From Rhynochetos jubatus (taxonomy: Eukaryota > Chordata > Aves > Eurypygiformes > Rhynochetidae): DNA of 64,000 bases. Position numbers and translations under genes: made by a program. Positions 1 to 64,000 of the stretch are shown in pieces. How positions within the stretch are numbered: the first letter of the stretch is position 1; each line of letters opens with the position of its first letter. Under the pieces are notes generated by a model. The model was not told the origin of the DNA. It ran no database searches and saw only the letters and a list, made by a program, of their open reading frames with translations. The stretch lies in NCBI GenBank assembly GCA_027574665.1, contig CM050672.1, forward strand, positions 7,052,001-7,116,000, in the 5' to 3' direction.

Positions 1-3000
1 ACGCCGCGCCGGCTGGGATGCACCGCTCGCATGGCACGGCCCCGGTGTGAGATGCTCAGGTGCCCAGCACCGCTCCTCTGGCCGGGGCACGTTGGATGCT
101 GTTGGGCACGTCCACCGATGCTTTTTTCCATTACGTGTTCTCCCGTGGCTATTTCTTAAAGACCACGTGTGATGTTATTGCCAAATGTAACCTGCGAGCT
201 GGGACGAGACCCCAGAGCTCCTCCGAGCAGTTCTAAGCAGAGCTGTACAATGAGTTTGTAATTATTTTATACCGAGCTCGGTATTTTCCTCCCCCCAGGG
301 GAAGGCCAAGAGAGCGAACAAGAGCGGGCCCGTGCCAAACCGTGCCCAGGCAGCGCTTTTATGAAATCTTGGGTTCGTAAGAATTAATTTCATTTAAAAC
401 ATTCTTTTCGTTTTTCATAAAGCACAGCAAATCCGCGGTACTTAGGGCAGGAATGCAGCGAGAGCGCTGCCGGGCAGGCAGCGAATTACCCGCGGCAGAC
501 GAGCCGTGACGGCGGGCTTGCCCGTGGACCGGGGGCTCTGCTGGCCTCCGCTTTCTCCGGGCATCCGGCTGGGAAGAAGGGAGATGCTGGAGCGACTGTC
601 TCGGATGCAACTCCCTCGCATCCTGCACTCCCAGGGGACGTGGGAGTCCGGGCGCGTTTATTCCCAAAGGTCAGGCAAATGCCAGCGCGGCCGTTTCCCA
701 GCCCAGCACCCACGTGCTGCGGGGCTGTGGAATCCTGCCCGGATGGGACGGGGCGTCACAAATCTGTGTTTGGGTCCCCTGGCTGGTGGCGGCTGGTCCA
801 GGGCTGAAACCTGGCCTGAAGCCCAACCAGCCTCGCTCAGGTGTCAGGTTGCAAAGAATTCATGTGAGTTTTGGGGCTGGGGGTACCTGACGAGTGCTGG
901 GGGTTGGGGACTGGAGCAGTGCTCCCGGATGGGGGCTGGCAGCCGGTGCTCCTGCCCGGCACGTGAAGGCGTGAAGCCCAGGGCTGTGGGAGAAGCAAAC
1001 CTCTGTCCACCTCACTGTTGGAGGGCTGGGGGCACCTTTCCATAAGCAAGACCCCTGTGGGTCCAGCTTCTGAAGGGCCCTTGGCATGGGATGGAGTTTG
1101 CTCCCTGGGGTCCAATCCCTGTGGAAGGAAGAGCCCAAAATCCCATTATTCTGGAGCGCAGCCCTACTGGGAAGGGGTTTAACTCTCCTCAGCCCTTTCC
1201 CCTTCTTGCAGCTTCCCAGGACAAGGGACCTCCTGTAATGTGTCCTCGTAGGATGCAGCCAGGCATCGCCTCCTTGGGCACGCTGCCCCGGCCACCTCCG
1301 GCCGCGAGCGCAGGCGTGGGACGTGGCCCACGGGAGTCAGAAACCGGAGGCAGCCAATGGCTCCGTCTCGCCAGTCCCGCCACCGGGCTGGGCTCGCTCC
1401 CTGCCGCACTCACCGGCGCTTCCAGAGAGGCTCGCTCGCTGTAAATCCCTGCCTCCCAGCTGGCTGGAGGGCTCCCAGGCTGCGGGGGAGCTGATAGTGA
1501 TGAAGAGGAGGATTAGGGGGTTTAGCAGGTGTCAAGCCTCATCTTTCATCCCGCTGTGGGGAAATCCATGGCTCGCTTTTCCCGGCTCCGGCACAATCCC
1601 TGAGCCAGGGCTGCCCTTTCCCGCTGCATTTGACCTGGGGGGAATGAGATGGGGGCTGCAGGGTGAGCTGGCAGCCCCCCAGACTGTGGCAGGGGGTCTG
1701 CACCCTGCGCAGAGCCCGCCGGGAACCATCCTGCGTGGCACGGCACGCGGCACGGCGCAGCCGGGGCCGGGAGGGATGCCCTGGGCGCAGTGAGCCAGGT
1801 GATGGTTTGCCAGATGGGCAACGGAGTTTGCCAGCCGGGCAACGGAGTTTGGCGACCACGGTATCGGGTTGAGCCCGCGTCGCTCCGCGGTTTTCTGGGG
1901 AGAGCATGAGAGCGCAGGGCTGGGCGCGCTGTTTATTTTGGTTAAATTGAGTTTTCTCCGGGAGATTGGGGGGTGCGGGGGGCCTCCAGACAAGGGGCTT
2001 TTTGTGAGCCAGGCTGCAAGCCGATCCCCTTTTGTGGTTTTGCTTTTTTGGATGATACAATTTGTTATTCCAAGAACTACCCAGCAAATGGACCCCATTA
2101 GCCGAGTCCCGAAGCCACTGGAGCTGGCGCCCGCGGCGCCTTTGTCTGCGCCCACCTTGGCCCCGACGGGAGCTGCTGGGGCCTCGTTCCGGCAGTGCCT
2201 TTGCCCCCGGACGGTGCCCAGGGGAGATGGAGGGGCTGGGGGGCCGTGGCTGTGCTGATGGGGCACCTCACGGGATTAGCCTGCGCCGGGAAAGCCAGTG
2301 GGACAGGTGGGAAGCGCTGGGTTTGTTGAATTCCCGGGCACACTCGTGTCCCCGGCACCACACTGACAATAACCCAATTGTTGCCGCACTGCCGGGGGCT
2401 GGAGCTGGTGCCAGGGGGGAGCCCATCCATGGGGCAGCCCCTTTGCCCCCTCGGATGGGGCTGTACCCTCACTTCCAGCCATCTGAGCTCAGCAGCTCGG
2501 TGGGAGTTGTGGGAATTTGGTCTTGGGCGCAAGGGCTCTGGCCCCAGGCGGTATTTAAGGTACTTCTCCCCCCACCAGCATCCCTGGGGAGGGCTGTGAG
2601 CAGGGCCGACTGTCCTGGTGAAGCGCCTGGGAATAGGGGGGACAGCCTCAGCCTCGGGGGTCCCACGGTGGCTGCAGTTACCCACAGCAGACCCCTGTGC
2701 CTCGCTTGGGGGCTGGCTGCAGTGTGCCAAGGGTCAGCACAGCTGGGGGGGCGTCCCAGCGCCCAGCCACAGTCAGAGTCATCCTCACACTTAGCCCCCG
2801 CCAAATTCCATCCAGGGCTTGGCATTTCCATGTGCCGTGCCTTTGGAAAACAGCAGTTTAATGGTCTTGCTGTAAATGAGGTGGAAAATGTCCGTGGGCT
2901 TGTGCAAGAAGGCTCCTGGGAGCCTGGCTGTGCCGTAGGCGTGCTGGGTCCCATGGCTGGGGATGGTGTGCGACCCTCCGGAGCCCTGCGTCTCCCTGGG

Positions 3001-3257
3001 ACTTCCTGGGATTGCAGGCCAGCTCTGCTTGCTCTGGTTCTTTCCATTGCAGCAGGGAGGCTGGTGCTGCCTGTCCCCGGGATGGGTCCCACCAGCCTCT
3101 TGGTGCGGAGGTTTGGGGTGCACCCTGACCTTCCCATGGTGAGCGTGGCCGGAGGGCTGTCACCCCTCCCTGGGGCAGGGATCAGAGGCATTGCCCACTG
3201 CCACCCCCAGCCCAGCCACTGCCTCCAAGAGCCTTTCCCTGCTCCGTTCCCACACAC
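1..3257. other. Non-coding GC-rich DNA, no gene recognised
   Basis: Several overlapping reading frames are open on both strands, as expected in GC-rich sequence, but none of their translations resembles a known protein and none shows plausible exon boundaries. The only internal repetition I see is a short tandem copy near 1805-1855 (two copies of a roughly 24-base unit containing GGGCAACGGAGTTTG). TRAPPC3, the next gene in the human order, was looked for and not seen. The stretch could contain a non-coding first exon or enhancers of COL8A2, but nothing in the sequence decides that. Confidence 0.5.
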
Positions 3258-3655
3258 TAGAATCACAGAATCACATAGTTCGGGTTGGAAAAGACCTTTA
3301 AGATCATCGAGTCCAACCGTTAACCCAGCACTGCCGAGTCTACCCTAAACCATGTCCCTGAGCGCCTTGTCCACACGGCTCTTAAATCCCTCCTGGGATG
3401 GTGACCCCCCTCCCTGGGCAGCCCGTTCCAATGCCTGACAGCCCTTTCTGGGAAGATGTTTTCCCTAATATCCAGCCTAAACCTCCCCTGGCACAACTTG
3501 AGGCTGTTCCCTCTTGTCCCATCATTTGTTGTTACCTGGGAGAAGAGACCGACCCCCCCTCTGCACCCTCCTATCAGGGAGCTGTAGGGAGCGATAAGGT
3601 CCCCCCTGAGCCTCCTCTTCTCCAGGCTGAACACCCCAGATTATTATAATTTTTA
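3258..3655 (-). mobile_element. CR1 LINE 3' fragment
   Basis: The left end has the inverted form of the CR1 3' terminal octamer repeat (AATCACAGAATCACATAG), followed by the antisense CR1 tail (GGTTGGAAAAGACCT, then the stretch for loss of the last-ORF region and 3' UTR), ending near CCTCTTCTCCAGGCTGAACA. The element therefore lies on the minus strand and is 5'-truncated, as is usual for CR1. It has diverged moderately and encodes nothing intact. Confidence 0.9.
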
Positions 3656-3849
3656 ATAATTATCCTTTAGAAAAACGGGCTGGATGGATAGGTCAATTTA
3701 CTTTTTCCCCCATGTTTCATTGCCACACATGAAGGCTCAGAAATGCCAGGCGAGCGTGGCACCCGCAGCAGACGCCCAGTGCTCTCCCGAGCCTGGGGTG
3801 TCACACCCCTGCTATTTCCTAAGAGGCAGCAATGTGCCCACGTCTGCTC

Positions 3850-4242
3850 CGGGTTGGGTCTGCTCCCCAGCCTGGGGTCTGTTCCCTGGGTCCCGGTCTG
3901 CTCCCCAGACTGGGGTCTGCTCTCCAGATTGGGGTCTGCTCCCCAGACTGGGGTCTGCTCCCTGGGTCCCGGTCTGCTCCCCAGACTGGGGTCTGCTCTC
4001 CAGACTGGGGTCTGCTCCCTGGGTCCTTGTCTGCTCCCCAGACTGGGGTCTGCTCTCCAGACTGGGGTCTGCTCCCTGGGTCCCGGTCTGCTCCCCAGAT
4101 TGGGGTCTGCTCCCCAGACTGGGGTCTGCTCTCCAGATTGGGGTCTGCTCCCTGGGTCCCAGTCTGCTCCCCAGACTGGGGTCTGCTCCCAGGCTCCAGG
4201 TCTGCTCCCCAGATTAGGGTCTGCTCCCTGGGTCTGCTCCTT
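3850..4242. repeat. Minisatellite, 19-base unit
   Basis: About 390 bases are built from a 19-base unit close to GGGTCTGCTCCCCAGACTG, alternating with a variant unit containing GGGTCTGCTCCCTGGGTCCC. The mixture gives a higher-order pattern of roughly 57 bases. Because 19 is not a multiple of three, the array stays open in several frames on both strands, producing apparent low-complexity proteins that are not genes. It starts about 190 bases beyond the CR1 fragment. Confidence 0.93.
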
Positions 4243-6250
4243 GCGTGGGGGGACAATTGGGATCAGCACTGGCGTCCCTCGAGTGCGACAACGGGCACCA
4301 GTCCCCTCCCGAGCGCCGTGGCAGCCTCCCGGTGCCTGTGCCCAAACAGGGGGTGCTCCCAAGCTGAGGCAGGGGGCTCTGCCTGGGCTCACTGCCGTGC
4401 TGCCAGCCCGCATGGCTTTGGGCAGGATGAACCCCTCTTTGGGCAGCAGGTCCTGAGCGGGGACGGAGGGAGGTTCCCACACGACACAGCCCGGAGGAAA
4501 ACTCTGCCTGGAAAACAGGAGCTGGATGTTTTTCCAGCTTGAAGCCTAAACAAAAGATTTTGTAATAAGTGCATCCCCTGGCCTCTGCTCAGCGCCCGGC
4601 TCGGCTGTCCGTGGTGGCCGGCACAGCCCTCCCCATCCACCCCCCCACATTCCCAGACATTCCTCCAGTGCTCCGGGGACAGGGTCATGGGGTATGGCCC
4701 TGTGCTGTCACCACTGCAGGCTCCGTCCCTTTCTCCAGCAAAACGTGCCCCCCAGGAGACTGTGGGGACACAGGGACACGGGGACACAGGGACACGGGGA
4801 CGGCCCTGGCCGAGGGCTGGCGTCTCTAACTGAAATATTCTGCCTGTTCCGCACCGATTACCACTGGGCCTTGAACTCCAGGTCCCCAGTTTTGCTTGGC
4901 GAAGGGTCACTGGTGACAGGGACACCCACGGGAAGCTCCATGTCCTGCGGGGGGGCAGGGCTGGCCCTGGTGTTCCCGAGCCCTGGAGCCTGCGAAGGTC
5001 ATCGGCTCCTCCGTGCCTTTCCCAGCCAGTTCGCTCCCGGTGCTTTCCTGGCTGCTCCTGCCGCTCCTTCCCCTGACCCGGGTCCAGAAGCGGTTTTTCC
5101 CCTGGGATGGTCTGGGGCCCCCCGGATCCATCCCATTTGTCTCCGGGCAGCTGTCCTGGTGCAATCCGGGTCCGGTTCCCCGGGTCAGGGCAGCTCTGCC
5201 GGCTGGTGCCGCATCAGGAGAGCGGGAGACGCACATGGTTTGTGGGTGCAGGGGTCCAGCCAGGAGCAGGCGGGGAGACGCAGCGGGGGGGAGCTGGAAC
5301 CCTTTAAGGCAGCTTAAATGAGATACTCGATTGTGCTGGAAATTAGGAGCCTGGTAATGAGATCGTGGCTTCGGGTGGCAGCGCGTCGGCGTTCCTGGGG
5401 GTCGAAAGCTCTTTCTTTGTGACAAATACGGATGGCGCACGCGGGAACGGCGGGTGGCTCCCCGTGTCCCTCGGGACACGGCACCCGGTCCGCCGAGACG
5501 CGGGAACCCCGGGGGAGGAGGGGAGCGGAGCTGCGCCTTGGGACTCGCTGCCGCCGCCGCCACGGGGCTCACGGGGAACGGGGGTCTTGGAGTAATCTCC
5601 AGGAAAGTGGGGCCACTGGAATTCCCTGTGAGGCTCTCGGCTCCGAGACAAAGGAAATGTGGAAACTAAGAAAAAACATAAAAATTTCAAACTGAAGAAT
5701 CAAAGCAGCTGATTCAGCGATGTCGAAACGTCTTGTGACAGCACCGGACACATTTTTTCCAAACAAAATTCTGGGAAAATATCAGCCTGATTTTACACAA
5801 CCCACGTCCGTCTCGACAGAAAGGCACGTGGCTGGGGGGGCGGCGCGGGGGGCTGCCCGCAGCCGGGGCCCCACTGGGATGGGTACGGGGAACCCCGCGA
5901 CGCTGCGGAGCGCGGCCTCTCAGCGGCTCTGCCCCCACCGCGGTGCCGGCCCCGCCGAAACGGGGATTACAGAGCGCGGAGGAAAATCTGAAATCCAAGC
6001 CGGCAGCGCGAGGCCGTGGTTTATGGCAGCGTCGTGTCAGAGTTTCCACTGAACACCTCGGGCTTGCTGGGACCTCGCGTCAGCTCGCATCAATTAAATT
6101 GAATTAAAGAACGTAAACGAAAAGGCTGCCTGAAGAGCGTGCGCCGGCCCCTCGCCGGGGCGTGGGGGTGTGTGAGCCGCCCCACCGCGGCTGCCCGGCC
6201 AGAAAGGGTCCTGTATGGTACACAGCCCTGGGAGCAGCAGGGAATGGGGA
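4243..6250. other. Non-coding spacer
   Basis: No gene is recognised. A short GGGACACA/GGGACACGG tandem tract lies at about 4761-4800. A CpG-rich patch lies around 5430-5560 and 5850-5960, and AT-rich patches lie at 5640-5790 and 6085-6120. These may be regulatory, but I see no specific site that I can defend. Confidence 0.4.
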
Positions 6251-6335
6251 TGGGATGGGATGGGATGGGATGGGATGGGATGGGATGGGATGGGATGGGA
6301 TGGGATGGGATGGGATGGGATGGGATGGGATGGGG
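6251..6335 (+). repeat. Pentanucleotide microsatellite (TGGGA)n
   Basis: Sixteen uninterrupted copies of TGGGA run from 6251 to 6330, followed by degenerate GGGGATGGGG-type sequence to about 6420. Every copy contributes a GGG run separated by two bases, so the plus strand fits the pattern for a G-quadruplex many times over. No gene overlaps it. Confidence 0.97.
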
Positions 6336-7220
6336 AGAAGCATGGGGATGGGGAGAAGTATGGGGATGGGATGGGGATAAGGGTGGGGAGAGGATGGGGT
6401 GCTTGGGGCAGGGGGATGGGGAGGGTTCAGGCTGTGGCAGTGGAGGACAAGGGACCTGCCAGGAGCACCCGCCATCCCAGGAGAAGCTGCCGCTCCTTCC
6501 CTTTACTGGGTTAATTGGGAGCGCAGCAAAGTCCCATGCTTGGACCCCCTGGGAGCCCCCAGGCCGGGACCGCGACCCCCGCGCCACCCGGGCACCTGGT
6601 CCCGGGGGGTGCGGGCAGGCAGCAGCCGGTGCGGGGCCGTGTGCGGACACCGCCCCGGCAGGTAACCCTATCCCCCCCCAGGAGGGACAGCCGAGGCTCC
6701 CGCTCCTGAAATGTATTTTAATGTAAACCTAGCTCCGGGGCAGCTTTTTCTCATTTTTAAACTATTTCATATCAATCCTTGGCCTGACATTTGTTTTCTT
6801 TGAGTGCGGTGGGGAGCGTGGTCGGCATTGCTGAGGATATCTCCTCAGGAATCTTGGCAGAGCCGGCTCCCTATCTTTGAAGAAACGGCAAATGCAAAAC
6901 AGAAGGCAGATATTAGAGAAGCATAAACAATATTTTCCCCCTGCTCACCCCAGAAGCAACACAGCAGCCGGTTCGGGGACACGGCGGCGGGGAGCACCCC
7001 GTGCCCGGACCCCACAGCACCTGCCCGGGTGGAGCCCTGGGGTAGGAGGGGTGCAGGCTCTGGCACCCATCCCGGGCAGGTCCCTGTCACCTGTGGCCAC
7101 GCTGTCATGCAGAGGCACGTGGCCAACCTGGTCCCCGTGGCCGTGAGCGGCCCGCCGGGATGGGGAGCGGTGGCCACCGAGGAGTGGTCACGCTGGGAGG
7201 GTTTGCAGTGGATGGGGGGG

Positions 7221-7359
7221 AGGCTGGTGCAGCTGGGAGTGCCCCCACTGGGGTCTTGCCCTGTTAGGGGCTGGGAGCTGGGCTCTGGGGGAGGCTGGTG
7301 CAGCTGGGAGTGCCCCCACTGGGGTCTTGCCCTGTTGGGGGCTGGGAGCTGGGCTCTGG
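7221..7359. repeat. 71-bp tandem duplication
   Basis: The stretch 7221-7291 is repeated immediately at 7292-7359 with a period of 71 bases. The copies differ at very few positions (for example A at 7266 and G at 7337). Such high identity indicates a recent duplication. The sequence begins AGGCTGGTGCAGCTGGGAGT in both copies. No coding function is visible. Confidence 0.93.
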
Positions 7360-10330
7360 GGTCGCCCCCCACATCCTGAAACCCCAAGGAAATGCCGCTC
7401 TGAGGGAGAAGCTGGTTTCGCAGGCGTGTTTTGGCAGAGGGGTTGGGTGGAGGACGTGCACGGCGAGGGGGCGTGGGAGGGGGGCAGCTGCCACGGCACG
7501 GGCTGCCCGGCCGGGCAGGCTGCAGGCAGCAGCGCAGGCACCAGCCAGGCGCACGCAGACTCACCTGGGGTGTTGCTAAAAAGCTGGAAGAGGAGAGGAA
7601 ACGGAGATCAAAGAACCCAGCAAAACCAGGGAGACAGGATTTCAACTCCTGACATTAAAATAAAATGACTGTTAGGATAAACACTGCAAGGCCATTTCCC
7701 ATCCCGGGCAACCAGACTTGCTGGCGGGGGCGGAGGCCGGGGTTATGTTTCTTGGCGTTTCACACATGAGAAGTTTTCGCAGCAGCTCACAAATTTGCTG
7801 CCATCCCTGGGCAGCCGGGAGAGTGGCGGAGGGCGGCGCTGGTGAGGAGCGGTGCTGCTCAGCCCGGGGAAACGACGGGAAGGCCGGGGCGGTAACCTCG
7901 ACTGACCAGCGGCACCAGCTCGGTCAAGGGCACCGGGAGCATCTCGGGAGCTGCTGTCCCTGGGTGCTCCCACTGCTCCGGAGCCTGTTTCCACCGTGGC
8001 ACGAGGCCACGATGGATGCAGCGTGTCCGTCCTGCAGGAGGGCAATCACTGCTGTTGACGCTCCTTCTTGCAACTGGAGCCGCCGTGGGGATTCTTGCAG
8101 GTGGCGAGAGGAGAGCCGGGTGTCGGGGCTGGCGAACGGAGGGGCCGGGACAGTGGCGTTGGGGTGTGGGGGGAGAGAAGCTCCTGGACAGGGTCATGCG
8201 GACACGTCCTGCGGAGCAGTCGTTCGCTGCTTAAAACATAAACCACTGAGGAATGAACATCCGTGGGTTCAGACCTGTTTCCTCTTGGCAGCTCAGGCAT
8301 TTCTGGCCCACCCCATCCCCTACCCCAAATTTTGCCTCGGTGATGGGTCGTTAAGTGCTGAGGAAGTGGCTAAAAATGCTGCTGCGCTTGCTGTGGGGGT
8401 CTCGGAGGGAAGGGAGGACATGCCCAGCTTAGGGCAAGGTCAAGCCAGCTTTGAAGCCACCGTAGGGCTCCTGGCAGCTCCCCAGCGCAGTGGCTGCCCT
8501 AGTGCTGTCACGGGCTCGAGCTGCTCCTTGATGGCCTGCATCCCCCTCCACGGGGGTCCCCTTCCCCTGGAGTGCGTGGACAGGGGCTGGAGCAGCCCCT
8601 GCATTGCTGCGTTCACTGGGGCACAGGCACAGTGCTGGTGTGAGCACAATGGGCTTCAGCAGCACCGGGCTGCTCCGTGCCGCTGCTCTGTGCCGCTCCA
8701 TCACCCCGGCTCTCCGCGGGGACAATGGGTATGGGTACCCAGGAGGTCTCCAGGGCATCCCTGTCCCACACGTCCTGGCCTGTGGGATGGGCAGCAGCCC
8801 CCCGAGTGAGCTGCCCCAGCCCCTCTGAGCACCCCCACCCCAGAAGGCTCTGGCCCTGACCACAGCTCATTATAATTAAGCCGGTGACCCCAGCACGAGG
8901 CTGGAAGTTTAAATGTCTGCGGTTGATGGCCACTTGCCCGCAAATTCCCCGAGATGGGAATCGCTCTCTGCGGGTCCCTCCAGGCTTAGCAGATTGCTTT
9001 GCAAAACACCCGCTGCACTAGAAAACGCTGTTTCTGCGCAGGAGCTGCGAGGGCAAAGCGGCATCTGAGCCCTGGAATCCGGGAAAACGCCGGCCGCTTC
9101 CCACCGGAGCTGACGTGTCCCTGGAGCGGGGCTGCTTCGGCTGCCGGGCCGGCACGCGTCCCTTGGGGACCGATGCCCTGAAGCTCCCGCAGCTCCCTGG
9201 GGCTCGCAGCCCGCATTCCTCCCGGGGGTGTCTGGGCAGATGCTCCGCATCCCGCACCAGGATCCGGGTGCGAGAGGCTGTGCTCCGATCGTGGCATGGG
9301 CCGGGGCTCACGTGGCAATTCGGACCCTGCACAGCCTCACCCCTGCCGCTGCGCCTGCGCGGAGACCCCGGGAGTGGGGGTCCACACCCTGCCCAGCGGC
9401 TGTTGGCGCGGCGAAGGGGACAGGACCCCCCACGCGCCCCAGCTCCGGCCCTGGGCTCTCGCCTTGCTCCATCTTTTGGCTCTCAGGGATGGCATTGCTG
9501 CTGCCCCCCAGGCAGGCCACCGTCCCGCCGGGAAGAGGAGGAGGAGAGGGGAAGAAGAGGGGAAGAAAAAAATGAATCCCCACAAAAATGTCTTCATAAC
9601 AGGAAACGTCTCATAAAATACCTGTGGTTTGGCTTGTGTGATCCGACTGGTCAAACTATGCACCTGGCAGGCAACCCTGCTATTACTGCTGCGCGCAGTC
9701 TGGTATTTCGGTGGAGCTGAGGCTGGCGGGGGGGTGGGGAGGACGGGACCGGGGAGCTCAGGGCACAGAAACCCTCTGTTGGGGCCGGGGCGAGGGGTAG
9801 GACACGTCCCTTGGGTTTTACTGCCTCTGTGTGTGCCCAGGGGACATCCCAACTGTGTTTCGGCGGGGATGCCCTGGGATGCAGTGAGCTGCGTTCAGCC
9901 TCGCACCCCAGGCAGAAACACGACGTTTCTGCAGTGTCAGGCCCGGGTTTTCCACCCAGACCCGTGTCCAAGGCAGTGCAGACCCAAAGGTCTCTGTCCA
10001 GGTCTCCAAATGCCACGGTGCCTGCCAGTGCCCAGGAGGTGGCCTCACCCCTGTGGTCACCCTCAGCTCCGGCCACGGCCGGGCGCGTCGGCAGCCATCA
10101 GTCCCGGGCTCTCGGGTGCTCAGCGGAGGAGTTTTGACAGCTGGAGGTGAGGGATTAAGCCCTGAGCTGTGACCTGCGGCAGGCTCACGCCTTGCTGCGC
10201 TCCCGGCACTCACACGCGGAGGGTCATTAATCCGCCTTAGCTGATCCCTGACCCGGCGGCTGCGGGATCAAGCAGCGGCACGGACCCTGTTGTCAGCACC
10301 ATCACTGGACCACGGGCTCCTCGGCTATGG
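7360..10330. other. Non-coding spacer
   Basis: Open frames of up to 363 codons (7718-8809, plus strand) exist but have low-complexity, Gly/Ala/Arg/Pro-rich translations without recognisable domains, and frames on the opposite strand are open too. Around 9600-9720 the base composition becomes more balanced, and the stretch contains a RUNX-like TGTGGTTTGG. This could be a conserved non-coding element upstream of COL8A2, but that is only a guess. Confidence 0.4.
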
Positions 10331-11390
10331 TCAGCAAGCCCCGTGGGCAGCATGTACCGTGGGCACTGTGTACAGTGGTCAGTGAGCCCCGTGGGCACTG
10401 TGTACCGTGGTCAGTGAGCCCCATGGGCAGCGTGTACCATGGGCAGCGAGCCCCGTGGGCACTGTGTACCGTGGTCAGTGAGCCCCGTGGACAGCATGTA
10501 CCATGGGCACTGTGTACAGTGGGCAGTGAGCCCTGTGGGCAGCATGTACCATGGGCACTGTGTACAGTGGGCAGTGAGCCCTGTGGGCAGCATGTACCAT
10601 GGGCACCATGTACCGTGGGCACCGTGTACTGTGGGCAGTGAGCCCCATGGGCAGCATGTACCATGGGCACTGTGTACAGTGGGCAGTGAGCCCCATGGGC
10701 AGCATGTACCATGGGCACTGTGTACAGTGGGCAGTGAGCCCTGTGGGCATCATGTACCATGGGCACCGTGTACCGTGGGCACCGTGTACCGTGGGCAGTG
10801 AGCCCCATGGGCAGCACGTACCACGGGCAGCGAGCCCCGTGGGCAGCATGTACCGTGGGCAGCGAGCCCCATGGGCAACATGTACCGTGGGCAACGAGCC
10901 CCGTGGGCAGCATGTACCATGGGTAGCAAGCCCCATGGGCAGCGAGCCCCACTGGCACCATGTACCATGGGCAGCGAGCCCCGTGGGCAGTGTGTACTGT
11001 GGGCAGCGTGTACCGTGGGTAGCGAGCACCATTGGCAGCGTGTACCGTGGGCAGCGAGCCCCATGGGCAGCGTGTGCCGTGGGTAGTAAGCACCATTGGC
11101 AGCGTGTGCCGTGGGTAGTAAGCACCATTGGCAGCGTGTACCATGGGCAGTGAGCCCCGTGGGCAGCGTGTGCCGTGGGCAGCATGTACCGTGGGTAGCG
11201 AGCACCATTGGCAGCGTGTGCCGTGGGTAGCGAGCACCATCGGCAGCGTGTACCGTGGGCAGTGAGCCCCGTGGGCAGCGTGTGCCGTGGGCAGCATGTA
11301 TCATGGGTAGCGAGCACCGTGGGCAGCGTGTACCGTGGGCAGCGAGCCCCATGGGCAGCGTGTGCTGTGGGCAGCGTGTACCGTGGGCAC
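10331..11390. repeat. Large minisatellite of 16-base modules
   Basis: About 1.06 kb is made of roughly 66 modules of 16 bases. Most are of two kinds, GTGGGCAGCGTGTACC and GTGGGCAGCGAGCCCC, often alternating to make a 32-base unit, with variants such as a CACCATTG-containing module more common in the second half. Both strands are nearly free of stop codons, so several overlapping frames of 180-330 codons appear, all with repetitive His/Gly/Thr/Cys/Pro-rich or Gly/Ser/Val/Tyr-rich translations. I interpret it as non-coding tandem DNA. Confidence 0.95.
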
Positions 11391-13109
11391 CGTTCACCAC
11401 ACAGGTGCCCACCATGGCCAAGTGCCGGCCTGGCACCACGGCAGGGCATCACCCGTGCAGTGCTGGGGCAGGGTGTGGTTGCCGCACGCTCCGGGCTCTC
11501 TGCACGTCACAGACGGCTCAGGCGTGTCAGGAGGCGAGTCAAGACAGGGAGAAACACCCCGGTCGGTGTTGCAGCGCGCTCTTCCGCAGCTGCCTGCAAA
11601 CCAGCTGGTTTACGGCTGGCGGAGCGAGCAGACCCCGGCATCCCACCGCCCCGTGTTGTTCACCACGGCCCCACCGGCCCCCACAGCGCCAGCGTCTCTC
11701 CTGTGTCACCCCGAGCTGCACGCCTACCAGCTGGCCCGTGGCTACCAAAGTGGCTCAGCCCGTGGCCTTGCCTGCAGCCCTCCAGCCCCCTGGCTGCCCC
11801 CGCAGTAGTCACTAACGCAGCAGGAGTTAATTAGCTTGGAGCCCCCAGCCTCGGAGTTAATTTGGCCGCAACCCCTGCCTGGACCGGAGCAATACAGTCG
11901 GACGCAGCCACCCCCGTGGGGCTGTGCCACACCGTGCCGTGCCGATGCCGTGGCCAGGCGCCGGGGCGGCAGGAGGCTGCCTGCAGATGGGGTGGGGTGT
12001 TTTTCTTTCGTCAAGGAAAATGTTTTCTTGTTCCCTCTGCTGACGGGCGGGCGAGGCCCGGGCCGCGCGGCGCGTACAGCAGCTCTTGGATCGGATCAGG
12101 TGTCATGCGTTTAAGGGCCGACCTGTGCCAAGACTCTCCCCGCGCGCTCCGGCGCGGCTCAGCCGAGCTGCTCCCTGATGCCTTTTGGCTTTCGCAGCCC
12201 AGCCTACGGAAACAACGTGCTCGCTCTCCATCTCAATAGCTCACTTTTCGTTTTTGACTCGTTTTATTATTATTTTTAAAGCATGTGTAGTGCAAACCAA
12301 ATCATCCACCTCCCCCTGGAGTCGGGCCAGCCCCGTGTTGGGCTTGGAAAACCTCCCTGCTTTATTTTTTATTGTCGATGACCGGGGGATGGAGCCGCTC
12401 GATGGGACGCAGCAGCGTCCAAACCCGCCGCCGCTCCAGCCCACCCACGCGCGCCGGCTGCCTTCTCGGTGCTCTCCCTTCGCGGCGTCCACCCGAGCCG
12501 GGCGTGCGCGGCGCTCACCGCTGCTGACCGCGGTGCGGGATGGGGACAGGGACAAGGACGACGGGTGAGCCTCGTTGTAGGGCGCCGAAGGCCCCATCCT
12601 GGCTCATCCCTGTGCCCCAGCAAACCTCCCGTGGGGGCTGGCGTGGCCACGGGTTTGGTGTGGGGATGGAGCCGGGACGGGGGCCAGCACGCCGCTCCCC
12701 GCACCGATCCCGCTTTTACTGCCGGGTTTAAACACGTTCTCCCTTTTCCTGACCTTTGACCGCAGGCGCAGATCCCCTGTGGGTCACGTCTATTGACTTA
12801 AAAGCCTGGAAGGGAGCAGGCGCGGTGCCTGCCAGGCCCATAATTAATATGGAGAGAACAGGGGCCGTAAATCACTGCGGCTCAGTGCAGTGTGCGGGGG
12901 GGGGAGCGTGCGGCTGCGTCCCTCGTGGCAAAGTTGCCCACGCCGTGGGCAGGGCAGTGCCGGGAGCTTTGACGTGGATAATGCAGGGAGAGGGTGCTGC
13001 AGAGTTGGGAACGGCCGGGAGCACGCCGGGAGCGCGTCGGGCCGCCCAGCACAAGCCACGGGCTGTTTGTGGAGCGGCGCAGGGGGACACACGTTTGCCC
13101 CCAGAACAA
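11391..13109. other. Non-coding spacer
   Basis: No gene is recognised. The composition switches between CpG-dense sequence (about 12045-12080) and AT-rich islands (about 11995-12025 and 12235-12305). The contrast resembles conserved non-coding elements, but no specific motif supports that. Confidence 0.4.
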
Positions 13110-13261
13110 GGGACACACGGGACATGCAAAACGTGCAGGACATATGGGATATGCAGGACACGCAGGACACATGGGACACACGGGACACATGGGACATACA
13201 GGACACATGGGACACACGGGACACATGGGACACACGGGACACATGGGACACACGGGACATG
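13110..13261. repeat. Minisatellite, 10-base unit
   Basis: Tandem units close to GGGACACACG and GGGACACATG repeat about fifteen times, becoming regular after 13160, where they alternate to make a 20-base higher-order unit. The shorter tract of the same flavour at 4761-4800 suggests a locally favoured sequence type. No coding function is visible. Confidence 0.93.
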
Positions 13262-15674
13262 CAGCCGTGGCCGTCACGGGTGCAGCAGCCCCCGTCCGAG
13301 CCGTGGACCAGGTGACGTTCACAACCTGCCCCGGGAGCGCAGCGCGCCGCAGGGCTGCTCGTTGTGGTTAATTATCATTTCATAACGTGGGAGATTTCAG
13401 GCGTGGAGGAGCCCCCTCGCAGCCACGTTGTGCTCACTTATCCCTCACAGGCTCCAGATGTTTCCATTTTATCCTTATTAAGTCACTGCCTGGAGAGCCC
13501 AGGTACCGTGAGGCCTCCTGCCCCGGTGCCGGGCAGTGCCGTGGGGGACGACGAAGCACCAGAGACCCCTTTCCCTTGGTGGATGGAGACACGTGCCCAG
13601 GGGTCTCAGGTCAGACCCCTTCATTGTTCCCACGGCCCGCTCGGGAGAGCGAGGGCGGGTGGAATGATCCGCTCGGATCAAGGGAGAATGTGCAGGAGTG
13701 AAGCCCTTGTCTGGAGACGCCGGGTTACCGACGGCCGCCTCGGCGCGGAGCAGGGAGACTCGGTTTCGCATCCGGCGCAGTGAAACCGCAGCCTGAGCCA
13801 AAGCAGACGGATCGCTTTGTCCTCCCTCTCCCTTCCCTCTGCCTCCGGTTTCCTCCCAGTCACGCGTCTCTCCAAGGGCCGGGGTCTCGCTGAAGGACAG
13901 GGGGACATCTCAAACGCCCCACAGCACCCGGCAGCGAGGGGTCGAGCCACCCCAGGGTGCTGGGCAGCGAGGGGCTGGGCCAGCCCAGGGTGCTGGTCCC
14001 GTGGTGTCGGCTCCTTGGAGCAACGAGCAGCACCTTGTGAAAACACCCCAGCTGAGGGGAGGAGCTGGGGTGGCCACAGCCCAGGTGGGAGAAGAGAGCT
14101 GGGGGGGAGGGAGTTGGAGAAGGAGGCACAGGGGTCATACCAGGTAAGGAAAATAAATAAATAGCTGATTCAGGGGTTTGTTCTCCTCTTTTATTTAGCA
14201 GAAACTGTATTTTTACAGCTGCAATCCCTTAAAATGGGATTCTTTTTCCCTTAAACAAATCCTTGTAAAATAATGCTTCATAAAAATCAGCGTTCCTCTT
14301 CTCGACCCCGAAGACAGAAAAACAATAATGCCGGCAAGGCCCCCCCGCGCCACGGCGGAGGCTGAGGGTGGCTGTCACGCGTGACCCTGGCTGTGCCCAC
14401 CCAAGCCCTGGCCTCCCCTCCGGGCACCGCGCTGGGTCCGGCACATCGCTGGTACCACCGGCGGGACGGGCAGAGCGGGGCTCCTCTCCCGGCAGCCACT
14501 TGCACCCTCACAGGGTCCGGGTGTCCGTGCCACCGGCGGCGGAGCCGTCCCCGTCCCCTCCGACAGCGCTGGAGCACGAGGAGCCCGGCTCGGTGGGCAC
14601 TCACCGGGCAGGCGCGCAACGGTCAAGGCTGCCTCGTCACCGGAGCCCTCCGACAACCTGCCACGCGCTCGTAGCGTGGGGAACGATCCCAGCCCAGCCT
14701 CACTTTTACTTAATTTGCTTTAATTTGGGGGATTGTTTTTTTCTCCAGGCTTCTTTTCACTGCTGCTTCAGCAAAAGCGATTCAGGAAATTCCGATCAAA
14801 TCCCGGCGCGCAGCAGCCCTGCCCCTGCTCGAGAGGCAGGGAGCTTAATTCTCATTAATAACCACCACGGGTCAATTATTGCGAGAAGGAGGAAAAAGCT
14901 CTTCGGCATCACGTGTCATTTAAGCTTCTGAAAATAAATGTTCTTTGCAAATCAGTCTGCGTGCTGCTCTGCGCACGGAGCTGGCCCAGAAAGAGCTGCT
15001 CGAGGAAAGGGGTATTTATAGAGGGTATTTATTTTAAATAAACAGGCACTTAAGGCAGAGGCTGCTGTCCCAAGTGCCGCAGCCTTCTCCCAGGCTTTCC
15101 CGGCCCAGGGCTCCCGTCCCTCGCTCTCCGAGCGAGCTCCCATCGCCGCTCACACAGCGCCGCGCTCGAGCCATAACCGCAGCGAGTCTCTGGCTCTTCG
15201 GTCCAGCACCCACCCGGGACAGGCAGGGCTCGGCCGGGACAGCTCCAGCTGCCTGCAGGAGCCACGGCCAGAGCGGACACGGCTTTTGTTGGGGGAGACC
15301 CTGAGGGATGGGAGAGCCCAGCGGGATGTGCTTTCCATCCTGCCTTTTATTCCCTTCTTCTTGTGTTAAAAATCCGTAAGGGAAGCCCGACAGGGGCACA
15401 ACCCTGGACAAACAGGTACCGGGAAGGCCCTGAAAGGCTCCGCCGGGCACCCACGGTTAGTTATTGCCCACAAACTGTGTATTTATTGTGCATCTCTCAG
15501 CCAGAGCGTGCGGGGAAAGGTAATGTGTTCAGGGCATCTGTGATCCAGAAAAAGGCAAATTCAAGGAGTCTCGCTCCCACTGGGATCCTTCCCAGTTTCC
15601 CGACTGATCCTCATGGGACAGAGGGTGCAAACGGGGGCGGTGGGTGCCCGCTCTCACTGTTGCTTTGTCCGCAG
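13262..15674. other. Non-coding DNA just upstream of COL8A2 coding exons
   Basis: A 33-base unit is duplicated at about 13930-13995 (both copies contain GGCAGCGAGGGG). AT-rich islands at 14150-14300, 14695-14770, 14840-14945 and 15005-15055 stand out from the GC-rich background, and the last contains GTATTTATAG, a near-MEF2 or TATA-like string. In mammals COL8A2 has non-coding 5' exons far upstream of the start-codon exon, so promoter sequence may lie in this region. I cannot place the exon or transcription start. Confidence 0.4.
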
Positions 15675-15854
15675 GGGCAGTGGGGACCAGGATGCTGCCG
15701 GACGCCGTGGCACTTGCGGTGGTGGTGATGGTGGTCGGCCTTCGATCGGCGGCAGGAGGAGGCGCGGGGGGCTACGCCCAAGTGAAGTACATGCAGCCCA
15801 TGGTGAAGGGACCCCTGGGACCCCCCTTCCGCGAAGGCAAAGGGCAGTACCTGG
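15675..15854 (+). other. COL8A2: COL8A2 start-codon exon (5' UTR, signal peptide, NC2)
   Basis: The acceptor GTCCGCAG precedes 15675. Seventeen untranslated bases are followed by ATG at 15692. The exon encodes the hydrophobic signal segment (residues 3-16, mostly Ala, Val and Met), a Gly/Ala-rich stretch, and the conserved NC2 segment ending [12 protein letters not shown]. It ends after the first base of codon 55 at the donor GTAAGG. An upstream non-coding exon must exist because the exon begins at a splice acceptor. It was not located. Confidence 0.9.
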
Positions 15855-18800
15855 GTAAGGGACGGGCACTGGGGGGATGGAGGGAGGTCATGGGGCTGTG
15901 GATGCCTGGGAGACCTGCCTGCATGGTGGGAAGGGGCCGGAGCGTCCTGCAGCCATCAGGCACTCACCATCCCCTCGCCCTCGGGGTCGGCGCCCCCGGG
16001 GAGCAGCCTGGCACAGCCGGGGGTGCTGCTGTCTAATGCACCTTTGGCCAAGCACGGAGGGGCCGTTTAGGTCTCCAGAACCCAGCGCAGAAAGACGACG
16101 ACGGGCACAGAGAGGCTCAGCAGAGCCGAGCCCTTTGCTCAGGCCGGGGCTGGGTGAGCACCTTTGAGTGCTCACTCTGGGTGCTGGCACACAAAGGGGA
16201 CCCACGAGCCCTTTGTTCTCCTCCTCCCTGCCCGCACGTTTGCGGGTACCTTTGAGGCTGAGCCCCAGAAGCGCTGGCGCTCCCTGTCTCTCCCTCTTGC
16301 TGCTGTTAAACCTGAGCCATCCTTGTAAGGCTTTTCCCACTCCTCCACCTATTCCCTCCTCCCTGCCTGCGTTTTGCACCAGCTGGGAAAGGAAAGAGGC
16401 CCAAGACCCAGCCTAGCGAGGGAAGAGCAGGAGAGAGACATTTCCTCCCTCAGAGAGCCGTGACCAGGAGCTCCACACGTTACATCACTCTCCACCGGGC
16501 AGCATGTGCCGGGCAGAGGCGCTGAAGTCACTGCTCAGTGCAGATAGGCCTCCTGCGCCACATCCAGCCCCAGCCTGCCCTGCCTGCACACTGTCATGCC
16601 CTGCCCTAGCTGTCCCATGTGCCTGCCCAGGGCTCCTTTTATTCCCAGCCCTGGCTGCAGGTGCTGAAGGGTAAAAGGCACCTGGGAGGCCCATCAGTGC
16701 CCCACATCAGAGGCAATTAGTGTGTGCTAATTGCACACACCCTGGGGGACTGCTCAGCAACTGGGGGTCTTTGCAAACACCAAGCCTCAAGTGTGACCCA
16801 GGTTCTCCATCACTTTTTGACTCGGCTCTCTGCCAAGTGGGCCCCGGCATCTCCCCGAGGGGCATGCGACCCTCGCGGCTCCCAGGGCAGTGGCACGGTA
16901 CCCTCCTCTCAAACAGGGGGTGAGGGGAGGGTCTGAGCCCTCTCCTTGACACCAACCCAGCAGTCCCCAACACTTCCCAGAGCCAGGTGCTGCTGGCAGC
17001 GCTGTGGGACGGGGCAGCGCTGCGGCTCAGGTGCCCAGACCCCCCGGGTTGGTGCTTGGCCCTTGGGAAGAGCCGCTGGAGCCCTCCCCGTGGGTTCACA
17101 CAGACCCCGACCCTCCAGGGAGCCGAAGTTTTGGCTCCGGGAGGAGAAACCAGAGAAGGCTCGGCTGCTGGTGGCTGATTTACTGCTGGGCTGAATGGCT
17201 TATCAGGAGTTCAGCTCAGCACATATGTCAGAAATCACACAGCAAAACCTGGAGCCGAAGCACGCTACGAGCCCCCCCGCCTCCCTGCCCCCTTCCCAGC
17301 TGTTGTAAAGCTGCTCCCTGAATCCCAGCCAGAGACAAAACCTTCCAGCGTAGCACAGGAACGTTTCAGCTGCTGGTGGGACTGGGTTCAAATATCTCCC
17401 TGCTGGTTTTCCTCCTTTTTTTCCCCCTTCTTCCTATGCATGGGAGCAGCTCGCGCTGCCTCTGAGCAGAGCTACCTGCTAGCCGTGGCGGAGAGGGGTG
17501 CTGAGCTCTTCGCAAGGTGGGGTTTGGGTGCGAGCTTTGCCAGGCTGGAGGAGTGAGAGGAGACGGAGGCAGGGCAGAGCACGGGAGTCCCCTGGACATC
17601 ACTCCTAAAACCCCTGGGAAAGGGGGATGCAGGCAGGGGGATGCAGCCTGAGCCACGGAGGCGGCTGTGGAAGCCGGTGCCTCCCAGATCCCACCGAGCT
17701 CCCATCCCTGCTTAACCTCTAATTTGGCAAGGAAAATCCCTGCTGGCCTTCTGCCCTGCTCGGGGAGCTCAGCTGACTAGCCGCGACGGCGCAGGGCCGT
17801 GCCGTGCCCCTCCGGGTTACCCCCGAGCCGGCGGGGAGCAGTGCGGGGCCCCCCGTGCTACCCCAGCCTGGCCGTGGGGCTCGGATGCTGCCTGGGGGGC
17901 CATGCCAGGCCCCTGAGGCTCCCTGTGGGTGCTACCTAGTGCGATAGGCTCGTTTCCTCAAGGTGCCAGACACCTCTTCCGACCCCAAACCAGACTCCCC
18001 GGGAGCACAGAGGCAGCTCGGGGCAGAAGCTGCTGAATGCTACAACGCTGGAAGCATTTCAGCAGATACTGGCACAGCTGGGTTTCACTTGGGCTCGGTT
18101 AAACCATGTCCATGCAGCTGGCAGCCAGGTAACGCTGCCCTGGGTGCTGGCTGGGGCTCGGGGAGCCCAGCATCTCCCCGTGCATGCAGGGAGCCCAGCC
18201 AGCACCCCCCAGCTCAGGGCTCCGATATGGCACAGGCGATGGGGGGACAGGGGTCGCAGTCCCCTCCAGCGACACCCCGGAGGGTCACCCCAGGGAGCAG
18301 CCTCAGCTGCAGAGGTACAGGAGCGCTTTTCACTGCCCCAGGCTTGGGCGAGCTCAGCACAGAGCCTGGGCTGCTGCTGCCCTGTGTCCCCAGTCCCCGT
18401 GGGGCTGTGGCACGTGGCTGAGAGGCCTCCAGGTCCCTCGGCTCCTGCTAACGGGGAAACGTTGCCGCTTCCATGCTTCCTTCCGCAGCCCGCTCTCATC
18501 TCGCTGCCAGCCCTTTGCACGACGGCTCCGTCTGCCAGCGCTAGGGCTGCACTGAGCCTCCCTGGGCGGCTTGGGGCACCCGCTGCCACGGAAGGTGGGA
18601 TGAGATGTCCCATGCGATGTCCCCGTGAGCCTGTGCAACTCGCTCTCACGAGCCAGGGCTGGAACAAGCCACGGAGCAGCCAACCTCTCCCTCCTGTAGT
18701 GTCATCCAGCCGCTGCTGATTGCTCGCAGCCGGGAGCCTCTTCCCATCTTGCTGGATTATTCCTCAGCTGGCCAGTCCATGCTGCTGGGTCCCTCCTCCA

Positions 18801-21800
18801 GGCGTGCGGGGGTCCGTACTGGGACGAACGCAGCTCCAGAGGGGCTGCAGGGTCCGCCCGGGCCTGTCCATGCCCCTCAGGAGGCGACAAGCTCCGCGGT
18901 GCCCAGGCAAGAACCGTGCCTGCTCCCTCCCCTTCCCGCTGCCCCAGCTGGCTCCTTGCGTTAGGATTCACGGCAGCCTCGCTCACGCTTCGAGGGGAAC
19001 ACGCAGGCCCGCGCTGCTGCTGCGAAGCGCAGAGCTCCGAGCCATGCGCCTGTGGTAAGACATGGTCTTTTGAAATCGGATATCGCTGGGGCTGCCATGC
19101 CCCAGTTTCTCTCTCCCAACGTCCCCGGTTTGGTTTTCCCGTCTGCTCTGTTGGCCGCCCGCGAGCTGGCAGCTCGCGCCTGGCGTTTCTCGCTGCTGCC
19201 TTGCGCGAGAGCGTGTGTGCTTTTTCCTTCCTTCGCGGGCTCAGCTGTAGATCCTTGTTCTGATTCCATGCAAAATGACCTAGAAAACGAATTCTTTTCA
19301 AATCATTGCAAGAAGAGAAAAAAACCCAAAGGGGGGTGGCAGGGAGAAAACACATTGAACTGATTTTCTGGAGAAGAATTTTTCCAGAATCCAAACCCCA
19401 GAAATCTGCTTTAGCGCAGGACTCCGCATCCCCGTCGCCTTCTTTCCCACACCGTTTTCTGGGGTGAGGAGCGGGAGGTTTGCACAAATCCAGTGGCAAT
19501 GTCATGACAGACAAGTATTTCCTTCGGTTCCACAGCCAAGCGACCTCTGGTACAGCCCAGGACGCGGGCCAGGCGCTGATTTGTAGATAAGCCCAGAAAA
19601 CGTTTCCATTCCCAAAAGGAAAACAAGCAGCACCAGGCTTGGAAAGGGCCAGGGCTAATTGCTGTGCTTAGGGAAGGCAAAGCTGCCCGATGCACCGGGA
19701 ACGGTGCCGGCCGCAGTTATTCTTTTCACGTGTCTCAAATCTCCCCTAATCTTTTCCCGTTGACTGAGAAAATCTCTGCTGGTGGATCCTGGCGCTCCGG
19801 GTGTCCACGCTTCCCAAACCGGCTCAGCTCGCTGAACGCCCAGCCTGGGGCCGGGCTGGCAGACCTCCGGACCGCTCCCCCGGCCGCCTCCGCAGTGCCG
19901 TGCCGGGACACACAGCTTCCATCCCGGACGGGATCCGTTCCCATCCCAGAAACTTGCCCGTACAGACCATTCCCGACTGGAACGTTCAGCCGTGGGCAGA
20001 CACGGTTAAAATTTGCCCCAAGTGTGGAGGCTCTGCCCTTCGCGTGCACGACTGCCAAGCGTTTCCCTCATTTCGAGCTTCCCAAAATCAGAGTTTGTCC
20101 GATTTATTCTTTCTCACCCCTTCCCGGTGTCACGTGGGAAGCGGCACCCTGCCTGGGCCGGCCCCGAGGAGTTATTTCTGCTCCCGCCTGTGCTTTAAGC
20201 ACCGACCGCGCTGGGCACGTCACCCGGCTCTCCTCGGCCTTGCAGTCCCTCAGCCCATTAGTTTCTCTCTTATATCCGTTTGCAAAAGAGCTCTATAAAT
20301 TCTTTAAATGTCAAGTGGTTACGGCCTATTCCCAGCCGGGCTGACTCACTTGGATGGAACCGAGGTTGCGTTTCCCTTGCAGCTATTGGCTTTTTCTCCA
20401 TCCTCAGCGCTTTTTTTGTCTCCTCTGGTGAGTTTTTCCCTGCCTTGCTGGCCACAGGAGCCGAGCCAGCGAGCCCCGCCGGCACGTCTTAACCCACGCA
20501 CAAATCACCTCCTCGATCTCTCAAGTACATGGCCAAGGGTTTTCTTCTTAATCCAAAAGGATTAAAGGTCTCCCGAGGCCTTGGACTCGAGGGATTATCC
20601 TCAGTGTTGGCTCGCTGTCGCCATCCTCTCAGCCGAGCCCAGGCAGGAGCGACTGAATCCCACGGTGCTTTCAAGGCCGCTGGGAAGCGGGGCAGCAGGA
20701 GGTTTGAGTCCAGCTCCTGGAACAACAGTAGGTCATGACAACAGTGCCAGAGCCGACGGCAGTCGCTCGCCTCGCCCTGCGGAGGGGTGGACGGGGTAAG
20801 GCTTGGATTAGTACCCTGAGCTCTGGCCGAGGTCTTGCCTCAACAGCCCTGCTGATGCGGTGGCCCAGGAGGCCACTGTGGCCACGTTTACATAAAACCC
20901 TTGCCCAGAGAAGGGCACGCGCCAAGGGCGCTGGCCCCAACGCCCTGAGCACCAGGCCCGCTCCTCCGCAGGCCCCCGTAAAGCTCCGTGTCTCCTCTCT
21001 CCACAGACATGCCGCCGCTGCTGCCGATGGACCTCAAAGGGGAGCCAGGACCGCCCGGAAAGCCCGGCCCGCGTGGACCACCCGGCCCTCCCGGCTACCC
21101 AGGAAAGCCGGGCACGGGGAAGCCAGGAATGCACGGCCAGCCCGGGCCTGCTGGGCCCCCCGGCTTCTCAGGCATTGGGAAACCCGGCATCCCAGGACTC
21201 CCTGGGAAGGCGGGTATGAAAGGGATGCCCGGAGCCAAGGGCGAGCCTGGCATACGAGGAGAGCAAGGGCCAAGAGGACTGCCCGGCCCCCCGGGGCTGC
21301 CGGGGCCGGCCGGCATCTCAGTCAACGGGAAGCCGGGCCCCCAGGGCGGCCCTGGCCTGCCTGGGTTTCGGGGCGAGCCTGGCCCCAAAGGAGAGCCGGG
21401 TCCCCGCGGAGAGCGAGGGATGAAGGGTGAAAATGGTGTGGGGAAGCCAGGGTTACCGGGGCCCCGGGGGAATGGGGGCCCTCCTGGCCCCGCAGGGCCC
21501 CCAGGGCCCGTTGGCGTTGGAAAACCCGGCCTCGACGGCCTGCCGGGCGCGCCGGGGGAGAAGGGTGACATGGGCCCTCCGGGCGGGCCTGGCGTCAATG
21601 GGGAGCCCGGCCCCATGGGGCCCCGGGGCCCCCCCGGCATCGACGGGATCGGTGTCCCAGGTGTGGCAGGGGTGCCAGGGATACAGGGCCCCCTGGGACC
21701 AAAGGGAGAGCCCGGGATCCGCGGCCTCCCTGGTTTGCCGGGCCCGACGGGCTACGGGAAGCCGGGCTTGCCCGGCCTAAAAGGAGACCGTGGGCAGCCC

Positions 21801-22928
21801 GGGGCACCGGGAGTCATTGGTGATAAGGGGGAACCTGGCATCGATGGGGAGCCGGGTGAGCCAGGTCCTGCTGGCATCATCGGGCCACCAGGTCCACCGG
21901 GGTCCATGGGCTTGCCGGGCAAGCATGGGCTGCCCGGCTCCAAAGGTGACGTGGGGCCAAGTGGGCCCCCGGGAATGCCGGGGATGCGCGGCGACCAGGG
22001 CCCCAACGGCTTCGCGGGGAAGCCAGGTGTGCCAGGAGAAAGGGGCCTGCCTGGGTCACAGGGACCTCCCGGTCCAACAGGCCCCAAAGGAGAACCGGGG
22101 TTCATCGGCCTCCCAGGGGTGCCAGGATTAACGGGTGGCCCCGGGCCAAAAGGGGAGGGCGGGATCCCAGGGCAGCCAGGGCTGAGGGGCCCCTCCGGCA
22201 TCCCGGGCTTGCAAGGACCCGCAGGTCCCATGGGGCCTCAGGGGTTACCAGGGCTGAAAGGGGAGCCCGGGCTCCCTGGGGTTCCCGGTGAGGGAAAGAC
22301 CGGCGAGCCCGGCATGGCCGGACCCATCGGCCCCCCAGGAATGCCAGGAACGCCGGGGCTGAACGGGCCACCGGGCCCACCGGGCCCACCCGGGCCGCCG
22401 GGAGCACCCGGGGTGTTCGACGAGACGGGCATCGCGGGGCTGCACCTGCCGGATGGAGGCGTGGAGGGGGCCGTGCTGGGGAACGGCAAGCCGGGGAAGC
22501 CGCAGTACGGCCGAGGAGAGCTCTCCGCTCGGATCGCTCCAGCCTTCACCGCCATCCTCACCTCCCCCTTCCCGGCGTCGGGCATGCCAGTTAAGTTTGA
22601 CCGGACTTTGTATAACGGGCACAACGGCTACAACCCGGTCACCGGGATATTCACCTGCCCCGTATCCGGCATCTACTACTTCGCCTACCACGTGCACGTC
22701 AAAGGGACTAACGTTTGGGTGGCGCTTTATAAGAACAACGTGCCCGCCACCTACACCTACGACGAGTACAAAAAGGGCTACCTGGACCAGGCCTCGGGCA
22801 GCGCCGTGCTTGAACTCAAGGAGAACGACCAAGTCTGGGTCCAAATGCCCTCGGACCAGGCCAACGGGTTGTACTCCACGGAATACATCCACTCCTCCTT
22901 CTCCGGGTTCCTGCTTTGCCCCACATAA
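15692..22928 (+). CDS. COL8A2: Collagen type VIII alpha 2 chain
   Basis: This short-chain network collagen is secreted as a trimer and builds hexagonal lattices, for example in Descemet's membrane and vessel walls. Coding exons are 15692-15854 and 21007-22928, joined in phase 1 by a GT-AG intron, giving 694 residues (human 703). Residues 1 to about 20 form a signal peptide. A short N-terminal NC2 region follows, with the family-typical [11 protein letters not shown] stretch. The Gly-X-Y helix spans roughly residues 66-522, and I count eight short interruptions of the type GxGKPG, the number known for type VIII chains. NC1 (523-694) holds a C1q trimerisation domain from about residue 562 and ends FSGFLLCPT. 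The whole helix lies in one exon, as in mammals. The start has A at -3, and the preceding acceptor lies 17 bases upstream. No frameshift is seen. COL8A1 is excluded by the NC1 and NC2 sequence and by synteny. Confidence 0.97.
15855..21006 (+). other. COL8A2: COL8A2 intron between the coding exons
   Basis: The intron is 5,152 bases with donor GTAAGG and acceptor CTCTCCACAG. It is GC-rich and contains several open frames, none of them recognisable. I see no transposon or tandem array of note in it. A more balanced-composition stretch around 19040-19370 and 20060-20420 could be conserved regulatory sequence, but nothing specific supports it. Confidence 0.85.
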
Positions 22929-23191
22929 CGGCTGTTGGGCACGTTTCCTTTTCACCCACTTTAGCCATAAACTGTCTTTTTTTTTTGTTGTTTTTTTGAT
23001 AAAAAAGGTTTTTTTAAAATTAATACAAAAAAGAAAAATCACTGGGAAGAAGGCGCAAGCCGTTGTTGTGGGACCTTGCTTCACGCTGTTTGATCCACGA
23101 GTCCAGAGGGTAACCGCAAAGGAGACACCCATCTTTCTTTTTATTTCTGGGGGGAGGGAGGGAAGCGACTTCCTCAGCCAAGTGCCTTTGG

Positions 23192-23197
23192 AATAAA
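23192..23197 (+). promoter_or_regulatory. COL8A2: Possible proximal polyadenylation signal
   Basis: AATAAA occurs 264 bases after the COL8A2 stop codon, followed by GTTACCCTAGTGACTGTAC. It could produce a short 3' UTR isoform. Signal presence alone does not prove use. Confidence 0.4.
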
Positions 23198-25975
23198 CGT
23201 TACCCTAGTGACTGTACATCGAACGCAGGAACGCGCTCGGGATGGCAAGGATCCGGCTCTGCAGCAAACCGCTCTGTGACCCAGAGAGGGGCACTGGGAA
23301 GGCCGGACCCTCCCTCGGGGTCTGCGATCCAGTGCCCTCGTTTCCCGTTTTGAGTACTAGGTAACAAACACAGCTTTGTGTCGGACGGTGCGCTTCTTAA
23401 CCAGCACGGGGGTCCCGGGCACTTCACCCAAACCTGCACAGCAGCAGAGATCCATGATGGATTGAGAAATCTCCTTCCCAAACCACCAGGTGCCCAAGTT
23501 TCAGCCTCGCCGATGCCTGTTCTAGCAGACTGTGCGTTGAGGCGGTCTCCCTGATCCACTCCGGATTCAGCGTGGTTGGATTTATAATCATAAAAAGTGG
23601 AAAACTTTGCATAAGCACCTTCTTCTTCTAAGAAGTAAATATTATTTCTAGCCCTTCCCCCCAGCACCTTTAGGAGTTAAAACATCCAGGCACTGGTATC
23701 CGGGAGGATGACAGATGACCTATTCCAAAGCCGTTGAGGGAAGCTGGGACCCCTGTGATGACCAACAACCCTCTCTCGGGTTAATTCCTCTCCTGCCAAG
23801 TCCACGGGCTGGTTCTGTCCCGCCGGTTTCTCTGCAGCCCAAAGACTTGCGCGGCCTCGGGAGCATCTTACCCTGACCACAGGCGGATGGCACCGCACGC
23901 CCGGCTCACGGTGCTCCTGGCCTGGATTGACAGAAGGTTTCCTTACGCTTTCTTGGAAGTGCTACTTACGGACAACTTGCTTTTACTGTCTCACTGTTTT
24001 GGGATGTGTCAACTTCTACTTGGTATATCCCACCCCCCCTTTTCTCCGGGGACTTTTTAATTAAGAAAAATAGCGTTTGTTCTAACTTTCCACGCAGTTA
24101 CAACGGTGCTATTATCTACTTAACGATGTTATTTACGAGTCTAGTGCAATATGTACCTGTAAAAGCGCCCACACGCCGGGCGCCCGTCTGTGACTTCGGT
24201 TAAAAGGAAAAAAAAACCCAAACCAACCCCCATTTGTCTGTCGTTACCACTTTGTCTCACTGGTGCTTGAAACGTTACCGACCTGAACGTGAGCTGCGAG
24301 GTCCTGGGAGAGGCACGCACGGCTGCCGACGGCCTGGCTGCTCTGTCCCCCGCTGAAGGGAGCGACCGAACCCCGTCGCTCCGCAGATTTTCACACAGTA
24401 GAACGGCCGCTTTGCGCTTCAAGCCATTCCTCCCACCCCGGGCAAGGAGCAGGCTGCTGAAGTTAATCCACCGCACGCCCCTCCGCAAAGGCACGGCCCT
24501 GAGAAAACAGAACGGTCGGGTCACCAGCTGAGCGACTATTTGCCCTTAAATCGTCCTCAAGCCCGTGCTACGGCCAAAGAAACGTAGCAGGAACGGGACT
24601 CGGGATTGTTCTCCGGATGGACTGTGCGAGATGTTTAAACAACTGCTCTGTTTCTGGTTGGCTGGCTTTTTTCCTCCTTAAGCCTGTCCTGTGTCTCTGC
24701 CTCTTGCCATCCAGGGCTTCTTTTTAAAACACGCTCCCATCCCTGAAATTAAGAAACACAAGCGGGAAACGTAGTTGGGAAGCTTCAGCCACCGCCCCGC
24801 TGGGCTGGGGCTAGGCCGTGCCCCGCCTGGGGACCCCCCCTCCACATTAAGCCGCAGGTTTCGTGTAAAGATAAACCTTCTCCAGCCGAAAGGCTGCCCC
24901 AGTGAGCCCCCGGGATGTTTCTCAACTCCCGAAGGCAGTGGGGGAGTCAGGGCCGTTCGGGTCTCGGCCCCACGGGGTTATTTCCCAGCAGCAACAGGAG
25001 CCCTACAGGAGTCCCCAGAATTCGAAGGGGAAGCTCAGATGTTTTCAAGGCCAGGCCTGGGAGGACGGTGCTGGGACGGGGCCCGCGTCTCCTTTACTGA
25101 AGGGTCTCTCCTGCGGAGAACAGCGAGGAGCTCGAGCCGGTGCCGCTCAAGCGCCCCGGCGAGCGGCGGGGTCCGGCTCCTTCCCCGCGGCCGGCGCCGC
25201 GCGCACACTACCCGCAGCAGGGCCCGCAGCTCCTCGCGCCCCGGCGCCGAAGCTTCACCCCGTAACTCAGCCAAACGACGTATTTATACTGTGCTTTCTA
25301 ACCTACGTTCCATCTCCTCTTGTTCTGTCTGGTTCGATTCAAACCTTCTTCTAGCTGGCAAAAAAAGCGACGACAAAATACTCGCGGTAACCGCACCGAG
25401 ACCTTCACTCCTTCAGCGCTGTAGATAGCGTTTTGCAATTCCGCTCTTCCCTTCGCGTGCAGAGCGTAAACCATAATCACCCCGCGCAGCGATGTAACCC
25501 GTTCCACGTACGCAGCGGCGGAGGGGCAGGGCTATCACACGCACGTGGTTAGGCTAGGAAAAACGACGCACGGGCTGAGGGAGGCTGTTCACTAAACTGT
25601 CAGGAAGAAGTTTGTCTCTGGAGTACCGAGTACGTGATTATCGCCAGCAGAAAGGATTGGTTTCTGTCGTGTGTGTGAGCGCGTGGGATTTTTGGTTTCA
25701 ATCACACTAATAATACTAAAGGTTGGGTTGGATGAAGTATGTCTATTTTTAATGATGAAAACTGCATTACAATGTGCATTTTTATATACAAATTCTTACT
25801 ATTTTTTTTAAATTTGCCTCTAGTATCTTCATTTCTAACCTAGTATTAGTTTTGTAAATACTTATTACGTGCACTGTCATAGTAAAAGTTGGTTTAAAAT
25901 GCACTCTTTGTGATCAGAAACTGGCCTTCCTTTCAGAACTAAAACTACAGTCCTTGATTGTATTGACAAAACACC

Positions 25976-25981
25976 AATAAA
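25976..25981 (+). terminator. COL8A2: COL8A2 distal polyadenylation signal
   Basis: AATAAA lies at the end of a long AT-rich tract and is followed within 10-40 bases by a GT-rich element (TTGTATAAACGGTGGTCTG). Cleavage is expected at about 25995-26005. Confidence 0.75.
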
Positions 25982-25999
25982 ACTTATTGTATAAACGGT

Positions 26000-27000
26000 G
26001 GTCTGAGCTGTGCCTTTGTCCCCTCAGCCTTGCCGCTGGCACCCGCCAAACAGACCTCCGGCACCGTGCTGCCTTCTCAAATCCTGCCCGGCAGATTTGC
26101 CATCAGAGGGCACTGCGTGTTTCTTGTGATGAAGATTCCTCTCCCCAGAAGGTCATTTTAAAAAAAGGATAAAATCTGGACCCTTCCAGACTGGCCATTA
26201 CTCATTTGAGGAATTTGTCACGTGTTGGGGGTTCCCCTTCCCTTTTTTTGGCCGTGTTACACACCCGTGTCTACCCGGCGCAGCGGAGGCAGCTGGTGCA
26301 GCAGCATCCACCCGAAACGGCGCATCACCTGCAGGCAACTCCCTTCCAGAGGCTAAAAGGAAAAGGAACAAAGAGAAGACCATGTGGTTTCCCACCTGAT
26401 CCCTTACCTGGAAGGCTTGTTACAGGTGAAACACGTCCAGAATCCTGGCCGCCACCCAGGTGGGCTCCGTTCAACAGCTGTGAGGAACCAGCGCTTCTCC
26501 CGGTGCGAGACACTCCCTGGATCCCGCACGAGCGTCGCACACCAGACTCCAGCAGCTGAACTCCTTCCACGCGCCGCTCCTCGCTGCAAACAGCCTACAA
26601 AGCCACAGCCAGCAAGGGAAAAGGGCCTCCCCAGCCAAATCCCCTGCGACACGCCCGACGGATGCTCCCGACTCTGGCAACGAGAACCGCTGCGGGAGGG
26701 CTTTTACGAACGGCGGCCGCCTGGGAGCGGTTTTCACAGCACATTTCCAGCGCTAAAGCTCCCCCCAGGAGAGGCACGAGCCGTGGCTCCAGCCAGGATG
26801 TCTCCAACCAGCACCCAACTTGCTTTCTGCCCCAAGACTTCAAGCAGCCGTAATAAAGCGGTTTGAGGCTGAGGCTTAACGCGAAGTTCGGGGCGGGGAG
26901 GAAAAGCCCAGAGGTTTTCATAGGATTCCTCTTGGCATTTAAGTATGGAAGCACAACTTCAGGGCTGGAATGAAAAGATGGGAGCAGTGGCTAATTAACA
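26000..27000. other. Convergent intergenic spacer
   Basis: About 1 kb separates the inferred 3' ends of COL8A2 (+) and ADPRS (-). It holds open but unrecognisable frames on both strands and a further plus-strand AATAAA at 26852-26857 that could serve read-through COL8A2 transcripts. No repeat was recognised. Confidence 0.5.
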
Positions 27001-27004
27001 AAGA

Positions 27005-28775
27005 TAACGAAGGGATTTTATTTCTTTCCAACAGTCAGAGCCGAATGTTTTAGTACACGTTTAAATCCCAGCCTAAAATGATCTCTAGTTTCGAAACAAG
27101 AGCTCTTCTGCTCCTCGTGAGTTCCAAATATGTAACATTATACAGCTGCCTGAGCAGGAAAATACCGTCTTCGCAATCATTTTGTGAGTATTTTAACAGA
27201 ACAATGTGAAACCCCAGACATTTTACACCTCAACCCGCAGTACAACACAAACACACGACAGACCAGAATGCCGCATGTTCTCAGGACACGATCATTTACA
27301 CCAGGAGAGCCCAGGGAGCACTGCACGGGAGACTGGCACTGGAAGGAAGGAGCGCGCAGGGAAAGCCGGAAACGACCGCGTGCGGCCCGACGCACCCAAC
27401 CCCCCTGCGCCGGCACGCACCGGGAGGGAGCTCGGAGCGAACCGTCGCTTCCCGGTGTCACGAGGAACACCAGAGAAGTGACAGCGGATTGCACTGTCAC
27501 AGTCACACCCATAAACGCTTCTGCTTGCCCCTTTCCTTCGGTTTTAGACACCTGTATCCCTCCCTAGGCGACCGGCCCCACCGGGGAAGGGTTTGAAACG
27601 CGCAACTCCGGACCGACACGGCTTTGCTCGAATATTCTCAGCCAGCTTCGAACGCACAAACCGTTTTAAACTCAATTCTCCCCCAGCTAACGCACCTTCC
27701 CCTTCGTTTTCTGACGATTCTCACCAAGCACAGAGTTTTAAGGCTGTGAGGAGTAACCCCTGCGTCCCAGCCGTTTTGGTCGCTGACGGCAGCAGAACCA
27801 GGAAGCCAATCCTTGGGTAACGCCCGGCTTCCCGGCTATCTCCACCCACAGATTTAAACGGCCATCACATTCCGTGCTCCGGACGTACGCGGGGCAGGAC
27901 TGAAAACGCAGGGTGCACCGGTTAGGGACGAAGGAAGCGGTCGGAGGAGCTGCGGCGAGGCGAAAGGGAACACAAAATGCCACAGATGGGGACGGTGCCA
28001 GGTGGATCGCAGGGCAAAGGGCACCGATGGAGCAGGAATTCGGTACAGCTGGGAGAGGGTGTAATTATGAGCCAACTGGGATTCCGTCTGCATGTTCCAA
28101 GGGCATTTCTCTCAATGCCACTGGCAATGTGGAGAAATCCCTTCTCCAACCTCTTTCCATGCTGCCTGTGAGGAAGTCAGGCTGCCCGGGGGGGTGTACC
28201 CGCCGGCATCCTCACCCCACATCACAGGTGGTGACATGCGCCGCCACGCAGGACATCCTCCAGGCTCTCCGGGACGTGCCGCTCCGATGGCTCCCGTCTA
28301 CATCCCTTAGCTGCTCAGCTGAATGGGAGCTGGTGTTTCAGAAGGGGTGTGGAGCCTACCAAAGCCACAGCAGGACAGGCCACGAACAACCGGAACAAAG
28401 GCCACGGCACACAGCGGGAGAGAACAGCAAGAAAGTCAGCGGATTCAGACACCCACCAGGCAACCGTAGCGACGGAACGGTGTCACGGTGGACAAAGCAC
28501 GAAGCAGAAATCTTAGGAAACCCAGACACTCCTGTACACTTCAGAGGAGACGCACCCGCTGCCCAAGGCGCCACACGCAGCCGCTTCCCAGCCGAACCGT
28601 ACCCGAAGGGTACGGCCCCTCTCTCCCAAACCAGCTCGTGCCTCCAGGTCTCAGCTCCCAGCAGCAGGCGTCTCCCGGGTGGCGTCCGCAGACGGCGCGG
28701 ATCCACCCCATTTCTGACCCCAAGAGCAGAGGTGACCACCCGCTTCGCCTTCAGAAAACACACTCCCCTCGGAGC
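27005..28775 (-). other. ADPRS: ADPRS 3' untranslated region (inferred)
   Basis: This is the sequence between the ADPRS stop codon and the first minus-strand AATAAA. A plus-strand frame of 293 codons (27913-28794) overlaps it and the ADPRS terminal exon. Its translation is unlike any family I know, and I treat it as an antisense shadow. Confidence 0.45.
27018..27023 (-). terminator. ADPRS: Candidate ADPRS polyadenylation signal
   Basis: The plus strand reads TTTATT, so the minus strand carries AATAAA. It is the first canonical signal I find downstream of the ADPRS stop codon, about 1.75 kb away. A closer non-canonical signal cannot be excluded. Confidence 0.45.
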
Positions 28776-31700
28776 TCAGAGCCGCTGGCAGTAGAGTTCG
28801 TACAAGCTATTGGCCAGCTTCTGCGTCTCTTGAAAAGCTTCGCAGCTCTGCTCCCAGCTGGGCGGGATCTGCTCCTCCCCATAGTAAGCCCCGGCAATGG
28901 CTCCCGCCATGGTAGCAATGGTGTCCGTGTCTCCACCCAGCGAGATGCAGTAGATGATGGTCCTCTGCAGGCTGCTGTAGCGCTCAGGAATATCGGGATC
29001 AGCTTCCATACAACGCAAGAAGGAGTAAATTGCAGTGGGGACGGAGCGCAAAGCGGCGATGCCGTTGCCTGTTAACAAAACCGAGCGCCTTCAGTGCCGC
29101 AGAACACGCGCGTCTGCCTTCCCGCGGGTGTACCTTTTCCCTTCTAACCGCGAGTCCCTACTGGTAGTTACGGTCAACACCGGCATCGCCCATCTCATCC
29201 AGACAGGGTGCAAAGCGTTTGCACCTCCCAGGAGAAATCTCGCCACAGTTCCCAGGATCCTCCTATCCCAGAGACCACCCCCCTCCGTCACACCAGTAGT
29301 GTGGCAATACACATCTCCTTCCCATCCAACACGGCAGCCAACAGGACAAGAGAATATTAAGAAACGTTATTCATGACACGTTTTTCTTAGCCAGACAATT
29401 TTTTTCCTGCCAACACAAGGAGGGAGTTGCTGACTCAAAGAATTAGTGGCTGGTGCGCACAGGCAGCCCGTCCAGCGCTCTCGGAGCGGCAGTCTGGGGG
29501 AGGACACAGCAAGCAGGCTCGCTGAGTTAGTCCTGCTTCCAGCTCTTTCCTAATACTCGTAGTAAGAAAGGTACTTACCCAGTTCAAACAGTACATCTGC
29601 TTTGGGAACACTGCTGAGCTCCAAAAATTCCTTTATTTTCTTTAGACGCCTTGAAAATGGTAAATCCTCAAATCCCAGCCTGGAGAACACCAAAGAGTAC
29701 AATGAGGGACAGGACAAAAGGTGACGGGTTAAATGGAAAGAGGGAGATGGAGATGGGCCATCAGGAAGGAATTCTTCCCGCAGAGGGTGGGGGGCACTGG
29801 GACAGGTTGCCCAGAGAAGCTGTGGGTGCCCCATCCCTGTCAGTGTCCAAGGCCAGGCTGGATGAGGCTGGGAGCACCCTGGGCTATGGAAGGTGACCCT
29901 GCCCATGGCAGGGGGTGGCACTGGGGGGGCTTTAAGCTCCCTTCCAACCCAAACCATCCATGATCCTATGAATGTGAGGAGCCAGAATAAGCCGAACACC
30001 TCAGTCAGTGCTCCTCACAGCCACTTACGCTCGGGCGTCCGTCAGAGACTTATCATCTGCCTCTACATCCTCCATGTGGCTAATGAGCTGCTCCAGGAAG
30101 GTCTCCTTGCTGAGCTCTCCCTGCAGGGCGAGATGCACGGCCAGGGCCTGCAGGATGGCCCCGTTGTAGCCCAGGGAGTTGGCGTGGGTTAACTCAGCAC
30201 TCAGCTTTGCAAACTGCGGATGAAAACACATCGTTAGCCAACCGAACTGAGAGATCATGATGGGACTCTCCTAACAGCAGGGACTCCCAGAGCTGAGGTG
30301 CCCAAAGGAGCCAAGAACGGTACCTTCTTCACATCCTGGACATCGGGATACGTGAGTGAGATGCCTGCCACCCTCATGGCACCGCCGTTGCCATAGGAGC
30401 CTTTCCCATTGAACTGGGCTCTTGCTGGTTCAAACACATCGTTGCACTTGGGGCTCAGGAGCTTCTTGAAGACATTGACGACAGCCATCCCATAGCCCCT
30501 GTTGGGCTCCTTCTTGTACTCCTCGGCAAATCTGGTGTGAGCAAGAAAGCAGCAGTTTGCAGGTGAGAAAATACACGGGATATTCAGTCTGTTACTGAAG
30601 GCTGAGAGAGGCTGCATAAAGCCACTTTGATAACGGGAATTAATAACACACAGGTAGCTCAGTGACAGTCAGGGTTCCAGTGACTCAGGCCGTAGGGAAA
30701 GAATCCAATTCCCCAGAACAGGTGTGAACGGAGGAAAGGGTGTACAAACAGCACCTTTCACAACCCACTTGCTTCCTCTCTCGCCTGTGCCCTGAAACAG
30801 AGGCAAACTGGAAACATTTCCGTGGGTCACAACCACAAAGAAGGTCCTTTGTTCGACGGAAGAGCTTTCTAAACACAGAAACATTCTCCCTTAAGTGGAA
30901 CCAAATGCTACCGCGGCTGTGGATCCAAAAGGCAAAGGGATGAGAAACAAACTGAAGCTGACCTCGCTAACAGTCACTACGTTAAGGGCAGTACAAGCAC
31001 AAATAGCAACAAACAAACGTGAAGGGAAACGTTTCTGGAATTTTCTAAGCGTTATCTCCCACAAGGGTGAATACACACACACAGCATGTCCCGTCCTGCT
31101 TCATTTTAAAGCTGACTCTGAACTCAGACTACAGCTACCGGGGCTGCATGTTCCAGGACAGGGCAAAGCACACGATAAATTACAGGATTAGCTGTCACTC
31201 TCCTCATTATTTATTTACGCCTGACGAATTAACAAGGGCTTTGACGTAGCCCCTGTCCCCTTTCCCAGAAAACTACAGCGATTGTGTCACCTTAAGAAGC
31301 GTTGCCTTCGCTAGGGAATGCCACCACCCTGGGCTCGGCAGCTGGCTCCTTACCTCTTGGCCATATCCACTTCATCAAACTCTTGCTTGGCTAGCAGGGA
31401 CTGCACCACCGACCTGCTCATGGCCGTGTCGTCCGTGTACGAAAGCGTTTCTAAAAAGGAAGGTCAAAACACAACGTCACCGGCCAGGGCCAAACTCTCC
31501 TCCAGTCCTCCTCCGCTGTCGGCACTTCCCTACTCGCCAAGGCCTAAGTATCAGTACAGCTGGAGTTCAAGCACTACCGAAGTTCCCCAGCTGGTCACTA
31601 GCCACGGTAACGGACCAAGAAGCCACAGAGCGCGAGAGATGCACCCAGAGCAAGAATGAGACAGAACGCACGTCAAGATTCGTAAGAGCCAAGAGAAAGC

Positions 31701-33183
31701 ATCTGCTATCCAGAGGCTGGGCTGGATCAGAAGTGTGGCCAGCAGGGCGAGGGAGGGGATTCTTCCCCTCTGCTCTGCTCTGGGGAGATCCCCCTGCAGT
31801 TCTGTATCCAGCTGTGGAGCCCTCAGCATCAGAAGGGTATCGACCAGTTGGAACGAGTCCAGAGGAGGCCACGGAGATGCTCCGAGGGCTGGAGCCCCTC
31901 TGCCATGGGGACAGGCTGGGGGAGTTGGGGGGTTCAGCCTGGAGAAGCGAAGGCTCCAGGGAGGCCTTAGAGCCCCTTCCAGTGCCTGGGGGGCTACAAG
32001 CAAGCTGGGGGGGGGGCATTTTATAAGGGCCTGTAGTGACAGGACAAGGGGCAATGGGTTTAAACTGAAAGCAGGGAGATTGAGATATCAGGAAGGAATT
32101 CTTCCCGCAGAGGGTGGGGGGCACTGGGACAGGTTGCCCAGAGAAGCTGTGGATGCCCCATCCCTGGGAGTGTCCAAGGCCAGGCTGGGTGAGGCTGGGA
32201 GCACCCTGGGCTATGGAAGGTGTCCCTGCCCATGGCAGGGGGTGGGAACTGGATGATCTTTAAGGTCCTTTCCAACCCAAACCATTCTGTGATTCTATGA
32301 CAAGCGGGACTAGTCTCGTTCTCCCGGAGTTCACAGCGTACACTGACGAGCGGGGAAGAGAAAGCACAGTTGTGTTTCTGGACAAGGCGACAACAGAATC
32401 AAGTGCCGTTAAGATCCTACTGGAAGGGTTTACGGGGGTTTGCTGCACCCCAACTCGAATCTATTATCGTTCCTTAATAAATAACCGTTCTTGCGCTTCT
32501 TACTCCACCCCGTATCTATTTTTGGTACATCTGTCCCACACTGACACCCCTGCACTGCGACACCCCGGTTCCCAGCACACTACACACCCCCCCCCCCTTC
32601 ACTCCAGCGCGAGCAGCAGAGACTGAGCGCAGCAAACCACACACCCTGGGGGTGCCTGAAACTGGGACCTGCTTCAGCACGGGTTACCCTCACCCCATGG
32701 GGGGGGGGGGGGCACCCCACAGCACAGAAGGGCACGCCAGGGGGGTGTGGGGCCAGCCACGGGTGTCCTAGGGGAGATGAGGGGCTGGACTAGGGGCACC
32801 CACACTCCGGCGGGGGGGGGGGGGGGGGCTGTGGGGTGGCGAGGATGGGGAAAGGGGGACGCACCCCGGTGTTGGGGGGCCGGACGCAGCGGGTATAGTG
32901 AAGGGAGTGCGCTCCAGGCCCGCCCCCCCCCCCCGTCCCCGTGCCCACCTCTACGGGCGCTGCCGGCCTGTTCCCCGTCATCGGGCGGGCCGGACGCCGG
33001 TTCCAGGCCTTGGAGGAAACGGAGTAGATCGGATAGCTTCACGACGCTCCTGCCTTCGAAAACGGCGCCTAGGCAATCACCCAACAACGCTCCGGCTAAA
33101 CAAGCCCGGAACCGGGCAGGTACCGGCCGAGGCCGAGCCGCCGCTCGCCCCGTGCTTGAACCCGAACCCGTCGCCGCCGCCAT
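28776..33183 (-). CDS. ADPRS: ADP-ribosylhydrolase ARH3 (ADP-ribosylserine hydrolase)
   Basis: This enzyme removes ADP-ribose from serine after DNA damage and also degrades poly(ADP-ribose) and O-acetyl-ADP-ribose, using two Mg2+ ions. It works in nucleus, cytosol and mitochondria. Six exons join in frame: 33183-32949, 31450-31354, 30531-30324, 30213-30029, 29679-29579, 29068-28776. They give 372 residues (human 363), all with GT-AG introns. Metal ligands are visible as Y-T-D-D-T (T84, D85, D86) and G-G-D-T-D-T (D322, D324, T325), plus the E in A-V-F-E-G of exon 1. The fingerprint FNGKGSYGNGGAMRV is in exon 3. The N-terminus is Ala/Arg-rich without acidic residues, compatible with mitochondrial import. 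The start ATG has a strong context (GCGAAGATGG). It is the first in-frame ATG, although the frame stays open upstream to about 33405. COL8A2 is convergent on one side and TEKT2 is upstream on the same strand. Confidence 0.97.
29698..29977 (+). mobile_element. CR1 LINE 3' fragment in ADPRS intron 4
   Basis: The sequence carries the sense CR1 tail: CAGGAAGGAATTCTTCCC, GCCCAGAGAAGCTGTGG, CCCATGGCAGGGGG, CCTTCCAACCC and a terminal ATGATCCTATGAATG. It is antisense to ADPRS. It fills most of the 349-base intron (29680-30028) and begins only about 18 bases from the exon 5 acceptor. It closely resembles the copy at 31725-32300. Confidence 0.92.
31725..32300 (+). mobile_element. CR1 LINE 3' fragment in ADPRS intron 1
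   Basis: A longer 5'-truncated CR1 tail in sense orientation begins near GGATCAGAAGTGTGGCCAGC, includes the sequence giving TCTGCTCTGGGGAGA and CCAGTTGGAACGAG, and ends in the typical CCATTCTGTGATTCTATG. It is antisense to ADPRS. It shares a stretch of about 64 identical bases with the copy in intron 4. No intact ORF remains. Confidence 0.93.
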
Positions 33184-33186
33184 CTT

Positions 33187-33282
33187 CGCCGGCGCCTCTG
33201 CACCTCCGGGCCGCCAGGGGGCGGTGTCCGCGGAACCGCGGACACCGCCCCCTGGCGGCCCGGAGGTGCAGAGGCGCCGGCG
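33187..33282. repeat. Perfect 47-bp inverted repeat with 2-base spacer
   Basis: The arms 33187-33233 and 33236-33282 are exact reverse complements, separated by AA at 33234-33235. The inner arm ends read GGTGTCCGCGG and CCGCGGACACC. The palindrome begins three bases upstream of the ADPRS start codon (33181-33183), so on the minus strand it occupies the immediate 5' UTR or promoter. Each arm contains a full match to the CTCF core consensus. It is either a genuine structure or a fold-back assembly artefact. Confidence 0.97.
33211..33258. promoter_or_regulatory. Pair of CTCF-consensus sites in the palindrome
   Basis: CCGCCAGGGGGCGGT at 33211-33225 (plus) and the same 15 bases on the minus strand at 33244-33258 match the published CTCF core (CCRSYAGRKGGCRSY) at every position. 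Because the sites lie on the two arms, they face each other, 18 bases apart. Binding is inferred from the motif alone. Confidence 0.6.
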
Positions 33283-33283
33283 C

Positions 33284-33851
33284 GTGCTCGGAGCACGTTG
33301 CCGTATTTCCCTACTTAGAGGAAAGGAAAGCGTCGCCTTTTTTTTTTTCCCTCCCTTAAAAATGCAGTCGGAGCGCCAGGAGTCATAATCCAGGCTGTTT
33401 TCCACTGGGTGCGGTTACTCAGCATCACCTCCCACCCCGGGGGGGGGGGGGGAAGAAGCAGCAGCCACGTTCTGATCCGGTTGCTGGCGCAATAAATCCA
33501 TCCCCGAGCGCTCGGCGAGTTGGGAAGGTGCCTGGGACAGGAACAAACTGAGGGCAGAATGGAAAACGACAGGTTTGCGGTCACAAGAGCCGAGGGCAGA
33601 CTCCCAGCTCTTTTCCTTTTGGGCTAGGTGGCGAAGCGGGAAACCCCAATCCCAAATTTTGATTAAAAACTGAACGGATCGGAGGTTGTACCCCCCCCCC
33701 CCAACAGGGCAGGCACGATGCCACGCAGCCCCTTTTCGGAGCGCTGCCTTGCACTTGAAAGGACTTCAAACGCTGAGGAGCCCAGATGGATTCAATCCCC
33801 ACAACACGCTTCCAGCGCCGTCAGATGGCAACTGCTTTTGGGGACACGTTT
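33284..33851. other. Spacer between TEKT2 3' end and ADPRS 5' end
   Basis: About 0.57 kb separates the TEKT2 polyadenylation signal from the palindrome at the ADPRS start. It should hold the ADPRS promoter. Two long homopolymer runs (33439-33452, 33691-33702) lie in it. No TATA box in a convincing position is seen, which fits a CpG-type housekeeping promoter. Confidence 0.5.
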
Positions 33852-33857
33852 TTTATT
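33852..33857 (-). terminator. TEKT2: TEKT2 polyadenylation signal
   Basis: The plus strand reads TTTATT inside CGTTTTTTATTGTTTATAA, so the minus strand has AATAAA about 200 bases past the conserved tektin stop position and 143 bases past the stop used by the frame as read. Distance and composition suit a short TEKT2 3' UTR. Confidence 0.7.
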
Positions 33858-34000
33858 GTTTATAACGCTCCTCGGAGCGCAAGAGGCTATAAACATCCCA
33901 GAAAGGGACAGACAGTTACATAACGAACTCGGAGGAGGGAGGAGAATTCCATTATCCTAACAAGACACAGATGTCTGCTTTTCCTCGCTACGGAACTGAG

Positions 34001-37000
34001 TCACTGGTTGCTCTCTCCCCGGCGCGGCTCGTTGCACAACACTCCCCGGCGCTCTAAGCCAACTCCAGCCGCCCGTTCTTCGGCGGGGGAGAGCGCACGG
34101 CGCGCGGTCCGGTTGAAAGCGTCGACCTCTGGCACAAATTTCTCGGCGAGGACGGCGAGTTTTCTCCGGCTGTCCGCGCACTTGTTGTCCAGCAGCAGGG
34201 AACTGGCTTTGTAGCCAATATCCGTCTGAACGCGGTAAAGTTGGCTGGAGAGAGCATCCAAGGCAGCCCTGGGAACAGGCAGAAGGGAGAGGAGTTGGGT
34301 TCAAGCGCCGCATTCACTTCCCCCGTTGGACAGGAAACACCCAGCTTCCCCCTCTCTGGCAGCAGAAATATCTGCGCGGCCTTTGCACGAAGAAGGAACG
34401 CGGCGGGTGTTGCTCGGCGCCGCTGGGAACAGCGAGCCCACGTGCTGCTCCGGGAGCGCGGCGCAGACGTGCAGCCCAGAGCAGCGCTTCTGGTTTTTCC
34501 TTTACTTTTCACCCTGTGTGTTGGCTTTTAGAACCACCTGCGCCTGGTTGAAGTCAGAGCCGAGCAGGGACCGTGGGAACGCCGCTCACCCTCCCGCCAC
34601 ACGGACCCTGCCGCCCGGTCCAGCTCCCCACCAAGCAGCAAGACTAGTTCCGCTCCCGATCTGAGCGGACGCGAGCTCCAAAAGGCAGCGCTGGGAAGCG
34701 TGCCAGGCCTGGGGCTGCATGCAGCCACCTCCCTCGCGTGGGCGATGCTGGGCCACCGCTCTGCCCCGGGGAGCAGCAGACTCACTGTGACTCTGCCAGC
34801 TTCCGTCCCAGCGCGCGGATCGTTCCCTCCAGCTGCTGGACCTCGTCCGTTAGCCCGTACTGGACCTGCGAGGCGGGAGGGGAATGGTGGCAGCAGTTAA
34901 CGGGGCTGAGGTGCTGTTTGACAAGGCCACGTTCTCTCCTTCCCCTCCTAGGCCAGCTATGACATTCACTTCCTGCGTTGCTAGGTGACGGTACCAGCCT
35001 TTGCTCAGCCCCTCCGCAGTTTTCTCCGAAGTGCACCCACATTTTTCAGCCCCCATCCCGGGAAGCGCCCCCAGACCCTCCTGGCGGGGCGCAGCCAGGC
35101 GAGGCCGGTACCTGATCCCGGCAGAGCTCCATACGGGGCCGATACGTGCGGGTCTCCAGGCGGGTGTGCGCCACTTTCAGATCCTGCGTTTTCCTCCGAA
35201 GATCTACCTCCAAGAGCCGGATGTCCTCCTCCGTTTCAGCAATCTCCTCCAAGGTCTATGGATAAGGATAAGTATCAAGAGGGACAGTCAGGGAGACAGA
35301 CTGGAAAACAGCCCCCATTCCTGCGCTGGGAATGGATTTTAAACAGGGGCTGGGGGGCTTCCGAGTACTGAACCCCTCTGCTCACAGAGTGGGCGTTTCA
35401 CCCTGGCCAGGCACGGTGCTGCTGGTGTTTTATGGCCGCAGCGGTGAGACCAGGGGTGAAATAAAAAGGCCAAAGCCTGGCGCTGCTGCTGGGAAATGCC
35501 AGAGCAGCAACCGTGACGGCAGGATGTCGCAGGGATCATACGTGCGCCACTTAACAGCTCTCACGTGGAAACCGTGCTCAGGCCAAGCAGTGTCCCACAT
35601 AAACACCCCCCTCTTGGGCTCAGCCCCCACCCCCGGCTGTGTTCCGTAACCAAAGCAGCAACGTTTACATTCTGCTCCTGCCATCTCAGCTCGTCGTAGG
35701 CTCCTTCCAGGTCTCTAATCCTCTTGCGCAGGGCAAACTCTGTAGCCACGCGCTGAGCCTCCAGCTCGTTGTTTGTCTGGAGAGAGAACAGGCTGCAGTC
35801 ACACGCACCTCGCGGTGTCCCCCCTCCCAGTGACAGCCACGTGAGATGTCCTCCTGTGAGCCTGGGACATGCCACGGGCAAACAAGCTGAGATCTGGCTG
35901 CTGCGCGTGCAGGTCGCGCACCCCGCTGCGCCAAAAGGCAGGGAACGACGGACAGGTCCACCGCGAGCTCCGCAGCGCAACGGACCTGCCCTTCTAAACC
36001 AGGGCAGCTGCTCTCAGAGGCACATGGGCCAGTGCTGGCTTTTCCAAGACTCCCTTCCCCTCACCGCAGCATGTGCCAGCCCCACTCTCCCACACCGGAT
36101 CCAGAACTTCTGCCCCACCGACGCACAGCCGAGGGACTAATTCACCTGTGCAATGGCAAGCAGTGCTGCTTCTCGGAGCTCAGTCGAGGCTTTCATTTCT
36201 GCCTCAGCGCGCTCCTTGTTATGTTGGCTGTGCTGTTCCCACTCATGGGGCGCCGTTGATCTGTGAACAAAGCAGGAGTTATGAAAATAAGTTGAGTGTT
36301 CGCAAGACAGTTCAAAAGGAACCACCTGCTGCCGGCTTTGTGCAGTGCAAAACGATTCAGGAATTGTGGAGGTCACGTCCCGTCTGATCTCCGCACTGCT
36401 CCAGCTGGAGATTGCAACCCCACGGCTCCTGCACCGAGCCCAACATCTGCTCAACCCAGGGACACATCCCAGCCGTGCTGTGACATGCCACGCAAGGGAA
36501 AAGGCGCGGCAGCTCCCGGAGAAGCCGCGCCAGCAGCTGATCCCACCAGCAGCTGATCCCACCCCGCTTACCGTCACCTCCAGCCAAGTACCGGGGGGGC
36601 AGTGGCTTCTCTGGGTTTGCGGTGACAATTCAGATGGTAAGGTCCAAAAGCCTCACAACTCAAGAGCCCCACCAAACCCCAGCGGCCAACTCCTGTTCTG
36701 AGCTCTCTCTAACCGCCCCCACCGAGCCAGGATATAGCACGGAAGGGAAGAGCATCCCAGGCCTCTTTCAAGCACCAGCATGGATTGGCTCTTTCCTTAC
36801 CCAGCAGGGACCCGCGTTGGGTTGGCCTTGAGGGAGATGTTGGGAGAGTTCACGCTGACGGATAAGCACACACGATCGATTTCCAGTGCTTCCATCTTGC
36901 GCCGGTGGTCACCGCTCAGCTGCTGGCGAGCCTCCTGTAAGAGGCTGCAGGAAGCAGGGCCGGAGTCAGCGGGGAGCGCGCGGAGGGGAGAGGCAGCTCG

Positions 37001-38950
37001 TGGTTCCCAAAGCTTTCACCACCACCTCAGCCATCATTTTGTAAGAGTGGTGAGCTCCCGCCCTCCCCGTGAACTGAGCCTGACAGGGTAAGGCAGCACA
37101 GCTTTACTGCCAGCCTGGCTCCCCCGTGCTCTGCGCTGGCATCGCACGGGTGAACGGAGCTGCCTGCCCTCCTGCCGCAGGGCAGTGACCCACGAGGAAC
37201 TAGGGCCCGGGAGCTTTAACACCTCCAGGTCATTGGTTCCTGAACTAAGGTAGGTGGCACAAGATACTTGTCCAGGCCAAAAATCTCCAAGGATGCTTAT
37301 GCAGTCTCCCTTGACACGCAATCCCCTACGAACCCCCAAACTCCACAGACCTTGACAATAATCACCAAAGGCTCCTCCGAGCGGCTCACCACCCCAGGCC
37401 TGCTCACCCATCTCAGCGGGGCGTTAGCAGCACAATAAACTGCTGGGGCCAAGCCAGGAGGGCAGAGTCCAGTCAAAAACTGCATCATTCGCCTCACCAG
37501 AGCTGTTGGAAGGCTTCGTTCACTCTCTGCTGCAGTTCTCTCTTGGCCTGGTCGATCACCTTCACCTCCTTGTGCAGCTCCTCCTCCACAGGGTCCCTCA
37601 CCACATCGATGGCACGGCGGCTCTCGCGGAGCGTCAGGCACTCAATGGAAACCTCCAAGGGCAAGTTCTTTGCCTGGAGGGCACATTCTGTCGCTTCCTT
37701 CACCTGCAGGAAGAAGCCAGCTGGGTGTGTGGGGGGTCTCCTTCAGGGACAGGAGGAAGAAAGGAAGGGGAACCCAGCGATCCCCTTGTTAGAGGGTCTT
37801 GCACTGCCCGTCCTTGCAGTTCTCAAACCTTTTAGCAAGTCTGGATTGAAAATTACAGGAGCCAGGAACACCAGTCCTCTACTTCTACTATTTACATTGG
37901 GAATCACACCTCAGTGGGGGCCAATGACTCCAGGAGCAGCAGCCTCTGGGATTAGAACTAAAAGAACCAGAGGTATCCTACTGCTGTTCTCCATTTAAAA
38001 GCAAACGTTTTGGAATGGGAGTGTTAACGTATTTCTCACTATCATTCAAAGCTTATAAAAAAGAAACCACAACCCCAAACCCAAAGACAAGCATGCAACG
38101 CTCCATAAAATGGCTTGGCTCATCCAAGAACACAGCAGCTTGCTTTCCAGGAAGTCATTTCACCAGGTACGGATCACCGTATACCTGTGATGAGCCCCCC
38201 TCGAACTCGCCCATCGCAGAAGACAAGCCTCAATTATTTAACATCCCACGGCGAGCGTGTGAGTTGATTTCCAGCCATCTGTCTTCCCAACGTACTTTGG
38301 CTAAGGCATCGATTTCCGCATCTATGTCTGCGAGGCATTTGTCCAGGGTCTCCTTCCATCTGTTCACGCTGCCGATGCGTTCAACCAGGCGGGTTTGGTT
38401 GTCGTGCTCATCCCATTTCGTCTGCAATTAGAGGAGAAACGCCATTACTCTTTTTTACATTGCGGTGGTGGATCTTACTGGAGCCTTTCCCTGTTTTCAG
38501 GATCGACTGACCCCTCACAGGAGTACAACACGTTGCCATTTGGTCCAACAGTCACCTTTGCAAACGGAGAGCACGGAAAAAGGACGTGAGAATCACACCC
38601 AGGGGTTTCACGACAGTACCCACGCATCGTTACACAGGGGTTTACGGGAAGGAAACGTACATATTTAGCAGGTTCTGTAGAGGTAAAGCCTTCTCCTATT
38701 CCCTTGTCCATACTCCAGATCTAGACGCTCTCCCATGCTCCTCAGCCCGCTGTTCTGACAAACCTGGGAGCAGCCAAGCTGTCAGGATGCCCACCTGGTT
38801 GTTGGTTTCATTGCGGAGAGCTCGGGCTTCCTGACGGACTCGGTGGGAAGCAGAACGCTGGCGCTCAGCGTCAGCCGAGATGAGATGGGAGTTGGCATGC
38901 CAGCTTGGCAAGGTGAACCGCTGCCCTGGCTTCACGCTCAGCGTGGCCAT
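34001..38950 (-). CDS. TEKT2: Tektin-2
   Basis: Tektin-2 is a coiled-coil protein of the filaments inside axonemal doublet microtubules, needed for sperm flagella and motile cilia. Nine coding exons join in frame: 38950-38795, 38421-38296, 37703-37498, 36944-36801, 36260-36146, 35776-35669, 35255-35112, 34865-34786 and 34268-34001. They show the conserved start MATLSVKP and the tektin blocks around WDEHDNQTRLVERI, AKNLPLEV, CLTLRESR and FVPEVDAFNRTA. The ATG follows a splice acceptor (GTTTAGCTAG), so a non-coding exon lies upstream. Two things are odd. The tektin signature RPNVELCRD reads RPRMELCRD (residues 324-332). In the last exon one extra base near 34084 moves the reading off the conserved LELA-stop end (TAG at 34054-34056). 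As read the protein is 448 residues, whereas without that base it would be 430, the human length. Otherwise the gene is intact. Confidence 0.95.
34054..34090 (-). other. TEKT2: Frameshift site in the TEKT2 last exon
   Basis: After ...RRALSP the frame used so far continues for 27 unrelated residues to a stop at 34001. The neighbouring frame from 34083 reads P-K-N-G-R-L-E-L-A-stop, matching the tektin-2 ending (human ...SPLKSCQLELA). One surplus base, most simply the one at 34084 beside a run of five C on the minus strand, accounts for the break. It may be a true indel or a sequencing error. Confidence 0.85.
34977..34989 (-). promoter_or_regulatory. Perfect RFX X-box in TEKT2 intron 7
   Basis: The minus strand reads GTCACCTAGCAAC, which matches the ciliary X-box consensus GTNRCC-N1-RGYAAC at all twelve fixed positions. 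It lies in the intron between 34865 and 35112. RFX factors drive ciliary genes such as tektins, but an intronic site this far from the start is unproven. Confidence 0.4.
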
Positions 38951-39860
38951 CTAGCTAAACAGGTGAGGAAAAGGGAGAGAAAGCTTTGCGTGTTCATTCA
39001 TGGAAATACAGAAACGGGGATGCATCCACCAGCTGGAAAAGCTCTCCAACAGAAACGCAGCAGCAAGCTCTAACCTGGGACCTCACCTCGTGCAGGCACA
39101 CACAGCCTCACCACGGGGGAGGCACTAGGACGTGTGATCCGAGCCACCCTCTGCCCCTGGGCCAGGGGAAAGCCCTGTGCACCTGCCTCTCCCCGAAGAG
39201 CTGCACTATTTGCGGAGACAAGGAGCTGCCCACAGCTCCGAGTTTGGACAAAAGGGCTGATGACGTTACTCCTTCTGCTTGTGTGACAGCCGCGTAGGCT
39301 CGGCCCGGGGTTGCGGTCCCAGGGGACTCGAAGGCTTTGCAGGAGCACTGTAGTTCGCAGACATCTTCCTTCCTACCCAGCACATCCCTGCAAAACTGGC
39401 AGGAATCAGAGAGGCCGCTCAACAGGACGAGAGCAGCTCCCGAGGAGGCTGCAGGTTCCAAAATCCCACGGCCAGGTGGAGTCCTGGGGCAGTTTCCCCG
39501 GCCGCAGCGTACCCCATGCCTGTCCCCAGTCTGCTCCAGCACAGGCAGCTGGGACAGAGCTCCTTGAGCACCCGAGGATGGGGCGGAACTCCAAAGGGGA
39601 AGGAAGCCCTGCAGGGAGGCATCAGGGCACAGCGGCCCAACCCCCTCGAGATGGAAGGGGGAACCCTGAAGTGGCTCAGCCGCTAGCCAGCTGGGGCCCT
39701 CACCCTGGCCGGGGGCCTGCAGCTCTGAGCAGGGTGACCCAGCTCCAGCTGCCAGGGCCCTGCTACTCCCTCAGGGCTCATCCCGAACCCGGCCCTCCTC
39801 CCGCTTCCCCAGGGCCGATCCTGCTCCTGCTCCTCTCCCCTCACCACCCGGCCTGGCCCT
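38951..39860. other. Region upstream of the TEKT2 coding start
   Basis: No protein-coding gene is recognised. Because the TEKT2 ATG follows a splice acceptor, this stretch is probably intron between a non-coding first exon and the start-codon exon. Composition becomes increasingly GC- and CpG-rich towards 39.8 kb. A frame of 308 codons on the plus strand (39311-40237) is an effect of that composition. Confidence 0.45.
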
Positions 39861-39867
39861 GCTCCCC

Positions 39868-40125
39868 TCCGCCAGGCCCCGTTCCCGCTCCCCTCACCAC
39901 CCGTTCCCGGGCCCCGGCCCCGCTCTTCTCACCACCAGGCCCCGGGCCCGCACAGCCCGTTCCCGCTCCCCTCACGGCCCGTTCCCGGGGCCCTTTCCCG
40001 CTCCCCTCACCTCCCGTTCCCGGGCCCCGGCCCCGCTCTTCTCACCACCAGGCCCCGGGCCTGCACAGCCCGTTCCTGCTCCCCTCACGGCCCGTTCCAG
40101 GGGCCGTTCCCGCTCCCCTCACCGC
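39868..40125. repeat. CCCGTTCCCGCTCCCCTCAC minisatellite, 113-bp period
   Basis: Units close to CCCGTTCCCGCTCCCCTCAC recur many times. In addition, a block of about 95 bases starting at 39901 recurs at 40014 with only a few differences, giving a period of 113 bases. The array abuts the CpG-rich probable TEKT2 promoter. Confidence 0.9.
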
Positions 40126-40510
40126 CTCAGGGCCTATCCCGCCGGGCCGGTTGCCAGGCACGCCCGGGCCTGTTGCTAGGCAGCGGCAGGCTGCAGCGGG
40201 CCCCCTCTCCCTCCCACGCGGGTCCGCGGGTGGGTGACAGACCCGGAGGGAGGGGGCGGAGCTGCGGCACAGTTCTCCCGTTATTAGTTCAAGCTGCACC
40301 GCAAACGGCAGCAAAGCGACACCAAACCCCGTTACGGATGTTGTTAAACCCCAACAACCGATAAACCCCAGGGGACAGGGCGTCCTCCCGGCAGGGAGCG
40401 GCCCGGGGGGGGAGGGCCCGGACCCAGCATCACACCACCGGTACCACAACCCCCCTCCGGACCCGGCGCGGCCAGGGCGCAACGCGGCGCGAGCCGCAGA
40501 GACCATCGCG
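40126..40510 (-). promoter_or_regulatory. TEKT2: CpG-rich probable TEKT2 promoter with X-box-like sites
   Basis: The stretch is dense in CpG and sits between the AGO3 3' end and TEKT2. At 40172-40184 the minus strand reads GCTGCCTAGCAAC, one mismatch from the X-box consensus. A perfect X-box half site GTTGCC is at 40150-40155. RFX2/RFX3 act at such sites in motile-cilium genes. No transcription start can be read directly, and the distance to the ATG (about 1.2 kb) requires a spliced leader exon. Confidence 0.5.
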
Positions 40511-40802
40511 TTCCCACGACAGCTGTGGGTTTGAGCCAGGAGGATTTACATCCCCCACACTTGGAGTTCTTCCCCGGTTTTGGAGATTAATTTAATGGCA
40601 TCAGATCAAACCAAAACGGCCAAAAGCCATGTCGTTTTCCGGCAAAGGTCTGGCAGCCGTGCCTGGTACCCCCCGCCGGACGCCACCCGGCTCAGGCCAA
40701 CACCTCCATCGCCACCCGCGCCCGCCAACGCGGCTTTGGAAGGAATTAAAATGATGCACGTTTAAGGAAACATTAAAGGTATCGTTGTGCATTTCAAAAA
40801 AA

Positions 40803-40808
40803 TTTATT
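40803..40808 (-). terminator. AGO3: Candidate distal AGO3 polyadenylation signal
   Basis: TTTATT on the plus strand gives AATAAA on the minus strand within an A/T-rich tract, just before the sequence turns CpG-rich. It is the last canonical signal before TEKT2. Additional AATAAA signals at 41413-41418, 41424-41429 and 41456-41461 (minus) form an alternative cluster. Confidence 0.5.
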
Positions 40809-43800
40809 TTTCAAATGAATACGGTTTGTTTACAATACACCCGACTTGATGGGATCTAAAGCCAGCAGCGATCCGATGACTGCTGCGTGTACTATACAGT
40901 CGTACAGAGGTTACAGATGCCTACGAGAGGGAAGGAACAGTGAAAGAAGTTGACATTTTACTGTGCTAGAAAGCAACTCTTGCAACAGGTAGAAAATTTT
41001 GGCAAGAACAATTTGTCCGGAAAGGGGGAACGGGCAGAGGACGCCGCTTCTGCTTAGCAAGTACATCTCAAAACACACCGACACAGGGTTTTTCCCTCCC
41101 ACCCCACATGGTCGCAGCCCACATCCGCAATACAAATAGGCACACATGGTCAAGATGGTTAAGTAAAAATAAAGGCTTTTACCAGTTTGTTTGCCACCCA
41201 TCTACGATCTATTTGTGCAACGTCTCGAGTCACAGCTCTGCTTGATTCTTGAAACAATTCCCTTTTGCTTTGAACCCCGTCCCCCGGTACCTTCACGGTG
41301 GGAACACATCCCAGTTCCAACGGTAACGCCAAAACCAAGAGGGGAGCAGCAACCGGCACGCGAGAAAGAGCCAGACATACACCTGGAAGGGAATCTCAAT
41401 CCACCGGACTGGTTTATTAGAATTTTATTCTGAAATGGCATCCCAAACAACACGATTTATTTCTGCAGTTTAAACATAAGGTATTAAACACGCTGAATTT
41501 ATACGCTCAACGTTGCTTCCACCAGCCTCCTAAGCCAACACAGCTTGATGGCTGGCAGTGTTTATGGCACGCACTGTGCCACCTGAGCCGCCCCAAGACA
41601 CTTTAATACCCACACTGGCTCATAAACAAATGCTACCAATTACCCTGAAAGCTTTAAGTAATACCGGCTGATGGGCGATGTTCTTATCTCCGATCAGACG
41701 CCTCCAGACCGCACAAACAGCCTAGTTTTCCCGCGTGACAGGCAACACCACTATTTATCCACCAACGGGCTACCTGGGGAAAGCTGAACCGCCTACAGCG
41801 AGGGAAGAAACAACAACAGACAGGAGGGTCTGCACCCTGTGAGCTCAAACCCAGCCGGCGAAACGCGGATCTGTACACCAGCGTCGCTGGTCATGGCAAT
41901 AAGGGCTGGGCAACGAGCCTGTAAAAATCAGCGTTTCAGACCAAAAAACTCGTTCTGCCAACACTGACGCTGTGCTGAGGCTGGCTTGGCACAACAGACA
42001 CAAAATGCAACCTCCTATAAGCAGGTTTTTCTACAGGAAAACAACACTAGGTTGCCTCAAGGCTAGATTCAACACCGAAAACTAAGAGATGAGAACATTT
42101 CGGTGAATAGAAATCAAATCCAAAGAAAACTAAAAGCTAGAGCCACAGGAGGAAAGCGATGTACAAAACCGAGTACCCCACAGGAGCTGTTCTGCGCTGC
42201 AAAGCAGTCAGAAGACAAACCACCTCCAGCAAAAAAATAAAACCTCACGGAGTTTTTTTGGCGCCCGATTCTCCTCACCAGTTAGAGCACGACGCAAGCT
42301 CCCACTTGGCTGGCACGCCATCAGGCTCAAAAACTTCAAAAGCTTCTTTAAATTCAGCGTTGCTCCAGCGGGTATTACTTGTCTGAGGGCACACCAGCCA
42401 GCAAGGCATGGATCTGCTATCAAAGAAACGGGTTTTCAATATATCCAAGATGTGCAAGTGTAAACATAATGGAAGGTTATTACTATTAATAGCTAATTTT
42501 TGCACATCTGTACTCAAATGGGTGGTGGAACTATGATTTATGGGCTGGCATAGCCCTAAACTCAACATACAGTCATTTTTCTGCATTGCTAGACAGCGTT
42601 TTTCCATCTGCCAAATGCGTTTGAAAGACCTATATAATTCTGAGCAATGAAAAAACACCCCTTTCATTTAAATAAACCTGCCCTCTGACGGTCTGCTTCG
42701 CAACAAATGGATTATCTTAAAAGAAAGCAAGAGGTAAACATCACGGGCCCGATCCCAGGGCCCTTCCTTGGGCAGAGCTGCGCCGAGACGTAAGGAAGGA
42801 GCACGGGCTCACGTCAGGGAGACTCCCAACAGAGCGGTTACTGATGGGGGAGGCAAACCTGCAAAGGCGCGCAGGTTTGTATCGAGAGTTTAGCGCTTCC
42901 ACGCCGCGGTTCGTCCTCAGAACACCTCACAGACGGCTCTCGTAAGGCCGTGTGATAGGGTGAAGACCGAGGGAGAATCCCAAGGTCAGAGAGGGAACCC
43001 ATTTCAGAGCCAGCCTCAAGACCACTTTCTGCTGGATAATTCATCCTCTCAACACTCCATAAAATAGAACCTATTTGAAAAGCCCTTCCATTTCTGTCTG
43101 AAAACCCACTTTTTAGCAGCTTTAAGCCCAAACCAGCATCCAAGGACACAGGCAGCACACAACAGCCTTCCCTCTACTAGAACCTGGTTATGGAAGGAGG
43201 GGGGATCTTTGCTCCCCTCATACCACGCGGCCAACTCCTTCCACACCCGAGACCGTACGATTTTGTACGCAGACACCACTACCCTCAGCTGCTGGCAAAC
43301 TGTTTCCTGAAGAATTCTCTGTGATGTTTAATCCTCAGCTCCACGTTCCCAGATCCCTGCACTGCTCCCCGACATTCACCGGACAACATCCCTTGTGTCC
43401 TTACAGCCAAAAGGGGGGTAGGGGGGGGAAGAAGCAGTGGAGTGTCTGGAAAGCTGCAGGAGCACAGTAAAGAGTGAAGACATCACTGGACAGGCAACAT
43501 TCAAATAAAGGCAGAATTAATGATTCTCGTTAGATAAACATATCAAGGTTAAATTTTATTTAAAAAATTGCAAGTCTACCAGGAATTCTGTTTTTTTGAT
43601 GACATTACTCTCCAGAAACCACTTATTTTAAAAGCTTCTCCTCTCTGGGTAGTTCTAATCACAGATAATTCAGGGCTCACCGATTAAGTTACTCAATGCA
43701 AAACCAACTCCATTCTGACCAAGAACTTCACGCTTTAAGTGCGGTTCCCGAAAAACGCGAACAGTGCCACCAACGCAAACACAAGGTTTTCCAGCTTCCG

Positions 43801-46800
43801 TTCTCGATCAGAAAAAGGCACATGCACGCTCTCAATGAGCTCAAGTCCGAGACAAAACAGTTCAGGACACCTAAGCTACGGTCTGACATTCCGATTCATT
43901 TCCCTGCAGGGCTCGAGCTGAGCACAGCTCACCCGACACCCACCCAAAGTCCCACCGCGTCCTTCGCTGCCGCAGGCGGCTGCTCTCACCACCAACTCGC
44001 GCCCAGAGCGCGCCGACCCACCTTCCACGCAGCTACAGCGTCCTCACCGTGGCTAACTCTATACAGGCGGCGGAGGGAGAGCGATCCTGCGTAAGGGAAC
44101 AGGGAGGTAGGTAAGAGCTGAGGAAGAGCAGAGCAACCGTAGTGCTACAGCAGAATTAACTCTACAACCGCCTGCTGCTGCTTGACTCGGCAGTCAGGCA
44201 CAACCCAGCGTGAACACCGCAACCAGAGATCTATCAGCGCACGTCTGCGTTTTATGGAGGGGTCGGATATTGCTCGCAACCCCCCTTGGTTCCGTTGTGT
44301 CAAATAGCACCGATCTACTGGAGCTTGTATCTGTTTTGAACCAAGGCAGGTAGCTGCAGGGTTTAGATACAAGACAGTTTAACTGTACAGCTGTGACAGT
44401 CAGGGCGGTCCGTGCAGGAGGTGAACAGGCACTCTGGAAAAAAACCCGCAGGAAAACGCTTTCCCCCCTCACGTATTAGTTTCCAAAGTAGTCACATGGG
44501 GTCTTTTGGGGTAAACTGCGGATGCAAAGATACAGGTTCACAAGGCTCTAGCAGCGTGAGATTATTTTTTCAGTTTATTCAGCTTTTTCACTACGAAGCC
44601 AAGTTTTCTCCTCGCATTTTTTAGAGCTTCCTACTATTGGTTTCATAGCACAGTCACCACCACTTCTCCTCGTCCTAGAACGTAGAGCTGAGTCAGTTCA
44701 GTTTCGGGATTAATCCCAGCACGATTTACTACGAGTAGCATCACTTACAGCAAATCCTCAGTCGCCAACTTTGTCAGGAGGGAGGATGAATTCAAACCAT
44801 CCACGTGCACTGGTTTGCTGGGTTTTTTTAAAAGAATGGAAGTATTTTAACAGGGTGTCTACACCTTCAGCGGCTTATTAGCTTGTATTTAAATTGGATA
44901 CTGTAAAACATCATGCACCCTCCAAGAAATGCAACAGCAACACCGAGTATGTCCACTGTCGTTAAACCCACGTGTGCTACAGTTCATCACCACCAAGGCA
45001 AGACTTCTCGGAAGAGACCTGTGCCCAGCAGAAACCAGCATCGCCAGATGCAAGTCCACTTCGTTTCTTTTGACAGAAAGAACAGGCAGCAACTTCCTTC
45101 TGAGTCTCAAGAGCTTCAGCATTAGGTAAACGGAGATAGAAATTAAACCGGTCGGTAGGCAAGGGAAGAGATGGAGAGTATTGCTGCAAACAAGCCGATG
45201 GTGCAAGATTTTTGGCCCTTTTCAGTCTAAAAGATAAAAACACCTACTACTAAAAGGGATAGAAGACACAGTTTTGGCTCAGAATTTAGACTGAAAAAAA
45301 CCGCTTTCTAAATCCTAGCCTCCTAACATTAGGAAATCGGGAATATAAAATAATTTAACATCATTGCAAGCTTAAATACCACCAAAGTGGCATTGGGCAC
45401 TGTAGTAAGACAAAGAGGTTGGTAACCAACCACAAGAAACATCCGTTTGTTTCCTCTAGCTTGAATCAGAACTCCACACAGCGAGAAGATACTCCATTCC
45501 TAGCCTCCACGCGTAGCGTAAGCGCCGTACCGCGAATTAATCCGACAGCGGCCCTGTCAACAAAGAGGGGTGGGCAACTCCAAACAAGGGTCACCGCCCC
45601 GCGCTGGGACCGCGTACCTTCAAGGTTTCGTCGATCGCGTCCAGACGTCGAAAAGCTCTGCTCGCTCCTAGAGAAAGGCTGGACGCGAGTACGTTCCCGC
45701 AAAGACACCACTTCCAATTCAAGTGGGAGTTTTGCGCTTAAGCTCCTGATAGTCAAAAAATATCCCGACTGACACCAAGTTATTCTACATCTTAAATGCC
45801 CAACGCTGGATGAACGGTAACCAAATGAACACAAAGTCATTCCAGCTTTAAAGAAACAAGGTACCAGTTAAAGCAGCCTCTCTGTCAAGCTGTTTTACTC
45901 GGTCTCCTCTCAAACACGACTAGTTAAACCGACTTTGGAGAATTAAAACATTCAGAAATTTCTCCCGCCTAAAAATAAGTGTTAAAAGCAACGTACAGAC
46001 CAGACACACAGACCTATGAGCTGCACAGAGACTACCAATAAATATACAGAAACACCACACTAAAGGACAAGGTTCATCATAAAAGAAAAAGTCTGACAAC
46101 CGCTATTAAGACCATTACAAAAACGACAGGGTGTGTTTTTTTGCAGGCATGTGCAAGCACATTACAGTGTAATCAAAGCAGAACTTTGCTATTATTATTA
46201 CTTTATGCAGCATTACAAGGTTACTGAGGTGCAGTGTTTAATAGTCTAGTCTACAGCTTTTCCTGACCGGAGGAACGCTCACCAAACTCGCTATGGACCC
46301 ACACCCTCTTCAACCGTCTGAGCGGGGCAGCATCACCCACCCCACCAAGCTGTTCCCATCCAGAGTATCCCAACTCCCAGCCGGGAATTACAAGTCCCAT
46401 CGACACACGCGCGTCACTGAACACACGAGCCACGTGAGGTCTGCTCACAGCAGGACTGACCACCTCCTTTCAGTTTGTCCACTTCATCTTTGGGAGCTTG
46501 CTACATCCAAGAGACGGCATCCTTCAATAGCTACGGATGCCCTTTCAGCACTAATTTCATCATCCCAGGAGTCCCGCGCTTCTCCCTACACGCCCCCCCG
46601 CTCCCCACATCCCACCCCACCCCACCCCCCCCATCAATGTGAAGAGGTAAATTGCATTGACTAAATCAAAACTGATTCTAGCCTACCAGCTGAATTTGGT
46701 GATCGCTCCTCAATGCCTCTCCCTCCAAATGAAAACTCCTTCCTGGTTATTCTTGGTCCTGACTCAGAGAAGCTGATGCTTGAAAGTACCTAAAAGATAC

Positions 46801-49282
46801 CATCAAACACTTGGCATTTTCAATAATTTATCTTAAATTTTCAGCCACGTACAACCGGAAAATAAAAATCTACAGCACCATCTTCTAAAAAGGCACTTTC
46901 TGAGGACTGTCTTGCTTAAAAAAAGGAAAAAATCACTCCAAGTTTTGAACAGCAGAACTGCTTTGCTTTAAAAGGACCCTACGTTAGCTACCCGTGGTGG
47001 GTGAGGAGGTACCTCGGACAAGATCTGAAAAGGCCAGGGTAGGCGGGATGGACAGTGGATGGAGCCTCTCCATCGACACCCGAGTTCCCATAGAACTGAT
47101 GCTCCGGTGTTTTCCCTCTCCCTTACAACTCCTTCCCCTCCATACGCACCTCTGCCTGCTCGGGGACAATCTGGTTTTGGTTTAGTGTTACAGAGATCAC
47201 TTTGCTAGGGAGGTAAAACGTAGGCTCCTGTACCCATCTCGTTCATACCTCAACTACTGAAAGAACGACATCTTCTACCAGCAGGAAGCCTCGATTAGCA
47301 CAAGCTCCAATTTTCTCAGGTTTACAAGAAAAACGATGAGTGAATTGGCTAAGTAAAGTTCTATTTAAATATGTGCCGAAACAAAAATATCCTAATACCC
47401 CATAACAATCTAAAGTACCATCTTTGGGTAGAAAAGACAGGAATCTTTCCCTTTGACACCCTACGGATTTTTTTCCACTGGGTCCAATCAACCTGCCAGT
47501 AGCAGCCACGAAACTCCAGAGCACTGAAAGGGACAGAGCATCTGCCTGGTGTGAGCAGAGACTACGACAGCCACTGAGAAATAACCACCATCTCTGAAAA
47601 CTGAAGGTATAGTTTCAACGTACACAATCTGCGCTTTCGATTCCTTGGTTATAAAAGTGCTTTCAGTAAGGTTCTAAAGCCTCAGTTCACAAAACTGGGA
47701 AAATATCAAAAGAGAACAAGATATGAAGTGTAAAAAAAAAAAAGGCCTCAAGCTTTTTTAAGTGTAGGCTGAGCTTGGCATTTCACCAGAGTGAACTTCA
47801 AGACTAGTAGAAAACCAGCATTCGTAGCTGGAATTTGTACTGAAGACGACTATCTGGTACCTTCACGTTGAGCATCTTCTACGTTAAAAATGAAGTGAAA
47901 ATAGTTTAGGACCAATATCATCTTGAAATAATTTGACTGACAACTTCCAGAAACCCATTTTACTTCTGAAAACCATTTTCACGGCCAAACAAACTTCCAA
48001 AAGGATGCCAGAACGAACCCTATAAAACCAGCTTTTGGAGGCGTTTAACCGGGTTCTAGGATGAACAGTAACACAGCGATCCTGAGTAAAACGGCCACAG
48101 CTGAAGTGCCCCACACAGAAAAAAAAACCTACTTATGGTGGAGTCATTCTGTGAGCAGATGTCGCAGGTTTAACACCTCAACTACAAAACTTCTCTCCAA
48201 ATCCTCATCTACCAGTCGCCAGATGCCCGGTTTGGGCAAGGCTCTGAGCTCGCTCACGAGAAGCGCCGCGGTCCCGGTGCCGCAGGGCTGCGCGGACGAT
48301 ACCCTAAGGCTGCTCCTTCCCCAGCCCGGCGCTGGGGCCCTTGTGCGTGCTCCCACCACGGGAGCGATTAGTGGCACTCGTTAATTACAAGTGAGGTCTC
48401 GGTGCAGCGCCTTAGGAGACAGGAACCGTTTTTCTAGGCAGGCCAGTACGTCTGCCAAGTAAGGAGAACCGCCAGCCTTCGCCCACATCCCTCTTTGGAC
48501 TATACAGAGACAGCTCCCCGCGGGACAGGGGGATCTGGAACGCCACCCAAGATTTCCCCAAACAGCACATAAAATTTGAGATTATTCTTATTTTTTTTTT
48601 TTCTTCTTTTTTTTTTTTAAAGGAGAGCAGGTACAAAAATAAAAGAAATCCATATACTCTGAAAATATACTGGAAACTGCCACCACAGATGAGGTACCAT
48701 TTATCCCGCCCCCACCCCACCCCCAAAACCGCAAACATCAAAATATATATGTTTTTAAACAAAGGAAGAATATCTGGCTATTTAATCTCAGGTAAAATGA
48801 CAGCACCCTTTGTTACACTTGATATTTCACACCATTAAATCTCTTCGGAAAAAAACCAAGATACCTACCTAACCTTGATTCCTTGCTTATCTCCTCATTT
48901 CTTAGTGCAGTAATTGTCCATCTCCACTTAAATAAATATAGCAGCTACAGCATCATAAACGCGTGGCCCTCACAACGCCAGTAACTCGGTATCGTCGTAC
49001 AAAGAAGTATCGGCACTTTACGTCGGTATTTGCAAAACCAAGAACGGAGATTAAAAACGTCCAAATACTCTTCACATGAAAACCAGGTAAAACGCGAGCT
49101 CGGTAAGTAATTTAAGTCACTTTTCTCAATGAAGTTTCCTTATTTTTTGGTGAAAGTAGCAAGCAAAAAAAGGCTTCTCAAGTCATGGTCAGCGTGGGCA
49201 GGATGAGAAGCGTACGGTGTCTTTGAAAGGAGACTTTTTGAAACGGAATTCTCATCTAAATGCCAGAAATCCACAAGAAGTC

Positions 49283-49304
49283 TTTGTTTGTTTGTTTGTT
49301 TGTT
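49283..49304 (+). repeat. (TTTG)n microsatellite
   Basis: Five consecutive TTTG units are followed by TTTTAAAAAAAAAA, in the inferred AGO3 3' UTR. It is short and not otherwise remarkable. Confidence 0.9.
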
Positions 49305-51851
49305 TTAAAAAAAAAAGTTCCCTATTTTAAAACCACCTGACCCTTTCATAAACAGAGCTACTGGCTGGAGCGCTCCTAAGAGAAAACTGCCAGGTCACAG
49401 GCTAAGAAAAGCCTTTGAGAGACTGACTCGGGAACCGTTTGCTCCACTATTTCATTCCACCCCCCTCCCCGCCACCGGGGTTACCCGCCGGTGCTGAAAG
49501 GCGGGTGCACGAAGCCAAGGAGCGTGGCTGGGGCTGCAGCCGAAGGCACGCCGCTGCCCGGCACGTCGGGGTGTGCCCAGTCTCCGCGATCGCCCCGCCA
49601 CCAGCCAACTGCCCACCGTCACGAGCGTTCCCAGTGCAATTTTAACTTTGCAAAGTCGGTCTTTGCACTTCCTTGGTGCCGGGAGATAAAACAGGTATGT
49701 ACAGGAGGTGTTTCGTGAAGAGCACTACATACGCCTCAGACGCACGAGATACAGTACTTGGTTTTCTGGCAGAAAACAACCGTGGGAGATTCATGCCTGT
49801 TGAAGCAAAACGGGCTCAGATTTTAGGCTCAAAATACAGTATGTTGGCAAACAGCGGATTTCAGGAGAATGACAGGAGGTAAGCTACTTATACCAACCCA
49901 CTGGTTTTCATGTGGAGAGCAGGAGGAGTTGAGAAGGGCTGGGATAACAGCAATGCCCATACGAACGATCTGCAGTATATATACTATGAACCAGTGCAAA
50001 TAAAAACAGTCAAAAATGCAGTTCACGAGTTTACAAAGTGCAAAACTCCCCAGTCCCCTCACTGAATAAATGCTTGTCTCTGACATCTTAAATATTGGTT
50101 TACCTTTAAAGTGGAATGAAAGAGTCCCCTTACTTTGTTTCACATTTCAGTGATTTAACATGTTAGAACGATCCCAGCCCTCTTTATTTGCAAAGTGAAA
50201 TGAAGTTACCAATAACTTAATTTTAAAAGGAAAGTCGTTATCAAAGAGGAAAAAAGCCTAAAAACTTGTATTAATTCCAGACATTTTACTGATGTCAGAT
50301 TTAACTAAGCATGTAAAAACTCAGATCTTAATAAAAAACTCCTTCCATTTAATTCAAATATCCTCCACACGAAGCCGAAAATATGGCCCATTCCTTTGTT
50401 AAATCAAAACACTGCAGTGACAAATAAAGCTTGCAGAATTCTAGAAGCATTTTTGCTATTTTTTTTGATTTAAAAAAGGAAAAGTCAAGATTCCTTCTGA
50501 CTATAAAACTTTCCTTTCAAAATTAAGGCTTTTACTCTGTCCTTTTAAAATCATGGAGGTGTCCATTCTTCCACAGTTAGTGGTACAAACACTGCTTTAG
50601 TACAGCTCAATGGACACAGTTTTCCTTTAGAACGCTTATTGCACTAAAAGATAGCAAAACAAGTTGTCAGTTTTTTGTTTTTTTTTTTTTAAAAATAAAC
50701 ATGGTTACATTTCTAAAAAATAAAAGTTGATGTTGACCATATGTTCTGTAATAATTAAATTAAAGCATTATTATTACTCTAATAAATACAAAAGAAACAA
50801 AAGGAAGCTAAACTTCAAAAACACACACATAGGAAATCACATTAAGGTGTGAGAGGCAGCAAGTAAACTAGCATTTTGCCTTTTTTTTTGTTTGTTTTCC
50901 AAAAAGACCTTAGCTCTAAAGTTTCAGTTCTGGTGTTCACTGTATGTAATCCCATAAAACTTGGGATATCTGATCTCACGTGAAGCTTCAACATAATTGA
51001 CTTGCCAGATAGAAAATAATTGAAACTTTTGGACTAGGTAAAACAGCAGCTTTAGTAAATTCACCAGGGAGCAAGAAGAGTTTGGATCCCTACTGCCTGC
51101 ACGTAATCCCGCTACTTTGCTTTGTCAAAGGGAACTATTGGAGCCGGGAACTCCAAAGCTGTGAAGAAAGACACAAAGGCAGCAGTTGGTTAAATCATAT
51201 TCAAATGATTGGATTAGTGTGCAAAACATCTTCCCCCCCCGCTCAGTTTTTTCCTAGCTAGGGCTGTACATTCAAATGTACTTGGATATGTTCACATCCG
51301 AACGCTCGATGGCAAATACTGAGGGAAAGACTCCTCAGCGCAATGGGGTAAACACCTTAATTGTTTTTCTGGTTTTGCACACTTCCACCCCCTAAACCAC
51401 CACTGCGATTGCTCCTGCAAGGGTGGTTCGCCTATTGTTTTTTAAATTGCGTGACCGATATTTTTAAATTTCACCATGATTTTCTTTTTTTTTTTTGCAA
51501 AGATAGTTGTGCTGCCGAGCAACTTGAGGTAAAGGCATAAGAGGGTTAAACTACGAGAAATAAAATAAAATTCAGAAAAAAAAAAAAAGAATGATGGCGG
51601 TGCTTCCTGCAGGAGACTGCGCCAAAAAAAGCAGTTGGCTGGTTTCATATTGCATAATAGTGCTGTGTTCCTCGATGAAGTAAACAATCTTCCTTGTGTC
51701 AATTTAAGGGTGAGCCTCTCGCCCCTGCACAGTGTCAACTTCCGCACGATCGGAGGCGCACCCCATAAACCAACCCCACTGGAAACATACATTGTATGTG
51801 GCTTAATTTTTCAGTTCTTCCTCTCGGCGAGTACGCTCCCGTTTTATTGAC

Positions 51852-63655
<11,804 letters not shown>

Positions 63656-64000
63656 CTAAAGAGAGGAAAATATGAAGCGTAAAACCCCCAAGTCAGAACG
63701 CTGTGCAGCAGTATGTAAGTGAACGCTTTTTGAAACTCCACGTAGCCCTCAAGCACACGCTGTGCAGCGCACGCTTTAAAAGCAGATTAGCAAGCTTTGC
63801 AGCAAGGAAGTACACAAAAGCCAGCGCAGGGCCCACGGTGACACATCGGTCTCCAGCACAGTCACACTCTGCATTTCAGGGTTCCGAAAGGGGTTTTTCT
63901 TTTTTTGCCCAGATAACATTTATTTCTTGAGAGCCGCAATGTCCCAGAGACAGTCTCTTTCGACTCCGTGTCGAGCTGCGAGCAGGGACAGGATTAATAT
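63656..64000 (-). other. AGO3: AGO3 intron continuing beyond the window
   Basis: The exon at 63521-63655 has a good acceptor (CCTCTCTTTAG), and the preceding exon, which must end with the first base of a Val codon, is not present in the remaining bases. About 219 N-terminal residues are therefore encoded outside the window. Confidence 0.85.

Follow-up and report, generated by a model that had tools for sequence, protein, structure and literature searches.

A perfect 47-base palindrome beside the ADPRS start codon in Rhynochetos jubatus, a possible template-switch copy of a TISU core promoter

Introduction

Template switching produces perfect inverted repeats, which in great apes have a median length of 12 bases and a maximum of 128 (PMC7954356), and template-switch patterns of up to 59 bases, with an excess of 4-base loops, have also been described (PMC8794818). 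Palindromes as such are well catalogued in human, where 783 of 100–200 bp are listed (PMC7680136). Two types of promoter element are also relevant to the locus analysed here. The TISU element, with its core AAGATGGC, lies at +5 to +30 from the transcription start site and is bound by YY1; in 64% of TISU genes the start codon falls within the element, and the median 5′ UTR of these genes is 12 bases (PMC2518114). Double CTCF sites, labelled 2xCTS, include pairs of 58 and 33 bp and linkers of 30–40 bp, with variable spacing also mentioned (PMC4562119).

Here we analyse a stretch of 64,000 nucleotides from Rhynochetos jubatus, hereafter the window, in which a perfect palindrome lies beside the start codon of ADPRS, and compare it with these systems.

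Results

The ADPRS locus

The gene at the palindrome lies on the minus strand and begins with the following exon.

32949–33183, minus strand: coding part of exon 1 of ADPRS (ARH3), open over its 235 bases, with GTGGGC following as donor

The frame that starts at 33183 encodes the N-terminus of ARH3; it matches 11 distinct PDB sequences, every one of them ARH3, at E values down to 2.3e-12. Tektin-2 lies further up on this strand, where an exon fragment of 49 residues at approximately 35.6–36.0 kb hits tektin-2 chains with a best E of 5.6e-13. The opposite side of ADPRS carries a C1q-domain collagen (E 2.8e-40), which we take from its position to be COL8A2. The gene order agrees with that of the human locus. 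ARH3 has a mitochondrial role. The observed/expected CpG ratio is 1.06–1.22 across 33001–33400. A literature search under the name ADPRHL2 found among the matches listed no paper joining the gene with a promoter or palindrome, and no report on the gene together with CTCF.

Two other stretches of the window are repetitive. At 10302–11506, minus-strand frames are open and internally repetitive, with ORFs of 332 and 343 amino acids full of HGTRCP-like repeats, and the stretch is probably a tandem repeat, not a gene; at 3660–4545, several frames are open and carry GLLPRLGSAP-like repeats.

A perfect palindrome of 47-base arms

The palindrome consists of two arms around a two-base centre, and a second, much smaller inverted repeat directly follows it.

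33187–33233, plus strand: left arm, 47 bases, with an outer end CGCCGGCG and an inner end CCGCGG that are each self-complementary
33234–33235, no strand: centre AA, two bases
33236–33282, minus strand: right arm, exact reverse complement of the left arm
33283–33297, no strand: small inverted repeat CGTGCTC-G-GAGCACG, with 7-base arms and a one-base centre, adjoining the outer end of the right arm

The initial annotation described a perfect 47-bp palindrome whose left arm ends three bases from the ADPRS ATG, and both statements hold: 47 of 47 bases pair between the arms with zero mismatches, and 33184–33186 separate the left arm from the ATG at 33183–33181 on the minus strand. Once the strand folds, the loop is 4 bases long. 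In a scan for perfect arm pairs at centres with spacers of 0–30 bases, covering the window except its first and last 50 bases, no other pair has arms of at least 11 bases; with spacers of up to 50 bases, the second-best perfect pair in the window has 14-base arms and lies at 18142–18207. Under an assumption of independent bases, the expected number of 47-base arms per 64 kb is 5e-22 at 57.7% GC and 7e-19 at 72% GC, and chance does not explain the palindrome. The arms are 85% GC.

A single-stranded DNA fold of the 151 bases around the palindrome reaches −89.4 kcal/mol (z −15.65) and also shows the 33283–33297 inverted repeat as a hairpin. An RNA over 33310–33160, which crosses the whole palindrome, reaches −137.5 kcal/mol (z −13.91). 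Across the whole window, Rfam gives no match at the gathering score and ARAGORN no gene, and we discarded a known structured RNA or tRNA as the identity of the palindrome. We likewise discarded a mobile element or a local repeat, since an arm matches the rest of the window in nothing longer than one 14-base stretch and no outer direct repeat is visible by eye. An exact 25-base string from the arm has no match in viral contigs, a result with no bearing on birds.

An exact TISU element and the predicted transcription start

The start codon of ADPRS lies in a TISU element that shares one base with the palindrome, and the bases upstream of it contain a candidate initiator.

33176–33187, minus strand: TISU element GAAGATGGCGGC, containing the ADPRS start codon; its first base doubles as the outermost one of the left arm
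33199, minus strand: predicted ADPRS transcription start, the A of TGCAGA, an initiator of the form BBCABW, which would give a 16-base 5′ UTR
33270, plus strand: mirrored copy of the initiator, matching BBCABW

With both strands scanned against the 12-letter consensus, whose core AAGATGGC is as given in PMC2518114, GAAGATGGCGGC is the only exact TISU match in the window. It contains the invariant AAGATGGC core, and the ATG inside it opens the exon 1 frame of ARH3. Both TISU and ATGGCGGC overlap starts that are rich in alanine, which makes chance matches more likely. The position rule of +5 to +30 places the expected start of ADPRS transcription at approximately 33191–33216, inside the left arm.

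The initiator consensus is BBCABW; the 44 bases that precede the ATG contain a single pyrimidine–purine step that fits it, with the A at 33199. An RNA beginning there folds at −29.0 kcal/mol (z 0.43), no better than shuffled sequences. The initial annotation had posed a dilemma, in which either transcription starts inside the palindrome or a stable hairpin before the start codon hinders translation. We favour the former on sequence grounds, given the exact TISU and the initiator 16 bases upstream, and disfavour the latter, given the TISU rule and the unstructured RNA; with a start inside the left arm, the 5′ UTR of 16 bases would carry no hairpin and the puzzle largely dissolves. As for the mirrored initiator, a coding role of a transcript from it was considered and rejected, as the first ATG past 33270 opens just 8 codons.

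CTCF-like sites on both arms

Each arm also carries a CTCF-like site, in which a GC-box core is embedded.

33208–33226, plus strand: CTCF-like 19-mer scoring 18.7 bits; GC-box core at 33219–33224
33243–33261, minus strand: CTCF-like 19-mer scoring 18.7 bits; GC-box core at 33245–33250

Scored with the JASPAR matrix MA0139.1 (maximum 26.0 bits), these two 19-mers are the best in the window at 18.7 of 26.0 bits, and they face each other across 16 bases. Within them, CCGCCAGGGGGCGGT occurs once per strand, at 33211–33225 (plus) and 33244–33258 (minus), which bears out the earlier description of two facing CTCF-like sites 18 bases apart. The accompanying statement that the sequence fits the CTCF core consensus at every position goes too far: the third base of CCGCCAGGGGGCGGT is G, a minor base where A dominates in the matrix. 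The next-best CTCF-like site in the window, at 26097–26115, scores 17.7 bits with the same matrix.

Random 19-mers reach 18.7 bits in 1, 2 and 8 cases per 4 million at 50, 58 and 70% GC, and the p-values of the sites rest on these counts of matches. GC-rich promoters yield CTCF motif matches by composition. At 85% GC, a reading of the sites as Sp-type is as good as the CTCF one, with the GC-box cores carried by the same bases. Relative to the predicted start, the inner CTCF-like site lies approximately 9–27 bases upstream and the GC-box core of the minus-strand site approximately 46–51 bases upstream. The inner site would overlap the core promoter, where a bound CTCF would compete with the basal machinery.

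Discussion

Proposed origin by template switching

We lean slightly towards the view that the palindrome is a real, young mirror copy of a TISU/CpG-island core promoter made by template switching. During DNA synthesis, the growing strand would have folded back where CCGCGG AA CCGCGG forms a GC-rich, self-complementary centre, used 47 of its own bases as a template and afterwards switched back to the original one. The outcome would be two mirrored core-promoter blocks, each with an initiator, a GC box and a CTCF-like site, beside a TISU start codon. ADPRS transcription would then begin within the left arm and yield an mRNA with a 5′ UTR of approximately 16 bases and no hairpin, and TISU would drive expression through YY1 and scanning-free initiation. 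The outer arm would supply the GC box at approximately −46 to −51, the second CTCF-like site and the mirrored plus-strand initiator.

Several observations are consistent with this origin. A perfect inverted copy lies beside its source, the flanks beyond the two arms differ, as expected from a there-and-back switch, and the scarcity of arm matches elsewhere in the window argues against a local repeat. Both arm ends are self-complementary, a combination that arises in a fraction of 0.00081 when the arm is permuted 200,000 times; singly, such ends arise in 0.019 and 0.053 and are common in sequence this rich in GC. Judged from their sequence, the self-complementary ends would suit a there-and-back template switch. 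The predicted 4-base loop of the folded palindrome is as in the loop excess of described template-switch patterns (PMC8794818). Against this reading, 47 bases is far above the class median of 12 (PMC7954356), the palindrome is known from one assembly, and no other zone of the window has G/C runs as long as the 10 bases or more seen around the site. Zero mismatches in 47 pairs limit the age of the palindrome to less than approximately 13–27 million years (95%), provided that the arms have not been homogenised. This limit is computed with mutation rates of 1.2–2.5e-9 per site and year.

Alternative explanations

The main rival to the template-switch reading is an artefact, which we regard as possible though short of probable: the animal would carry either a single arm or an inverted repeat with imperfections, which library fold-back, consensus building or polishing would have turned into a perfect palindrome. 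The surroundings lend this some weight. All seven G/C runs of at least 10 bases in the window (lengths 10–17) cluster around the palindrome within 32007–33702, approximately 1.7–1.9 kb, where runs of 7–9 bases are absent, and in the other 62 kb no run exceeds 9. The arms are rich in GC, their zero mismatches suit a copying product, and chimeric fold-back reads are known at inverted repeats and palindromes, although the chimeras described there arise from repeats that are already genomic (PMC10908179). A simple fold-back, however, would read flank, arm, arm and the same flank again, whereas here the two outer flanks differ, so that two false joins are needed; compound artefacts remain compatible with this layout. 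Furthermore, the window contains no N, exon 1 of ADPRS is open and there is no second such palindrome in the window. Of the fold-back chimera at a hard-to-sequence site raised in the initial annotation, the difficult patch is thus borne out by the cluster of long G/C runs, and the simple fold-back is contradicted by the two different flanks.

Four of the runs, at 32587, 32699, 32812 and 32923, are spaced by 112, 113 and 111 bases. A tandem duplication behind this spacing was considered and dropped: the overall identity at that offset is outside the top 12 offsets, and an array of this kind is absent from the Tandem Repeats Finder output.

A selected and maintained double CTCF element of the 2xCTS type, acting as an insulator or promoter platform at ADPRS, seems unlikely to us. 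The best CTCF score of the window is present on both arms, and there is precedent in the TP53 promoter, whose two palindromic CTCF sites, conserved from mouse to human, are occupied together in EMSA (PMC4562119); several birds, chicken not among them, have BORIS/CTCFL (PMC5871936, PMC7471279). Like such an element, the locus has two close CTCF-like motifs, of 18.7 bits each, but the second is a copy of the first and hence no independent evidence, the lone site at 26097 comes close to their score, and at 70% GC approximately 8 per 4 million random 19-mers do as well. The spacing of 16 bases is also tighter than the described examples of 33 and 58 bp and linkers of 30–40 bp (PMC4562119). The strong insulator proposed earlier has its motif score in its favour and no further support, with a gap below the described spacings and an inner site that would overlap the core promoter.

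A further conjecture, to which we give rather little credence, is that a single template switch made a symmetric two-way promoter, with a minus-strand initiator at 33199, a plus-strand one at 33270 and a facing CTCF pair built in, in which TISU alone would set the translated direction; supercoiling of the promoter could then extrude a cruciform with a 46-pair stem, by which the start and both CTCF-like sites would be exposed or hidden at once.

A palindrome that serves as a hairpin in the ADPRS 5′ UTR and represses translation is very improbable: the RNA that crosses it is highly stable directly before the start codon, but the TISU position rule and the initiator place the start within the left arm, and the RNA from there shows no unusual structure.

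Implications

If the palindrome is real, one mutation has duplicated a promoter block on the spot, and its tolerance is explained, as a TISU gene starts so near its ATG that the hairpin stays outside the mRNA. The locus would then offer a clean natural test of a mirrored promoter and of a tight pair of facing CTCF-like sites. Otherwise, it flags a promoter that is difficult to sequence and at which assemblies can be misleading.

Comparison with known systems

Similar to template-switch inverted repeats, the palindrome has perfect arms, a very short spacer, unique flanks and GC-rich self-complementary switch points (PMC7954356, PMC8794818). Its 47-base arms are long for a class whose median in great apes is 12 bases, with 128 as the upper extreme (PMC7954356), and it differs in sitting on a predicted transcription start. 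In length, it is in a class similar to that of the human palindrome catalogue, which allows four mismatched pairs and whose longest members are AT-rich, whereas the ADPRS arms are 85% GC and perfect save for the AA centre (PMC7680136).

As with TISU promoters, ADPRS has the AAGATGGC core with the start codon inside the element, and the very short 5′ UTR of such promoters is expected here too; the mitochondrial role noted above for ARH3 is also found among TISU genes (PMC2518114). The sequence upstream of the ADPRS element is mirrored, and no such mirrored TISU promoter appears in the portion of PMC2518114 drawn on here. Compared with the 2xCTS in the TP53 promoter, the locus likewise has two opposite CTCF motifs inside a promoter, but the ADPRS sites are predicted from the motif, lie 16 bases apart and are identical copies that one duplication would have made (PMC4562119).
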